From Paracoccaceae bacterium (GTDB lineage Bacteria > Pseudomonadota > Alphaproteobacteria > Rhodobacterales > Rhodobacteraceae), in contig JAUYQR010000003.1 in NCBI GenBank assembly GCA_030697175.1, forward strand, positions 62,001-126,000: a DNA stretch of 64,000 nucleotides, read 5' to 3'. A program made the position numbers and the translations under genes. A model generated the notes under the pieces. It saw only the letters and a program-made list of their open reading frames with translations. It made no database searches and was not told the origin of the DNA. The number at the start of each line of letters is the position of its first letter. Within the stretch, counting starts at the first letter, position 1. Below are positions 1 to 64,000 of this stretch, one piece after another.

Positions 1-32
1 GATCACGTCAGCGTGCGCCCGGTGGCGGCGGG

Positions 33-236
33 TCAGTCGGCTGCAACCGTCGCCGGATAGCCCGCCGCATCAAGGGCTGCCAGAACGGCTGGCACCGGCG
101 CAGGCCCGCTGGCCGTGACCTGACGCAAGGTCAGGTCAACCGTGACGGATCCCGCCCCCTCGACCCGCGCAAGGGCGGCTTCGACAGTCGCCTTGCAATG
201 GCCGCAGGACATGTCAGGAACGAGGAACGTAGTCAT
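33..236 (-). CDS. copZ: CopZ-like heavy-metal-associated (HMA) domain protein
   Basis: Small cytosolic metal-binding protein of about 67 residues, essentially one HMA fold. The metal-binding loop MSCGHC lies near the N terminus (CxxC), followed by the beta-alpha-beta pattern of copper chaperones and P-type ATPase N-terminal domains. The family hands Cu(I) to CopA-type exporters. I chose the ATG at 236 because AAGGA lies 7 bases upstream; an upstream ATG at 260 would add eight non-conserved residues. The gene runs divergently from glgP. A TTGACC at 294-289 (minus strand) with a 19-base spacer could be a MerR/CueR-type promoter, but the dyad is weak. No copA is in the window, so the metal is inferred. 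Confidence 0.85.
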   Translation of the reverse strand: MTTFLVPDMSCGHCKATVEAALARVEGAGSVTVDLTLRQVTASGPAPVPAVLAALDAAGYPATVAAD

Positions 237-352
237 CGCATCATCCTTGTGCAAAAGCATGTGGCATGGAAGTGCCGCAGCGCGCCAAGGTCAAGGGCGA
301 TCACGATCAGCGCCTGGTTTCCGTTTCGGCCCAATGGCTTGCACCTGCCCGA

Positions 353-448
353 TTTTCAAAGCGGTTTGGAAAGCGCAAATCGCTCAGAAAAAATGATAAA
401 ACAGTTTGGAAACTGCGTGTGGTTGCGGTAACACAAAAGCGGTTTGGA
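353..448. promoter_or_regulatory. Three LacI-type operator-like sites upstream of glgP
   Basis: Three related 16-mers: TTCAAAGCGGTTTGGA (355-370, an imperfect palindrome centred on CG), GATAAAACAGTTTGGA (395-410) and ACAAAAGCGGTTTGGA (433-448). Their right halves GTTTGGA are identical and start at 364, 404 and 442, i.e. about 40 bases apart. The first matches TCCAAAGCGGTTTGAA at 47951-47966 in the aglR-aglE gap at 14 of 16 positions. Central-CG palindromes are typical of LacI/GalR regulators. Inference: an AglR-like repressor controls glycogen genes. A possible promoter TTGAAA-16-TAGGCT lies at 490-517. No gene is seen in 237-535. Confidence 0.6.
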
Positions 449-535
449 CATTCTGCAAGGGTAATGCCGGCATTGTCTGCCAAGACCACTTGAAACCTGT
501 CCGCCTTTGCCTAGGCTCAAACGAAGAGAACAGAT

Positions 536-2944
536 TTGCTGGACAAGCCCGTGACCGACCAGAGCCTTGCCCCGAATGTCCTGAAAGCCGACATCCTGCG
601 GCACCTGACGTTCACCATCGGCAAGGACAGCCAGAACGCCAGCACCTACGATTGGCGGATGGCGCTGTCCTTCGCGATCCGCGACCGGATCGTGGAGCCG
701 TGGTTCGCCTCTACGCGCCGGACCTGGGCCGAGGATCGCAAGCGGGTCTACTACCTGTCGATGGAATTCCTGATCGGCCGCATCCTTGAGGATGCGACGA
801 TCAATCTGGGCCTGAATGACGCCGCCACCGCCGCGATGGCCGAGCTTGGTCAGGACATCGAAACCCTGATCGCCGATGAACCCGATGCGGCGCTCGGGAA
901 TGGCGGGTTGGGGCGGCTGGCCGCCTGTTTCATGGAATCGATGGCGACGCTGGGCTGCCCCGCCTATGGCTACGGCATCCGCTACGAACACGGCCTCTTT
1001 CGCCAGCGGTTCGAGGGTGGGCGGCAGGTTGAAACCCCGGAAGACTGGCTGAAACAGGCCCATCCGTGGGAATTCGCACGCCCCGAATCCGCCTATACCA
1101 TCGGCTTCAAGGGTCATGTCGAAACGCGCGATGGCAAGGAGGTCTGGTTCCCCGGCGAAACCGTGTTTGCCGAGGCGCATGACACCCCGGTGATCGGCTG
1201 GAAAGGCAAATGGGCCAACACCCTGCGCCTGTGGGCCGCGAAACCCACCACGCAGTTCGATCTGGAGCGTTTCAACCGCGGTGATTACACCGCAGCGGCA
1301 GAGCCCGAAACACTGGCGCGCACCCTGGCGCGGGTGCTTTACCCCGATGACACCACCTATCAGGGCAAGGAACTGCGCCTGAAACAGGAATTCTTCCTGA
1401 CCTCTGCCGCCTTGCAAGACATCCTGCGCCGCTTTCTTGCCAGCCATTCCGATCTGAAACTGCTGCCGCAGTATGTGGCCATCCAGATGAACGATACCCA
1501 CCCCGCGATTGCAGGGCCGGAACTGATCCGCCTGCTGACCGACGTGCATGGGCTGACCTTCGACGAGGCGTTGACCAACGCCCGCGCCTGCCTTGGCTAC
1601 ACCAACCACACCCTGCTGCCCGAGGCGCTGGAGCGGTGGGCGACCTTTACCTTCGGCAACGTGTTGCCGCGCCACATGCAGATCGTCGAACGCATCGACA
1701 GCTGGCACCGCCGCGCCTACCCGAACCGGCCGCATTACGTGGGCATCGTCAAGCATCAGGAAGTGCGGATGGGCGAGTTGGCCTTCGTCATGTCGCACAA
1801 GGTGAACGGGGTTTCGGCGCTGCACTCCGATCTGGTGAAGACGAGCCTGTTTCCCGAACTCAATCGCCTGCATCCCGGCCGCATCATCAACCAGACCAAC
1901 GGTGTCACGCCGCGCCGCTGGCTGCGCATGTCGAACCGCCCGCTGTCGGGGCTGATCACCGACACCATCGGCGAGGGTTGGGAAGACAACCTTGACCGCC
2001 TGCGCGAGCTGGAGCCGCATGTCGAGGATGCCGGCTTCCGCCATGCCTTCGACGCGGCCAAACGGCAAAACAAGCAGGACCTTGCCGCGTGGATCAAGCG
2101 CGACCTTGGTGTGACCGTGTCGCCGGACGCGCTTTTCGATGTGCAGATCAAGCGCATCCACGAATACAAGCGCCAGCTTCTGAACATCCTGGAAACCATC
2201 GCGCATTGGCAAAAGGTCCGGTCAGACCCGAAAGGCACCTGGGTGCCGCGCGTTCGCATCTTTGGTGGCAAGGCCGCGCCCGGCTATGCGGTGGCCAAGG
2301 AAATCATTCGACTTATCAACGACGTGGGCCAGGTCATCAACAATGATCCGGCGACCGGTGATCTGTTGAAGGTGATCTATCCGGCCAACTACAACGTCAG
2401 CATGGCCGAGCAGGTGATCCCGGCAGCCGATCTGTCCGAGCAGATTTCCACCGCCGGGAAAGAGGCGTCCGGCACCGGCAACATGAAGTTCATGATGAAC
2501 GGCGCACCGACGATCGGCACGCTTGATGGTGCGAACGTCGAAATCCTGCACGAAGTGGGGGCGGAGAACTTCTTCCTTTTCGGCCTGACCACCGACGAGG
2601 TTGCCAAGCGCCGCGAAGACCCCGACCATTCCCGCAAGGCGATCGAGGCAAGCCAGCCGTTGCAGGACGTGTTGCAGATGATTGCCGAAGGTCGCTTCAG
2701 TCCCGACGAGCCGGACCGCTATCACGGTCTTGTCCACCGCGTCTGGCACCACGACTATTTTCTGGTTGCCGCCGATTTCGATGCCTATCACGCCGCGCAA
2801 GGCGAGGTGGATCGCGCCTATGCCGACCGCGACCGTTGGGTGAAGATGGCGGCGCTGAATACGGCTCGCAGCGGTTTCTTCTCGTCTGACCGGACGATCC
2901 GTAGTTACATGGACGAGATATGGTCGGTTAAATCCGCGCTCTGA
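536..2944 (+). CDS. glgP: Glycogen/starch/alpha-glucan phosphorylase
   Basis: Cytosolic PLP enzyme that releases glucose-1-phosphate from the non-reducing ends of glycogen. The 802-residue length is normal for bacterial GlgP. The N-terminal glucan-binding stretch with ALGNGGLGRLAACF and the C-terminal PLP site SGTGNMKF (Lys near residue 651) are intact. The predicted start is TTG at 536, with GAAGAGAA 6 bases upstream; GTG at 551 is an alternative. It is the first gene of glgP-glgB-glgC-glgA-glgX-pgm and is preceded by three LacI-type operator-like repeats. Its product, G1P, feeds Pgm, the last gene of the operon. Confidence 0.97.
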   Translation: MLDKPVTDQSLAPNVLKADILRHLTFTIGKDSQNASTYDWRMALSFAIRDRIVEPWFASTRRTWAEDRKRVYYLSMEFLIGRILEDATINLGLNDAATAAMAELGQDIETLIADEPDAALGNGGLGRLAACFMESMATLGCPAYGYGIRYEHGLFRQRFEGGRQVETPEDWLKQAHPWEFARPESAYTIGFKGHVETRDGKEVWFPGETVFAEAHDTPVIGWKGKWANTLRLWAAKPTTQFDLERFNRGDYTAAAEPETLARTLARVLYPDDTTYQGKELRLKQEFFLTSAALQDILRRFLASHSDLKLLPQYVAIQMNDTHPAIAGPELIRLLTDVHGLTFDEALTNARACLGYTNHTLLPEALERWATFTFGNVLPRHMQIVERIDSWHRRAYPNRPHYVGIVKHQEVRMGELAFVMSHKVNGVSALHSDLVKTSLFPELNRLHPGRIINQTNGVTPRRWLRMSNRPLSGLITDTIGEGWEDNLDRLRELEPHVEDAGFRHAFDAAKRQNKQDLAAWIKRDLGVTVSPDALFDVQIKRIHEYKRQLLNILETIAHWQKVRSDPKGTWVPRVRIFGGKAAPGYAVAKEIIRLINDVGQVINNDPATGDLLKVIYPANYNVSMAEQVIPAADLSEQISTAGKEASGTGNMKFMMNGAPTIGTLDGANVEILHEVGAENFFLFGLTTDEVAKRREDPDHSRKAIEASQPLQDVLQMIAEGRFSPDEPDRYHGLVHRVWHHDYFLVAADFDAYHAAQGEVDRAYADRDRWVKMAALNTARSGFFSSDRTIRSYMDEIWSVKSAL

Positions 2945-2967
2945 CGCGCTTTTCGGGGGAGGAAAGC

Positions 2968-5139
2968 ATGGCTGAGACTTTGCTGGAACGTGGCGCTGCC
3001 GAAGCGATTGCCGGCGGCTGGCATGGCGACCCCTTCTCGGTGCTGGGCCCGCACAAACGCGGCAAGGCGTGGGAAATCACCGCCTTCGTGCCGGGGGCCG
3101 AACGGCTGTGGGTGCTGACGGGCAAGAAGGCAGATGCAGCGGTGCCCTATCCCGGCGTGCCGGGCCTGTTCACCCACCAGATGGCGCGCAATGCGGCTTA
3201 CAGGTTCCGCGCCGAAGGCTATGGCAACACGTGGGAATTCGACGATCCCTTCCGCTTTGGCCCGGTGTTGGGAGAGTTGGACGAATACCTTCTGGGCGAA
3301 GGCACCCACAAGCGGCTTTGGCAGGTGCTGGGCGCGCATCTGATCACGCATGAGGATGTGCCGGGCGTGCATTTCGCCGTCTGGGCGCCGAACGCCGAAC
3401 GCGTCTCGGTCGTCGGTGATTTCAACATCTGGGACGGCCGCCGCCACCCGATGCGCCGGCGTGGCCCGACCGGGGTGTGGGAGATCTTTGTTCCCGGCCT
3501 GGGCGAAGGTGCGACCTACAAGTACGAGATCAAGGGGCCGGGCGGCGCGCTGATGCCGCTGAAGGCCGATCCGGTGGGATTCGGGTCTGAACATCCGCCC
3601 GCAAACGCCTCTGTTGTCAGGAAAATCGGCGGTGAGTGGGGTGACGGCGAGTGGTTGAAGACGCGCGCCAGCCACCACAATGTCGATGCGCCGATCTCGG
3701 TCTACGAGGTGCATCTTGGGTCTTGGCGTCGGGCGCCCGGCGACCGGATGCTGAGCTATCCGGAGCTTGCCGACCAGCTTGTCGACTACGTCGCCGACAT
3801 GGGCTTTACCCATATCGAGCTGATGCCGGTCAGCGAATACCCGTTCGACGGGTCATGGGGGTATCAGCCCGTCGGCCTGTTTGCCCCCACCATCCGCCAC
3901 GGCACGCCATCGGAATTCCGCGCCTTCGTCGATGCGGCGCACCGCAAGGGGCTGGGCGTCCTGCTGGATTGGGTACCCGGCCATTTCCCGACCGATGCGC
4001 ATGGCCTTGGCCAGTTCGACGGCACCGCGCTTTACGAACACCAGGACCCGCGCGAAGGCTTCCATCAGGACTGGAACACCCTGATCTTCAACTATGGCCG
4101 GGTCGAGGTGAAGAACTACCTTGTGTCCAACGCCTTGTATTGGCTGGAGGAATACCACATCGACGGGCTGCGCGTCGATGCCGTGGCCTCGATGCTGTAC
4201 CGCGACTACAGCCGCAAGGACGGCGAGTGGGTGCCGAACCGCGATGGCGGGCGCGAGAACTACGAGGCGATTGCGGTCCTGCAGGACATGAACATCACCG
4301 CTTATGGCGAAGTGCCGGGCATCATGACGGTGGCCGAGGAATCGACCGCATTCCCCGGCGTGTCGCGCCCGGTCAACCACGGTGGCCTTGGCTTTGGCTT
4401 CAAGTGGAACATGGGCTGGATGAACGACACCCTGTCCTACATGCAGAAAGACCCGCTGTTTCGCAAATACCATCACCACCAGATGACCTTCGGGCTGCAT
4501 TACGCCTGGTCGGAAAACTACGTGCTGCCGATCAGCCACGACGAGGTGGTGCATGGCAAAGGCTCGATGCTGTCGAAGATGCCGGGGACGGCGTGGGAAA
4601 AGTTCGCCAACCTGCGCGCCTACTACGGCTTCATGTGGGCGCATCCGGGCAAGAAACTGCTGTTCATGGGGCAGGAGTTCGCCCAAGGGGCCGAGTGGAA
4701 CCACAACCAGAGCCTCGACTGGCATCAGCTTGATATCGCTGAACACAAGGGTGTGCAGTCGCTGGTCCGCGACCTCAACCGGGTCTACCGCGACACGGCG
4801 GCGCTGCATCTTAACGACACGCGGCCCGAGGGGTTCCAGTGGCTGGAATCGAACGATGCCGAAGCCGGGATCTACGCATGGGTGCGGCGCGGCGCGGCCA
4901 CGGACAAGCCGGTGGTCGCCGTCGTCAACATGACGCCGGTCGAACGCAGCTACCGCCTGGGCCTGCCAGATGCCGGCATCTGGCGCGAGATACTGAATAC
5001 CGACGCAGGCATTTACGGCGGCGGCAACCGTGGCAATCTGGGAGGAGTGGCCACGGAAAAGACGCCCTGGAACGGGCAGGTGCAATCGGCGGTGCTGACG
5101 GTGCCGCCGCTGGCCGCGATCTACCTGCAAAAGGATTGA
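2968..5139 (+). CDS. glgB: 1,4-alpha-glucan branching enzyme
   Basis: GH13 enzyme that makes alpha-1,6 branches in glycogen. At 723 residues it has the long form: an N-terminal beta-sandwich domain, a CBM48-like domain, the (beta/alpha)8 barrel and a C-terminal all-beta domain. Catalytic positions are visible: nucleophile Asp near 404 (GLRVDAV), acid/base Glu near 457 (VAEEST) and the transition-state Asp near 525 (SHDEVVHG), one residue from the E. coli numbering. The ATG follows GGGGAGGA by a good spacing, 23 bases after glgP, consistent with one transcript. No lesion seen. Confidence 0.98.
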   Translation: MAETLLERGAAEAIAGGWHGDPFSVLGPHKRGKAWEITAFVPGAERLWVLTGKKADAAVPYPGVPGLFTHQMARNAAYRFRAEGYGNTWEFDDPFRFGPVLGELDEYLLGEGTHKRLWQVLGAHLITHEDVPGVHFAVWAPNAERVSVVGDFNIWDGRRHPMRRRGPTGVWEIFVPGLGEGATYKYEIKGPGGALMPLKADPVGFGSEHPPANASVVRKIGGEWGDGEWLKTRASHHNVDAPISVYEVHLGSWRRAPGDRMLSYPELADQLVDYVADMGFTHIELMPVSEYPFDGSWGYQPVGLFAPTIRHGTPSEFRAFVDAAHRKGLGVLLDWVPGHFPTDAHGLGQFDGTALYEHQDPREGFHQDWNTLIFNYGRVEVKNYLVSNALYWLEEYHIDGLRVDAVASMLYRDYSRKDGEWVPNRDGGRENYEAIAVLQDMNITAYGEVPGIMTVAEESTAFPGVSRPVNHGGLGFGFKWNMGWMNDTLSYMQKDPLFRKYHHHQMTFGLHYAWSENYVLPISHDEVVHGKGSMLSKMPGTAWEKFANLRAYYGFMWAHPGKKLLFMGQEFAQGAEWNHNQSLDWHQLDIAEHKGVQSLVRDLNRVYRDTAALHLNDTRPEGFQWLESNDAEAGIYAWVRRGAATDKPVVAVVNMTPVERSYRLGLPDAGIWREILNTDAGIYGGGNRGNLGGVATEKTPWNGQVQSAVLTVPPLAAIYLQKD

Positions 5140-5178
5140 AGACGCGGGAAGAACCCGCACCCAAGGGAGGGGATAAGG

Positions 5179-6450
5179 ATGCAACCAAGACCCAATCAGC
5201 GTCTGTCATCGCAGGCGATGGCCTTTGTCCTTGCGGGCGGGCGTGGCAGCCGGTTGAAGGAACTGACCGACCGGCGCGCGAAACCGGCGGTCTATTTCGG
5301 CGGCAAGACCCGGATCGTCGACTTTGCGCTGTCGAACGCGGTCAACTCGGGCATCCGCAAGATGGCGATTGCCACGCAATACAAGGCGCACAGCCTGATC
5401 CGTCACTGCCAGCGCGGCTGGAACTTCTTTCGCGCCGAACGCAACGAATACCTCGACATCCTTCCCGCCAGCCAGCGGATGGACGAGCTGAACTGGTATC
5501 GCGGCACGGCGGATGCGGTGGCGCAGAACATCGACATCATCGACAGCTACGGCATCAAGTATGTGATCGTGCTGGCCGGCGACCACATCTACAAGATGGA
5601 TTACGAGGTGATGCTGCGTCAGCACGTCGACAGCGGCGCGGACGTGACCATCGGCTGCCTGACCGTGCCTCGCATGGAAGCGACCGCCTTTGGCGTGATG
5701 CATGTCGACAAGACCATGCGGATCACCGACTTCCTGGAAAAGCCGAAAGATCCGCCGTCGATCCCCGGCGACCCGGAGCATGCGCTGGCCTCGATGGGGA
5801 TCTACGTCTTCGACTGGGCCTTCCTGCGCGATCTTCTGATCCGCGACATGCAGGACGACAATTCGACCCACGATTTCGGTTTCGACCTCATTCCCGACAT
5901 CGTCAAGAACGGCAAGGCCGTGGCCCACAAGTTCGCCGACAGTTGCGTGAAAAGCGGTCTGGAAACCGAACCCTACTGGCGCGATGTCGGAACCATCGAC
6001 GCGTTCTGGCAGGCCAACATCGACCTCACCGATTTCGTGCCGAAACTGGACCTTTACGACAACGCCTGGCCGATCTGGACCTATGCCGAGATCGTGCCGC
6101 CCGCGAAGTTCATCCATGATGAGGATGGCCGTCGCGGATCGGCGGTATCGTCGCTGGTGTCGGGCGATTGCATCGTGTCGGGGTCTGCGGTGGCGAACTC
6201 GCTCTTGTTCACCGGGGTCCGGACGCACAGCTATTCCACGCTGGAATACGTCGTGGCGCTGCCGCAGGTCATCGTGCATCGCAAGGCCGAGTTGAAGAAC
6301 TGCGTGATCGACCGGGGCGTCATCATACCCGAAGGGCTGGTCGTGGGGGCCGACCCCGAAGAGGACGGCAAGTGGTTCCGCCGGTCCGAAGGTGGTATCG
6401 TCCTGATCACGCAGGATATGCTTGACGCGCGGGCGCGGGCGTTGTCCTGA
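5179..6450 (+). CDS. glgC: Glucose-1-phosphate adenylyltransferase (ADP-glucose pyrophosphorylase)
   Basis: Makes ADP-glucose from G1P and ATP, the committed and allosterically controlled step of bacterial glycogen synthesis. The 423 residues start with the nucleotide-binding LAGGRGSRL segment and [19 protein letters not shown], followed by the left-handed beta-helix region near the C terminus. The ATG is preceded by AAGGGAGGGGATAAGG. It sits 39 bases after glgB and 115 bases before glgA; that second gap holds strong hairpins, so glgC and glgA may not be expressed equally. Confidence 0.98.
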
Positions 6451-6475
6451 AGGCGCGGACAGGCGGCGGATCTCC

Positions 6476-6534
6476 GGGGGCTTCGCGCCCCCCATGCCAC
6501 CGGTTTCTTGAACCGGTGGCGAAATCGGTGGCAT
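6476..6534 (+). promoter_or_regulatory. Competing hairpins between glgC and glgA
   Basis: A GGGGGC/GCCCCC stem at 6476-6481/6487-6492 with loop ttcgc is followed by a perfect 10-bp stem GCCACCGGTT/AACCGGTGGC at 6496-6505/6511-6520 with loop tcttg. The segment ATGCCACCG (6494-6502) can pair instead with CGGTGGCAT (6526-6534), so two structures exclude each other. The gatattt box and the glgA Shine-Dalgarno lie just downstream. This could be a leaky terminator, an RNA-stability element or a switch; the sequence alone does not decide. Confidence 0.5.
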
Positions 6535-6565
6535 ACCTGCGGGATATTTGGCGAAGGGGAAACCA

Positions 6566-8001
6566 ATGGCGGTCGCAGGGCTTCGCGGGCGGGTGCTTTC
6601 AGTGGCGTCGGAATGTGTGCCCTTGATAAAGACCGGCGGGCTGGCCGATGTGGTCGGCGCGTTGCCCGAAGCCTTGGCCAAGGCCGGTTGGGAAATGCGG
6701 GTGCTGATGCCGGCCTATCGGTCGCTCAGGGCCGGGGCGGCGAACTGGCCGGTGGTCTGGGAAGAGCACGATCTTCACGGTGGCAGCGGGCGGGTGCTGG
6801 CGGGCGAAGTGGCGGGCTTGAGCCTTCTCCTCCTCGATGCGCCGCATCTTTATGACCGCGACGGTGGGCCTTACTCCAACGCAACCGGTGACCATCCCGA
6901 CAATGCGGTCCGGTTCGCCGCCCTGTCCTGGGTGGCCGCGCGGATCGCGCGCGACGGGCTGGAGGGCTGGAAGCCCGATATCCTGCACGCGCATGACTGG
7001 CAGGCGGGGTTCGCCCCGGCCTACCTTGCCTATCATGGCGCAGGTGGGGTGAAATCGGTGATCACCGTTCACAACATCGCCTTTCAGGGCTGGGCTCCCG
7101 CGTCGATGCTGGGCACGCTGCGCCTGCCGGCGGAGGCGTTTCATCCCGGCGCGCTGGAATATTACGGCGGCCTTTCCAGCCTGAAAGCCGGGCTGGTGAC
7201 GGCGGACTGGGTGACCACCGTGTCGCCCACCTACGCGGCCGAGTTGATGCGGCCAGAGTTTGGCATGGGCCTGCAAGGCGTGATCGCCGCGCGCGCGGCG
7301 CATGTGTCGGGCATCCTGAACGGCGTTGATACCGGCGTCTGGTCGCCCGAGGCGGAGCCGTTGCCCTATTCGGTGACCTCGCTTGCCGGCAAGGCCAAGG
7401 CGCGCGCTGCCCTGTGTGCAGAGTTCGGGCTGGACGTGCCGGGGCCGCTGGCCATCGTCGTCAGCCGCCTGACCGACCAGAAGGGCATCGACCTCTTGCC
7501 TGCGGTGATCCCCGATTTCGTGCTGGGCGGCGGCGGGCTTTTGGTCCTCGGGTCTGGTGATCCGGCGCTTGAAGGCGCGATGCGCGGGCTGGCCGCGCGG
7601 TTCCCGGGCCGCGTCGCGGTGCGGATCGGCTATGACGAGGCGCTGTCGCACCGGTTCTTTTCCGGCGCCGATGCCGTCCTTGTGCCAAGCCGGTTCGAAC
7701 CCTGCGGCCTGACGCAGATGTATGGCCTGCGCTATGGCACGCTGCCGGTGGTGGCTTCGGTTGGCGGGCTGGCCGACACGGTGATCGGCGCCTCGCCGGC
7801 CACGCTGATGGCGGGGGTGGCCACGGGCATCCAGTTTCACCCGGTGGATGCGCTGGCCTTCGGGCAGGCGTTGACGCAGCTTTTGACGCTTTATGCCGAT
7901 GCCGGGGCCTGGACCCGGTTGCAATCGAACGCCATGCGTCATCCGGTTGGTTGGGAAACCTCGGCCAGGGCCTATGCCGACCTTTACGAAAGGCTGATCG
8001 C

Positions 8002-8005
<4 letters not shown>
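6566..8005 (+). CDS. glgA: Glycogen synthase (ADP-glucose type)
   Basis: GT5 glycosyltransferase that extends alpha-1,4-glucan from ADP-glucose. The N-terminal KTGGLADVVGALPEAL motif binds ADP-glucose; the C-terminal Rossmann half carries SRLTDQKGIDLL and the conserved PSRFEPCGLTQMYGLRYG block. About 479 residues, normal length. I use the ATG at 6566, with GAAGGGGA upstream, rather than the TTG at 6548, because the alignable family start is VLSVASECVPLIKTGG. It overlaps glgX by 4 bases. Confidence 0.97.
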
Positions 8006-11759
<3,754 letters not shown>

Positions 11760-11806
11760 CCCGGCAAATCCGATGCGCCAAGTGTCGCTAACGGATTAGA
11801 CTTCAG

Positions 11807-11819
11807 GTCGGTTACCGAC
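11807..11819. promoter_or_regulatory. Palindrome upstream of the mttB-like gene
   Basis: GTCGGTTACCGAC is a 13-base palindrome (6-base arms, one central base) 39 bases before the ATG of the methyltransferase gene. It sits inside a slightly larger dyad (AGGT...ACCT). It could be an operator or the tip of a leader hairpin. No other copy was noticed in the window. Confidence 0.35.
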
Positions 11820-11858
11820 AAACCTGACACCACTGTCGAGTTTAGCGGAGGAGCAGCG

Positions 11859-13391
11859 ATGAGCGAGGTCAAGGCGGTTCGGTCAGGCCGTCAGGCACGT
11901 CAGGTGCAGCGGTCCGCCAAGGCCGGGCCGGGGCGGCCCTATATCGTGCGCAACATCCCGACCTATGACGTGCTGTCGGAAGAAAACCTGCTGCGCATCG
12001 AAGCCGCCGCCGACCGGGTGCTGGCCGAAACCGGGATCGAGTTCCGCGACGACCCGGTGGCCTTGGACCACTGGCGCCGCGCGGGTGCCGATGTGCAGGG
12101 CCTCCTGGTCAAGTTCCCGCCCGGAATGTTGCGCGAGATCCTGAAGTCCGCGCCCTCGACCTTTACCCAGCACGCCCGCAACCCGGCAAATTCGGTGCAG
12201 ATCGGCGGCAGGAACGTGGTCTTCGCCCCTGCCTATGGCAGCCCCTTCGTGATGGACCTCGACCGCGGCCGCCGCTTTGGCACGCTGGAGGATTTCCGGA
12301 ACTTCATCAAACTGGCGCAGTCATCCCCGAACTTCCACCACTCTGGCGGGACGATCTGCGAACCGACCGACATCGCGGTGAACAAGCGCCACCTCGACAT
12401 GGTGCTGGCGCATCTGGAACTCAGCGACCGGCCCTACATGGGATCGGTCACCGCGGAATCCCGCGCCGAAGACAGCATCGAGATGAGCCGCATCGTCTTT
12501 GGCCGCGACTTCGTCGACCAGAACTGCGTCATCCTTGGCAACGTCAACGTGAACTCGCCCCTTGTCTGGGACGGCACCATGACCAACGCCCTGCGCGCCT
12601 ATGCCCGCGCCAATCAGGCGGCGGTGATCGTGCCGTTCATCCTTGGTGGCGCGATGGGGCCGGTGACGAACGCGGGCGGCATCGTGCAATCCTTGGCCGA
12701 AACGATGGCCGGTTGCGCCCTGACGCAACTGGAACGCAAGGGCGCGCCGGTGATCTTCGGCAACTTCCTCAGTTCGATGTCGCTCCGCTCCGGCTCGCCC
12801 ACGTTCGGCACGCCGGAACCCGCGATCGGGTCGCAAGTGATCGGCCAGCTTGCGCGCCGCCTGAACCTGCCACTGCGCTGTTCGGGCAACTTTACCACCT
12901 CGAAGCTGCCCGACGGGCAGGCGATGATGGAAGGCACCATGTCGATGCTGGCGGCGGTGCATTGCGGGGCAAACTTCATCCTGCATTCCGCAGGCTTCCT
13001 GGATGGCCTGCTGTCGATGTCCTACGAGAAATTCATGATGGACGCCGACCTCTGCGGTGCGCTTCATTCCTACCTGGACGGGATCAAGATCGACGACGAC
13101 CAACTGGCGGTCGAGGCCTTTGCCGAGGTCGGCCCCGGCAACCACTTCTTCGGCTGCAGCCACACCATGAAACACTATGAAACGGCGTTCTGGGACAGCG
13201 AGCTGTCCGACAACGAACCCTATGAGAAATGGGAGGCCGCGGGCTCCACCGATGCCGCGACCCGCGCCAACACGCTATGGAAGCGGCGGCTTGCCGAGTT
13301 CGAGGCCCCCGCGCTGGATGACGGCATCCGTGACGGGCTCCATGACTTCGTCGCCCGCCGCAAGGCCGACATGGCCGACGCCTGGTACTGA
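11859..13391 (+). CDS. Trimethylamine methyltransferase (MttB) family protein, non-pyrrolysine
   Basis: 510-residue (beta/alpha)8 methyltransferase of the MttB superfamily, which moves a methyl group from a methylated amine to a corrinoid protein. Archaeal MttB uses pyrrolysine; this reading frame has no internal amber codon and shows ordinary residues around the expected loop (SGSPTFGTPEPA, about 311-322), so it belongs to the non-Pyl branch that includes glycine-betaine demethylases. Substrate is not predictable here. No cognate corrinoid protein or methyl-H4folate transferase is adjacent, but a corrinoid-activator-like gene lies about 15 kb away. GGAGGAG precedes the ATG. Its 3' end overlaps the convergent phosphoesterase gene by 117 bases. 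Confidence 0.85.
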   Translation: MSEVKAVRSGRQARQVQRSAKAGPGRPYIVRNIPTYDVLSEENLLRIEAAADRVLAETGIEFRDDPVALDHWRRAGADVQGLLVKFPPGMLREILKSAPSTFTQHARNPANSVQIGGRNVVFAPAYGSPFVMDLDRGRRFGTLEDFRNFIKLAQSSPNFHHSGGTICEPTDIAVNKRHLDMVLAHLELSDRPYMGSVTAESRAEDSIEMSRIVFGRDFVDQNCVILGNVNVNSPLVWDGTMTNALRAYARANQAAVIVPFILGGAMGPVTNAGGIVQSLAETMAGCALTQLERKGAPVIFGNFLSSMSLRSGSPTFGTPEPAIGSQVIGQLARRLNLPLRCSGNFTTSKLPDGQAMMEGTMSMLAAVHCGANFILHSAGFLDGLLSMSYEKFMMDADLCGALHSYLDGIKIDDDQLAVEAFAEVGPGNHFFGCSHTMKHYETAFWDSELSDNEPYEKWEAAGSTDAATRANTLWKRRLAEFEAPALDDGIRDGLHDFVARRKADMADAWY

Positions 13392-14186
13392 CGCCGCCGC
13401 CGCTAGCAGCCAGCGCCCGTCCATCCGGTCGAACCGCTGTTCGGTGACCTGCCGGAATACCTTGTCCGCGTCGGCGACCCAGGATTGCACGGTCGCCCCC
13501 GCGGCGTCGATGTCGACCACGCCCACATCGTTCAGGCCGGTTTTCAGCCGGGTCGATATCGCCGTGCCCACCTGCAGGAACAAGATACCCGCCGCCGTGG
13601 CCGCCACGGTGAAATGCGGCATGTGGGTATGGCCCGACAGCACGATCTCTGCCCCGGCGGCAACCAGATCGGCAATCACGCCGGGCGGTTGATGGATGTC
13701 GGCGGGGGTTCCGTCGGCCGCAGGCACCGGTGCGTGATGCAGAACCGCGATCCGCGCCGCGCCCGCTGGACCTGCGCGAAACCCCTCGGCCAGCCGGGCG
13801 GCAGAGCCGGGCGACAGCCGCCCCTCCTTCCAGACCATCGGATTGGCTGTGTTGACGCCCACGACCACCGCGCGCGGCAAGTCCAGTTTCGGCTCCAGCA
13901 CATCGCGGAAATGCCGGCGATAGCGGCGGAACGGGGTCAGCAGGCGTTCGGCCAGATTGAACAGCGGCGCATCGTGGTTGCCCGGTATCGCCAGAACCGG
14001 TGCTGCAAACTGCGCCAGATAGTGGGACGCCGCGCGAAACTGCGCCGCCTGCGCCCGTTGCGTCAGATCGCCCGACACGATCACCGCGTCCGGGCGCAGC
14101 GCCTCTGTCAGCGCCAGCAGCGGCTCGCACAGCCCCGCGTCCACCGCCCCGAAATGCAGGTCCGAGATGTGCAAGAGCCGCGTCAC
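13275..14186 (-). CDS. Calcineurin-like metallophosphoesterase
   Basis: 303-residue metallophosphoesterase with the dinuclear metal motifs in order: DLHFG near residue 8, GDLTQ near 39, GNHD near 70, HHAP near 150 and GHTHMPH near 187. Substrate unknown; relatives act on nucleotides, cyclic nucleotides or lipids. The start is GTG at 14186, overlapping the lipid-kinase stop by 4 bases, so the two are co-transcribed and translationally coupled. The last 38 or so residues are encoded antisense to the mttB-like gene and look low in family conservation, so the C terminus may be an extension acquired by loss of an earlier stop. Confidence 0.88.
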   Translation of the reverse strand: MTRLLHISDLHFGAVDAGLCEPLLALTEALRPDAVIVSGDLTQRAQAAQFRAASHYLAQFAAPVLAIPGNHDAPLFNLAERLLTPFRRYRRHFRDVLEPKLDLPRAVVVGVNTANPMVWKEGRLSPGSAARLAEGFRAGPAGAARIAVLHHAPVPAADGTPADIHQPPGVIADLVAAGAEIVLSGHTHMPHFTVAATAAGILFLQVGTAISTRLKTGLNDVGVVDIDAAGATVQSWVADADKVFRQVTEQRFDRMDGRWLLAAAASVPGVGHVGLAAGDEVMEPVTDAVIQRGGLELGKPPLP

Positions 14187-15175
14187 GCCACCGCCCCCTT
14201 CACCATCACCGCCTTTTCCGGCGGCAGGATCACCGAAAGCCCATCGGCGTCGATGTCAAAGGTCAGGGGCAGGGACATCTTTTCACGCTCGCCGTCATAG
14301 GCGATCCGGATGCTGCGGCGCCTGCGCCGGTCGATGACCAGCGTCTTGGCCTGGATCAGCTCGACGTCCGACGACAGATCGACCTTGCCGCGCATCAGCC
14401 GCCACGCCAGCTTCAGCAACGCCAGTCGCGTCGATTGGCGCGCGATATAGATGGCAAAGCGGTCCTGACTGATCGCATCGGTGCCAGCCAGCCCGAACTG
14501 GTCAAGCTGGTAGGCCGACCGCGCGATGAAGATCATCGGCGTGCGGCGCACCACCGTCATGCCGTCGATCACGAAACTCCACCGCATCGGGCGCTGCAAC
14601 CGCAGGATCGTGCGCAACGCCGACCAATGCGCCAGAATCCGGCTGCGGCCAAAGCGCAGATAGGTCGCCTCGCGGTCGTCCAGTATGGCGGGGTAAAGGC
14701 CCAGCGCCACGTTGTTCAGAAACACCCGGCCGTTGACCGTGCCGACCGCAATGGCATGCGGTTCGCCCGCCAGAATCGCGGTCGCCGCCGCGGATGGGTC
14801 TTGCGGCGTGTTCAGCCCGCGCGCGAAATAGTTGAAGGTGCCCATCGGCAGCACCGCCAGCGCGGCCGGGGTTCCTGCCAATGCGTGCGCGACACCGGCC
14901 ACCGTGCCATCGCCCCCGGCGGCAACGACGATCGGATAGCCATCGCGCACGGCTTGTTCAGCGACGGGGGCCGGATCGCCCTCGAAACTGTGCAACACCG
15001 CCCGCGACCCGAAGACCGCAAGCGCCCTGGCCAGAATTGCGCGGTTCGCGGAGCCGGATCTGGAATTGGCGATCACGCAGATGTCCGCCGGTGCGGCACG
15101 GTCATCAGGCGGTGCGGCACGGTCATCAGGCGGGGCGGCGCTGTCGGGAAGGGCGGCGGTTGGCATCTGCATCAC
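14183..15175 (-). CDS. Diacylglycerol kinase / sphingosine kinase-like lipid kinase
   Basis: DAGK catalytic-domain protein of about 330 residues: an N-terminal nucleotide-binding half with the GGDGTVAGVAHAL loop and LPMGTFNYFAR, then the beta-sandwich C-terminal half. Likely phosphorylates a membrane lipid at the inner face of the membrane (family knowledge; substrate unknown). The extreme N terminus has a tandem heptad AAPPDDR encoded by a near-perfect 21-base duplication (about 15092-15133), a likely slippage site outside the fold. Possible starts are GTG 15175, ATG 15172 or ATG 15166; none has a strong Shine-Dalgarno. It is coupled to the phosphoesterase downstream. Confidence 0.88.
   Translation of the reverse strand: MMQMPTAALPDSAAPPDDRAAPPDDRAAPADICVIANSRSGSANRAILARALAVFGSRAVLHSFEGDPAPVAEQAVRDGYPIVVAAGGDGTVAGVAHALAGTPAALAVLPMGTFNYFARGLNTPQDPSAAATAILAGEPHAIAVGTVNGRVFLNNVALGLYPAILDDREATYLRFGRSRILAHWSALRTILRLQRPMRWSFVIDGMTVVRRTPMIFIARSAYQLDQFGLAGTDAISQDRFAIYIARQSTRLALLKLAWRLMRGKVDLSSDVELIQAKTLVIDRRRRRSIRIAYDGEREKMSLPLTFDIDADGLSVILPPEKAVMVKGAVA
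15092..15133. repeat. 21-base tandem duplication in the lipid-kinase gene
   Basis: Two adjacent near-identical 21-base units (ggtgcggcacggtcatcagg plus one base) encode the repeated AAPPDDR at the N terminus of the lipid kinase. The unit is a multiple of 3, so copy number can change without frameshift. Confidence 0.8.
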
Positions 15176-15226
15176 TTTGGCATCTCGGGTCGGAATTGCA
15201 ACGCTGCATCGCCGCCGCTTGTTCCA

Positions 15227-15691
15227 TCACCCCCTGAGCCCGGTTTCCTCCAGAAGTCCCATCCGCTTGGCCTCGTAGTAATAGCCGCGCGCATACCAGC
15301 CAACCGCCGCGTCCTCGTCGCCCCGCGACACCAGCCACGCGCCCCGCAGATAGCGCCCGGCGTATTTGAGGTTGGTTTCGGCATCCAGCAGCCCCTCGGG
15401 CGACCCGCGATAGCCCATCGTGCGCGCGGTCTGCGGCAGGATCTGCATCAACCCGTAATAGGGGCCGTTGCGCGCCCCCGCATCATACCGGCTTTCGCGG
15501 ATGATCACCCGGTGCAGCAGGCTTTCGGGAATGTCATGGATGCGGGCGTATTTGCGCACCAGCGCGTTCATCTCGGGTGTATTGCCGCTGACGCTGCCTT
15601 GCGCCACTTCGGGCCGCCGGCTGGACCCGCCGCAAGCCGAAAGAACGCTGGCCGTGACCAAAAGCAAAGCCGCGCGGCGCGAAAGCTGCAT
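15227..15691 (-). CDS. Lytic transglycosylase, SLT-domain lipoprotein
   Basis: About 154 residues. An N-terminal lipoprotein signal (RRAALLLVTASVLSACGG) predicts lipidation at Cys and periplasmic attachment. The mature part is a small goose-lysozyme-like SLT domain: catalytic Glu in IIRESRYD, then GLMQILPQTARTMGY and AETNLKYAGRYL. It would cleave peptidoglycan glycan strands. I start at 15691 because the longer in-frame extension (to 15817) would bury the lipobox. It stands 52 bases upstream of the lipid kinase on the same strand. Confidence 0.92.
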   Translation of the reverse strand: MQLSRRAALLLVTASVLSACGGSSRRPEVAQGSVSGNTPEMNALVRKYARIHDIPESLLHRVIIRESRYDAGARNGPYYGLMQILPQTARTMGYRGSPEGLLDAETNLKYAGRYLRGAWLVSRGDEDAAVGWYARGYYYEAKRMGLLEETGLRG

Positions 15692-15958
15692 CGGGACACT
15701 CCCTGACTGGTATTCCACCGGTTCCCTACCGCCCGGGCGCGGCCTTGTGAAGCACTTGCCAGGCAGACCCCGGCGCTTTGGCGGAACCTCGCGTGAAATT
15801 GTTGCGATGATTGCCAACTGCCCGGTAGCCAGATGCAGAATGCCGCTCTAGGCTGACCGTGTTCTGTGATGGTTCCATTGCCCGGCGACCGGCGCGCTGC
15901 AAACGGTCCGGTTCGCCCCAGGGTTTGGCATCACGGAAAAACGGGAGGGACGCGCAGA

Positions 15959-16477
15959 ATGAAACTGACTGACAGCCGCGAGATCAAGGCTGACCCGGCA
16001 ACCGTGTGGCGCGCAATCCTCGACCCCGACGTGCTGAAGGAATGCATCCCCGGCTGCGAAAGCCTGACCGGCAGCATCGCCGAAGGCTTCGAGGCGGCGG
16101 TGGTGCAGAAGGTCGGCCCGGTCAAGGCGCGCTTTACCGGCGTCGTGCATCTGACCGATATCGACGAAGGCCGCTCGGTGAAAATCTCGGGCGAGGGCAA
16201 GGGTGGCGCTGCGGGGTTCGCCAAGGGCGGCGCGGTGGTGACGCTGGAACCGATCCCGGAGGGCACCCGGCTGACCTATGACGTCGACGCCAGCGTCGGC
16301 GGCAAGATCGCCCAGCTTGGCAGCCGCATCATCGACGGCTTCGCCAAGAAGATGGCCGACGATTTCTTCGCCCGTTTCCAGCAGGCCGTGGAGGGGCCGG
16401 AAGCGGACGAGGTTGCTGCAACAGACGAGACGGATGAAAAGAAGAAAGGCTGGTTCAAGCGGTTGATCGGGGGCTGA
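15959..16477 (+). CDS. coxG: CoxG / SRPBCC-family carbon monoxide dehydrogenase subunit G-like
   Basis: 172 residues. SRPBCC fold (START-like) covering roughly the first 145 residues, with the conserved DPDVLKECIPGCESL motif of CoxG proteins, then an acidic linker and a basic, amphipathic tail ending KKKGWFKRLIGG that may bind the membrane. In Oligotropha CoxG helps anchor CO dehydrogenase to the membrane (family knowledge). The ATG at 15959 follows CGGGAGGGA; upstream in-frame codons lack family similarity. It heads coxG-coxS-coxL-coxM. Confidence 0.9.
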   Translation: MKLTDSREIKADPATVWRAILDPDVLKECIPGCESLTGSIAEGFEAAVVQKVGPVKARFTGVVHLTDIDEGRSVKISGEGKGGAAGFAKGGAVVTLEPIPEGTRLTYDVDASVGGKIAQLGSRIIDGFAKKMADDFFARFQQAVEGPEADEVAATDETDEKKKGWFKRLIGG

Positions 16478-16522
16478 CCCCGGACCACGCGGACCACAAG
16501 GACAATACAAGGGAGGATGACG

Positions 16523-17008
16523 ATGACGAAGGTCACGATGACCGTGAACGGCAAGTCCGTTTCGGCCGAAACCGAAGGGCGGACGCTGCTGTCGGCGTTC
16601 CTGCGCGAGGGGCTGGGGCTGACCGGCACCCACATCGGTTGCGACACCAGCCAATGCGGCGCCTGCGTGGTGCATGTCGACGGCAAGGCCGTCAAATCCT
16701 GCTCGGTCTTCGCGCAGGATGTGGCCGGCGCAAGCGTCAAGACGATCGAAGGCATGGCCAACGCCGACGGCTCGCTTGGTGTGATCCAGCAGGCGTTTCA
16801 GGACCATCACGGGCTTCAGTGCGGGTTCTGCACGCCGGGCATGGTGATGTCGGCGGCGGCTCTTCTGGCCGAAAACTCCAAGCCGAGCGAGGCCGACGTG
16901 CGCCACTACCTTGAGGGCAACATCTGCCGCTGCACCGGGTATCACAACATCGTCAAGGCCGTGATGGCTGCCTCCGGGCAGGACGTCAGCGCCTTGGCCG
17001 CCGAATAG
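16523..17008 (+). CDS. coxS: Molybdenum hydroxylase small (2Fe-2S) subunit, CoxS-like
   Basis: 161 residues with both iron-sulfur clusters of the xanthine-dehydrogenase family: plant-ferredoxin-type Cys 40, 45, 48 and 60, then the second cluster with Cys 100, 103, 135 and 137 (CGFCTPG and CRCTGY). It carries electrons from the Mo site to FAD. The ATG at 16523 has GGGAGG at proper spacing, whereas the ATG at 16517 would abut it. It lies between coxG and coxL. Confidence 0.96.
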
Positions 17009-17018
17009 GGGGAACCAG

Positions 17019-19394
17019 ATGCCGAAGGATTCAGGAATAGGCGCCAGCTCGAAGCGGCGCGAGGATATCCGCTTTCTGACCGGGCGCGGGGTCTATACCG
17101 ATGACATCACGCTGCACGGCGAACTGCATGCCGTGATGGTGCGCTCCACCGTGGCGAACGGCAAGATCGTGTCGGTCGGCACCGCGCGGGCCGAAACCAT
17201 GCCGGGCGTGCAGGCCGTGTTCACCGGGGCCGATTTCGCCGCCGTGGGTGGCAACCCCGCAGGCTGGCTGATCAATTCGCGCGATGGCACGCCGATGCGC
17301 GAACCGAAACGCCCGGTGCTGGCGCACGGCAAGGTCCGCCATGTCGGCGACGCCTATGCCGCCGTGGTGGCCAACACCTACGAACAGGCCCGCGATGCCG
17401 CGCAAGCCATCTCCGACGACACGGTGATCGAAGAACTGCCCGCCATCGTCAACATGGCCGCCGCCGTAGCAAACCCGGCCAACCGCGTGCATGACGAGAT
17501 CCCCGACAATGTCTGCTACGACTGGGGCTGGATCGAGGACAACCGCGCCAAGGTCGATGCCGCAATCAAATCCGCGCCGCACGTCACCACGCTGGAACTG
17601 GTGAACAACCGCCTGGTGCCAAACGCGATGGAGCCACGGGCCAGCATTGGCGAATACTTCCCCGGCACCGGTGATTACAAGCTTACCACCACCAGCCAGA
17701 ACCCGCACCTGACGCGGCTTCTGGTGGCGGCCTTCGTCCTCGGCATCCCGGAAAACAAGCTGACCGTGGTGGCCCCCGACGTCGGCGGCGGCTTCGGATC
17801 AAAGATCTACCACTACGGCGAAGAGGCGCTGGTTCTGGCTGCGGCGAAGAAGCTGCACCGCCCGGTGCGCTGGACGGCGGAACGGTCGGAAAGTTTCCTG
17901 TCCGATGCCCACGGTCGCGACCACGAGACGAAGATCGAACTTGCCAGCGATCTGGAAGGCAACTTCATCGCGATCCGCACCACGACGCTGGCGAACGTCG
18001 GTGCCTATCTGTCGAACTTCTCGACGGTGACGCCGACCTTCCTGCACGGCACCCTGATGGCCGGCCCCTACAAGGTGCCGAACGTCTATGTGAACGTGAA
18101 GACGGTGTTCACCAACACCGCCCCGGTCGATGCCTACCGTGGCGCGGGCCGCCCCGAAGCGACCTATTCGATCGAGCGGGTCGTGGACAAGATGTGCCGC
18201 GAGTTGAACCTTGATCCGTTCGAGGTGCGGCGCAAGAACTTCCTCACCACCGACATGTTTCCCTACACCACCCCGGTCGGCCTGGTTTACGACACCGGGA
18301 ACTATCAGGCCACGCTCGAAAAGGCCGTGCAACTGGCCGACGTGGCAGGCTTTGAAAAACGCGCCGCCGCGTCCAGGGCCAAGGGCCGCTTGCGCGGCAT
18401 GGGCCTGTCCACCTGGATCGAGGCGTGCGGCATCGCACCGTCGCATCTGGTGGGCATCCTTGGTGCGCGCGTCGGGCTTTACGACGCGGCAACCGTGCGG
18501 GTGAACGCCACCGGCAACCTTTCGGTCATGGTCGGCGCGCACAGCCACGGGCAGGGGCATGAGACCGTCTTTGCCCAGATTGTGTCGTCGAAACTCGGCG
18601 TGCCGGAATCCTCGGTCGAGATCGTCCACGGCGATACCTCGAAGATCCCCTTCGGCATGGGCTCCTACGGCTCGCGTTCCCTCGCCGTTTGCGGCGTGGC
18701 GATGGACAAGGCGCTCGACAAGATCATCGCCAAGGGCAAGAAGATCGCGGCCCACATGCTGGAGGCGGCCGAGGGTGACATCACCTTCGCCGATGGCAAG
18801 TTCAGCGTGGCAGGCACCGACAAGGCCAAGACCTTCGGCGAGATCGCCTTCTCGGCCTACGTCCCGCACAACTACCCGCTGGAGACGCTGGAGCCGGGGC
18901 TGGAGGAAACCGCGTTCTACGACCCCGCCAACTTCACCTACCCCGCAGGCGCCTACATCTGCGAGGTCGAGGTTGATCCCGACACCGGCCGCGTCGAAGT
19001 CGCCTCCTTCACCTGCGCCGACGATTTCGGCAACGTGATGAACCCGATGATCGTCGAAGGCCAGGTGCATGGCGGCGTCGGGCAGGGCATCGGGCAAGCC
19101 CTGCTGGAGAACGCGCATTACGATGAAAACGGCCAGCTTCTGACCGGGTCCTACATGGATTACGCGATGCCGCGCGCCGATGATGTGCCGTTCTACACCG
19201 TCGACCATTCCTGTTCGACGCCCTGCACGCACAATCCCTTGGGCGTGAAAGGCTGCGGCGAGGCGGGGGCCATCGGCTCGCCGCCTGCCGTGGTCAACGC
19301 GGTGATCGACGCGCTGCACCGCGCCGGCCACAAGATCGACCATATCGACATGCCGGTCTCGCCCTCGCGGGTGTGGTCGGCGATGAACGCCTGA
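17019..19394 (+). CDS. coxL: Molybdenum hydroxylase large subunit, form II CoxL-like
   Basis: 791-residue molybdopterin-cytosine-dinucleotide-binding subunit with the two aldehyde-oxidase/xanthine-dehydrogenase domains. The active-site loop reads AYRGAGR (372-378), the form II signature, not the AYxCSFR of true form I CO dehydrogenases, so the Cu-S-Mo centre is not supported. The catalytic base Glu is present in [10 protein letters not shown] (about 748). The real substrate is unknown; form II enzymes have been linked to CO only weakly. RBS AGGGGGAACC precedes the ATG. Confidence 0.95.
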
Positions 19395-19409
19395 AGCGGA
19401 GGACGGACA

Positions 19410-20198
19410 ATGCACAACTTCGATTTCGTGAAACCGGCCTCTGTCGCCGATGCGGTCGCCGCACTTTCCACCGAAGGCGCGCAGGCGCTTGGCGGCGGGC
19501 AGACCCTGATCGCCACCATGAAGCAGCGCCTTGCCGACCCCGCGGTGCTGGTCAGCCTGACCGGCATCGCGGACCTGCAGGGCGTTTGCATGGGCGACGG
19601 CGGCCTTCACGTCGGCGGGGCCACGCCCCATGCCGTCGTGGCGCGCGAGGCAGGAAAATATTACCCTGCTCTTGCCCATCTTGCGGGCGGCATCGGTGAT
19701 CCGGCGGTGCGCAACAAGGGCACCATCGGCGGCAGCCTTGCCAACAACGACCCCGCCGCCTGCTACCCTTCGGCGGCGCTCGCCTCGGGTGCCACCATCG
19801 TCACCAACCGCCGCAAGATCGCAGCCGACGACTACTTCCAGGGCATGTTCTCCACCGCCTTGGACGAGGGCGAGATCATCACATCGGTCGTCTTCCCGAT
19901 TCCGGAAAAGGCGTCTTATGTGAAGTTCAACCAACCGGCCAGCCGCTTTGCCCTGACCGGCGTCTTCGTCGCCAAATACGCAGGCGGCGTGCGGGTGGCG
20001 GCTACGGGTGCCTCCAACAACGGCGTGTTCCGCTGGAAGGCGGCGGAACAGGCGCTGTCGGCCAACTTTGCGGCCAGCGCCATCGCGGGTCTGACGGTGG
20101 ATGACGCCGACATGATCAGCGACCTGCACGGCACCCCCGCCTACCGCGCCAATCTGGTCAAGGTGCTGGCGGGCAGGGCGGTCAGCGCCGCCACCTGA
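19410..20198 (+). CDS. coxM: Molybdenum hydroxylase FAD-binding subunit, CoxM-like
   Basis: 262 residues, FAD-binding domain of the molybdopterin-dehydrogenase type with the GGGQTLI (about 28-34) and TIGGSLANNDPA motifs, then the CO dehydrogenase flavoprotein C-terminal domain. It accepts electrons from the Fe-S subunit and passes them to a quinone or other acceptor. It is the last gene of the set and is followed at once by a strong intrinsic terminator. No Mo-cofactor maturation genes (coxD, coxE, coxF) are in the window. Confidence 0.95.
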   Translation: MHNFDFVKPASVADAVAALSTEGAQALGGGQTLIATMKQRLADPAVLVSLTGIADLQGVCMGDGGLHVGGATPHAVVAREAGKYYPALAHLAGGIGDPAVRNKGTIGGSLANNDPAACYPSAALASGATIVTNRRKIAADDYFQGMFSTALDEGEIITSVVFPIPEKASYVKFNQPASRFALTGVFVAKYAGGVRVAATGASNNGVFRWKAAEQALSANFAASAIAGLTVDDADMISDLHGTPAYRANLVKVLAGRAVSAAT

Positions 20199-20215
20199 GC
20201 CACCATTCACCGCAA

Positions 20216-20248
20216 GAAAAGGCCCCGGTTCACGCCGGGGCCTTTTTC
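20216..20248 (+). terminator. Rho-independent terminator after coxM
   Basis: AAAAGGCCCCGG, loop ttcacg, CCGGGGCCTTTTT: a GC-rich 8-base stem extended by A/T pairs and a T-run, starting 18 bases after the coxM stop. The flanking A- and T-tracts let it work on both strands. Confidence 0.9.
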
Positions 20249-20309
20249 ATGCTGCCCGTTGTCATACGCCTGTCACGCTTATTCTGCATCGCAGAAGGGT
20301 GAACGCCCG

Positions 20310-20437
20310 ATGCAACCGAACCGGTGCTTGGGGGGTTGCATAGGGCAAAACGCCAGATATAGTTTTCGCTGTCGGGGCGGGGGCTCCCCGCCTCGAAGCC
20401 AGACGGCGACGGGCCCAGATGGCATAGGGCAAAGCGC
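20310..20437. promoter_or_regulatory. Direct and inverted repeats upstream of the HNH nuclease
   Basis: GCATAGGGCAAAACGC (20338-20353) and GCATAGGGCAAAGCGC (20422-20437) are direct repeats identical at 15 of 16 positions and 84 bases apart, close to eight helical turns. The first copy overlaps an inverted repeat ATGCAACC/GGTTGCAT (20310-20317/20334-20341). The second ends 16 bases before the nuclease ATG. No gene is visible in 20249-20452. Role unknown; repressor sites are one guess. Confidence 0.45.
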
Positions 20438-20452
20438 GGAGTCTCGAACGGA

Positions 20453-21037
20453 ATGGACGGCGATTTCAGAACCCAGTTTGTGCGCGACCCTGCCGCGTTG
20501 AAGCACCATCCCGCGTTGGTGCTGAATGCGGATTATCGCCCGCTTTCCTACTACCCGCTCAGCCTGTGGCCCTGGCAAGAGGCGATCAAGGCCGCTGTCC
20601 TCGACCGCGTGCAGATCGTGGCCGAGTATGACGAGGTGGTGCATAGTCAGCGACAAACCTTCCGCATACCTTCGGTCGTCGTGCTGAAGGATTACGTCAA
20701 ACCCCAGAAGCGCGTGGCATTCACGCGCTTCAATCTTTTTCTGCGCGACGAGTTTTGCTGCCAGTATTGCGGCGCGCGTGGCGATCTGACCTTCGACCAC
20801 GTCCTGCCACGCTCAAAGGGCGGCATCACCTCGTGGGAAAACGTCGTGGCCGCCTGCAGCCCCTGCAACCTGCGCAAAGGCTCGCGCACCCTGCGCCAGT
20901 CCGGGCTGCACCTTGCCCGCGCGCCCCGCGCCCCTACGGCCGAAGAGATGCAGGTGCATGGCCGCCGCTTTCCGCCGAACCATCTGCACGAAAGCTGGAT
21001 GGACTACCTCTATTGGGATGCCGAACTGGAGGCCTAG
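20453..21037 (+). CDS. HNH endonuclease family protein
   Basis: 194 residues. The central HNH domain has zinc-type cysteines CxxC (103 and 106), DHVLPRSKGG (His 116 of the ββα-metal motif), ENVVAACSPCN with Asn 130 and CxxC (135 and 138). The N-terminal 90 residues (LVLNADYRPL, SVVVLKDYV) are typical of the short chromosomal HNH proteins widespread in bacteria and not of a homing or toxin enzyme. It stands alone, with no methylase or immunity gene beside it. Biological target unknown. Confidence 0.88.
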   Translation: MDGDFRTQFVRDPAALKHHPALVLNADYRPLSYYPLSLWPWQEAIKAAVLDRVQIVAEYDEVVHSQRQTFRIPSVVVLKDYVKPQKRVAFTRFNLFLRDEFCCQYCGARGDLTFDHVLPRSKGGITSWENVVAACSPCNLRKGSRTLRQSGLHLARAPRAPTAEEMQVHGRRFPPNHLHESWMDYLYWDAELEA

Positions 21038-21121
21038 TCCCCGCGCACTGCATCCCACAGCGCTTTGATCCTGACGGCGGGGGTGCTAGACAGCAGACGC
21101 ACAGCGGGTTAGAAGGTCGCC

Positions 21122-21133
21122 GTTAGCGCTAAC
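21122..21133. promoter_or_regulatory. Perfect palindrome GTTAGCGCTAAC before zwf
   Basis: A 12-base perfect palindrome with central GCGC, 38 bases upstream of the zwf ATG. Its symmetry and central CG fit a LacI/GalR-family operator. A weaker match to the glgP/agl operator pattern (GCTTTGAT) lies at about 21061. It suggests regulated expression of zwf-pgl-pgi; the regulator is not identifiable here. Confidence 0.5.
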
Positions 21134-21171
21134 AGGCGCCCGCCCAGCAGTCTGCTGTCGAAAGGACAATC

Positions 21172-22623
21172 ATGGTTTCGCGCGTCATTCCGGTGGATGT
21201 CTTCGACCTTGTGATCTTTGGTGGCACCGGCGACCTTGCCCGCCGCAAGATCCTGCCCGGTCTCTATCGCCGCTTCATGGCCGGCCAGATGCCCGCCGAC
21301 AGCCGCATCATCGGAGCCGCCCGCGCCGACCTCACCGACGATGCCTTCCGCGATCAGGTGCGCGCCGCCATTGCCGAGTTTGCCCCCAAGGCCCGTCAGG
21401 ATGCCGCCGTGATCGACGCCTTCGTCGCCCGCATCCATTACGTCGCGATCGACGCGACCGGCACCTCTGGCTGGGCAAAGCTGACGGGCATGATGCGCGA
21501 CAATGTGGTGCGCGCCTTCTACTTTTCGGTCGCGCCCAGCCTGTTCGGTGACATCGCCTCGCGCCTGCACGACCACGCCATTGCAGATCCCTGGAGCCGG
21601 ATCGTCGTCGAAAAACCCTTCGGCCGCGACCTCGCCTCGGCCCGCGCGTTGAACGAGGTGCTGGCCCGACATTTCACCGAAGCCCAGATCTACCGGATCG
21701 ACCATTACCTCGGCAAGGAAACCGTCCAGAACCTGATGGCGGTGCGCTTTGCCAACATCCTGTTCGAGCCCTTGTGGAAGGCCGAATACATCGACCACGT
21801 CCAGATCACCGTGGCCGAAACCGTGGGGGTGAACGGGCGTGGCGCCTATTACGACACCTCGGGCGCGATGCGCGATATGGTGCAAAACCACATGATGCAG
21901 CTTTTGTGCCTGATCGCGATGGAACCGCCCTACCACTTCGACCCCGACGCCGTGCGCGACGAAAAGCTGAAGGTGATCCGCGCCCTGAAACCGGTGCCAC
22001 CAGAAAATATCGTGCGCGGCCAATACGCTGCGGGGGGTAATGAAAGTGGTTATCTGGACCATTCGGAAAACCCCGCCTCGCGCACCGAAAGCTACATCGC
22101 GCTCAAGGTGCATGTTTCGAACTGGCGCTGGCAGGGGGTGCCGTTCTACCTGCGCACTGGCAAGCGTCTGCGCGCCCGCGCCTCGGAAATCGCGATCACC
22201 TTCAAGCAGCCACCGCACGCGATCTTTGACGATGCCAAGGGCTGGCATGAAAACGTGCTGGTGATCCGGCTTCAGCCGAACGAAGGCATGAACCTGATGG
22301 TGATGATCAAGGAACCGGGGCCGGGCGGCATGCGCCTGATGCAGGTGCCCTTGGACATGTCCTTTGCCGATGCCATCGACGACGGTGAGGATGTCCCCGA
22401 TGCCTATGAGCGCCTGATCATGGACGTGATCCGCGGCAATCAGACGCTCTTCATGCGCGGCGACGAGGTCGAGGCCGCCTGGGCCTGGACCGACCCGATC
22501 ATCGAAGGCTGGGAAACCCGCGGCGACCGTCCGCAAACCTATGACCCCGGATCGTCCGGCCCCGAAGATGCGTTGATGCTGATGCACCGCGATGGGCGGC
22601 GCTGGCGGGAGATCAAGGAATGA
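21172..22623 (+). CDS. zwf: Glucose-6-phosphate 1-dehydrogenase
   Basis: 483 residues. Oxidises G6P to 6-phosphogluconolactone with NAD(P)+. The N-terminal dinucleotide motif is FGGTGDLARRK, and the substrate-binding/catalytic RIDHYLGKETVQNL is intact. It feeds both the oxidative pentose phosphate and Entner-Doudoroff routes. ATG follows GAAAGGACAATC. It overlaps pgl by 4 bases. Confidence 0.98.
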   Translation: MVSRVIPVDVFDLVIFGGTGDLARRKILPGLYRRFMAGQMPADSRIIGAARADLTDDAFRDQVRAAIAEFAPKARQDAAVIDAFVARIHYVAIDATGTSGWAKLTGMMRDNVVRAFYFSVAPSLFGDIASRLHDHAIADPWSRIVVEKPFGRDLASARALNEVLARHFTEAQIYRIDHYLGKETVQNLMAVRFANILFEPLWKAEYIDHVQITVAETVGVNGRGAYYDTSGAMRDMVQNHMMQLLCLIAMEPPYHFDPDAVRDEKLKVIRALKPVPPENIVRGQYAAGGNESGYLDHSENPASRTESYIALKVHVSNWRWQGVPFYLRTGKRLRARASEIAITFKQPPHAIFDDAKGWHENVLVIRLQPNEGMNLMVMIKEPGPGGMRLMQVPLDMSFADAIDDGEDVPDAYERLIMDVIRGNQTLFMRGDEVEAAWAWTDPIIEGWETRGDRPQTYDPGSSGPEDALMLMHRDGRRWREIKE

Positions 22624-23291
22624 ATCTGCAAACCTATCCGGACCGCGAGCTGATGATGCTGTCGGTCGCCGACAAGATCGCAGGCCAGCTTGGCGATTTC
22701 CTGCGCCGCGATGGCCGCGCCACCCTGTCGGTGCCGGGCGGCACCACGCCGGGGCCGATCTTCGACACCCTGTCCGGCGTCGATCTCGATTGGGCAAATG
22801 TCGCCGTCATCCTGAATGACGAACGCTGGGTGCCCGAAACCTCCGACCGCTCCAACACCCGCCTCGTGCGCCAGCGCCTGCTGCGCAACCGCGCCGCAAA
22901 GGCCAACCTCGTGCCGCTTTACGCCGAGGCCGAGGCGCCCGAAGCCGCACTCGACGCGCTCTCTGATGGCATCCTGCCGCACCTGCCGATCTCGGTCCTT
23001 CTCCTCGGCATGGGCGCCGACATGCACACCGCCAGCCTCTTTCCCGGCGCCGACCGGCTGGACGAGGCGCTGTCCGCCTCGGCCCCGCCACTGATGGCGC
23101 TCCGTGCCGAGGCGGCGGGCGAGCCGCGCATCACCCTGACCGCCCCGGTTCTGAAGGCCGCCTTCAACATTCACATCCTGATCACCGGGCAGGACAAGCG
23201 CGACGCCCTCGAACGCGCGCAGTCCTTGCCGGTAAACGAGGCGCCGGTCCGCGCCGTTCTCGACAACGCAACCGTGCATTGGGCGGAGTGA
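22620..23291 (+). CDS. pgl: 6-phosphogluconolactonase
   Basis: 223 residues of the DevB/Pgl type: SVPGGTTPGPIFDTL near residue 38, VILNDERWVP near 61 and LLLGMGADMHTASLFPG near 125. Hydrolyses 6-phosphogluconolactone made by Zwf. Translation is coupled to zwf through an ATGA overlap, and pgi starts immediately after its stop. Confidence 0.97.
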   Translation: MNLQTYPDRELMMLSVADKIAGQLGDFLRRDGRATLSVPGGTTPGPIFDTLSGVDLDWANVAVILNDERWVPETSDRSNTRLVRQRLLRNRAAKANLVPLYAEAEAPEAALDALSDGILPHLPISVLLLGMGADMHTASLFPGADRLDEALSASAPPLMALRAEAAGEPRITLTAPVLKAAFNIHILITGQDKRDALERAQSLPVNEAPVRAVLDNATVHWAE

Positions 23292-24893
23292 ATGATGACC
23301 AAATGGGCAGCCTTGCAGGCAAAACACGCCGCCGTCGCCAACCGGCCGATCCTCGATCTCTTTGACGCCACCCGCGCCGCCGATTTCTCGGTCCGCGCCG
23401 ACGGGATGCTGCTGGACTATTCCAAGACCAACATCGACGCCGATACCCGCGCTGCCCTGATCGCCCTTGCCGAAACCTCCGGCGTGGCGGAAAAGCGCGC
23501 CGCCATGTTCGCGGGCGAAAAGATCAACCTCACCGAAGGCCGCGCCGTCCTGCACGTTGCCCTTCGCGCCGGCAATGACGCGGTCATCAAGGTCGATGGC
23601 CGCGACGTGCTGCCCGACGTGCGCCGCATCCGTGCCGCCGCCTACGGCTTTGCCCGCGACGTGCGGTCAGGTGCCTGCACCGGGCAGGGTGGCCGCATCA
23701 CCGATGTCGTCAACATCGGCATCGGCGGCTCCGACCTTGGCCCCGCGATGGCATATCTGGCGCTCCAACCCTTCGCCGATGGCCCGCGCTGCCATTTCGT
23801 CTCCAACGTGGATGGCGCGCATATCCACGACACGCTGCGCGGCCTTGATCCCGCGACCACCCTCGTCATCGTCGCCTCCAAGACCTTCACCACGATCGAG
23901 ACGATGACCAACGCCGACACCGCCAAACGCTGGATGGCGGAAAAGGTCGCAAACCCCGCTTCACAATTTGCCGCCGTGTCGACCGCCGGTGACAAGACCG
24001 CCGCTTACGGCATTGATCCGGCACGTGTTTTCGGGTTCGAGGATTGGGTCGGCGGGCGCTATTCGATGTGGGGACCGATCGGCCTTTCCCTGATGATCGC
24101 CATCGGACCCGAGGCGTTCGACCAGTTCCTCGCCGGCGGCCGCGCGATGGACGACCACTTCCTGACCGCCCCCTTCGCGCAGAACATGCCCGTGCTGCTC
24201 GCCCTCACCGGGATCTGGCACAACCAGCTTTGCGGCACCACCACCCGCGCCGTCCTGCCCTACGACCAGCGCCTGTCGCGTCTGCCGGCCTATCTCCAGC
24301 AGTTGGAGATGGAATCGAACGGCAAACGCGTCGCCATCGACGGCAGCGACCTTGAAACCCACTCCGGCCCCGTGGTCTGGGGCGAACCCGGCACCAACGG
24401 CCAGCACGCCTTTTACCAACTGATCCACCAAGGCACCCGCACCGTCCCTTGCGAGTTCCTCGTCGCCCGTCGTGGCCACGAGCCTGACCTTGCACACCAG
24501 CACCTCCTTCTGGTCGCAAACTGCCTCGCGCAAGCCGAAGCGCTCCTGCGCGGCCGCAGCCTGGATGAGGCGCGCGCCATCATGGCCAGGAAGGGCCTGA
24601 CTGGCGCCGAACTGGAAAAACAGGCCCGCCACCGCGTCTTTCCCGGCAACCGCCCCTCGACCGTGCTGGCCTACGACCAGCTTACATCCTTCGTCCTCGG
24701 CCAGATCATCGCGCTTTACGAACACCGGGTGTTTGTCGAAGGCGTGATCCTCGGGCTGAACTCCTACGATCAATGGGGGGTGGAACTGGGCAAGGAACTG
24801 GCGCTCGCCCTCCAGCCGGTCCTCGAAGGCAGCGCAGGCACGGATGGCAAGGACGGCTCGACCGCAGCACTGGTCGATTTCCTGCGCGCCTGA
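23292..24893 (+). CDS. pgi: Glucose-6-phosphate isomerase
   Basis: 533 residues, two SIS domains. GIGGSDLGP and the signature [13 protein letters not shown] near the middle, and the C-terminal [11 protein letters not shown]...[26 protein letters not shown] block are intact. Interconverts G6P and F6P; in organisms using Entner-Doudoroff it mainly recycles F6P to G6P. Start ATG follows the pgl stop directly (tgaATG). edd and eda are not in the window. Confidence 0.98.
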
Positions 24894-24907
24894 TCTTCCT
24901 CTCTGGA

Positions 24908-24952
24908 CAAATATCCCACGGGGGGTGCGGGGGGTGTGAAACCCCCCGCTTT
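24908..24952. terminator. GC-rich hairpin with gatattt box between pgi and ridA
   Basis: GCGGGGGGT, loop gtgaa, ACCCCCCGC (24927-24935/24941-24949): a 9-bp perfect stem between two convergent genes, next to ATATCCCA (reverse GGGATAT). Likely acts as a bidirectional terminator. The same layout, GC hairpin plus GGGATATTTG box, recurs before glgA. Confidence 0.65.
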
Positions 24953-24958
24953 CCGCAC

Positions 24959-25312
24959 TTACCGCAGCGCGGCGGTGACGATCACTTCCACCAGATACTC
25001 CGGCGTCGCCAGCTTTGCCTCGCCCGTCGCGCGGGCCGGTGTGTGGCCCTGCGGCACCCAGGCATCCCAGACCGCGTTCATCTCGGCAAAGCTCGCCATA
25101 TCGGCCAGCCAGATCTGCGCCGACAGGATGCGGGTCTTGTCGGTGCCGGCCTGCGCCAGAATCCGGTCCACCTCGGCCAGGCAGGCTTTCGTCTGATCGG
25201 TGACCGAAGCCCCCGGCGTGCCAACTTGCCCGGCAACCCACAGGATACCGTTGCAAGCCACCGCTTCCGACATGCGCGGGCCAGTGCCGTAGCGGGTGAT
25301 CTCGTTTGTCAT
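24959..25312 (-). CDS. ridA: RidA family enamine/imine deaminase
   Basis: 117 residues of the YjgF/YER057c/UK114 family, here the Rid branch with CNGILWVAGQVGTPGASVTDQT and a C-terminal NAVWDAWVP...EVIVTAAL. The catalytic Arg-containing segment of archetypal RidA is not strictly conserved (PEYLVEVIVTA in place of the usual CRVEI), so it could be a Rid2/Rid7-type paralogue. Cytosolic. Convergent with pgi. Confidence 0.85.
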   Translation of the reverse strand: MTNEITRYGTGPRMSEAVACNGILWVAGQVGTPGASVTDQTKACLAEVDRILAQAGTDKTRILSAQIWLADMASFAEMNAVWDAWVPQGHTPARATGEAKLATPEYLVEVIVTAALR

Positions 25313-25376
25313 GGAATGCTCCCTTGTTGCTGGCCCCGGTGCTAGCGGTTTGGCGCGCCGAACGGAAGCAGCCTCG

Positions 25377-25700
25377 TCACAGCTTGCGGCAGTTGAGCTG
25401 GTCGCCGGTCTTGCCCGATACCCAGGTCATGCCCGTCGCCGTCACCGCCGCCAGCGCGATCATGTAGCCGCGATCGAAGGTCAGCGTATAGCTCGACCCG
25501 TCCCGCGTCACCGACCGGATCGGCATCGCACCGCCGCCGCTGTCGTAGGTCTTGTCGGTAAAGGTCATCACGCTGACCCCGCAATCCCATTGCCCGACAA
25601 AGGCATAGGGCTCCACCGGTGCCACGTCCCTGACGCAGGCCGCCAGCAGCAGCGGAACAAGCAGTAGCGGGGCATGCAGTAGCGGGGCAAGTCGGCTCAT
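25377..25700 (-). CDS. Small lipoprotein, function unknown
   Basis: 107 residues. N-terminal signal with lipobox LLLAAC, then a compact domain with a Cys pair (GQWDCG and QLNCRKL) that could form a disulfide, and an alternating-strand pattern (SYTLTFDRGYMIALAAV). The layout is like small beta-barrel lipoproteins such as AprI/Inh protease inhibitors, but the match is only by general shape. 64 bases upstream of ridA on the same strand. Confidence 0.75.
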   Translation of the reverse strand: MSRLAPLLHAPLLLVPLLLAACVRDVAPVEPYAFVGQWDCGVSVMTFTDKTYDSGGGAMPIRSVTRDGSSYTLTFDRGYMIALAAVTATGMTWVSGKTGDQLNCRKL

Positions 25701-25774
25701 CAGCGCACTCCACGGCGATCATCGGCCTACGCTACGTCCTGCGCCGCGCCTGTCAACTGTCCGGATGGCTGTGC

Positions 25775-25848
25775 TGGAGCGGGTGAAGGGAATCGAACCC
25801 TCGTCGTAAGCTTGGGAAGCTTCTGCTCTGCCATTGAGCTACACCCGC
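25775..25848 (-). tRNA. tRNA-Gly (anticodon CCC)
   Basis: 74 nt on the minus strand including an encoded CCA (25777-25775). Acceptor stem GCGGGTG/CACCCGC, D-arm GCTC...GAGC, T-arm with GTTCGATTC, and anticodon loop TTCCCAA giving CCC, which reads GGG. The 27-43 pair of the anticodon stem is a G-A mismatch. Confidence 0.95.
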
Positions 25849-25924
25849 GTGCAGCCTGAGGTAAGACAGCCGCGCCGTCCCGTCAAGCCAGTACGGCATG
25901 CGGAACGGCGCGGGCATCAGGTCA

Positions 25925-25970
25925 CGGCAGCGGGCCATCGACCGGGGACTTGGCCTTAGGCCCGCTGCCG
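25925..25970. terminator. Long hairpin downstream of the fasciclin gene
   Basis: CGGCAGCGGGCC (25925-25936) and GGCCCGCTGCCG (25959-25970) form a perfect 12-bp stem with a 22-base loop, about 70 bases past the fasciclin stop. No T-run follows, so it may be a Rho-assisted terminator or an mRNA-stabilising stem. Nothing else is visible in 25849-26039. Confidence 0.5.
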
Positions 25971-26039
25971 CTTCGTGCCTGCCCTCCGTCGCCCGGCCGA
26001 GTGACGCGGCGCGGGCAGGCGGGGGGCAGGGGTCCGAAA

Positions 26040-26585
26040 TCACATCGCGGGCAGCATCACCGTGTCGATGACGTGGATCACGCCGTTCGATTGCTTGACG
26101 TCGGCGATGGTGACCGAGGCCACGTTGCCGGCTTCGTCCGTCAGCTTGATCATGTCGCCTTCATAGGACGCCTGCAGCGTGCAGCCGCCCAGCGTCGGCA
26201 CCGGATGCTTGCCGCCATCGTCCTTGATCATGCCATTCAGCGCTTCGGCCATCACGGCCTTGCCGACGACGTGGCAGGTCAGGATCTTGGTCAACTGGTC
26301 CTTGTTTTCCGGCTTCAGCAGGGTCTCGACCGTGCCGGCGGGCAGCTTGGCGAAGGCTTCGTTGGTCGGCGCGAACACGGTGAACGGGCCAGCGCCCGAC
26401 AGCGTTTCCACCAGGCCAGCGGCCTGCACGGCGGCGACCAGCGTGGTGTGATCGGCCGAGTTCACGGCGTTTTCGACGATGTTCTTGTCTTCATACATCG
26501 CCGCGCCGCCAACCATCGGGTTTTCAGCCAGCGCCATGCCGGTCGACAGGGCCAGGATCGCGGTTGCAAGGTGGAAAGCGTTCAT
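26040..26585 (-). CDS. Secreted fasciclin (FAS1) domain protein
   Basis: About 181 residues: signal peptide (about 1-20, ALSTGMALA), then one FAS1 domain with H1 motif GPFTVFAPTNEAFAKLP and H2-like NGVIHVIDTVMLP. FAS1 proteins are extracellular or periplasmic adhesion/ligand-binding proteins. The ATG at 26585 is used since the 12 residues before it break the signal peptide. It lies 111 bases downstream of the anti-sigma gene, on the same strand, a pairing often seen where the ECF sigma controls the FAS1 gene. Confidence 0.93.
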   Translation of the reverse strand: MNAFHLATAILALSTGMALAENPMVGGAAMYEDKNIVENAVNSADHTTLVAAVQAAGLVETLSGAGPFTVFAPTNEAFAKLPAGTVETLLKPENKDQLTKILTCHVVGKAVMAEALNGMIKDDGGKHPVPTLGGCTLQASYEGDMIKLTDEAGNVASVTIADVKQSNGVIHVIDTVMLPAM

Positions 26586-26650
26586 CAGGGTCACTCCAGG
26601 GTTCTGTTCAGGGCGGGCCAATCCCGCCTCACACCCGGAGTTACGGAGGC

Positions 26651-26679
26651 CTGCGGGGGTAAGTTTCAGTCCCCCGCAG
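26651..26679 (-). terminator. Hairpin between anti-sigma and fasciclin genes
   Basis: CTGCGGGGG/CCCCCGCAG, a 9-bp stem with an 11-base loop, 18 bases past the anti-sigma stop. It may end the sigma/anti-sigma transcript so that the fasciclin gene has its own promoter. No T-run is seen. Confidence 0.5.
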
Positions 26680-26696
26680 CGCTCACGCTTTCGTGA

Positions 26697-27362
26697 TCAT
26701 GTATCGCTGGTGACCGGTGCGGTCAGAATGACCGGCCCGGTCGGCAAACCGCTGGGCGACCCGCCTGCAGGCTCAACCGACACGGCAAACAGCCAGCCTG
26801 CCGGCGGCACGGGATAGTCGATCACAAGCGCCTCATCCTCAAGCAGACCCAGCGACACCGGCGATTGTCCCGGCGCGATGATCCACAGCTGATGCACTTG
26901 TCCTGCCGGGGCAGGCTGGCCCGCCACCCGCGTGGCAGTCAGACGGTCGCCGACATGGGTCAACTGGTAGGACAGCCCGGCATCCTTGGTTGCCAAGACC
27001 GCGACCACCTCCGGCGTTGGCGGCGCCAGGACCACAACCGCAGCCACCGCCACCGCGACCGCAAAGGCCATGCCCGACAGCCAGCCGAAAAGGCTTCGCT
27101 GCGGCTTTTCGGCTACGGGGAAGAGGCGGGCCTCGATCTTCGCCAAGACATCCGGCGCGGCCACCTCGGGCGTTTCGTCATCCAAAGGCGACAACCGTTG
27201 TTCCCAAGCAGCCACCCGCGCCGCAAACACGGTGTCAGCCTTCATCCGCGCCTCAACAGCGCTGCGGTCCGCCATGTCGAGAACACCCAGCACATATTCA
27301 CCGGCCAGCGCGTCGTCGTTGTCCTCAGGGCTGGCGTCAGGCTCAAGGGTAGTGTCGGTCAT
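26697..27362 (-). CDS. Anti-sigma factor, RskA-like
   Basis: 221 residues. An N-terminal cytosolic domain with ALAGEYVLGVLD (zinc-less anti-sigma domain), one membrane segment (about residues 92-112, GMAFAVAVAVAAVVVLA) and a C-terminal RskA domain facing the periplasm (VHQLWIIAPGQSPVSLGLL). It should bind and silence the ECF sigma factor until periplasmic proteolysis. ATG at 27362 overlaps the sigma stop by 4 bases, giving coupled synthesis of the pair. An upstream ATG at 27404 lies inside the sigma gene. Confidence 0.93.
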   Translation of the reverse strand: MTDTTLEPDASPEDNDDALAGEYVLGVLDMADRSAVEARMKADTVFAARVAAWEQRLSPLDDETPEVAAPDVLAKIEARLFPVAEKPQRSLFGWLSGMAFAVAVAVAAVVVLAPPTPEVVAVLATKDAGLSYQLTHVGDRLTATRVAGQPAPAGQVHQLWIIAPGQSPVSLGLLEDEALVIDYPVPPAGWLFAVSVEPAGGSPSGLPTGPVILTAPVTSDT

Positions 27363-27892
27363 TCCAGACACTCCTTCAATTTCAACAGGCTGCGACGCAG
27401 CCATGTCCGCATCGTGTTCAGCGGCACCCCATGGCGCGCGGCCAGATCGTCATAGGAAAGCCCATCAAGGTAGGCTCCCTTCACCGCTGCCGCGCGATCC
27501 GGCTCCAGCGTGGCAAAGCAGTCCGTCACCCGCCGCGCCTCGCCTTGCGCAATCAGCCGGGCCTCGGCGCGGGGTGTGCTGTCCTGCACCATGTCCAGTC
27601 CATCATCGCTTGCCGCCGCCGGGCGGCTGCGCAAGCGGTCAATCGCCAGATTGCGCGCAATCGCGATCAGCCAGGTCATGCCCCGGCCTTTCGTGGCGTC
27701 AAACCGCCCCGCGCGCGTCCAGACCCGTGTGTAGACCTCTTGCAAGGCATCCTCCGCCTCAGACCGTTCCCCCAAGATACGGAGCAGCACGCCCATGAGT
27801 TTCGCGGAACTGTCGCGATAAAGCGCACGAAACGCTGCCCGGTCTCCGGCGGCGCAATTCGCGATGTGGTTTGCTATCGGGTCGTCGGTCAT
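27359..27892 (-). CDS. ECF-type RNA polymerase sigma factor (SigK-like)
   Basis: 177 residues with region 2 (AFRALYRDSSAKLMGVLLRIL, EAEDALQEVYTRVW, ...TWLIAIARNLAIDRLR) and region 4 (LSYDDLAARHGVPLNTMRTWLRRSLLKLKECL). The linker to region 4 and the RskA partner place it with SigK/ECF19-like factors rather than RpoE-ChrR. First gene of sigma/anti-sigma/fasciclin. The promoter it recognises is not evident. Confidence 0.94.
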   Translation of the reverse strand: MTDDPIANHIANCAAGDRAAFRALYRDSSAKLMGVLLRILGERSEAEDALQEVYTRVWTRAGRFDATKGRGMTWLIAIARNLAIDRLRSRPAAASDDGLDMVQDSTPRAEARLIAQGEARRVTDCFATLEPDRAAAVKGAYLDGLSYDDLAARHGVPLNTMRTWLRRSLLKLKECLE

Positions 27893-27923
27893 CGCGTGAC
27901 GTTACCGGGGCAGGGCGCGCCTG

Positions 27924-29957
27924 TCACCCCCGCCGCCGCCGTCCACGGTCGCCCCCGGACCCCGAGGTATTGAAGCTGACCTCGGGCAGGGTGACGATCT
28001 TGCTCAGTTCGGGGAACGTATCGACTGCGTTCGGAATGGCGCTGGCGTTGACGAAATGCTCCTGAAAGCGTGGTTCGATGGCGGTTTCGACCTTGTGGAT
28101 CTCATGCACCGTCGCCTCGATTGCATCGCGCGAGGCGACGTTGCACAGCGCGATCCGCGCCCCCGTGCCTGCCGCGTTGCCCGCCGACACCACCTTGTCC
28201 AGCTTCACATCCGGAATCATCCCCAGGACCATCGCGTGCTTGGGGCTGATATGCGCGCCGAACGCTCCGGCCAGCGTGACCCGGTCCACCGTCTCCACGC
28301 CCATCTCGTCCATCAACAACTTGGCCCCGGCATAAAGCGCCGCCTTCGCCAACTGGATCGCGCGGATATCGCCCTGCGTCACGGTGATCAGCGGCCCGCC
28401 CTCCGCCGTGCCATCGTGCAGCACATAATCATGCGTCCGCCCGGTGCTGATGCTGCGCTGTGTCCCGGTCTGATCCGGCCCGCCAATCAGGCCACCCTGA
28501 TCGACCAGCCCCGCCATCCGCATCTCCGCCACCGCCTCGATGATGCCCGATCCGCAGATGCCGGTCACACCCGTCGAAGCGGTCGCTGCCGCAAACCCCG
28601 GATCGGTCGACCACAGGTCCGAGCCGATCACCTTGAACCGCGGCTCCTTGGTCGCGGGGTCGATCTCCACCCGCTCGATTGCCCCGGGTGCCGCGCGCTG
28701 GCCGGAACTGATCTGCGCGCCCTCGAACGCAGGCCCGGTGGGCGACGAACAGGCCAGCACCCGCGTCTTGTTGCCCAGCAAGATCTCCGCGTTGGTCCCC
28801 ACATCGACGATCAGCACCATGTCGTCCGACTTGCCGGGTTCCTCCGACAAGGCCACCGCCGCCGCATCCGCCCCGACATGCCCCGCGATACACGGCAGGA
28901 TATAGACCCGCGCCGAGGCGTTGATCACCGACAGATCCAGATCCCGCGCGTCCAAGCTGAGCGAACCGGAGGTCGCAAGCGCGAACGGCGCCTGACCCAG
29001 CTCCACCGGGTCGATCCCCAGAAGCAAATGGTGCATCACCGGGTTGCAGACGAACACCGTCTCGTAGATCGACGTTGCAGGCACCCCCGCCTCACCCGCC
29101 AAAGCCCCCGCCAGCGTGTTGATCGCCTCGCGCACCGCGCGGGTCATCTCGACGTCGCCCCCGGGGTTCATCATCGCATAGGAAACCCGGCTCATCAGGT
29201 CTTCGCCAAACCGGATCTGCGGGTTCATCACGCCGCTGGAGGCCAGCACCCGCCCATCCGCCAGATCGCAAAGATGCGCCGCGATGGTGGTCGATCCAAG
29301 GTCGATCGCCAACCCGTAAAGCGGCCCCTCGTTGAACCCGGGGAAGATATCCAGAATCCGGTGCCGCGCGTCGTGGTTGCCCTTGTGCAGCACCACCGTG
29401 ACCTTCCACTCGCCCTTGCGCAACGCGGGCTGCAACCGCCGCATCAACCCAAGGTCGCAGGTCACATCCTCGACCTGCCACTGGTCGCGCAGCGCAATCG
29501 CCAGCCGCTCGAAATCGCCGGTGGGTTCGTGCATGTCCGGTTCCGCCACCTCGACGTAAAGCGCGCGGGTGGCCGGGTCCATCGCGATCACCCGCTCGGT
29601 TGCCGACTTGCGGATCACCTGCTTGTGGACCTGGGATTCCGGCGGCACGTCGATCACCACGTCGCCCATCACCTTGGCCTGACAGCCCAGCCGCCGCCCG
29701 TCGATCAGCCCGCGAATGCGCTTGTAGCGATCCTCGACCGCGTTCCATTCGCTCAGCGCGTCCTCGGCGACGGTGACGCCATGCTTGGAGAAATCGCCAT
29801 AGCCCGGGGTGATCTGGCACTTGGAACAGATCCCCCGCCCGCCGCACACCGAATCAAGGTCCACCCCCAACTGCCGTGCCGCCGTCAGCACCGGCGTGCC
29901 CACGGCAAACCGCCCCCGTTTGCCCGAGGGCGTGAAAATCACCAGTGCGTCGCTCAT
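27924..29957 (-). CDS. ASKHA-domain iron-sulfur protein, reductive activator of corrinoid proteins (RACo/RamA type)
   Basis: 677 residues. N-terminal [2Fe-2S] ferredoxin domain (Cys 38, 44, 47 and 92), a linker, then an actin-like ATPase region (GLAIDLGSTTIAAHL; LIVDVGTNAEILLGN; VTLAGAFGAHISP), the architecture of RACo and related DUF4445 proteins that reduce Co(II) corrinoids to Co(I) with ATP. In Rhodobacterales such proteins usually accompany MttB-type methyltransferases; one lies about 15 kb upstream here. The C-terminal tail is Gly/Arg-rich (GSGGDRGRRRRG). It overlaps the cupin gene by 4 bases. Confidence 0.92.
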   Translation of the reverse strand: MSDALVIFTPSGKRGRFAVGTPVLTAARQLGVDLDSVCGGRGICSKCQITPGYGDFSKHGVTVAEDALSEWNAVEDRYKRIRGLIDGRRLGCQAKVMGDVVIDVPPESQVHKQVIRKSATERVIAMDPATRALYVEVAEPDMHEPTGDFERLAIALRDQWQVEDVTCDLGLMRRLQPALRKGEWKVTVVLHKGNHDARHRILDIFPGFNEGPLYGLAIDLGSTTIAAHLCDLADGRVLASSGVMNPQIRFGEDLMSRVSYAMMNPGGDVEMTRAVREAINTLAGALAGEAGVPATSIYETVFVCNPVMHHLLLGIDPVELGQAPFALATSGSLSLDARDLDLSVINASARVYILPCIAGHVGADAAAVALSEEPGKSDDMVLIVDVGTNAEILLGNKTRVLACSSPTGPAFEGAQISSGQRAAPGAIERVEIDPATKEPRFKVIGSDLWSTDPGFAAATASTGVTGICGSGIIEAVAEMRMAGLVDQGGLIGGPDQTGTQRSISTGRTHDYVLHDGTAEGGPLITVTQGDIRAIQLAKAALYAGAKLLMDEMGVETVDRVTLAGAFGAHISPKHAMVLGMIPDVKLDKVVSAGNAAGTGARIALCNVASRDAIEATVHEIHKVETAIEPRFQEHFVNASAIPNAVDTFPELSKIVTLPEVSFNTSGSGGDRGRRRRG

Positions 29958-30370
29958 TCCGGCCTTTGCCCCGCTGCGGGGTCCTCATGGGTAAAGTGGT
30001 AGGTTATCTGCTCAAAGCTGTCGCGGGCGAAGGTGTAGAACCAGCGCAGGGGCTTGGTCACCACCGGCACGCCATGTTCGGCCATCGAGGGTATGTAAAG
30101 CGCCACCCCCGGTGCCAGCCGATGCGCCACACCGTCGATGATCACGCGGCCCTCGCCGTCCAGCCCGAAATAAACCTCGGGCTCGACGTGGCGGTGTTGT
30201 GCAAAGGTCTGCCCCGGCTGCATTTCGGCCACGCCGCACACCAGACCCGCGGTTGGCGTCAGCCCCCCCGAAATCAGCGTTCGCCACGACAAGGTGCCGC
30301 GCGCCGGATCATCCCAGCGGGCGGGCACGCACTCCTGTGCCTCAATGCTTGTGGCGGTCGCTGACGTCAT
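29954..30370 (-). CDS. Cupin-domain protein
   Basis: 138 residues, a single small-barrel cupin with the metal motif HRHVEPEVYFGLDGEG (motif 1) and SMAEHGV (motif 2). Its stop overlaps the start of the corrinoid activator, so both are made together. Possible roles are sensing or modifying a small methylated substrate; resemblance to DMSP-lyase cupins is only structural. No strong ribosome site before the ATG at 30370. Confidence 0.85.
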   Translation of the reverse strand: MTSATATSIEAQECVPARWDDPARGTLSWRTLISGGLTPTAGLVCGVAEMQPGQTFAQHRHVEPEVYFGLDGEGRVIIDGVAHRLAPGVALYIPSMAEHGVPVVTKPLRWFYTFARDSFEQITYHFTHEDPAAGQRPE

Positions 30371-30507
30371 GCTGATCTGGTTCTAGACCGGGCAACGCCG
30401 GCTGCAATGGCAGAATGCGGCAGGTGGCAGCGCCATTCCGTCACCTTGTCAGCCAGCGCGCCGCAAGCGTCGTCGCACAAGGCCGGGTTACCGGTGCCGT
30501 GCGTTCC

Positions 30508-31668
30508 TTAATCCTGATCCAGCCATTCCAGAATTGCCGTCCTGTCCCCATCAAGCGCCGGGGCAGGGCCCAGCGCCGCAGGCTCCGGCAGCGTCGACAT
30601 CTTGATCGGGTTGCCGGTGGCGGTGAACGCTGGCCCACCGGGCCGGGGCGTCACCGGCATCACCATGTTGCGCGAAAGAAGTTGCGGGTCGCGCAACACC
30701 TCGGCCATGTTCTGCACCCGGCCTGTGGGCAAGCCCGCCGCTTCCAGAACGGTGATCCAGTGCGCCACCGGCGCGCCCAGCGTCACAGCCTCGATCAACC
30801 GCTTCAACAGCGCGTTGTTGTCGCAGCGCGCGGCATTGGTGGCAAAGCGCGGATCTTCCGCCAGCGCCAACCCCAACACGCCACACAACTTGCCGAACAT
30901 GTCGTCATTGCCCGCCGCGATCACCACGAACCCGTCTGCCGCGCGAAACGTCGAAAACGGCGTGATCGTCGGATGCCGCGCCCCGGTTGGCCCCGGCGGC
31001 ACGCCCGTGGCGCTGGTCAAGGCGACGGAATGTTCCTGAATGGCCAGTTGCGCATCCAGCATCGCCACATCGACCATTGCACCCACCCCCGTCCGCTCGC
31101 GGTGATAAAGTGCCGCCAGCACGCCCTGCGCCAGAAACATCCCCGCCACGATATCGCCGATGGAGGCACCAACCCGCACCGGTGGCCCGCCCGCCTCGCC
31201 GGTGATCGACATCACCCCGCCGCGCGCCTGCACCACCATGTCATACGCGGGCTTGCCCGCATCCGGCCCGGTCTGCCCGAACCCCGACACCGCGCCATAG
31301 ATCAGCCGGGGGTGCCGCGCGTGCAGGCTGTCCCAGCCATAGCCAAGCCGCGCCATCACGCCGGGCCGGTAGTTTTCCAGCAACACATCCGCCCGCGCCA
31401 GAAGCCGCCCGAAGATCGCCCTGTCGGCTTCCGCCTTCAGATCCAGCGCAATCGACTGCTTGCCGGCATTCAGCGTGGCAAAATACGCGCTCTCGCCTTT
31501 CACGAACGGCGGATACGCCCGCGTGTCATCGCCCGTTCCCGGCCGCTCCACCTTGATCACCCGCGCGCCAAGATCGCCAAGCGTCTGGCTGCAATACGGC
31601 CCTGCCAGCACATGCGTCAGGTCCAGAACGATAATTCCCGTCAGGGGGGCCATGCCATGCTCCATCAT
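30508..31668 (-). CDS. CaiB/BaiF family CoA-transferase
   Basis: 386 residues of the class III (formyl-CoA type) transferase family, with VLDLTHVLAGPYCSQTLGDLGARVIKVE at the N terminus (catalytic Asp usually in the later VDVAMLDAQLA region) and LIYGAVSGFGQTGP. It moves CoA between acids; substrate unknown. Start is M1 (31668) with AAGGAAGGG upstream, or M6. Divergent from the ABC-F gene with a 73-base gap and separated from the cupin by 137 bases that hold nothing recognisable. Confidence 0.9.
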   Translation of the reverse strand: MMEHGMAPLTGIIVLDLTHVLAGPYCSQTLGDLGARVIKVERPGTGDDTRAYPPFVKGESAYFATLNAGKQSIALDLKAEADRAIFGRLLARADVLLENYRPGVMARLGYGWDSLHARHPRLIYGAVSGFGQTGPDAGKPAYDMVVQARGGVMSITGEAGGPPVRVGASIGDIVAGMFLAQGVLAALYHRERTGVGAMVDVAMLDAQLAIQEHSVALTSATGVPPGPTGARHPTITPFSTFRAADGFVVIAAGNDDMFGKLCGVLGLALAEDPRFATNAARCDNNALLKRLIEAVTLGAPVAHWITVLEAAGLPTGRVQNMAEVLRDPQLLSRNMVMPVTPRPGGPAFTATGNPIKMSTLPEPAALGPAPALDGDRTAILEWLDQD

Positions 31669-31741
31669 TTCCGCGCCCTTCCTTGCATCTTGCGGGTCGC
31701 CAGACGTTGACGCGGATCAATTCCCTCTCTACCTCGCCCGC

Positions 31742-33544
<1,803 letters not shown>

Positions 33545-33622
33545 CGCGCGGGAACCGGCGCAGTCTGGCCGGTTTCGCCAAACCCGTGCGCCAAAACCCG
33601 CGCGTCGCGGATTTGTGAACCT

Positions 33623-33713
33623 ATTCAACTGCCTCCCTTGGTTGAATATGCCCCGCTTGACCCGCACATAGACAGATGTCGCCTAGGACGGGTTCAACCG
33701 TCCGAGCAGTGGC
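33623..33713. promoter_or_regulatory. Leader structures before the outer-membrane barrel gene
   Basis: ATTCAAC/GTTGAAT (33623-33629/33641-33647, 11-base loop) and GGACGG/CCGTCC around 33686-33703 are potential hairpins in the 5' region. A TTGACC at about 33658 could be a -35 element, but no good -10 is seen. Small-RNA control of barrel mRNAs is common but not shown here. Confidence 0.35.
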
Positions 33714-33734
33714 CCCACAAACAGGAGCATCCTT

Positions 33735-34331
33735 ATGAAAACTATCGCAGCGATTTTTGCCACGGCAACCCTGGCAATGCCGGCGTTTGCCGGTGGCATG
33801 GCAACCCCGGTGACCGAACCCGAAGTGGTTGCGGCCGAACCGGTCTATGCGGCACCCTCGTCTGACTGGTCGGGGTTTTATGCCGGTGCGCAGCTTGGCT
33901 ATGGCGACGTTGGGTCCAGCACCGATACGCTTGATGGTTACGGCGAACTTGGCGGTGTTCACGCAGGCTACCGCTGGGATTTCGGTCAGTTCGTCGCGGG
34001 CGCCGAAGTGGACTGGGACAAGACCAACATCGACCTTGGCGGCACTGCCGACACTCTGGATGACGTGGCCCGCCTGAAACTGGTCGGCGGTGCCGATCTT
34101 GGCCGCGCGCTGGTTTACGGCAGCGTCGGTGTGGCCAAGGCCAACGCAACGGTTGGCGGGGTCGGGCTTTCCGACACCGGCTACACGCTTGGCGCAGGTG
34201 TCGACTACGCGATCACCGACCGCTGGACCGTGGGTGGCGAAGTGATGGGCCACAAGTTCAACGACTTCGACGGCACGGGCGTTGATCTTGATGCCACCAC
34301 CGTCAAGGCAAAGGTCGCGCTGCGCTTCTAG
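33735..34331 (+). CDS. Outer-membrane beta-barrel protein (OmpA/porin-type, 8 strands)
   Basis: 198 residues: signal peptide MKTIAAIFATATLAMPAFA, a Pro/Ala/Glu-rich linker, then SDWSGFYAGAQLGYG, the opening of the Omp25/Opa-like barrel family of alphaproteobacteria. Alternating hydrophobic strands end in ATTVKAKVALRF with the C-terminal Phe needed for BAM insertion. RBS AGGAG is 8 bases before the ATG. A GGGCCGGG/CCCGGCCC hairpin at 34355-34378 follows the stop and may terminate transcription. Confidence 0.9.
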   Translation: MKTIAAIFATATLAMPAFAGGMATPVTEPEVVAAEPVYAAPSSDWSGFYAGAQLGYGDVGSSTDTLDGYGELGGVHAGYRWDFGQFVAGAEVDWDKTNIDLGGTADTLDDVARLKLVGGADLGRALVYGSVGVAKANATVGGVGLSDTGYTLGAGVDYAITDRWTVGGEVMGHKFNDFDGTGVDLDATTVKAKVALRF

Positions 34332-34354
34332 GCGCGCCACGACCATCCTGTAGC

Positions 34355-34378
34355 GGGCCGGGGCGCAAGTCCCGGCCC
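34355..34378 (+). terminator. GC hairpin after the barrel gene
   Basis: GGGCCGGG (34355-34362) and CCCGGCCC (34371-34378) with an 8-base loop, 24 bases beyond the stop. No T-run. The rest of 34379-34458 shows nothing recognisable. Confidence 0.55.
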
Positions 34379-34458
34379 CTGCGCACTGTCAGGTGACCGC
34401 AACCACGCGGACACCGCGATGCTGGCGCACCTTGGGCGCGCGTGTCAGCGCCTGCGCG

Positions 34459-35346
34459 TCACCACTTTCCCGTCGCTCCGCCGCCTGATGACCGCCCGCC
34501 GCCAAACCCGCCGCTGCTGCCGCCCGCGCCTCCGCCCGAACTTCCCCCCGGCCCGCGCCCCGAAAACCGGCTCGACTCGCGCCGAACCGGGATGATGAAC
34601 GGGTGTCGTTCGGTGTGGCCGCAACTTGTGCAGGTCAGATGCTCGATCCCGGTGCCTTCGCTGGTTGCCGTCGCCTCCTTGGCGATGTCGCGCACCCGTT
34701 TCAGCGTCAGATTCCGGCATTTCGGGCAGCGTCGCCGTCCGTTGCGATAAGACCGCAGCCCGAAAAGACCAGCCGCAGCCGCTGCCACCGCGCCAAGACC
34801 AAGGAAGGTCCATGTGTCGTCCTGCGCAAAGCCGTCGTCCACTGTCACCGGGTTGCCCGCAATGAACGGCTCCACCAGCCGCTCCCGTGTCGCTTGCACC
34901 CCGTCAAGGATGCCCTTGGCAAAGCGGTCCTCGCGGAATTCCGGCAGCATTGCCGTGTCGATCACCCGCTGCGCCCGACCGTCATAGACCGCGTCATAGG
35001 CCGAACCAAGCGCGATACGCGCCTCCCGGTCCTCGACCGCGACAAGGATCAGGATGCCATCGTTGCGCCCCGCCGCGCCGATACCCCAGGCGTTGAACAG
35101 CGCCCGAGCATAGCTGGTGATGGTGCCGCCGCCACCGCCGTAATCGGCAATCCGCTCCATCGTGGCCACCGCGACATGCACCCCCGTCTCGTCCCGGGTG
35201 CGCTCGATCAGCCCCGCAATATCCGCCTCGGCGGCCGGGGTCAGGATCCCGGCAAAGTCGGAAACCGTGTCCGTCAGCGGTTGCGGAAGCTCTTGGGCAA
35301 CGGCAACGCAGGGCAAGAACAGCCCCAGCAACAATACGCGCAGCAT
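34459..35346 (-). CDS. TPM-domain (YgcG family) membrane protein with zinc ribbon
   Basis: 295 residues: signal peptide (1-17), periplasmic TPM domain (about 24-160, with SDFAGILTPAAEADIAGLIERT and DNDGILILVA-like stretch), a membrane segment (about 180-197), then a cytosolic zinc-ribbon CPKC (207/210) and CTSC (239/242), and a Gly/Ser-rich tail ending SGGGATGKW. The TPM fold is linked to photosystem-repair phosphatase in plants, but bacterial YgcG proteins have no set role. The ribbon between membrane and Gly-rich tail is a notable add-on. It ends 3 bases after the decarboxylase start region. Confidence 0.9.
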   Translation of the reverse strand: MLRVLLLGLFLPCVAVAQELPQPLTDTVSDFAGILTPAAEADIAGLIERTRDETGVHVAVATMERIADYGGGGGTITSYARALFNAWGIGAAGRNDGILILVAVEDREARIALGSAYDAVYDGRAQRVIDTAMLPEFREDRFAKGILDGVQATRERLVEPFIAGNPVTVDDGFAQDDTWTFLGLGAVAAAAAGLFGLRSYRNGRRRCPKCRNLTLKRVRDIAKEATATSEGTGIEHLTCTSCGHTERHPFIIPVRRESSRFSGRGPGGSSGGGAGGSSGGFGGGRSSGGGATGKW

Positions 35347-35349
35347 GAT

Positions 35350-36732
35350 TTATCCCATCAGATCGGCAATAACCTTGGCGATCATCATGACATCATCGCG
35401 CCTGCAGTCAAACTGTCCGACCTGCACCCGGATCACATAGCGCCCCTGATGCCGCGTCTGGGTCAGGTAAAGCCGCCCGTCATCGTTGATCCGCGCCAAA
35501 AGCGCCTCCGTCTGCGCATCCGTGGCGGCGGCAAAGGTGAACAGCGACAGCGACGGTTCCGTCACGATCTGCACCCCCGGCAGCGCGGCAATCGCATCCC
35601 GCGCCTCCTGCGCCCAAAGGATGTGGTTGCGCACCCGCTCGCGCAACCCCACCAGCCCGTAAGCCCGTAGCGTGAACCACAGCTTCAACGCCCGGAACCG
35701 CCGCCCCAAAGGCACCGTCCACTCGTTGAAATTGACGATCTCCTCCCGCCCCGCGGTCTCCAGATAGGTCGGGCGCAGGCCCAGCGTGCGCACCTGTGGC
35801 CCCGGATCGCGCAGGAACTGGACCGAGCAGTCGAACTGCGCCCCCAGCCACTTGTGCGGGTTCATCACGATGCTGTCCGCCCCCTCGACACCCTCCCACA
35901 GATGCCGCAGCTCCGGGCAGATCATCGCCGACCCCGCCCACGCCGCATCGACATGCACCGGCAAGCCCTCCGCCTTCGCCACCGCGATGCACTCGGCAAT
36001 CCGGTCGAACGCCCCGATCGACGTGCCCCCTGCGCACAGGATCACCCCCGCCGGAACCATCCCCGCCGCCCGGTCCGCCGCAATCGCGGCCGCCAGCGCG
36101 CCGGGGTCCATCGAGAACCCCGCATCCGTCGGCACCTTCACCAGATTGCGCTGCCCGATCCCCGCCACCCGCACCGCCTTGTCGACCGACGAATGCGTCT
36201 CGGCGCTGGCGTAGAACCGCAGCACCGGCCCGCCCGACAAGCCGTCCTCCAGCCCGGCAAACCCCAGCGCCTGCTCGCGCATCGTCAGCACCGCCGACAG
36301 CGTCGCCGTGGTCGCGGTGTCATGGATCGTCCCCACGAACCCCTCCGGCAGCCCCAGCGCCGACCCCAGCCAGCGCACCATCACCTGCTCGATCTCGGTC
36401 GCGGCGGGCGAGGTCTGCCAGATCAGCGCATTCGCCGCCATCGCATTGGTCAACTGCTCGGCCAGCATCGACGCGGGCGAGGCGTTGGCCGGGAAATACG
36501 CGAAGAACCGCGGATGCTGCCAATGCGTCATCCCATCCGGCACGATTCGCGCGAAATCGGCAAAGATCGCGTCCGGCGTCTCGGCCTCTTCGGGCGGCAG
36601 GGCGGGCAGGTGCGCCGCAATCGCACCGGGGGTCAGCGGGGCGCGCACCGGACGGTCACGCAGATGGGTGTGGTAGTCATGCGCCCAGTCGGCGGCCACT
36701 TTCGACCAGTGGCGAAGATCATCGTGGTTCAT
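35350..36732 (-). CDS. Pyridoxal-dependent group II decarboxylase (aromatic-L-amino-acid type)
   Basis: About 460 residues, fold-type I PLP enzyme. HVDAAWAGSAMICPELRHLW with the cofactor Asp and NPHKWLGAQFDC with the Schiff-base Lys are intact; the N-terminal WQHPRFFAYFPANASPASMLAEQL block is typical of DOPA/tryptophan/tyrosine decarboxylases. Substrate unresolved. The ATG at 36732 is chosen over the TTG at 36735. It is upstream of the TPM gene by 3 bases on the same strand. Confidence 0.93.
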   Translation of the reverse strand: MNHDDLRHWSKVAADWAHDYHTHLRDRPVRAPLTPGAIAAHLPALPPEEAETPDAIFADFARIVPDGMTHWQHPRFFAYFPANASPASMLAEQLTNAMAANALIWQTSPAATEIEQVMVRWLGSALGLPEGFVGTIHDTATTATLSAVLTMREQALGFAGLEDGLSGGPVLRFYASAETHSSVDKAVRVAGIGQRNLVKVPTDAGFSMDPGALAAAIAADRAAGMVPAGVILCAGGTSIGAFDRIAECIAVAKAEGLPVHVDAAWAGSAMICPELRHLWEGVEGADSIVMNPHKWLGAQFDCSVQFLRDPGPQVRTLGLRPTYLETAGREEIVNFNEWTVPLGRRFRALKLWFTLRAYGLVGLRERVRNHILWAQEARDAIAALPGVQIVTEPSLSLFTFAAATDAQTEALLARINDDGRLYLTQTRHQGRYVIRVQVGQFDCRRDDVMMIAKVIADLMG

Positions 36733-36881
36733 CAAACCCCCCGTCAGCAGGCTGCCAAATGGTCACAAACCGGCCCGAGGGGCAAGCGGTCCGCCAGCGG
36801 TGATCCGGCATTTTTACAGTGGATTCTTAACTGTTGCCCGCTATACGCAGTTGCAGGATTACCTTGTGACGGATGTTTGCC

Positions 36882-37520
36882 ATGTCGACGACCCGCCGCT
36901 CTGCTCGCCGCTCCTTGCTCGGCCTCGCCCTCGTGGCGGTGCTTTTCACCACCGCCTGCATCGGCGGCGGCACCTTCCGCACCTATTACGAAACCCCCGT
37001 CGCGGCTGATGTGTCCCGTGGCTGGACGGTCAGCGATGTGCGCGTCTCGGTCCCCGACGGGCTGATCGTCAGCGAAGAAAAATCGATCCTGCCCAAGGCC
37101 GACATCGTCTGGCGCGAAGATCCGCCCGGCGACCGTCGCGCGCAGGTGGCCGCCATCATCCGCACCGCTGCCGAACAGGCCGTCAGCGGCCTTGATGGCG
37201 CACAGGAAGTCCAGCTGAACATCACCATGACCCGGTTTCACGCGCTGACCATGCAGGCCGAAACCCGGCTGGACAATGTCGGCGTGCACAACATCACCTT
37301 CGTCGCCTGGATCACCGATGCCGAAACCGGCATCATCCTCGCCGGCCCCGAACCGATTGACGCCGAACTGCCCGCGATGTCCGGCGAAGCGATGCGCGCC
37401 GCCCGTGCGCGGGGTGAAACGCAGAAATCCCAGATCACCGCCCATGTTACCCGCACGCTTGCGGGCTGGCTTGGCATCGGCCCCGATCCGCGTGGCAGTT
37501 TCGTCCGCTCTGGAGATTGA
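36882..37520 (+). CDS. Conserved lipoprotein (DUF6778-like), function unknown
   Basis: About 212 residues. N-terminal RRSLLGLALVAVLFTTAC is a lipoprotein signal with lipobox TTAC. The mature part has DVSRGWTVSDVRVSVPDGLIVSEE and a long alpha/beta region, a pattern I know from Rhodobacterales-restricted proteins of this family. Start ATG 36882 is preferred over 36873 on spacing. The stop codon is the first base triplet of a 27-base tandem repeat. Confidence 0.85.
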   Translation: MSTTRRSARRSLLGLALVAVLFTTACIGGGTFRTYYETPVAADVSRGWTVSDVRVSVPDGLIVSEEKSILPKADIVWREDPPGDRRAQVAAIIRTAAEQAVSGLDGAQEVQLNITMTRFHALTMQAETRLDNVGVHNITFVAWITDAETGIILAGPEPIDAELPAMSGEAMRAARARGETQKSQITAHVTRTLAGWLGIGPDPRGSFVRSGD

Positions 37521-37571
37521 ACCGCGCTTGGCCGCTTTGGCACCTGAACCGCGCTTGCGCGGTTTGGCATC
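37518..37571. repeat. 27-base tandem duplication spanning a stop codon
   Basis: Two adjacent units, 37518-37544 and 37545-37571, each starting TGAACCGCGCTT and ending TTTGGCA(T/C)C. The first TGA is the stop of the lipoprotein gene; the second lies in the same frame. The second unit contains a perfect hairpin AACCGCGC/GCGCGGTT with a 2-base loop, possibly terminator-like. Nothing else gene-like is seen in 37572-37734. Confidence 0.7.
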
Positions 37572-37734
37572 CGCGTGCTACGTCCCGCTGATGATGACCA
37601 CTGGCACGATCTTCTGCTGCATTACCCGCTGACATCGTCAGGCGGGCCCGGTCTTCTGTTTTCAAGCACAGTCGAAATTGGTAAGCCCCGCCGGGATCAA
37701 CGGCAGCGGACCGTGCCCTGTTGCGAGGACGACC

Positions 37735-39201
37735 ATGACGGGCCTGAGGCTTTACAACACCAAGGCGCGCGCAAAGCAGGACTTTGCGCCGATCGACGCG
37801 TCAAACGTGCGGATGTATGTCTGCGGCCCCACCGTCTATGACCGCGCGCATCTGGGCAACGCCCGGCCCGTGGTGGTGTTCGACACGCTCTACCGCCTCT
37901 TGCGCCACCTTTACGGCCCGGATCACGTAACCTACGTGCGCAACTTCACCGACGTCGACGACAAGATCAACGCCGAGGCGCTGCGGCGCCAGAAGGCGGG
38001 CGCTCCCGGCACGCTGGAAGACCTGATCCACCAGCGCACCGAAGAAACCATCGCTTGGTATCACGCCGACATGGACGCTTTGCGGGCGCTTCGCCCCAAC
38101 ATCGAACCCCGCGCCACCGAATTCATCGCTCAGATGATCGCGATGACCGAAGGCCTGATTGCCTCAGGCCACGCCTACGAGGCCTCCGGCCACGTCCTCT
38201 TCGCCGTCGAAAGCTACGCCGCCTACGGCAAACTCTCCGGCCGCAGCGTCGATGACATGATCGCCGGCGCGCGGGTCGAGGTTGCCCCCTACAAGCGCAA
38301 CCCGATGGATTTCGTCCTCTGGAAACCCTCGTCGGGCCAAGAACCCGGCTGGGACAGCCCCTGGGGCAGGGGCCGCCCCGGCTGGCACATCGAATGCTCG
38401 GCGATGGCCCACGAACTTTTGGGCGAATCCTTCGACATCCACGGCGGCGGCCTCGACCTGCAATTCCCGCACCACGAAAACGAGATCGCCCAATCCGCCT
38501 GCGCCCACCCGCATGGCGATTTCGCGCATTACTGGCTGCACAACGAGATGTTGCAGGTCGAAGGCAAGAAAATGTCCAAGTCGTTGGGCAACTTCTTCAC
38601 CGTGCGCGACTTGCTGGATCAGGGGATACCGGGCGAGGTGATCCGGTTTGTGTTCCTGATGACCCATTACCGCAGCCCGATGGACTGGACGGCGGAAAAG
38701 GCGCGGCAGGCGCTCGATGAGATTTCGTTTTGGGCAAACACGCTTTCAGGACGACCCGACGCGTTGGACGAACAGCCTGCAATGCCTTTGCCAGACACAG
38801 AAATTGTCGATGCTATCTCGGACGATCTGAACACGTCACTCGCGCTCGCTCGTTTGCAAAACCTTGGGCGCTTCATCGACAATAGCACCGACTACCTCAA
38901 CTTGACTGCCGAGGCCCAATTGGCCGCCGATCTTAAGTTCATCGCGTCTGCGGAATTTCTCGGTTTCCCGGTCCGAACACTCGCAGCCTTGAAGCGACAA
39001 CAGGGCCTGTCTCTCGCTGGCCTCAAACTTCGTCTCGCCTCACTCCGCGAGGCCGCCATGGCCACCAAGGACTTTTCTGCCGTCGACGCCCTGAAATCCG
39101 CCCTCATCGCCGCAGGCGTCGAGGTCCGCATGTCGAAAGCCGGCGTCGAACTCGTCCCCGGCCCGGATTTCGACCCCGCCAAACTCGAGGCGATCCAATG
39201 A
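37735..39201 (+). CDS. cysS: Cysteinyl-tRNA synthetase
   Basis: 488 residues, class Ia synthetase. Zn-ligand Cys in [18 protein letters not shown] (HIGH-like HLGN), [21 protein letters not shown] and [10 protein letters not shown] are all present. The C-terminal DALR-type helical domain has visibly different codon use (many A/T-ending codons, about 38740-39010) from the rest. ATG at 37735 follows GCGAGGACGACC. Confidence 0.97.
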
Positions 39202-39214
39202 CCGCCACCTCGCC

Positions 39215-39295
39215 GCCAATCCTTAAGACCACATTAACGCGCCCCGCCAACCCACTGATTTCAATGAACTCCAGAATTGTCCCACCGTGGGACAT
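39215..39295 (+). repeat. Dispersed repeat, copy A (CtrA-like box plus palindrome)
   Basis: Holds TTAA-N7-TTAA at 39223-39237 followed by C (the CtrA consensus), a middle block AAC..ACTGA..TC, and a palindrome TGTCCCACCGTGGGACA (8-base arms) at about 39278-39294. The same series occurs inverted at 44300-44378. It sits 20 bases before the cimA-like start. Not coding. Confidence 0.65.
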
Positions 39296-39313
39296 CACCC
39301 CCGGACCCACCCC

Positions 39314-40936
39314 ATGACCCGCGAGCGCCTCTTCCTCTTCGACACCACGCTCCGCGATGGCCAGCAGACCCAAGGGGTCCAGTTCTCCGCTGCCGAAAAG
39401 GTCCAGATCGCCCAGGCACTCGACACCCTTGGGGTCGATTACATCGAAGGCGGCTGGCCCGGCGCCAACCCGACCGACAGCGATTTCTTCGCCGCCGCCC
39501 CGGCAACCACGGCCACCCTCACCGCCTTCGGCATGACCAAAAGGGTCGGCCGCTCGGCGGAAAACGACGACGTCCTCGCCGCCGTCCTCGACGCCCGCAC
39601 CCCCGCCGTCTGCCTCGTCGGCAAGACCCATCCGTTCCACGTCACCACCGCCCTCGGCGTCACCCTCGACGAGAACCGCGACGCCATCGCCGCTTCGATC
39701 CGCCACCTTGCGGCCCGCGGCCGCGAACCCCTGTTCGACGCCGAACATTTCTTCGACGGCTACCGCGCCGACCCGGGCTACGCCCTCTCCTGCCTGCAGG
39801 CCGCCCTCGACGCCGGCGCCCGCTGGGTCGTCCTGTGCGACACCAACGGCGGCACCCTGCCAGCCGAGGTCGGCCGCATCACCGCCGAGGTCATCGCCGC
39901 CGGCATCCCGGGGGACCACCTTGGCATCCATTGCCACGACGACACCGGCAACGCCGTCGCCAACACCCTCGCCGCGATCGACGCCGGAGCGCGACAGGTG
40001 CAGGGCACCCTGAACGGCCTCGGGGAACGCTGCGGCAATGCCAACCTGACGACAATCATCCCGACCCTGCTGCTCAAGGAACCCTACGCCAGCCGCTTCG
40101 ACACCCGTGTCAGCCGCGCCTCGCTGGCTGGCCTTCTCAAGACCAGCCGGATGCTGGACGACATCCTGAACCGCGTCCCCCTCCGCGCCTCGCCCTACGT
40201 CGGCGCCAGCGCCTTTGCCCACAAGGCGGGTCTGCACGCCAGCGCCATCCTGAAAGACCCCTCCACCTACGAACACGTCGACCCCGCCGTCATCGGCAAC
40301 GAGCGGGTGATCCCGATGTCGAACCAGGCGGGCCAGTCAAACCTCCGCGCCCGTCTCGTTTCGGCTGGGATTGAGGTCGATCCCAAGGACCCCCGCCTTG
40401 GCCGCATCCTTGAGGTGGTCAAGGACCGCGAGGATCAGGGCTATGCCTACGACGGAGCGCAGGCCAGCTTTGAACTCGTCGCCCGCCGCGAGTTGGACCT
40501 GATGCCCGACTTCTTCGAGGTCAAACGCTACCGCGTCACCGTCGAACGGCGGAAAAACCGCTATGACCGGATGATCAGCCTGTCCGAAGCCGTCGTCGTG
40601 GTGAAGATCGGCGAGCGCAAGATGATGTCGGTCAGCGACAGCATGGACGAGGCAGGCTCCGACCGTGGTCCGGTGAACGCGCTGGCCAAGGCGCTTGGCA
40701 AGGACCTCGGGCCCTATCAGGCCTGCATCGACGACATGAAACTGGTCGATTTCAAGGTCCGCATCACCAACGGCGGCACCGAGGCGGTCACCCGCGTCAT
40801 CATCGACAGCGAAGATGGTCAGGGGCGGCGCTGGTCCACCGTGGGGGTCAGCGCAAACATCGTCGATGCTTCGTTCGAGGCGTTGCTTGACGCCATCCAA
40901 TGGAAGCTGATCCGCGACGTCGGGGCACCGGCGTGA
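39314..40936 (+). CDS. cimA: Citramalate synthase
   Basis: 540 residues. DRE-TIM metallolyase barrel beginning FDTTLRDGQQTQGV, with HCHDDTGNAVANTLAAIDAGA (metal His pair) and GLGERCGNANL, followed by the LeuA-type C-terminal regulatory domain. The long DTTLRDGQQ form fits citramalate synthase (pyruvate + acetyl-CoA, isoleucine/other route) over 2-isopropylmalate synthase, but the exact substrate is inferred. Start ATG 39314; it overlaps the next gene by 4 bases. Confidence 0.88.
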   Translation: MTRERLFLFDTTLRDGQQTQGVQFSAAEKVQIAQALDTLGVDYIEGGWPGANPTDSDFFAAAPATTATLTAFGMTKRVGRSAENDDVLAAVLDARTPAVCLVGKTHPFHVTTALGVTLDENRDAIAASIRHLAARGREPLFDAEHFFDGYRADPGYALSCLQAALDAGARWVVLCDTNGGTLPAEVGRITAEVIAAGIPGDHLGIHCHDDTGNAVANTLAAIDAGARQVQGTLNGLGERCGNANLTTIIPTLLLKEPYASRFDTRVSRASLAGLLKTSRMLDDILNRVPLRASPYVGASAFAHKAGLHASAILKDPSTYEHVDPAVIGNERVIPMSNQAGQSNLRARLVSAGIEVDPKDPRLGRILEVVKDREDQGYAYDGAQASFELVARRELDLMPDFFEVKRYRVTVERRKNRYDRMISLSEAVVVVKIGERKMMSVSDSMDEAGSDRGPVNALAKALGKDLGPYQACIDDMKLVDFKVRITNGGTEAVTRVIIDSEDGQGRRWSTVGVSANIVDASFEALLDAIQWKLIRDVGAPA

Positions 40937-41700
40937 CCATCGCGGCCTGCGCGGCGCTGGTCGAACGCGGCGATCCCGACCGCTTTCTGGCGGTGATGGC
41001 CGCGCCGGCAGAGGTGCGGGCACAACTGGTCCCGCTCTATGCCTTCAACCTGGAAGTCGCGCGCGCAGCTTGGGTGACCGACGAGCCGCTGATCGCTGCG
41101 ATGCGGCTGCAATGGTGGCGCGACGTGGTGGCGAATGCGGCCTCGGGTGCCGCGCGGGCACATGAGGTGGCGGGGCCGCTGCACGACCTGATCCGTGATT
41201 TCGGCCTGCCGGTCGAGGTGATGGACACGCTGATCGAGGCGCGGGTCTGGGATGCCGGGCGCGAGCCGTTTGCCGGCCAGGCGGAATTCGACGGCTATAT
41301 CGAGGCAACCGGAGCGGGCCTGATGTGGCTGGCCGCCCGTGCCCTTGGTGCGCCCGAAGCGGCCGAGGCTGCGGTGCGAGATTACGGCTGGGCTGCGGGA
41401 TTGGCAGGCTTCCTTCGCGCGGTTCCGGAACTGGAGGCGCGCGGGCGTGTGCCGCTGCCTGCCGGATCCAGTGTTTCCGATCTGGCCGCGTCGGGCCTCA
41501 AGCGGCTTGCGCAAGCGCGAGCCGGGCGGCGAACCGTGCCGAAGGAGGCGGCTTATGCGCTTTTGGCAGGGTGGCAGACCGAAGCGATCCTGACAGCAGC
41601 GGCGAAAGACCCCGCTGCGCTGCACGAAGGACGGCTGGCACCATCGGAATTCCGTCGCCGGGGCGGGCTTTTGTGGCAGGCCTTTGCAGGGCGGTGGTGA
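40933..41700 (+). CDS. Squalene/phytoene synthase family protein
   Basis: 255 residues, all-helical prenyl-condensing fold (trans-isoprenyl diphosphate synthase, head-to-head type). The first Asp-rich motif of real phytoene synthases is not evident (DEPLIAAMRLQWWRD in place of DxxxD), so it is likelier a homologue related to mitochondrial complex I assembly factor NDUFAF6 than a carotenoid enzyme. GTG start at 40933 overlaps the cimA-like stop (GTGA). Confidence 0.85.
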   Translation: MTIAACAALVERGDPDRFLAVMAAPAEVRAQLVPLYAFNLEVARAAWVTDEPLIAAMRLQWWRDVVANAASGAARAHEVAGPLHDLIRDFGLPVEVMDTLIEARVWDAGREPFAGQAEFDGYIEATGAGLMWLAARALGAPEAAEAAVRDYGWAAGLAGFLRAVPELEARGRVPLPAGSSVSDLAASGLKRLAQARAGRRTVPKEAAYALLAGWQTEAILTAAAKDPAALHEGRLAPSEFRRRGGLLWQAFAGRW

Positions 41701-42906
41701 TCAGGCCCTGACGTCGCGGGGGCGCAGCCAGAGCCAGATCAACGCGCCGCCTGCCAGCACCAGAAACGGCAACATCGCCATGTTCACCAGTTGCCAGCCC
41801 TGCTGAACCGATCCGCCGGAGCAGTTCATCAAACCGCCCGACGAGAACGAGGCCATCGTGACGCCACCAAACACAACAAGGTCGTTCAGGCCCTGCAGAC
41901 GGCCACGTTCTTCGGGCCGTTGCGCTGCGGTCAGCATCGTGGTCGCCCCGATGAACCCGAAATTCCAGCCGATCCCCAGAAGCACGAGGGCGATGAAGAA
42001 GTTCTCCAGTTGCACGCCCGCCATCGCAACGGCCCCGGCTGCGGCAAGGATCGTCAGGCCAAGGGCTATCACCCGCTCCACGCCGAAACGGGCGATGATG
42101 TGGCCGGTGAAGAACGACGGCGCATACATCGCAAGGACATGGGCGGTGACCACATCAGCCGCATTTGCCGTCTTGAACCCGCACCCGACCACGGCAAGCG
42201 GGGACGAGGTCATCACGAGGTTCATCAGCGCATAGGACACCGTGGCGCAGATCATCGCGACGGCGATCACCGGGGTGCGCACAAGTTCCGCCCGGCTGCG
42301 ACCAAGCGGCGCGCCTTCGACCGGTGCCTTGGGTTTGGGGATCTTGAGACCCGCGAACAGGAACACGCCGACAAGGTTCAGCGCAATGACGGCCAGATAA
42401 GTGCCAAGAAACGGCACCGCCATCCCGTCGGCCGTGACCTTGACGATCTGCGGGCCGACAACGGCCGAAAGCAGGCCGCCAGCCATGACCCAGCTTATCG
42501 CCTTCGGACGAAACTCGTCCGACGCGGTATCGGCGGCGGCGAAACGGTAGAAGCCTTGCGCCGACATGTAGATGCCGGTGATGAAGGCGCCAAGGCAAAA
42601 CAGGGCAAAGCTGGCGGTCGACAGCCCATAAGCGCCGATTGCGGCGCCAAGCGCACCGCCCATCGCACCGACCACAAAGCCTGCACGACGGCCGTATTTC
42701 TGCATGAAGGCGGAAATCGGGGTCGCGGTCAGCATCGAGCCGATCACCGTGCAGGTGATCGGCAGCGTCGCCCAGCATTGGTTCGGTGCGAGCGTGTTGC
42801 CGGCAAGCCCGGCGATGGTGAAGATCATCGGCATCTGTGCGCCGAGGATGGCTTGCGCCCCCACAAGGACGAGGACGTTGCGTTTTGCGAGGGCATCATG
42901 GCTCAT
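41701..42906 (-). CDS. Major facilitator superfamily transporter
   Basis: About 401 residues with roughly 12 hydrophobic helices; the loop 2-3 region KYGRRAGFVVGAMGGALG matches the MFS signature. Substrate unknown; the YfeO/ACS-like pattern gives no decision. ATG 42906 fits the first helix. The stop (41701-41703) abuts the convergent squalene-synthase-like stop as TGATCA. Confidence 0.9.
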   Translation of the reverse strand: MSHDALAKRNVLVLVGAQAILGAQMPMIFTIAGLAGNTLAPNQCWATLPITCTVIGSMLTATPISAFMQKYGRRAGFVVGAMGGALGAAIGAYGLSTASFALFCLGAFITGIYMSAQGFYRFAAADTASDEFRPKAISWVMAGGLLSAVVGPQIVKVTADGMAVPFLGTYLAVIALNLVGVFLFAGLKIPKPKAPVEGAPLGRSRAELVRTPVIAVAMICATVSYALMNLVMTSSPLAVVGCGFKTANAADVVTAHVLAMYAPSFFTGHIIARFGVERVIALGLTILAAAGAVAMAGVQLENFFIALVLLGIGWNFGFIGATTMLTAAQRPEERGRLQGLNDLVVFGGVTMASFSSGGLMNCSGGSVQQGWQLVNMAMLPFLVLAGGALIWLWLRPRDVRA

Positions 42907-42975
42907 TCCGAAAGGGGTAAGCCCGGCGGTGTCGGGGGGCAAGACGAAAACCGTCGCATCGGCTGCATCGGCGGT

Positions 42976-43010
42976 TGCCTCCGGCGGGGATATTTGGGCA
43001 AAGAGGAAGG
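42976..43010 (+). repeat. GGGGATATTTGGGC spacer element before the DNA glycosylase
   Basis: CGGCGGGGATATTTGGGC followed by AAGAGGAAGG, directly before the glycosylase ATG. The same box (GGGATATTTGG...GAAGGGGA) precedes glgA and, in reverse, lies between pgi and ridA. It supplies a ribosome-binding site here. Confidence 0.55.
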
Positions 43011-43640
43011 ATGGTCGGACGCATCATCCATTCCCTCGACTGTGTGGCAGAAGGGGCCGACTGGCTGTGCGCGCGGGTGCCGGCCTTTTCCCGCGCGCTG
43101 CCGCTGGTCGGGCCATTGCCGCTCCGGCGTCAGCCGGATGGGTTTGCCGCGCTGCTGAGTGCCATAGTGGGTCAGCAGGTGTCGGTTGCAAGCGCGCGGG
43201 CGATCTGGGGGCGGTTGGAGGCGGCAGGTCCGACCGGGGCCGACGCGATGGCGGCAGCGTCCGACGAGGTGCTGCGCGCCGCAGGCCTGAGCCGCCAGAA
43301 GGCCCGCTATGGCCGTGCCTTGGCGCAAGCGGGGATCGACTTCGACGCCCTGCGAAATATGCCTGACGCCGAGGTTGTGGCGGCGCTGGTGGCGGTGCCG
43401 GGAATCGGGGTCTGGACCGCCGAAATCTATGCGATGTTCGCGCTGGGGCGGGCGGATGTGTTCGCGCCGGGGGACCTGGCCTTGCAGGAGGCCGCACGGA
43501 GGCTGTTCGGGCTGGAGGCGCGTCCGTCGGAGCGGGTGCTCAGGGCGATGGCGACGGAGTGGTCGCCATGGCGGTCGGTTGCGGCGCGGTTCCTCTGGGC
43601 CTATTACCGGGTCGCGAAGGAACGGGATGGAGTGGCGTGA
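43011..43640 (+). CDS. alkA: DNA-3-methyladenine glycosylase II-like (HhH-GPD)
   Basis: 209 residues, helix-hairpin-helix glycosylase of the AlkA type. LVAVPGIGVWTAEIYAMFALG is the HhH, and catalytic Asp 155 is in FAPGDLALQ. It lacks the AlkA N-terminal TATA-like domain, a short form. Removes alkylated bases. ATG 43011; overlaps the next gene by one base (TGATG). Confidence 0.9.
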   Translation: MVGRIIHSLDCVAEGADWLCARVPAFSRALPLVGPLPLRRQPDGFAALLSAIVGQQVSVASARAIWGRLEAAGPTGADAMAAASDEVLRAAGLSRQKARYGRALAQAGIDFDALRNMPDAEVVAALVAVPGIGVWTAEIYAMFALGRADVFAPGDLALQEAARRLFGLEARPSERVLRAMATEWSPWRSVAARFLWAYYRVAKERDGVA

Positions 43641-44296
43641 TGCGGGACTTGCGGTTCGGGCGGCGAGGGGCGGCGTCGGGTGGCGCGCGATCCATGATCG
43701 TGTTCGTGCACGGCTATGGCGCGGACGGGTCTGATCTGTTGGGTCTGGCCGATGTCTTGGGCCAGCATCTGCCGGACACGGTCTTTCTGGCGCCGGATGC
43801 GCCGGAGCGGTGTGTCGGTGGCGGGTTTGGCTGGCAGTGGTTCCCGATCCCCTGGCTGGACGGGTCTGACGTGGCGCTGGCCGAGGCGGGGCTTGATGCG
43901 GCGGCGGGGGATCTGGACGGATTTCTGGACGACAGGCTGTCGGAGGAGGGGCTGGGGCCGGAGCGGCTCGCCTTGGTCGGGTTCAGCCAGGGGGCGATGA
44001 TGAGCCTGCATGTCGCGGTGCGGCGGCCGGTGGAGATGGCCGGGGTGGTGGCGATTTCCGGGCGGCTGCTGCGGCCAGAGAGGCTGGCGGCGGAGGCGGT
44101 GGTGAAGCCGCCGGTGCTGCTGATCCACGGCGATCAGGACCCGGTGGTGCCGTTTTCGGATATGGCGAAGGCCGGGGATGCCCTGGTTTCGGCTGGGGTG
44201 CCGACCTTTGGGCATGTCATGAAAGGGACCGGGCATGGGATCGCGCCGGATGGGCTGGGGGTTGCCTTGCAGTTCCTGAAGGAACGCCTGGGGTGA
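43640..44296 (+). CDS. Phospholipase/carboxylesterase (alpha/beta hydrolase)
   Basis: 218 residues, small alpha/beta hydrolase. HGYGADG oxyanion region near residue 24, nucleophile Ser 116 in GFSQGA, Asp 167 in HGDQDPVVP and His 199 in GTGHGI. Esterase of the YpfH/carboxylesterase group. Its ATG shares a base with the upstream glycosylase stop. Downstream is dispersed repeat copy B. Confidence 0.92.
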   Translation: MRDLRFGRRGAASGGARSMIVFVHGYGADGSDLLGLADVLGQHLPDTVFLAPDAPERCVGGGFGWQWFPIPWLDGSDVALAEAGLDAAAGDLDGFLDDRLSEEGLGPERLALVGFSQGAMMSLHVAVRRPVEMAGVVAISGRLLRPERLAAEAVVKPPVLLIHGDQDPVVPFSDMAKAGDALVSAGVPTFGHVMKGTGHGIAPDGLGVALQFLKERLG

Positions 44297-44299
44297 GTG

Positions 44300-44378
44300 T
44301 GTCCCACCGTGGGACATTTTGGGAGCCCAACGATTTCAGTTAGTTACAGGGGCCATCAAGGAAATCTTAACGGATTTC
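44300..44378 (-). repeat. Dispersed repeat, copy B (inverted)
   Basis: On the minus strand: TTAAG ... TTGA (one mismatch from TTAA-N7-TTAA), then CCCC..AAC..ACTGA..TC, CTCC..AA and the palindrome TGTCCCACGGTGGGACA (44300-44316). Same order and spacing as copy A at 39215-39295, but it lies between two convergent genes, so it is not simply a promoter. Confidence 0.65.
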
Positions 44379-44411
44379 CCGCACACCTGCCGCCGCGCGC
44401 ACAGGTGAGCC

Positions 44412-45386
44412 TCAGGCGACGCTGTGCAGGTAGGCGGCGCAGCCGGCAAGGGCGGCATAGTCGTCCTCGACCACGGTCACCGAAAACTCGGTTTCCAGAA
44501 GGTCCACCCGGCGCGGTTCGCGGAACTGGGTGGCGAGGCTGAAGCTGCCAAAGGCTGGCGTCATGGCGCGGGCCATGCCGCCGATCAGGTAGATGCCGCC
44601 GTAGGGCAGGTGGATCAGCGCCAGGTCGGCGAGGGTCTGGCCAAGTATATGCACGTATAGACGCGCTGCATGTGCAGCGATGGTGTCACCGGCGGCGAGG
44701 GCGGCCAGCACCTCGGCCGAGGTGAGGCTGTCGGGGCGGCCGGCTTCGGTTGCGGCGAAGGCGTGGAGGTTGGCGAGACCGCGACCGGCCAGAACCTCTT
44801 CAACCCCGGCATGGGCGACCTCGCCCTCGGCAGCAAGCCGGGCCTCGACGAAGCGCAAGAGGCGATAATCTTCCTCGGTGCGGACGGGCATGTTGACGTG
44901 GCCACATTCCGACGGCGGCACGACGCGGCCATGCGCGCCGGGATGCACCGGCGCCGCGTTTACGCCAGTGCCGAGACCGACCACCAGCATCGCAGCACCG
45001 GGCTTGACCGGGCCGGCAATGATGGTGCGCAGGTTTTCGGCGGGGATATGGCCAAGCGCCTGACCTTGTGCCTGCAAGTCATTGAGAATGGCTACCTTTT
45101 GCGCGCCTGTTGCGGCAGAGAGCTTTGCCGCATCCATCACCCAGGCCAGATTGGTCATGGTGGCAACGCCGTCCTGCACGGGGCCCGCGGCAGCGACACA
45201 GACGCCGTCGACGCTTGCCCCGGTCTGGGCGAGGTAATCCTTCAGAACATGCGCGATGTCTTGCCCGCGCGCCTGATATTCGGCGTTCGGGAAGCGGCGG
45301 ATCGTATCCAGCCGCACCCTGGTTCCGTCGGCAAGCGCCACGCGGGTGTTGGTGCCGCCAATGTCAGCCAGAATTGCGAGGGTCAT
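44412..45386 (-). CDS. glk: Glucokinase
   Basis: 324 residues, Glk (proteobacterial type): LADIGGTNTRVALADG (phosphate), VAAAGPVQDG, and LVVGLGTGVNAA. Phosphorylates glucose from AglA and Bgl with ATP. It is the third gene of aglR-bgl-glk (8-base gap), and so under the AglR region promoter. Confidence 0.95.
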   Translation of the reverse strand: MTLAILADIGGTNTRVALADGTRVRLDTIRRFPNAEYQARGQDIAHVLKDYLAQTGASVDGVCVAAAGPVQDGVATMTNLAWVMDAAKLSAATGAQKVAILNDLQAQGQALGHIPAENLRTIIAGPVKPGAAMLVVGLGTGVNAAPVHPGAHGRVVPPSECGHVNMPVRTEEDYRLLRFVEARLAAEGEVAHAGVEEVLAGRGLANLHAFAATEAGRPDSLTSAEVLAALAAGDTIAAHAARLYVHILGQTLADLALIHLPYGGIYLIGGMARAMTPAFGSFSLATQFREPRRVDLLETEFSVTVVEDDYAALAGCAAYLHSVA

Positions 45387-45394
45387 GCTGCGTC

Positions 45395-46732
45395 CTATTC
45401 GTTGCGCGCAAGGGCGCGCGCGAGGGCGTGATAGGAGGATTTGGGCGTGCGAACCAGAGTATCAAAATCGACATGCACCAGGCCAAACCGCTTTTCGTAG
45501 CCTTCGGCCCATTCGTAATTGTCCAGAAGCGACCAGTAGAAGAAGCCCTTCACATTGGCCCCATCGGCAATGGCCCGTTTCGTGGCGGCAAGGTGTGAAA
45601 ACAGGAAATCCTCGCGGACAGCGTCAGTTACGGTGCCATCTTGAAGTTGATCTGCGTTCGCCATGCCGTTTTCCGTGACGTAGATCGGCAGATCGCCGAC
45701 GTAGTCGCGCGACAGACGGGTGAGGAAGTGGTGCAACCCTTCGGGGTAGATTTCCCAGCCCATCTGGGTGCGCGGCAAGGTTCCGGGCACGTCTTTCAGC
45801 GACGGCCAGGGTGCTGTTGCATCATGGGCGTGCAGGTGGCGGGTGTAGTAGTTGACGCCAAGCCAGTCGAGCTTTTGCCCGATGATCGGCATGTCGTCCT
45901 GCCAGTTCTCTGGCATGTGGGGACCGAGGCCGTCCAGCACGGCGGAGGGATAGGTCTGGCGGGTGATGGCTTCGATGAACCAGCGGTTGAAGATACCATC
46001 CCAAAGGTCTGACACGGCTTGATCTTTTGGGTTGTTCGTCGCCGGCGAAGCATGGTCGAAGTTCAGCACGATGCCGAGGTTGGGTTGGCCAAGCCCACGC
46101 AACCGTTCGACGGCAAGGCCGTGGGCAAGAAGGATGTGATGCATCGCACGGGCGGTGGCGCGAATGTCGCGCAGGCCGGGGGCGTGGATGCCCATGAAGT
46201 GCGAGAGCCACGCCACACACCAGGGTTCGTTGACCGTGGCGATCGAGGCGACGCGGTCGCCCAGACGGCGGGTGATGGCTTCCGAGAAATCGGCGAAGCG
46301 GTGGCAGGTGTCGCGGTTTGCCCAGCCGCCCTTGTCGGCCAGGGCCGAGGGCATTTCCCAATGGTAGAGGGTCTGGAAGGGTTTCAGGCCGCGCGCCAGC
46401 ATCCCGTCGACCAGACGATCATAGAAATCAATGCCTTCCGGGTTGACCTTCACACCATCCGGCATGACGCGCGACCACGATGTCGAAAACCGGTAGCCAT
46501 CAAGGTTGGCCGCTTGCAAGAGGTCAAGGTCGGCGGGCCACTGGTGGTAATGATCACAGGCGCGGGCACCGTTTTCGGCGCGGACCACATTGCCGGGGGT
46601 GGCGGAGAACGTATCCCAATGCGACGGGCCGCAGCCGCCGAACGCCGAGCCTTCGATCTGGTAGGCGGCGGTGGCGGCACCGAACACGAAACCGGGCGGG
46701 AAGTCGAAGCGCGACAGCGGCGGGATCGGCAT
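45395..46732 (-). CDS. bglA: Beta-glucosidase, GH1
   Basis: 445 residues. GH1 barrel with acid/base Glu 169 in TVNEPWC and nucleophile Glu 354 in YVTENGMAN. Length is normal. Cytosolic: no signal peptide. Cleaves beta-glucosides to glucose. Between aglR (3-base gap) and glk (8-base gap). Confidence 0.95.
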   Translation of the reverse strand: MPIPPLSRFDFPPGFVFGAATAAYQIEGSAFGGCGPSHWDTFSATPGNVVRAENGARACDHYHQWPADLDLLQAANLDGYRFSTSWSRVMPDGVKVNPEGIDFYDRLVDGMLARGLKPFQTLYHWEMPSALADKGGWANRDTCHRFADFSEAITRRLGDRVASIATVNEPWCVAWLSHFMGIHAPGLRDIRATARAMHHILLAHGLAVERLRGLGQPNLGIVLNFDHASPATNNPKDQAVSDLWDGIFNRWFIEAITRQTYPSAVLDGLGPHMPENWQDDMPIIGQKLDWLGVNYYTRHLHAHDATAPWPSLKDVPGTLPRTQMGWEIYPEGLHHFLTRLSRDYVGDLPIYVTENGMANADQLQDGTVTDAVREDFLFSHLAATKRAIADGANVKGFFYWSLLDNYEWAEGYEKRFGLVHVDFDTLVRTPKSSYHALARALARNE

Positions 46733-46735
46733 GGC

Positions 46736-47764
46736 TCAGCCTTTGGGCGCGGGGCCGGTGGACTGGCCGATGATGAGTTCCGCCTCCAGCAGGCGCTGTT
46801 GCGGGGCGGCTTCGGGGTGGGCAATGACGTCAAGCAGCATCTCGGCGGCAAGGCGCCCGGCCTCGCGCACCGAGGAGCGGGTGGCGGTGAAGATCGGTAC
46901 ATCCTCGCCGTTCTTCATGTAGGAAAGGTCGTCGTCGTGGATGATGATCGAGACCTCGCGGCCCACGGTCAGGCCCTTGCCTTCGACGGCGCGGCGCACG
47001 CCCATGCCGGAGATCATCGAGGCGGCAAGGATCGCTGTAGGCGGGTTCGGCAAGGCCAGCATGGCCGAGGCGGCGCGGAAACCGGCGATTTCGGTCATCT
47101 CGTCCGAAGCCATCAGGGCGGGGTCGGGGGTGATGCCCCGGGCGGTGAGGGCATCGACATAGCCGGTGCGACGGCGGATCGCGAAATCCATGAACTCCAG
47201 CCCGTTGACCAGTGCGATGCGGGTGTGGCCGAGGTCGAGCAGGAATTCGGTGGCACGCTGGAAGGCGCGGCGGTTGTTCACGTCAAGCCAGCAGTAGGGT
47301 TCGGCGGTGCCGGTGGCGCGGCCGTGCACGACGAAGGGCAGGCCGATCTCGCGCAGAAGCGGGATGCGGGGGTCGTTCATCCGGGGGGCGTGGACGATGA
47401 CGCCGTCGACGTTGCCCTTGGATTTGAGCGAACGGTAGGTGTCCTCCTCGCCCTCGTCGGGGACGACGGAGAGGACCATGTCATAGTCGTTGCGGCTGTA
47501 GGTTTCGCCCGCGCCGGCGATGAAGTCGGCGAACACGGGGTTCACGATCTCGTGCCGGGTGGCGATCGGGATGACGTGACCGACGGCCATCGCGCGGCCG
47601 GTGGCGAGGCGGATGGCGCGGGTGTTGGGGTAGTAGTTGTGCCGTTTGGCCGCGGCCATGACGCGTTCGCGGGTGGCTTCGTTCACCTCGGGGTAGCCGT
47701 TGAGCGCCCGCGACACTGTCGTGGGCGACAGGCCCAGCTTGGTGGCGAGTTCCTTGAGGTTCAT
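46736..47764 (-). CDS. aglR: LacI-family transcriptional regulator (AglR-like)
   Basis: 342 residues. N-terminal HTH (MNLKELATKLGLSPTTVSRALNGYPEVNEATRERV with the LacI hinge following), then a periplasmic-binding-protein-like sugar domain. Start ATG 47764; upstream in-frame codons (to 47926) are promoter region. Divergent from aglEFGAK; four palindromes lie in the gap. By context it should respond to an alpha-glucoside or glucose metabolite. It is the best candidate to bind the glgP upstream sites. Confidence 0.9.
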   Translation of the reverse strand: MNLKELATKLGLSPTTVSRALNGYPEVNEATRERVMAAAKRHNYYPNTRAIRLATGRAMAVGHVIPIATRHEIVNPVFADFIAGAGETYSRNDYDMVLSVVPDEGEEDTYRSLKSKGNVDGVIVHAPRMNDPRIPLLREIGLPFVVHGRATGTAEPYCWLDVNNRRAFQRATEFLLDLGHTRIALVNGLEFMDFAIRRRTGYVDALTARGITPDPALMASDEMTEIAGFRAASAMLALPNPPTAILAASMISGMGVRRAVEGKGLTVGREVSIIIHDDDLSYMKNGEDVPIFTATRSSVREAGRLAAEMLLDVIAHPEAAPQQRLLEAELIIGQSTGPAPKG

Positions 47765-47777
47765 GGCGGGGCGGATG

Positions 47778-47793
47778 CTCAAAACGATTTCAA
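47778..47793. promoter_or_regulatory. LacI-type operator O1 at the aglR start
   Basis: CTCAAAACGATTTCAA, central-CG dyad 14 bases upstream of the aglR ATG, where binding would block aglR transcription (autoregulation). Confidence 0.5.
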
Positions 47794-47844
47794 TTGCCCG
47801 GACTTTAAACATGGGGACCGAGCAGGTCAAAGCCAAATGCTGCC

Positions 47845-47864
47845 TTCCGTAAACGATTACGGAA
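47845..47864. promoter_or_regulatory. 20-base palindrome O2 in the aglR-aglE gap
   Basis: TTCCGTAAACGATTACGGAA: 8-base perfect arms around ACGA, centre CG. Distinct from the CAAAGC-type sites, so a second regulator or a second AglR class may bind. Confidence 0.5.
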
Positions 47865-47899
47865 CGAGGTATGCCAATGGAATGGGCAAAGGGAAAACA

Positions 47900-47966
47900 T
47901 TGAAGGCGCTTTGGATTGACTTGCAAGGAAGGATCGGCAAATGTTGCGCATCCAAAGCGGTTTGAA
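47900..47966. promoter_or_regulatory. LacI-type operators O3 and O4 before aglE
   Basis: TTGAAGGCGCTTTGGA (47900-47915) and TCCAAAGCGGTTTGAA (47951-47966), centres 51 bases apart. A TTGACT at 47916-47921 directly after O3 may be a -35, which puts the sites on both sides of a promoter. O4 is nearly the inverse of the first glgP site (14/16). Confidence 0.6.
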
Positions 47967-48052
47967 TTGATTCTGCCAGTTGGTGCAGAAGCTGTTCTTC
48001 CGTCATTGGTTTCATGCCCCGTCAGAGGGCGGGGGAAACGGGAGGAAGACTA

Positions 48053-49399
48053 ATGAAAACCAGACTTATCGCCGGCACGGCCGTGCTGGCGCTGGCCGCC
48101 AGCGGTGCGCTGGCCCAGGACCTGAAATTCCCGGTGGGCGAAGGCGCCTTCAACTGGGACAGCTACAAGGCGTTTGACGAGGCCTACAATCTGGACGGCC
48201 AGACGATCACCTTGTTCGGCCCGTGGCGTGGCGAGGATCAGGTGCTGGTCGAAAGCATGCTGGCCTATTTCGAGGCTGCGTCGGGCGTGACGGTGAACTA
48301 TTCCTCGTCCGAAGGCTATGAGCAGCAACTGATCATCGACGCCGAAGCGGGTTCGCCGCCGGATGTGGCCGTGCTGCCGCAGCCGGGCCTGATCGCGCAA
48401 CTTGCCGCCAAGGGACTTGTGCTGCCGCTGGCACCGGAAACCTCCCAGTGGCTGACCGACAACTATGGCGCGGGCGCAAGCTGGGCCGCACTTGGCACCT
48501 ATCCGGGCGCTGACGGCACCGCGGCGCTTTATGCGTTCCCCTACAAGGCGGACGTGAAGTCGCTGGTCTGGTACAGCCCGGAGAACTTTGAGGATGCGGG
48601 CTATGCGATCCCGGCCACGATGGAAGAGCTGAAGGCGCTGACCGAGAAGATCGTCGCCGACGGCGGCACGCCGTGGTGCATTGGTCTGGGTTCAGGCGGT
48701 GCGACGGGCTGGCCCGCGACCGACTGGGTCGAAGACCTGCTGTTGCGCACGCAGTCGCCGGACGTCTATGACAAGTGGACTTCGCACCAGATCCCGTTCA
48801 ACGACCCGGCCATCGTGGCCGCGATCGACGAATTCGGCTGGTTCGCCAAGACCGACGCCAACGTCGCCGGTGGCGCCGCTGCCGTTGCCTCGACCGACTT
48901 CCGCGACAGCCCGAAGGGTCTCTTCTCGTCGCCGCCGCAGTGCTACATGCACCGCCAGGCGTCGTTCATCCCGTCGTTCTTCCCCGAAGGCACGAAACTG
49001 GGCACTGACGCCGACTTCTTCTACTTCCCCGCCTATGCCGGGAAGGACCTCGGCTCGCCGGTTCTGGGTGCAGGCACGCTGGCCTTCGTGATGAAGGAAA
49101 GCGAAGCGGCACGCGCCTTCATGGAGTGGCTGAAAACCCCGATCGCACATGAAGTCTGGATGGCGCAGACCGGCTTTGTCACGCCGCACACCGGTGTGAA
49201 CCGCGACCTTTATGGCAGCGAAGCGCTGAAAAAGCAGGGCGAAATTCTGGCGAATGCCACCACGTTCCGGTTTGACGGGTCTGACCTGATGCCGGGCGCT
49301 GTTGGTGCCGGCACGTTCTGGACGGCGATGGTCGACTTTGTGTCGGGCAAGTCGGCGCAGGAAGTGGCGGACACGGTGGAAGCATCGTGGCCGAAGTAA
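48053..49399 (+). CDS. aglE: Alpha-glucoside ABC transporter substrate-binding protein
   Basis: 448 residues: signal peptide (about 1-21, AVLALAASGALAQ), then a class-2 sugar-binding fold. Opens LKFPVGEGAFNWDSYKAFDEAYNLDGQTITLFGPW, typical of AglE. Periplasmic. RBS GGAGGAAG before the ATG at 48053. First gene of aglEFGAK. Confidence 0.95.
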   Translation: MKTRLIAGTAVLALAASGALAQDLKFPVGEGAFNWDSYKAFDEAYNLDGQTITLFGPWRGEDQVLVESMLAYFEAASGVTVNYSSSEGYEQQLIIDAEAGSPPDVAVLPQPGLIAQLAAKGLVLPLAPETSQWLTDNYGAGASWAALGTYPGADGTAALYAFPYKADVKSLVWYSPENFEDAGYAIPATMEELKALTEKIVADGGTPWCIGLGSGGATGWPATDWVEDLLLRTQSPDVYDKWTSHQIPFNDPAIVAAIDEFGWFAKTDANVAGGAAAVASTDFRDSPKGLFSSPPQCYMHRQASFIPSFFPEGTKLGTDADFFYFPAYAGKDLGSPVLGAGTLAFVMKESEAARAFMEWLKTPIAHEVWMAQTGFVTPHTGVNRDLYGSEALKKQGEILANATTFRFDGSDLMPGAVGAGTFWTAMVDFVSGKSAQEVADTVEASWPK

Positions 49400-49497
49400 C
49401 GGTGCTTTCGGTCTGATTTGCCGAATGTGATTTGCAGCGGGCCCGGTCGTTCGTATCGGGCCCGCTTGCACCTTGGTCATCGTCTTGGGAGGGGCGC

Positions 49498-50733
49498 ATG
49501 AATCCGGCTTTGCAGGCGGTCATCACCATCGGATTGGGCGTCGGGGGGTGTCTGGTCTATTTCTACGGGTCGAACCTGTTTCTGGATAAGGTGCTTTATC
49601 CGCCGCGGGGCCCGAACGCAGGGCGCAACATCAACCGCGCCAACATGATCCGGCCCTGGCTGTTCCTGTTTCCCGCGATTGTGCTTTTGGGGCTTTACCT
49701 TGCCTACCCGGTCGTGGCGACGCTGTGGCTGTCGTTGAACAAGCAGGTTGGCACGGGCAGCGAATTCGTCGGCTTTGCCAACTATGCCCAGATGATGTCC
49801 GAGGAAAAATTCTGGGAATCGATGCAGAACAACATGGTCTGGCTGGTGGTTGTGCCGGCAATGTCGACGGCGTTCGGCCTGCTTGCCGCACAGCTTACCG
49901 ACCGGATCAAGTGGGGCAATATCGCCAAGTCGCTGATCTTCATGCCGATGGCGATCTCCTTTGTCGGCGCATCGGTGATCTGGAAGCTGGTCTATGACAG
50001 CCGCGATGCGGCGGTGGCGCAGATCGGTGCGTTGAACGCGGTATGGATGAAATTCGAGGGCGGTATCTGGTCGGTGCTGTTCCTAAGGGTGTTGCCGGTG
50101 GTCTTGCTGCTGGCCTTTGCGGCCGCGGTGGCCTGGGTGGCCTGGGGCATGGTGCGGGTGGTGCTGCAAAGCGACCGTGCCGTGGGCGGGCTGGAAAAGC
50201 TGGCACGGGGTCTGGGCGCGCTGGTCGGGCTGTGGCTGGTTTACGTGGCGCTGTCGTGGGCGTTTGGAGCGGTGCGGGCAGATCTGCCGTATGGCGTGCC
50301 GCAGCAATTCCTGACGATCCCTTACTGGAACAACTTTTTCCTGATGGCGGTGCTGATCTGGATCCAGACCGGTTTTGCGATGGTGATCCTGTCGGCGGCG
50401 CTGCGTGGCGTGCCGGAAGATACCATCGAGGCCGCGATCATTGACGGTGCCAACCCGTTTCAGGTGTTCTTCAAGATCAAGGTGCCGCAGATCATGGGCA
50501 CGATTGTCGTCGTCTGGACAACAATCACCATCACCGTGCTCAAGGTGTTCGACATCGTGCTGGCGATGACCAACGGGCAGTTCCAGACGCAGGTTCTGGC
50601 CAACTACATGTATGACAAGCTGTTTCGTGCCGGTGACTGGGGCGTGGGGTCGGCGAGCGCCATGGTGATCATGCTTCTGGTCATGCCGATCCTGGTCTGG
50701 AACGTCTACAACGCGCGCAAAGAAATGCGCTGA
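49498..50733 (+). CDS. aglF: Alpha-glucoside ABC transporter permease
   Basis: 411 residues, longer than the roughly 330 of rhizobial AglF. The EAA loop is EAAIIDGANPFQVFFKIKVPQ near the C terminus. An extra hydrophobic segment (about residues 185-265, with RVLPVVLLLAFAAAVAWVAWGM and LWLVYVALSWAFG) is inserted between conserved helices, predicting two added membrane spans. N-terminal extra helix too. RBS GGGAGGGGC before ATG 49498. Confidence 0.94.
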   Translation: MNPALQAVITIGLGVGGCLVYFYGSNLFLDKVLYPPRGPNAGRNINRANMIRPWLFLFPAIVLLGLYLAYPVVATLWLSLNKQVGTGSEFVGFANYAQMMSEEKFWESMQNNMVWLVVVPAMSTAFGLLAAQLTDRIKWGNIAKSLIFMPMAISFVGASVIWKLVYDSRDAAVAQIGALNAVWMKFEGGIWSVLFLRVLPVVLLLAFAAAVAWVAWGMVRVVLQSDRAVGGLEKLARGLGALVGLWLVYVALSWAFGAVRADLPYGVPQQFLTIPYWNNFFLMAVLIWIQTGFAMVILSAALRGVPEDTIEAAIIDGANPFQVFFKIKVPQIMGTIVVVWTTITITVLKVFDIVLAMTNGQFQTQVLANYMYDKLFRAGDWGVGSASAMVIMLLVMPILVWNVYNARKEMR

Positions 50734-50745
50734 GGGCAGGGTGAG

Positions 50746-51885
50746 ATGGACAACATAGCTGGAACCAAATCCTCGCTGACCTGGGCGGTTCACATTTCGG
50801 TCGTGGCGCTGGTGCTGATGTGGGTGTTGCCGACATTCGGCTTGCTGGTGTCTTCGTTCCGCACCGGCGATCAGATCGTCGGCTCGGGCTGGTGGCAGGC
50901 GCTGTCGACGCAGGAGCAGCAGTTGTCGCCGATTCGGATCGAGGGCGACGAGGTGCCGAAGGACGGCGGTTTTGTGATCGAAGGCGGGCTTTTTGACAGT
51001 GCGGGCGCGGTGATCAGCGCCTGGGGCACCAGTTCGCGCGAACCGTCCGCCTTTGCGCCGGGCGCGGTGGCCGATCTGGGCGAGGGCCGGACGCTGACGG
51101 TGTCGGAGGCGGGGGATTACCTGCTGACCTCGCCCACCACGCTGGCGGGCGAGCGGTTGCCGCGGGTGTTCGCCACCGCCGCAACCCCGCCGGAGTTCAC
51201 CACGGAAAACTACAACAACGTGCTGTTCAGCCCCTTGGCCGGGCAGACGATCTTTCAGGCCTTCATGAACACCGCGACTGTCGCCATTCCGGCAACGATC
51301 ATCCCGATCCTGATCGCGGCCTTCGCGGCCTATGCGCTGGCGTGGATGGATTTTCCGGGGCGCGCGCTGCTGATCGCGGCGATTGTCGGGCTGCTGGTGG
51401 TGCCGTTGCAACTGGCGCTGATCCCGCTCCTCCAGTTCCACAACTGGATCGGCATCGGAAAGGGGTATCTGGGCATCTGGATGGCCCATACCGGGTTCGG
51501 GTTGCCGCTGGCGATCTATCTCTTGCGCAACTACATGGTGGGGCTGCCGAAGGACATCATCGAGAACGCCAAGGTCGATGGCGCGACGGATTTCCAGATC
51601 TTCACCAAGATCATCCTGCCGCTGTCGTTTCCGGCGCTGGCCAGTTTTGCGATCTTTCAGTTCCTCTGGACGTGGAATGACCTTCTGGTGGCCTTGGTGT
51701 TCCTTGGCACCGGCAACGACCAGCAGGTGCTGACCGGCAACCTTGTCAACCTGATGGGCTCGCGCGGTGGCGACTGGGAAATCCTTTCGGCCAGCGCCTT
51801 CGTGTCGATCGCGGTGCCCTTGGCGGTGTTCTTCCTTCTGCAACGCTTTCTGGTGCGCGGGCTTCTGGCGGGATCGGTCAAGTGA
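50746..51885 (+). CDS. aglG: Alpha-glucoside ABC transporter permease
   Basis: 379 residues. After the first helix there is a large soluble insertion (about residues 45-155), predicted periplasmic, then five more helices with the EAA loop IIENAKVDGATDFQIFTKIILP. The insertion is typical of AglG-like permeases. The stop overlaps the aglA GTG. Confidence 0.95.
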   Translation: MDNIAGTKSSLTWAVHISVVALVLMWVLPTFGLLVSSFRTGDQIVGSGWWQALSTQEQQLSPIRIEGDEVPKDGGFVIEGGLFDSAGAVISAWGTSSREPSAFAPGAVADLGEGRTLTVSEAGDYLLTSPTTLAGERLPRVFATAATPPEFTTENYNNVLFSPLAGQTIFQAFMNTATVAIPATIIPILIAAFAAYALAWMDFPGRALLIAAIVGLLVVPLQLALIPLLQFHNWIGIGKGYLGIWMAHTGFGLPLAIYLLRNYMVGLPKDIIENAKVDGATDFQIFTKIILPLSFPALASFAIFQFLWTWNDLLVALVFLGTGNDQQVLTGNLVNLMGSRGGDWEILSASAFVSIAVPLAVFFLLQRFLVRGLLAGSVK

Positions 51886-53540
51886 GCCGGATGGAACGGG
51901 AGGGGCCCGAAAGCGAAAATCCGGCGGTGCTGGCGGCGGACCCGGAATGGTGGCGCGGCGCGGTGATCTATCAGATCTACCCGCGCAGCTATCAAGACAG
52001 CAACGGCGACGGGATCGGCGATCTGGGCGGCATCGTCTCGCGGCTTGATCACATTGCCAGCCTTGGCGCGGATGCGATCTGGATCAGCCCGTTCTTCACC
52101 AGCCCGATGAAGGACTTCGGCTACGACGTCAGCGATTATTGCGACGTCGATCCGATGTTCGGCACGCTGGCCGATTTCGACGCGGTGGTGGAACGGGCGC
52201 ATGATCTGGGCCTGCGGGTGATGATCGACCTCGTTCTGTCGCACACCAGCGACCAGCATCCGTGGTTTGCCGAAAGCCGCAAGGACCGGACCAATCCCAA
52301 GGCCGATTGGTATGTCTGGGCCGAGCCAAAGCCGGACGGCACACCGCCCAACAACTGGCTTTCGGTTTTCGGCGGATCGGCGTGGGAGTGGGACGGGCGG
52401 CGCGAGCAGTATGTCCTGCACAACTTCCTGACCAGCCAGCCCGACCTGAACCTGCACCACGAACCGGTGCAGGAGGCGTTGCTGGACGTGGCGCGCTTCT
52501 GGCTGAAACGCGGGGTAGATGGCTTCCGGCTGGACACCATCAACTTCTATTTCGCTGACAAGTATCTGCGCGACAACCCCTCGTTGCCGAAAGAATTGCG
52601 CAACGACAGCATCGCGCCATCGGTGAACCCCTATAACCACCAGTTGCACCTTTTCTCCAAGAACCAGCCGGAAAACCTGGAGTTTCTGCGCAAGTTCCGC
52701 GCCGTCCTGAACCCCTACAACGCCGCCGCCGTGGGCGAGGTGGGCGATGCGCAGCGGGGGCTGGAGATCATGGCCGAGTATACCTCGGGCGGGGACAAGG
52801 TGCAGATGTGCTACCCGTTCGAGATGTTGCAGCCAACCCGGCTGACCGCGCCGATGCTGGTGGAAACCTTTGCCCGGATGCGGGCGGCGGCGCCGGATGC
52901 GTGGCCCTGCTGGTCCTATTCCAACCACGACACGGTGCGCCATGTCAGCCGCTGGCATCTGACGGACGCGGCGACCAAGCTTTACGCCACGCTGCTGGTC
53001 ACGCTGCGCGGATCACTGTGCCTGTATCAGGGCGAGGAGTTGGGCCTGCCGGAGGCCGAGTTGCAGCGCGACGAGTTGCAAGACCCCTACGGCATCCAGT
53101 TCTGGCCGGAGTTCAAGGGCCGCGATGGCGCACGGACGCCGATGGTCTGGGTGACGGATAATGCCTCGGGCGGGTTTACCAGCGGCAAGCCGTGGCTGCC
53201 GGTGAAGGCGCCACACCTGCCGTTGTCGGTGGCGGCACAGACAGGTGAGCCTGCGTCGATGCTGTCGCATTACCGCGCGGCGCTGGCGTTGCGACGCGCG
53301 CACCCGGTGCTGCGCACGGGCGCGATGCAGGACATCAGCGCCACGGGCGACGTGGCAAGTTTCAGGCGCAGCGGGGACGGGGAGATCTTCTGCGCCTTCA
53401 ACCTTGGCGACGCCACAACAGAGGTGGCGCTGCCGGCGGGCAAGTGGACAGCAATCGGGGCAGAACTCGGCAGCCAGACGGTGGGGAACGGGCGCGTGAC
53501 GCTTGGTCCCTGGGGTGTCTGTCTGGCCAAACGGGACTGA
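51882..53540 (+). CDS. aglA: Alpha-glucosidase (GH13)
   Basis: 552 residues. GH13 with nucleophile Asp 218 (GFRLDTINFYF), acid/base Glu 286 (AAAVGEVGD) and Asp 350 (SNHDTVRH). GGAVIYQIYPRSYQDSNGDGIGDL opens the barrel. Cytosolic, hydrolyses maltose/sucrose-type sugars brought in by AglEFGK. GTG start (51882) overlaps aglG. Confidence 0.95.
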   Translation: MSRMEREGPESENPAVLAADPEWWRGAVIYQIYPRSYQDSNGDGIGDLGGIVSRLDHIASLGADAIWISPFFTSPMKDFGYDVSDYCDVDPMFGTLADFDAVVERAHDLGLRVMIDLVLSHTSDQHPWFAESRKDRTNPKADWYVWAEPKPDGTPPNNWLSVFGGSAWEWDGRREQYVLHNFLTSQPDLNLHHEPVQEALLDVARFWLKRGVDGFRLDTINFYFADKYLRDNPSLPKELRNDSIAPSVNPYNHQLHLFSKNQPENLEFLRKFRAVLNPYNAAAVGEVGDAQRGLEIMAEYTSGGDKVQMCYPFEMLQPTRLTAPMLVETFARMRAAAPDAWPCWSYSNHDTVRHVSRWHLTDAATKLYATLLVTLRGSLCLYQGEELGLPEAELQRDELQDPYGIQFWPEFKGRDGARTPMVWVTDNASGGFTSGKPWLPVKAPHLPLSVAAQTGEPASMLSHYRAALALRRAHPVLRTGAMQDISATGDVASFRRSGDGEIFCAFNLGDATTEVALPAGKWTAIGAELGSQTVGNGRVTLGPWGVCLAKRD

Positions 53541-53554
53541 GGGAGGGTTATCAC

Positions 53555-54640
53555 ATGGCGGAACTTCTGCTGAAGGACGTGGAGAAGGCTTACGGCGAGG
53601 TGAAGGTGTTGAAGGACATCAACCTCGACATCAAGACGGGCGAGCTGATCGTGTTCGTCGGGCCTTCGGGGTGTGGGAAATCAACGCTGCTGCGGATGAT
53701 CGCAGGCCTGGAAAAGATCACCGGAGGCGATTTTTCCATCGACGGCGTGCGGATGAACGATGTCCCGCCAGCGCAGCGCGGCATCGCGATGGTGTTCCAA
53801 AGCTACGCGCTTTACCCGCACATGACGGTGCGCGACAACATGTCGTTTGCGCTGAAGATCGCGAAGAAAAGCCCCGAGGAGATCAGGGCGGCGGTCGACA
53901 AGGCGGCGCGCATCCTGCAACTGACGCCGTATCTGGACCGTTTGCCGAAGGCGCTGTCGGGCGGTCAGCGGCAGCGGGTGGCGATCGGGCGCAGCATCGT
54001 GCGCGACCCGAAGGTTTATCTGTTCGACGAGCCGCTTTCCAACCTTGACGCCGCCTTGCGGGTGGCGACGCGGATCGAGATCGCGCAGTTGAAGGAGGCG
54101 ATGCCGAATTCGACGATGGTTTACGTCACGCATGACCAGGTCGAGGCGATGACGCTGGCAAGCCGGATCGTGGTGCTTGCGGGCGGCGGGATCAGCCAGG
54201 TCGGCAGCCCGCTGGAACTCTACGAGCGGCCCGAAAACGAGTTTGTCGCGCAGTTCATCGGCAGCCCGTCGATGAACCTGATGACTGGCGAGGTGGTGGA
54301 GACCGGCGAGATCACCACGGTCAGGCTGGACAACGGCGGGTTGGCGCGCTCGGCGGTGCCGACGATTGCTTCGGACACGGGGCAGAAGGTCAAGATCGGC
54401 GTGCGGCCCGAGGATTTCATCGAGACCACGGGCGAGGCGATCTTTACCGGCGACGTGGAGATCACCGAGGCGCTTGGCGAGGTGACGCTTCTCTATTTCA
54501 AGAAGCAGGGCGACGGGCATCAGGTGGTGGGCAAGCTGCCCGGCATCCGGTCGGAATTGCGCCGCACCACGGTCAGCCTGACGGCCGACCCGAAGAAGGT
54601 GCATCTGTTCGCCAATGGCCGGTCGCTGCTCTACCGCTAG
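53555..54640 (+). CDS. aglK: Alpha-glucoside ABC transporter ATPase (MalK/UgpC type)
   Basis: 361 residues. Walker A GPSGCGKST, Q-loop, signature LSGGQRQRVAIG, Walker B VYLFDEPLSNLD, switch His in VTHDQVEAMTL, then the MalK-type OB/TOBE C-terminal domain (IGVRPEDF). ATG at 53555 after GGGAGGG. The TAG stop shares CTAG with the small opposite reading frame. Confidence 0.96.
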   Translation: MAELLLKDVEKAYGEVKVLKDINLDIKTGELIVFVGPSGCGKSTLLRMIAGLEKITGGDFSIDGVRMNDVPPAQRGIAMVFQSYALYPHMTVRDNMSFALKIAKKSPEEIRAAVDKAARILQLTPYLDRLPKALSGGQRQRVAIGRSIVRDPKVYLFDEPLSNLDAALRVATRIEIAQLKEAMPNSTMVYVTHDQVEAMTLASRIVVLAGGGISQVGSPLELYERPENEFVAQFIGSPSMNLMTGEVVETGEITTVRLDNGGLARSAVPTIASDTGQKVKIGVRPEDFIETTGEAIFTGDVEITEALGEVTLLYFKKQGDGHQVVGKLPGIRSELRRTTVSLTADPKKVHLFANGRSLLYR

Positions 54641-54756
54641 AACAGCGACAGCACGCCCAGCCACAGCAGGCTTGACGCGCCCGCGACCAGCACCGGCACC
54701 CAGAGGGTGAGGCGTGGCGCGGGTGCCTGTTGCTTTGCGGGTTTGGCTGATTGCAT
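54637..54756 (-). CDS. Possible 39-residue single-span membrane peptide
   Basis: Below the length usually listed: MQSAKPAKQQAPAPRLTLW then a hydrophobic stretch (VPVLVAGASSLLWLGVLSLF) that could cross the membrane once. Basic/Pro-rich N terminus. Stop overlaps the aglK stop on the other strand by CTAG. No strong Shine-Dalgarno. Function unknown; could be spurious. Confidence 0.45.
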   Translation of the reverse strand: MQSAKPAKQQAPAPRLTLWVPVLVAGASSLLWLGVLSLF

Positions 54757-54787
54757 GGCGCGATTAACGGCATGGAAAGGTTTCGGC

Positions 54788-55609
54788 GTGGTTAATGCCG
54801 CGATGGACACCGATGCGAATGATGCCTTTCTGCCATTGCAGCAAAGCGCGCCCTATGCGGCGGCGGCGCGGCTGTCGGGCGCGCGGGTGATCGAGGTAGA
54901 TCTGGTGGGCGGGCGGGCGCTGGTGGTGGAACGCGGGCGGGTTCGGCTGATCTCTCGCGGTCCGGTCTGGGTGGCGGGGGTGGGCGTGGCGGACAGGCGC
55001 CGCGCGTTGCGCCGGTTGGCGCGCTGGCCGGGGGTCACGGTCGTGACGCCTGAGGCGGCGGTGGCGGGGCTGGGGCTGATCCCGCTGGTCACGCCGATGC
55101 ACCATGCGGTCTGGGATCTGGCGGGTGATCTGCGGGCGGGCCTCGGTGCGAAGTGGCGCAACCGTCTGGCAGGGGGCGAACGGCGCGGGCTTGGGTTCGA
55201 CCGGGACCGCGAGGGTGCGCTGTCCGCGTTGATCGAGGCGGAGGCGGCGCAGCACCGGGCGCGTCGGTATCAGGCGCTGCCGGCGGGGTTCAGCGCCGGT
55301 TTGCCGCAGGATTGCCTGCGGTTGTGGGAGTGGCGCTGGCAGGGGCAGGTCGCGGCGGCGATGTGTTTCGTGCGGCACGGCGCGACGGCAAGTTATCACA
55401 TGGCCTGGGCTGGCCCGGCGGCGCGCGGGTTGGCCGTGCATCAGGCGATGCTGTGGCAGGCGGCGCTGGCGTTGCGCGGCGAAGGGGTGCGGTGGCTTGA
55501 TCTTGGGTCGGTGAACACCGAAGACGCGCCGGGGCTGGCGGCGTTCAAGCTGGGCACCGGGGCAGGGCTGCGGCGGCTGGGGGCGACGCTGCTTGTGCTG
55601 CCGGGGTAG
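54788..55609 (+). CDS. GNAT-like (FemAB/BioF2-type) acetyltransferase-like protein
   Basis: 273 residues. C-terminal LAVHQAMLWQAALALRGEGVRWLDLGSVNTEDAPGLAAFKLGTGA is like the acetyl-CoA-binding tail of GNAT Acetyltransf_6 proteins. N-terminal half not recognised. GTG at 54788 has GGAAAGG 7 bases upstream; ATG 54803 is the alternative. Leads a three-gene run with PhyH and the permease. Confidence 0.7.
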   Translation: MVNAAMDTDANDAFLPLQQSAPYAAAARLSGARVIEVDLVGGRALVVERGRVRLISRGPVWVAGVGVADRRRALRRLARWPGVTVVTPEAAVAGLGLIPLVTPMHHAVWDLAGDLRAGLGAKWRNRLAGGERRGLGFDRDREGALSALIEAEAAQHRARRYQALPAGFSAGLPQDCLRLWEWRWQGQVAAAMCFVRHGATASYHMAWAGPAARGLAVHQAMLWQAALALRGEGVRWLDLGSVNTEDAPGLAAFKLGTGAGLRRLGATLLVLPG

Positions 55610-55660
55610 TTGCGCAAGGCCCGTGTTCGGGGCAGGGTGGCAGCCGGGGGAGCGCGCACG

Positions 55661-56446
55661 ATGACAGTGGTGACAGAAGCGATGGTCGCGGCCTATCAGC
55701 GCGACGGGGCGGTGCTGGTCAAGGGGCTTTGGGCCGATTGGGTGGAGCCGTTGCGCGCCGGGATCGCGCGCAACATGGCCAATCCGACGCACCAGATGGC
55801 AACGCTGAAGCCGGGCGAGCCGGGGTATTTCTTCGACGACTACTGCAACTGGACCAAGATCCCGGAATTTGGCGAGGTGATCACCAGGTCGGACGTGGCC
55901 GAGGTGGCGGCGCGGCTGATGGGCTCGGACCATGTGCAGATGTTCCATGACCATGTTCTGGTCAAGGAACCCGGCACCACAAAGCCGACACCGTGGCACA
56001 CCGACGGGCCGTATTACTTTGTCGAGGGGCGGCAGACGGTCAGTTTCTGGTCGCCGCTGGACCCGGTGCGCGAGGCGGCGCTGCGCTGCGTGGCGGGCAG
56101 CCACCTGTGGGAACAGGACGTGCTGCCGACCCGCTGGCTGAGCGAGACCGACTTCTACCCCGAGGCGGGTGATTACATGCCCGTGCCGGACCCCGAAGCC
56201 GAGGGGATGCAGATCCTTGAGTGGGAGATGGAGCCGGGCGACGCGGTGGCGTTCAACTTTCGCACGCTGCACGGCACGCGGGGCAACACCACGACGCAGC
56301 GGCGACGGGCGTTTTCGCTGCGGCTGGTCGGCGGAGACGCGCGCTATGTGGAGCGGCCGGGGCCGACCTCGCCGCCGTTTCCGGGGCATGGCATGCAAGC
56401 CGGCCAGCGACTGCGCGAGGACTGGTTCCCGGTGCTGCGGCAATGA
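55661..56446 (+). CDS. Phytanoyl-CoA dioxygenase (PhyH) family protein
   Basis: 261 residues, Fe(II)/2-oxoglutarate oxygenase of the PhyH family. Iron triad HxD (His 113, Asp 115 in WHTDGPYYF) and His 204 (RTLHGTRGN), plus Arg about 7 residues later. Substrate unknown. ATG 55661 with GGGGGAG upstream. Overlaps the next gene by 4 bases. Confidence 0.9.
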   Translation: MTVVTEAMVAAYQRDGAVLVKGLWADWVEPLRAGIARNMANPTHQMATLKPGEPGYFFDDYCNWTKIPEFGEVITRSDVAEVAARLMGSDHVQMFHDHVLVKEPGTTKPTPWHTDGPYYFVEGRQTVSFWSPLDPVREAALRCVAGSHLWEQDVLPTRWLSETDFYPEAGDYMPVPDPEAEGMQILEWEMEPGDAVAFNFRTLHGTRGNTTTQRRRAFSLRLVGGDARYVERPGPTSPPFPGHGMQAGQRLREDWFPVLRQ

Positions 56447-57444
56447 GCGAACCCGTCGCAAGGCATCGCCCGAAGATGTATCCGCCACCGGAGTTTCCGC
56501 CACGGCGGGCCAAGCTGTTTGGCCGCACGCCCCCGGTGGTGTTTCCGGTGATCCTTGGCCTTCTGGGGCTGGTGCTTGCCTTGCGCGCCGGGCTGGCGGC
56601 GGCTGCCCTGCCAGCCGGGCCGGCCGATCTGCTGGCCGGGGTTGCGGTGGCACTTTGGATCTTTGCGGTTGTTGCCTACGGGGCCAAGCTCTTGCGTCGC
56701 CCCGGCGCGATCATGGAGGATCTGCGGGTGCTGCCCGCGCGCGGCGGGATTGCGGCGGCGACGATGGGCGGCATGGCGGTCGCGGCGATCGTGGCGCCCT
56801 TTGCGCCAACGCTGGGCTGGACGGTGCTGGTGGTGGCGCTGGTGGCGCATGTCAGCCACGCGGCCCTGTTGCTGGTGCTGTTGTGGCGGTTGCCCGCCGA
56901 GGCGCGCGTGATGAACCCGACCTTTCACATGACGCTGGTTGGCCCGATCGTGGGCGGCATCGCTGCGGCGGCGCTTGGCAATCCGGTGCTGGCGAGCCTG
57001 CTGTTCGTGGCAACCTTGCCGATTGCCGCCGTGATCTGGGCGATCAGCATCCTGCGGCTGCGGACCGACCAACCGCCAGCGCCGTTGCGACCCTTGCTGG
57101 CCATCCATCTGGCCCCGGCGGCGGTGCTGGCCAGCGTCGCGGGGGTGATCGGGCAGGACCGCTATGAACTGGCGCTTTTGGTCTTTGCGCTGATCATCGC
57201 GGCAGGCCTTCTGGTGAAGCTGCGCTGGATCATGGCTGCGGGCATGTCGCCGCTGTGGGGGGCGTTCAGCTTTCCGCTGGCGGCGCTGACCGGGGCGATG
57301 CTGGGCCGGGGCGGGGCCTGGGCCGTGCCGGGCCTTGCGATGCTGGCGGTGAGCCTGGCGACCATCCCCGCACTTGTCTGGCTGGTGCTGAAGGACTGGC
57401 CGGGGGGCAAGCTGGCGGCGCGAACCAACGCGGCGGAAGCCTGA
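56443..57444 (+). CDS. SLAC1/TehA-type anion permease (TDT family)
   Basis: 333 residues with about 10 hydrophobic helices, N-terminal basic-proline-rich stretch KMYPPPEFPPRRAKLFGRTPP. PFAPTLGWTVLV and RVMNPTFHMTL match tellurite-resistance/dicarboxylate-transporter proteins. Anion substrate unknown. ATG overlaps the PhyH stop by 4 bases. Confidence 0.85.
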   Translation: MSEPVARHRPKMYPPPEFPPRRAKLFGRTPPVVFPVILGLLGLVLALRAGLAAAALPAGPADLLAGVAVALWIFAVVAYGAKLLRRPGAIMEDLRVLPARGGIAAATMGGMAVAAIVAPFAPTLGWTVLVVALVAHVSHAALLLVLLWRLPAEARVMNPTFHMTLVGPIVGGIAAAALGNPVLASLLFVATLPIAAVIWAISILRLRTDQPPAPLRPLLAIHLAPAAVLASVAGVIGQDRYELALLVFALIIAAGLLVKLRWIMAAGMSPLWGAFSFPLAALTGAMLGRGGAWAVPGLAMLAVSLATIPALVWLVLKDWPGGKLAARTNAAEA

Positions 57445-57446
57445 GG

Positions 57447-58142
57447 TCAGATGAGCCCGACCCACGCACGGGCGAGGGCAAGGCCGTGCGCATCGGCGGC
57501 ACGGCCTATGGTCGCGGCGAGGGCATCGTGGCGCGCCAACCAGCCCGAGGACATGCGGTCCATCGCTTCGGGAAACCGTTGGGTCCAGTCGGCCACGACA
57601 GCGCGGCTGGCCTCGAAATGAAACTGCGTGCCATAGGTGGCACGGCCGATGCGGAACGCTTGATTGCGGGCGGCATCGGTGGCGGCCAGATGCACGGCAC
57701 CCTCTGGCAGGGTGAAGGTGTCGGAGTGCCACTGGAAGATCGGGAACCGGTCAGGCAGAACCGATAGAACCGGGTCGGCGCGGCCCTGATCGGTCAGCCC
57801 GACATCAACCCAGCCAAACTCGGGCGCGGTGCCAAGGCGGTTTTCGCCACCATACGCCCGCGCCAGAAGCTGCGAGCCAAGGCAGATGCCAAGCACCGGC
57901 TTGTCGGCCTTGGTATAGGCGGCCATCAGGCGGGCAAGGTCGGGCAGGTAGGGGTGCGTGTGGTCATCGGTTGCCGCCTGTTCGCCGCCGAACACCACCA
58001 GCGCGTCGGCATCGGTGTCGGTTGGCAAAGGTTGGCCCGCCCAAGGCTTGAGCAGGTCGATCAACGCCGCGTCTTCATGCAGCGCCACGCCAACCTGACC
58101 GTGGTGCGTGATGCGGGTGTTTTCGATGATGGCGACGCGCAT
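57447..58142 (-). CDS. Class I glutamine amidotransferase, GMP-synthase-like
   Basis: 231 residues. Nucleophile Cys 87 in GICLGSQ, catalytic His 175 and Glu 177 in GTQFHFE. Stand-alone GATase of the YfeJ/GuaA-N type without the synthetase half. Divergent from guaB with a 143-base gap, suggesting a nucleotide link, but not proof. ATG 58142. Confidence 0.88.
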   Translation of the reverse strand: MRVAIIENTRITHHGQVGVALHEDAALIDLLKPWAGQPLPTDTDADALVVFGGEQAATDDHTHPYLPDLARLMAAYTKADKPVLGICLGSQLLARAYGGENRLGTAPEFGWVDVGLTDQGRADPVLSVLPDRFPIFQWHSDTFTLPEGAVHLAATDAARNQAFRIGRATYGTQFHFEASRAVVADWTQRFPEAMDRMSSGWLARHDALAATIGRAADAHGLALARAWVGLI

Positions 58143-58144
58143 AG

Positions 58145-59734
<1,590 letters not shown>

Positions 59735-59774
59735 TCTACATGTCAGTCAGACCCTTGCACGTCAAAGTTAAAGC

Positions 59775-60926
59775 ATGACACCCGGCGCGCGAGCGGCGGC
59801 GGCGATTGCCGTGCTTGACCGCCATCTGGCGGGCGAACCGGTGGAGCGGGCCTTGACGAACTGGGGCCGGGCCAGCCGGTTTGCAGGGTCGGGTGACCGG
59901 GCTGCTGTGCGCGATCTGGTGTTTGACGCGCTGCGCTGCAAGCGGTCTCATGCGGCGCTTGGCGGGGCGATGACGGGGCGCGGGCTGATCCTTGGCGGTG
60001 TGCGTGCGTCTGGCGGCGAGGAAGGTGCGCTGTTCACCGGCGAGGGCCATGCGCCTGCCAGGGTGGCGCCGGACGAGACCGGTCGCGCTCCGGCAGGGGC
60101 CGCGGCGCTGGATGTGCCGGACTGGCTGTTGCCCGCGCTTGAGACGAGTCTTGGTGATGCGACGCTGCCGGTTCTGCATGCCCTGCAATCGCGCGCGCCG
60201 GTGTTCCTGCGTGTGAACCTGCGCAAGACGAGCGTGGCCCAAGCGTTGGCACGGCTTGCGGGCGAGGAGATCGCTGCCAAGCCGCATCCTCTGGCCAAGA
60301 CCGCGCTGGAAGTCACGGGCAACGCACGGAAAGTCCAGACCAGCGAAAGTTTCCTGACCGGGCTGGTGGAGTTGCAGGACGCAAGCTCGCAGGCGGTTGT
60401 CGAGGCGCTGCCGCTGCGCGACGGGATGCGGGTGCTGGACCAGTGCGCGGGGGGCGGGGGCAAGACGCTGGCGATGGCCGGGCAGGCACGGATCAAGGTC
60501 TGGGCACATGACGCCAACCCGCGCCGGATGGCCGACCTGCCGGAGCGCGCGCGACGGGCCGGGGTGGCGGTGTCATTGACCGAGGCACCCGAGACGCTGG
60601 CGCCCTTTGACCTTGTGCTGGTCGATGCGCCGTGTTCCGGGTCTGGCAGTTGGCGACGCGATCCGGAAGGCAAATGGGCGCTGACCGAAGCGCGTCTGGC
60701 AGAGGTTGTGGCGGTGCAGGCCGAAATCCTGGCGCGGGCGGCGAGGATGGTCGGCCCGGGCGGGACACTGGCCTATGCGACGTGTTCGCTTCTGGCGCAG
60801 GAGAACGAAGGCCAGGTCAACGCCTTTTTGGCGGCGCATCCCGGCTGGACCCTGGGCTTGATGCAGCGATTCCTGCTGACAAGTGGGGGCGATGGCTTCT
60901 TTGTCGCACTGTTGACGCGAGCCTGA
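59775..60926 (+). CDS. rsmB: 16S rRNA (cytosine-967-C5) methyltransferase
   Basis: 383 residues: NusB-like N-terminal domain (short, diverged) then the RsmB/NOL1 methyltransferase: motif I LDQCAGGGGKTLAM, release Cys 287 in DAPCSGSG and nucleophile Cys 337 in YATCSL. Modifies small-subunit rRNA. Alphaproteobacterial form. 40 bases after guaB. Confidence 0.9.
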   Translation: MTPGARAAAAIAVLDRHLAGEPVERALTNWGRASRFAGSGDRAAVRDLVFDALRCKRSHAALGGAMTGRGLILGGVRASGGEEGALFTGEGHAPARVAPDETGRAPAGAAALDVPDWLLPALETSLGDATLPVLHALQSRAPVFLRVNLRKTSVAQALARLAGEEIAAKPHPLAKTALEVTGNARKVQTSESFLTGLVELQDASSQAVVEALPLRDGMRVLDQCAGGGGKTLAMAGQARIKVWAHDANPRRMADLPERARRAGVAVSLTEAPETLAPFDLVLVDAPCSGSGSWRRDPEGKWALTEARLAEVVAVQAEILARAARMVGPGGTLAYATCSLLAQENEGQVNAFLAAHPGWTLGLMQRFLLTSGGDGFFVALLTRA

Positions 60927-61006
60927 GCGGTGTGACACAACCCGAACGGGAAGCGACACAGGGTCGACGGCCCGTGTCGTGGAAATGCGGCTTTGTCATG
61001 CGCGAA

Positions 61007-61022
61007 TTAAACATCGGTTAAC
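61007..61022. promoter_or_regulatory. CtrA box upstream of cckA
   Basis: TTAA-ACATCGG-TTAA followed by C (61007-61022), a full match to the CtrA binding consensus TTAA-N7-TTAAC, 15 bases before the cckA ATG. Supports feedback between the CckA-ChpT-CtrA pathway and its kinase gene. Confidence 0.65.
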
Positions 61023-61036
61023 CAAATTCGCGACCT

Positions 61037-63373
61037 ATGACGAGCAGGCGAAGTGTAAAGAGGAGCTTGCTGGTGTCGCGACCCGAAGCCGAAGTGCGTG
61101 CTGTTGTCGGAACGGCCGAGTTCGTGTCGATCCGGGCGGGGATGCTGTTGGCGGCGGCGCTTGGTTTCCTTGGCTTTGCCGCGATTTCCGAACAGCCGCT
61201 GGTGCGGCTGGCAGCGCTTGGCTGCGGGCTGACGCTGGTGGCGCTGGTGCTTTTGGCGCGGGCGGTGGTGGCCTGGCTGGGCTGGGCCGACCGGCGCGAA
61301 AGCGAACGTCTGTTCCGGCTGGTGGCGCTGGATGCCGCAGCCTCGTTTGCCACCGACGAAAGCGGCTGCCTGCGGTTTCGCAATGCGGCGGCGGCGGCGC
61401 AGTTCGGCACCACGGCGGAAACCATGCTGTCCGTGCTGCAGGAACGGATCACATCGCCGGGGGCGGTTCTGCAACGCTTGCAGACGCGCGCCGCAAGCAT
61501 TGGCGCCGCCCGCGAGGATCTGCCGGGACCGGCGGGGATCATCCGGATTTCAGTGCATCGGATGTCGTCGGACCGCTTTTTGTGGCGCATCGACGAAGTG
61601 AAGGATCGCGGCCTTGGCAGCCGCGGGGCCGAGACGTTGAGCCTGCCGATGCTGGTGGTCAACAAGGCCGGGCTGGTGCTGTTTGCCAACGAGGCGCTGC
61701 GCAAGCTGTTGGGCCGGCGGCCAAAGCAGATCGAGGATGTGCTGCCGCGCGGTGTTGGCCGCAGCGGCGAGGAGGTGACGCTGATCGGGACGGAGGGGCC
61801 GGTGCGCGCGATGCTGGCCGAGCTGGAGGCGCAGGGCGAGCGGCGGGAGATCTTTTTCCTGCCGACACCGCCCGAAGCCGAGAAAGGCGCGGCGCTGGCG
61901 GATTTCGAGCATGTGCCGGTGGCGCTGATGAGCTTTGACCCCGACGGCGCCTTGCGCGCCGCGAACAAGGCCGCGCGCGACCTGATGTGGCAGGGCGACC
62001 TTGGCAGCGCGATGTTTCACGAGCTGTTCGAGGGGCTTGGGCGACCGGTGTCGGACTGGCTGGCCGATGTGGTGAGCGAGCGGTTGCCCGGCAGCGCCGA
62101 GGTGCTGCGCGCCCGCAAGATGGGCGAGGACCGGTTCCTGCAGGTGACCCTGCGGCGGATCGTCGAGGCGGGGCGGCCGGGTGTGCTGGCGGTGCTGAAC
62201 GACGCGACGGCGCTGAAGACGCTGGAGGCGCAGTTCGTGCAAAGCCAGAAGATGCAGGCCATCGGCCAGCTTGCCGGCGGCATTGCGCATGATTTCAACA
62301 ACCTGCTGACCGCGATTTCCGGGCATTGCGACCTTCTGTTGCTGCGCCACGGGCGCGAGGATGCGGCGTTCGCGGATCTGGAGCAGATCCGCCAGAACTC
62401 CAACCGGGCGGCGGCGCTGGTCGGGCAGTTGCTGGCGTTTTCGCGCAAGCAGACGCTGAAGCCCGAGCAGTTGGACCTTGAAGAGGTGCTGTCGGACCTG
62501 ACGCATCTTCTGAACCGGCTGGTCGGCGAGCGGATTGCGCTGCGGTCCAGCAACGCCGGGCCACTGGGGCCGATCCGGGCCGACAAGCGGCAGTTGGAGC
62601 AGGTCTTGATGAACCTGGTGGTCAACGCGCGCGATGCGATGCCCGAGGGCGGGACGATCCGCATCGAGACCGAGCCGGTGACGCTGACCGAAGACCTGAA
62701 GCGCGACCGGGCCTCGGTTCCGGCTGGCGATTATGCGGTGATCCGGGTGATCGACCATGGCATCGGCATTCCGGCGGACCGGCTGCAGAAGATCTTCGAG
62801 CCGTTCTACACCACCAAGCGGGTGGGCGAAGGCACCGGGCTGGGCCTGTCGACCGCCTATGGCATCGTCAAGCAATCGGGTGGCTTCATCTTTGTGGATT
62901 CAGTGCTGGGCGAAGGCACGACGTTCCAGCTTTATTTCCCCGTCCACGATGCACCCGAACCGGTGGTGATCGAAGAAACACCACAGCGCCGGACGCTGGT
63001 GCGGCAGGGCGAGGGCGTGGTGCTGCTGGTCGAGGACGAGGCGCCGGTCCGGGCCTTTGCCAGCCGGGCCTTGCGCCTGCGCGGCTATACCGTGCTGGAG
63101 GCCGACAGTGCCGAGCAGGCGCTGAAGACGCTGGAGGACCCGACGCTGGAGGTGGACATCTTTGTGACCGACGTGGTGATGCCGGGGATGGATGGCCCGT
63201 CATGGGTGCGGCTGGCGTTGCAGGACCGCCCGAACGTGCGGGTGATCTTCGTGTCGGGCTATGCCGAGGATTGCCTCTCGGAGGGGCAGGCGCGGATACC
63301 GAACTCGGTCTTCCTGCCAAAGCCGTTTTCGCTGAATGACCTGACGACCACCGTGCAGGGCCAGTTGAACTGA
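61037..63373 (+). CDS. cckA: Hybrid histidine kinase CckA
   Basis: 778 residues: two N-terminal membrane segments (about 33-50 and 57-78), PAS regions, HisKA with His 418 in GGIAHDFNNLL, HATPase (VNARDAMPEGG, DHGIGIP, GTGLGLSTAYGIVKQSGG) and a C-terminal receiver with phospho-Asp 712 (TDVVMPGMDG) and KPF. CckA phosphorylates ChpT, then CtrA and CpdR. Alphaproteobacterial cell-cycle/motility regulator. Confidence 0.95.
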   Translation: MTSRRSVKRSLLVSRPEAEVRAVVGTAEFVSIRAGMLLAAALGFLGFAAISEQPLVRLAALGCGLTLVALVLLARAVVAWLGWADRRESERLFRLVALDAAASFATDESGCLRFRNAAAAAQFGTTAETMLSVLQERITSPGAVLQRLQTRAASIGAAREDLPGPAGIIRISVHRMSSDRFLWRIDEVKDRGLGSRGAETLSLPMLVVNKAGLVLFANEALRKLLGRRPKQIEDVLPRGVGRSGEEVTLIGTEGPVRAMLAELEAQGERREIFFLPTPPEAEKGAALADFEHVPVALMSFDPDGALRAANKAARDLMWQGDLGSAMFHELFEGLGRPVSDWLADVVSERLPGSAEVLRARKMGEDRFLQVTLRRIVEAGRPGVLAVLNDATALKTLEAQFVQSQKMQAIGQLAGGIAHDFNNLLTAISGHCDLLLLRHGREDAAFADLEQIRQNSNRAAALVGQLLAFSRKQTLKPEQLDLEEVLSDLTHLLNRLVGERIALRSSNAGPLGPIRADKRQLEQVLMNLVVNARDAMPEGGTIRIETEPVTLTEDLKRDRASVPAGDYAVIRVIDHGIGIPADRLQKIFEPFYTTKRVGEGTGLGLSTAYGIVKQSGGFIFVDSVLGEGTTFQLYFPVHDAPEPVVIEETPQRRTLVRQGEGVVLLVEDEAPVRAFASRALRLRGYTVLEADSAEQALKTLEDPTLEVDIFVTDVVMPGMDGPSWVRLALQDRPNVRVIFVSGYAEDCLSEGQARIPNSVFLPKPFSLNDLTTTVQGQLN

Positions 63374-63376
63374 CGC

Positions 63377-64000
<624 letters not shown>

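Follow-up and report, generated by a model that had tools for sequence, protein, structure and literature searches.

What a cupin does beside an activator of corrinoid proteins is the question raised by two overlapping genes on the minus strand of the window, that is, the whole stretch of 64,000 nucleotides of a Paracoccaceae bacterium genome that was analysed. The upstream gene encodes a cupin and the downstream gene a protein of the RACo type, and the four bases ATGA are shared between the stop codon of the former and the start codon of the latter (Table 1), as an earlier sequence-only reading of this DNA had noticed. A plus-strand ORF of 648 aa at positions 28056–30002 covers the pair. Since this ORF is antisense to RACo and a codon-usage gene caller, trained on the genes of the window including RACo, retained the minus-strand genes over it, it was judged to be spurious.

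Table 1. Position and strand of the cupin–RACo pair and of its neighbours in the window.
Feature	Position	Strand	Remark
CoA-transferase family III (CaiB/BaiF type)	30508..31668	minus	137 nt upstream of the cupin gene; recurrent RACo neighbour
DddK-like single-domain cupin ORF	30370-29954	minus	138 aa; ATG start
ATGA overlap	29954..29957	minus	cupin stop TGA and RACo start ATG
RACo-type corrinoid reductive activator	29957-27924	minus	677 aa; ATG start
ECF sigma factor	27359..27892	minus	31 nt downstream of RACo
RskA-type anti-sigma factor	26697..27362	minus	downstream of the ECF sigma gene
Fasciclin-domain protein	26040..26594	minus	frequent downstream neighbour

The long protein had been read as RACo/RamA-like, and this identification is borne out. 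The linker, middle and C-terminal ASKHA domains of RACo (PF17650, PF17651 and PF14574) all score above gathering and far above the cut-off, and the N-terminal region carries a ferredoxin-type 2Fe-2S cysteine set (C38-x5-C44-x2-C47...C92), the CGGRGICSKC stretch aligning with CGGAGTCGKC of 3zyy; none of the Fer2 models of Pfam reached an E-value of 0.001 in this protein. Among solved structures, 3zyy matches best, with E = 5.7e-83 over residues 2–649 of the 677. Both 3zyy and 4c1n, which the structure table labels as "iron-sulfur cluster binding protein", are presumably RACo of Carboxydothermus hydrogenoformans. The names AcsV (NF040756, 386 of 800 bits) and methylamine RamA (TIGR04270, 96 of 500 bits) are unsuitable here because both scores fall below the curated NCBIfam cut-offs. 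This genome has a single copy of RACo, and the gene is near-universal in the family, being found in 371 of 394 genomes (one per genus as listed) at an E-value of 1e-100. In Phaeobacter, a RamA-like protein is important for methionine synthesis and has been assigned to B12 reactivation from fitness data, and no cupin is among the five genes named in the passages of that paper on methionine synthesis (PMC5764234). Higher levels of RamA and DUF1638 are seen on N-osmolytes, and mtgC and mtgD of the MtgBCDE system serve methionine synthesis and betaine demethylation alike, according to a paper whose main text does not contain the word cupin (PMC12478193). Since the gene set of this genome matches the split methionine synthase as outlined in PMC5764234 and the MtgBCDE system as outlined in PMC12478193, the putative role of RACo as the reactivase for MtgC is well supported by its relatives.

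The genome holds separate homocysteine, cobalamin and pterin modules together with DUF1638 and the RamA-like protein, and it has no match to the MetH reactivation domain PF02965, which was matched in seven of 14 control genomes. Its only DUF1638 gene adjoins an mtgE-type homocysteine-methyltransferase gene and a gene for an MtgC-like B12-binding protein that stays under the MtgC cut-offs of NCBIfam. The homocysteine module exceeds the NCBIfam cut-off for betaine-homocysteine methyltransferase (618 versus 338 bits), and MtgE is described as homologous to a predicted Bhmt in PMC12478193. There are five MttB proteins in the genome, one of them encoded within the window at about 11880-13373. The genome also has mtgD, which shows 90% identity to the relative used as a query and is separated from RACo by about 114 kb of the same contig.

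The cupin was found in 57 of the 394 family genomes at an E-value of 1e-15, the RACo and cupin searches being taken to cover the same genomes, the handles of which agree. The cupin gene immediately precedes RACo, in the same orientation, in 12 of these 57 genomes, each from a different genus (the window genome, G215, G322, G145, G391, G128, G202, G028, G271, G159, G179 and G007), and a thirteenth pair occurs in Rhodobacter sp. SY28-1 (L001). The ten best cupin matches in the family are all linked to RACo. The exact ATGA overlap is present in six of the 13 pairs (the window, L001, L084, L085, L086 and L088), and the other seven junctions range from an 11-nt overlap (L092, with the start codon that we chose) to a 234-nt gap. 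Because same-strand adjacency recurs in 13 loci and the identical 4-nt overlap in six of them, the pairing goes beyond chance; it is real but patchy and is confined to a minority of genera. The sequence-only reading had proposed a check on the conservation of the pair and on linkage of the cupin to other genes elsewhere. Restriction of the pair to close relatives, which that reading gave as a refutation, is half borne out: the pair spans 12 genera plus one more named genome, all of one family, and 45 of the 57 family cupins are not beside RACo, which is on another contig, far away by coordinates or absent from the fetched flanks, these reaching only 1.5 kb in some cases. Pairing of a cupin with RACo, with RamA-type proteins or with corrinoid activation is undescribed in the titles and abstracts of the open-licence literature searched.

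Outside the family, no cupin was seen within the 1.5-kb flanks of 25 RACo loci, the best-scoring of 72 class genomes with RACo at 1e-60, and mtgD was present in 24 of the 25. A class-wide search with a profile of the linked cupins found the cupin in nine of 385 genomes. Two of these belong to the family; in the other seven, no fetched locus has RACo beside the cupin. The plasmid collection yielded one cupin, near a glycosyltransferase gene, and a contig scan with the cupin gave three relatives, only L001 being linked to RACo. Nine close RACo relatives (L095–L103, 81–86% identity) have no cupin in the fetched stretch, and none of them is among the 57 genomes. The 1.5-kb flanks of 29 family RACo loci contain a CoA-transferase III relative in ten cases, mtgD in four and the cupin in two, and an RTX protein gene or a small ORF is also found upstream of RACo at some loci. 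Downstream of RACo, a sigma gene follows in ten of the 13 paired loci and an anti-sigma gene in nine (L094 stops at the contig end), and both also follow RACo in six of the nine fetched loci that lack the cupin (L095–L098, L101 and L103). The linked cupin of G179 ends after 107 aa and so lacks the C-terminal tyrosines, and RACo there is open at 682 aa; this is a draft genome, and so the short cupin may be an assembly fault.

The identity of the cupin is the new point: its closest solved relative in sequence and in predicted fold is DddK. The best Pfam match is Cupin_2, and no DNA-binding or anti-sigma domain was found in it with Pfam. Against the PDB, the single sequence retrieves DddK first (1.3e-9), and a profile of 40 cupins retrieves DddK at 1.3e-25 (92.6 bits), about 50 bits ahead of the next family (9.5e-10, 41.3 bits). 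The profile comprises 12 linked cupins, the 27 of the 45 unlinked family cupins that had already been fetched and one from Rubrobacter; the shortened cupin of G179 was left out of both profile and alignment. With the AlphaFold model of the cupin (pLDDT 94.4), DddK ranks first in Foldseek (9.7e-11) and in VIA-align (Z 18.0, rmsd 1.4, 121 aligned residues), where the next family is RemF (Z 14.9). DddQ (4b29 and 5cu1) appears at Foldseek ranks 15 and 18 and is not among the 50 VIA-align matches listed. Identity to DddK is low, at 22–25%, and cupins change function easily.

According to PMC10686828, the metal ligands of DddK are His56, His58, Glu62 and His96, the catalytic residues are Tyr64 and Tyr122, and the cage is formed by Tyr21, Trp26, Phe108, Trp110 and Phe117; the chemistry is outlined in PMC12582016. 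The positions of the metal ligands, predicted as H59, H61, E65 and H99 in the window cupin, and those of the catalytic-type tyrosines, Y67 and Y124 as the equivalents of Tyr64 and Tyr122, are invariant in 40 of 40 cupins. The cage is kept in part, the window cupin having R24, W29, W110, Y112 and F119, so that four of the five residues are aromatic and the one at Tyr21 is replaced. The Phe117 position is F in all 40 cupins, the Trp26 position is W in 38 and F in two, the Trp110 position is Tyr in all 40, and the Phe108 position has W or F in every one of the 12 linked cupins and F in 22 of the 28 unlinked ones. At the Tyr21 position, the 12 linked cupins have R in nine cases and K, C and F once each, and F or Y is found in 25 of the 28 unlinked cupins. 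DMSP itself is doubtful as the substrate because Tyr21 is replaced by Arg in most linked cupins, and this change argues that the substrate would not simply be DMSP; since a cage residue is changed, the cupin is not to be filed as a DMSP lyase. When weak cupin matches were taken as a contrast set of ordinary cupins, the profile alignment of L014–L023 lacked or fell short of the C-terminal F-x4-Y stretch, and L013, L142 and L143 kept W-x4-Y there. The WIFPT stretch of DddK is shared by sequences in other genomes (L013 and L142). The cupin is thus best described as a putative small DddK-type metalloenzyme, if it works at all. The earlier suggestion that it may process a methylated substrate is a fair lead because DddK handles a methylated onium carboxylate and the predicted active site is DddK-like.

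The gene upstream of the cupin differs among the 13 loci. The order mtgD–cupin–RACo is found in L087, L092 and L094, and the order mtgD–RTX protein–cupin–RACo in L085. The upstream gene encodes dCTP deaminase in L086, L090, L091 and L093 and CoA-transferase in the window, L088 and L089, as well as in L001 with an ORF between, and L084 has a divergent ABC-F-type gene. Because the order mtgD–cupin–RACo occurs in some loci and other upstream genes occur elsewhere, the cupin gene probably entered between mtgD and RACo and then stayed with RACo when RACo moved. In this genome, mtgD is preceded by two genes, first a small one resembling the PF13769 "virulence factor" gene found in relatives and then one that shares 83% identity with the corresponding gene of L085. 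The position of the second gene suggested metF, but this name was rejected: neither Pfam nor NCBIfam gave a match at 1e-5, and BLASTP showed no similarity to the MTHFR annotated in Paracoccus aminovorans. With metF unsupported, mtgD is therefore the one gene that gives the old locus its one-carbon character.

In the cupin tree (41 rows; same-genome duplicates dropped, the shortened cupin of L093 kept), the linked cupins form nearly one group with two label changes, and none of 500 shuffles is as low. L094 lies outside this group and a Rubrobacter row (L002) inside it with weak support, most branches being weak. The RACo tree, built from 50 rows after removal of four duplicate loci, needs seven label changes and places RACo of L001 and L084 away from that of the window. 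Among the 19 loci compared, the cupin (76–77%), sigma factor (83–87%) and anti-sigma factor (62%) of L001 and L084 and the CoA-transferase of L001 (83%) are the best matches of the window. The fasciclin proteins of L001 and L084 (80% and 77%) are not its best match, compared with 85–87% in L090 and L091. RACo of L001 and L084 is 77% identical to that of the window, as against 81–87% in 16 other loci and 75% in L094. By these comparisons, L001 and L084 have apparently exchanged their RACo but kept the cupin, and this speaks against a tight partnership between the two proteins.

No methyltransferase gene adjoins the pair in the locus of this window. The CoA-transferase was considered as a pointer to the substrate and then dropped: all its NCBIfam matches are below the cut-off, the best being CoA:oxalate CoA-transferase (373 of 522 bits), and hence the substrate cannot be read from it. 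Beyond the fasciclin gene, the plus strand carries genes for glucose-6-phosphate dehydrogenase, a phosphogluconolactonase-type protein and phosphoglucose isomerase. In positions 25900-31700, a promoter and terminator scan gave no sigma-70-type promoter, against 0.6 in shuffled sequence, and a single terminator-like site, against 3.2.

With moderate confidence, we favour the explanation that the cupin is a DddK-type enzyme in a metabolism shared with the corrinoid system and that RACo needs no cupin. It starts from what is observed, namely the two genes, their overlap, the recurrence of the pair, the identity of the active-site residues and the split-MetH parts. By analogy with its studied relatives, RACo would use ATP to drive the reduction of Co(II) back to Co(I) on MtgC, the cobalamin protein presumed to be common to the split methionine synthase and the glycine-betaine demethylase, and would do so with or without the cupin. 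In the cupin, a divalent metal held by H59, H61, E65 and H99 would bind the carboxylate of the substrate, and Y67, together with Y124, would serve as the base that abstracts a proton, for elimination or a related reaction on a small molecule. Cotranslation with RACo may have arisen because the substrate or product of the cupin belongs to the metabolism of methylated compounds and one-carbon units, which would be the one served by MtgC, MtgD and RACo. Counted for this explanation were also mtgD as the commonest RACo neighbour outside the family and the mtgD–cupin–RACo order in three of the 13 loci; counted against the explanation as a whole were the patchy pairing, the other genes in the slot upstream of RACo, the short G179 cupin, the low identity to DddK and R, K or C at the Tyr21 position in 11 of the 12 linked cupins. 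A more specific proposal is that translational coupling to RACo has brought a DddK-type lyase into aerobic corrinoid methyl metabolism, where it would remove or open a carboxylate derived from the substrate, for example a non-DMSP onium carboxylate, so that methyl transfer by MtgC and lyase chemistry would form one pathway. In this detailed form the proposal is speculative and, in our judgement, unlikely to be right; we know of no description of a link between the lyase and corrinoid demethylation routes.

A serious rival, somewhat unlikely in our estimate, is that unrelated genes settle before RACo, so that the cupin shares transcription with it but no pathway. Such hitch-hiking would fit the variable upstream neighbour (mtgD, CoA-transferase III, RTX protein, dCTP deaminase or a small ORF), the patchy presence of the cupin and its shortened form in G179, as well as the swap of RACo but not of the cupin in L001 and L084. 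However, the cupin and RACo remain joined whichever of at least four genes stands upstream, their junction keeps ATGA in six of 13 loci, and the near-single group of linked cupins and the linkage of all ten best family matches also speak against unrelated insertions. The cupin could instead be a true DMSP/DMSOP lyase, that is, a DddK orthologue in the RACo operon, with DMSP or its products feeding one-carbon metabolism. DddK is clearly the nearest solved relative, and the metal ligands and both tyrosines are invariant, but 22–25% identity, Arg for Tyr21 in nine of 12 linked cupins, Tyr for Trp110 in 40 of 40 and WIFPT-bearing sequences in other genomes make this identity rather improbable.

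The sequence-only reading had raised a role for the cupin in corrinoid activation. Such a role, with electrons, cobalamin or metal delivered to RACo or MtgC, is very unlikely. The 4-nt overlap in six loci and the mtgD–cupin–RACo order in three are what such a partner would lead one to expect; nevertheless RACo is found in 371 family genomes with the cupin beside it in 12, and at none of the 25 loci outside the family, so that a partner in Co(II) reduction was judged unlikely on phyletic grounds. Two loci (L001 and L084) have kept the cupin with a diverged RACo, G179 has an open RACo with a short cupin, the conserved cupin residues match a small-molecule active site, and a cupin is named neither among the five Phaeobacter genes in the passages cited above (PMC5764234) nor in the main text of PMC12478193. 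Least probable of all is a ligand-binding sensor that acts with the ECF sigma/anti-sigma pair in regulation of the operon: the sigma and anti-sigma genes that follow RACo in ten and nine of the paired loci would suit it, but they follow RACo in six of the nine fetched loci without the cupin as well, the cupin has no domain that would support such a role, either DNA-binding or anti-sigma, and its invariant catalytic-type tyrosines would be needless for sensing.

Osmolyte use by Rhodobacteraceae depends centrally on the split methionine synthase and on corrinoid betaine demethylation, and the coupling of a lyase-like cupin to the activator gene would suggest that this metabolism has a substrate or by-product route not yet described. 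For annotation, a DddK-like protein, not a generic one, is what stands behind "cupin" in these operons, and likeness to DddK does not in itself make a sequence a DMSP lyase.

The locus can be compared with four known systems. In the mtgD–RACo loci of other Pseudomonadota (for example Paracoccus aminovorans, Sinorhizobium meliloti and Azoarcus), RACo, an ASKHA protein, lies close behind a gene for the methyltetrahydrofolate:cobalamin methyltransferase or for a pterin-binding protein, and the mtgD of the family shares 66% identity with the P. aminovorans gene; by contrast, RACo of the window has left mtgD and has the cupin upstream instead. RACo of Carboxydothermus hydrogenoformans (3zyy and 4c1n) aligns with it nearly end to end and has the same linker, middle and ASKHA domains. 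The C. hydrogenoformans protein serves the corrinoid protein of the acetyl-CoA pathway, and we know of no cupin there. The RamA-like protein PGA1_c15200 of Phaeobacter inhibens and RamA of Ruegeria pomeroyi (SPO2041), likened here by description, have a ferredoxin and DUF4445 layout, DUF4445 being what we take to be the equivalent of the C-terminal domain of RACo. They resemble RACo of the window as near-universal family genes with split-MetH parts in the same genome, and they differ from it in that the latter is coupled to a cupin and followed by sigma and anti-sigma genes. DddK, the cupin-type DMSP/DMSOP lyase of Pelagibacter (5tfz and 6a53), is the nearest solved protein to the window cupin in sequence and fold and shares the metal ligands and catalytic tyrosines of its predicted active site, whereas the low identity, the changes of Tyr21 to Arg and of Trp110 to Tyr and the genomic partnership with RACo set the cupin of this locus apart from it.

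Among 29 Rhodobacteraceae loci carrying the gene for the corrinoid reductive activator RACo, a CoA-transferase III relative lies within 1.5 kb of RACo in 10, and is thus a commoner neighbour than the DddK-like cupin, which is found in 2. Downstream of RACo, many genera have genes for an ECF sigma factor, an anti-sigma factor and a fasciclin-domain protein, whether the cupin is present or absent. The long frame antisense to RACo was rejected as a real gene, being judged an artefact of G+C-rich codon usage. In L001 (Rhodobacter sp. SY28-1) and L084, two loci with the cupin–RACo pair, sequence comparison suggests that a diverged RACo copy has been swapped in place, with the adjoining genes retained.

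Features of the window and of mtgD loci in L134 (the window's own genome), L085 (a relative) and L055 (Sinorhizobium meliloti)
Feature	Location	Strand	Remark
CoA-transferase III relative	window 30508-31668	-	recurrent neighbour of RACo
Genes for ECF sigma factor, anti-sigma factor and fasciclin-domain protein	window 26040-27892	-	downstream of RACo
648-aa open frame	window 28056-30002	+	antisense to RACo
MttB-family methyltransferase	window 11859-13391	+	no internal stop
CoxG gene and molybdenum hydroxylase (CoxS/L/M-like) cluster	window 15959-20198		
Unnamed gene, 308-321 aa	L134 521-1486; L085 1177-2103		between PF13769 gene and mtgD
Ala-rich protein, 112 aa	L055 7613-7951	+	between mtgD and RACo

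The unnamed gene preceding mtgD (methyltetrahydrofolate:cobalamin methyltransferase) is conserved, with 83% identity between the L134 and L085 genomes, and has no match in Pfam or NCBIfam at 1e-5. The S. meliloti Ala-rich gene occupies the slot held by the cupin in some Rhodobacteraceae; its product was rejected as a cupin on inspection of the sequence by eye. The MttB-family protein of the window, one of five in the genome, scores under the NCBIfam cut-off for trimethylamine (TMA) methyltransferase, and the CoxG/molybdenum hydroxylase cluster starts about 2.6 kb past its gene.

DddK-like cupins not beside RACo have a second conserved context, a sulfur-transport/MFS neighbourhood: 15 of the 20 such loci fetched (L104-L123) carry a member of the PF04143 cluster (a sulfur-transport family), a member of an MFS transporter cluster, or both, near the cupin.
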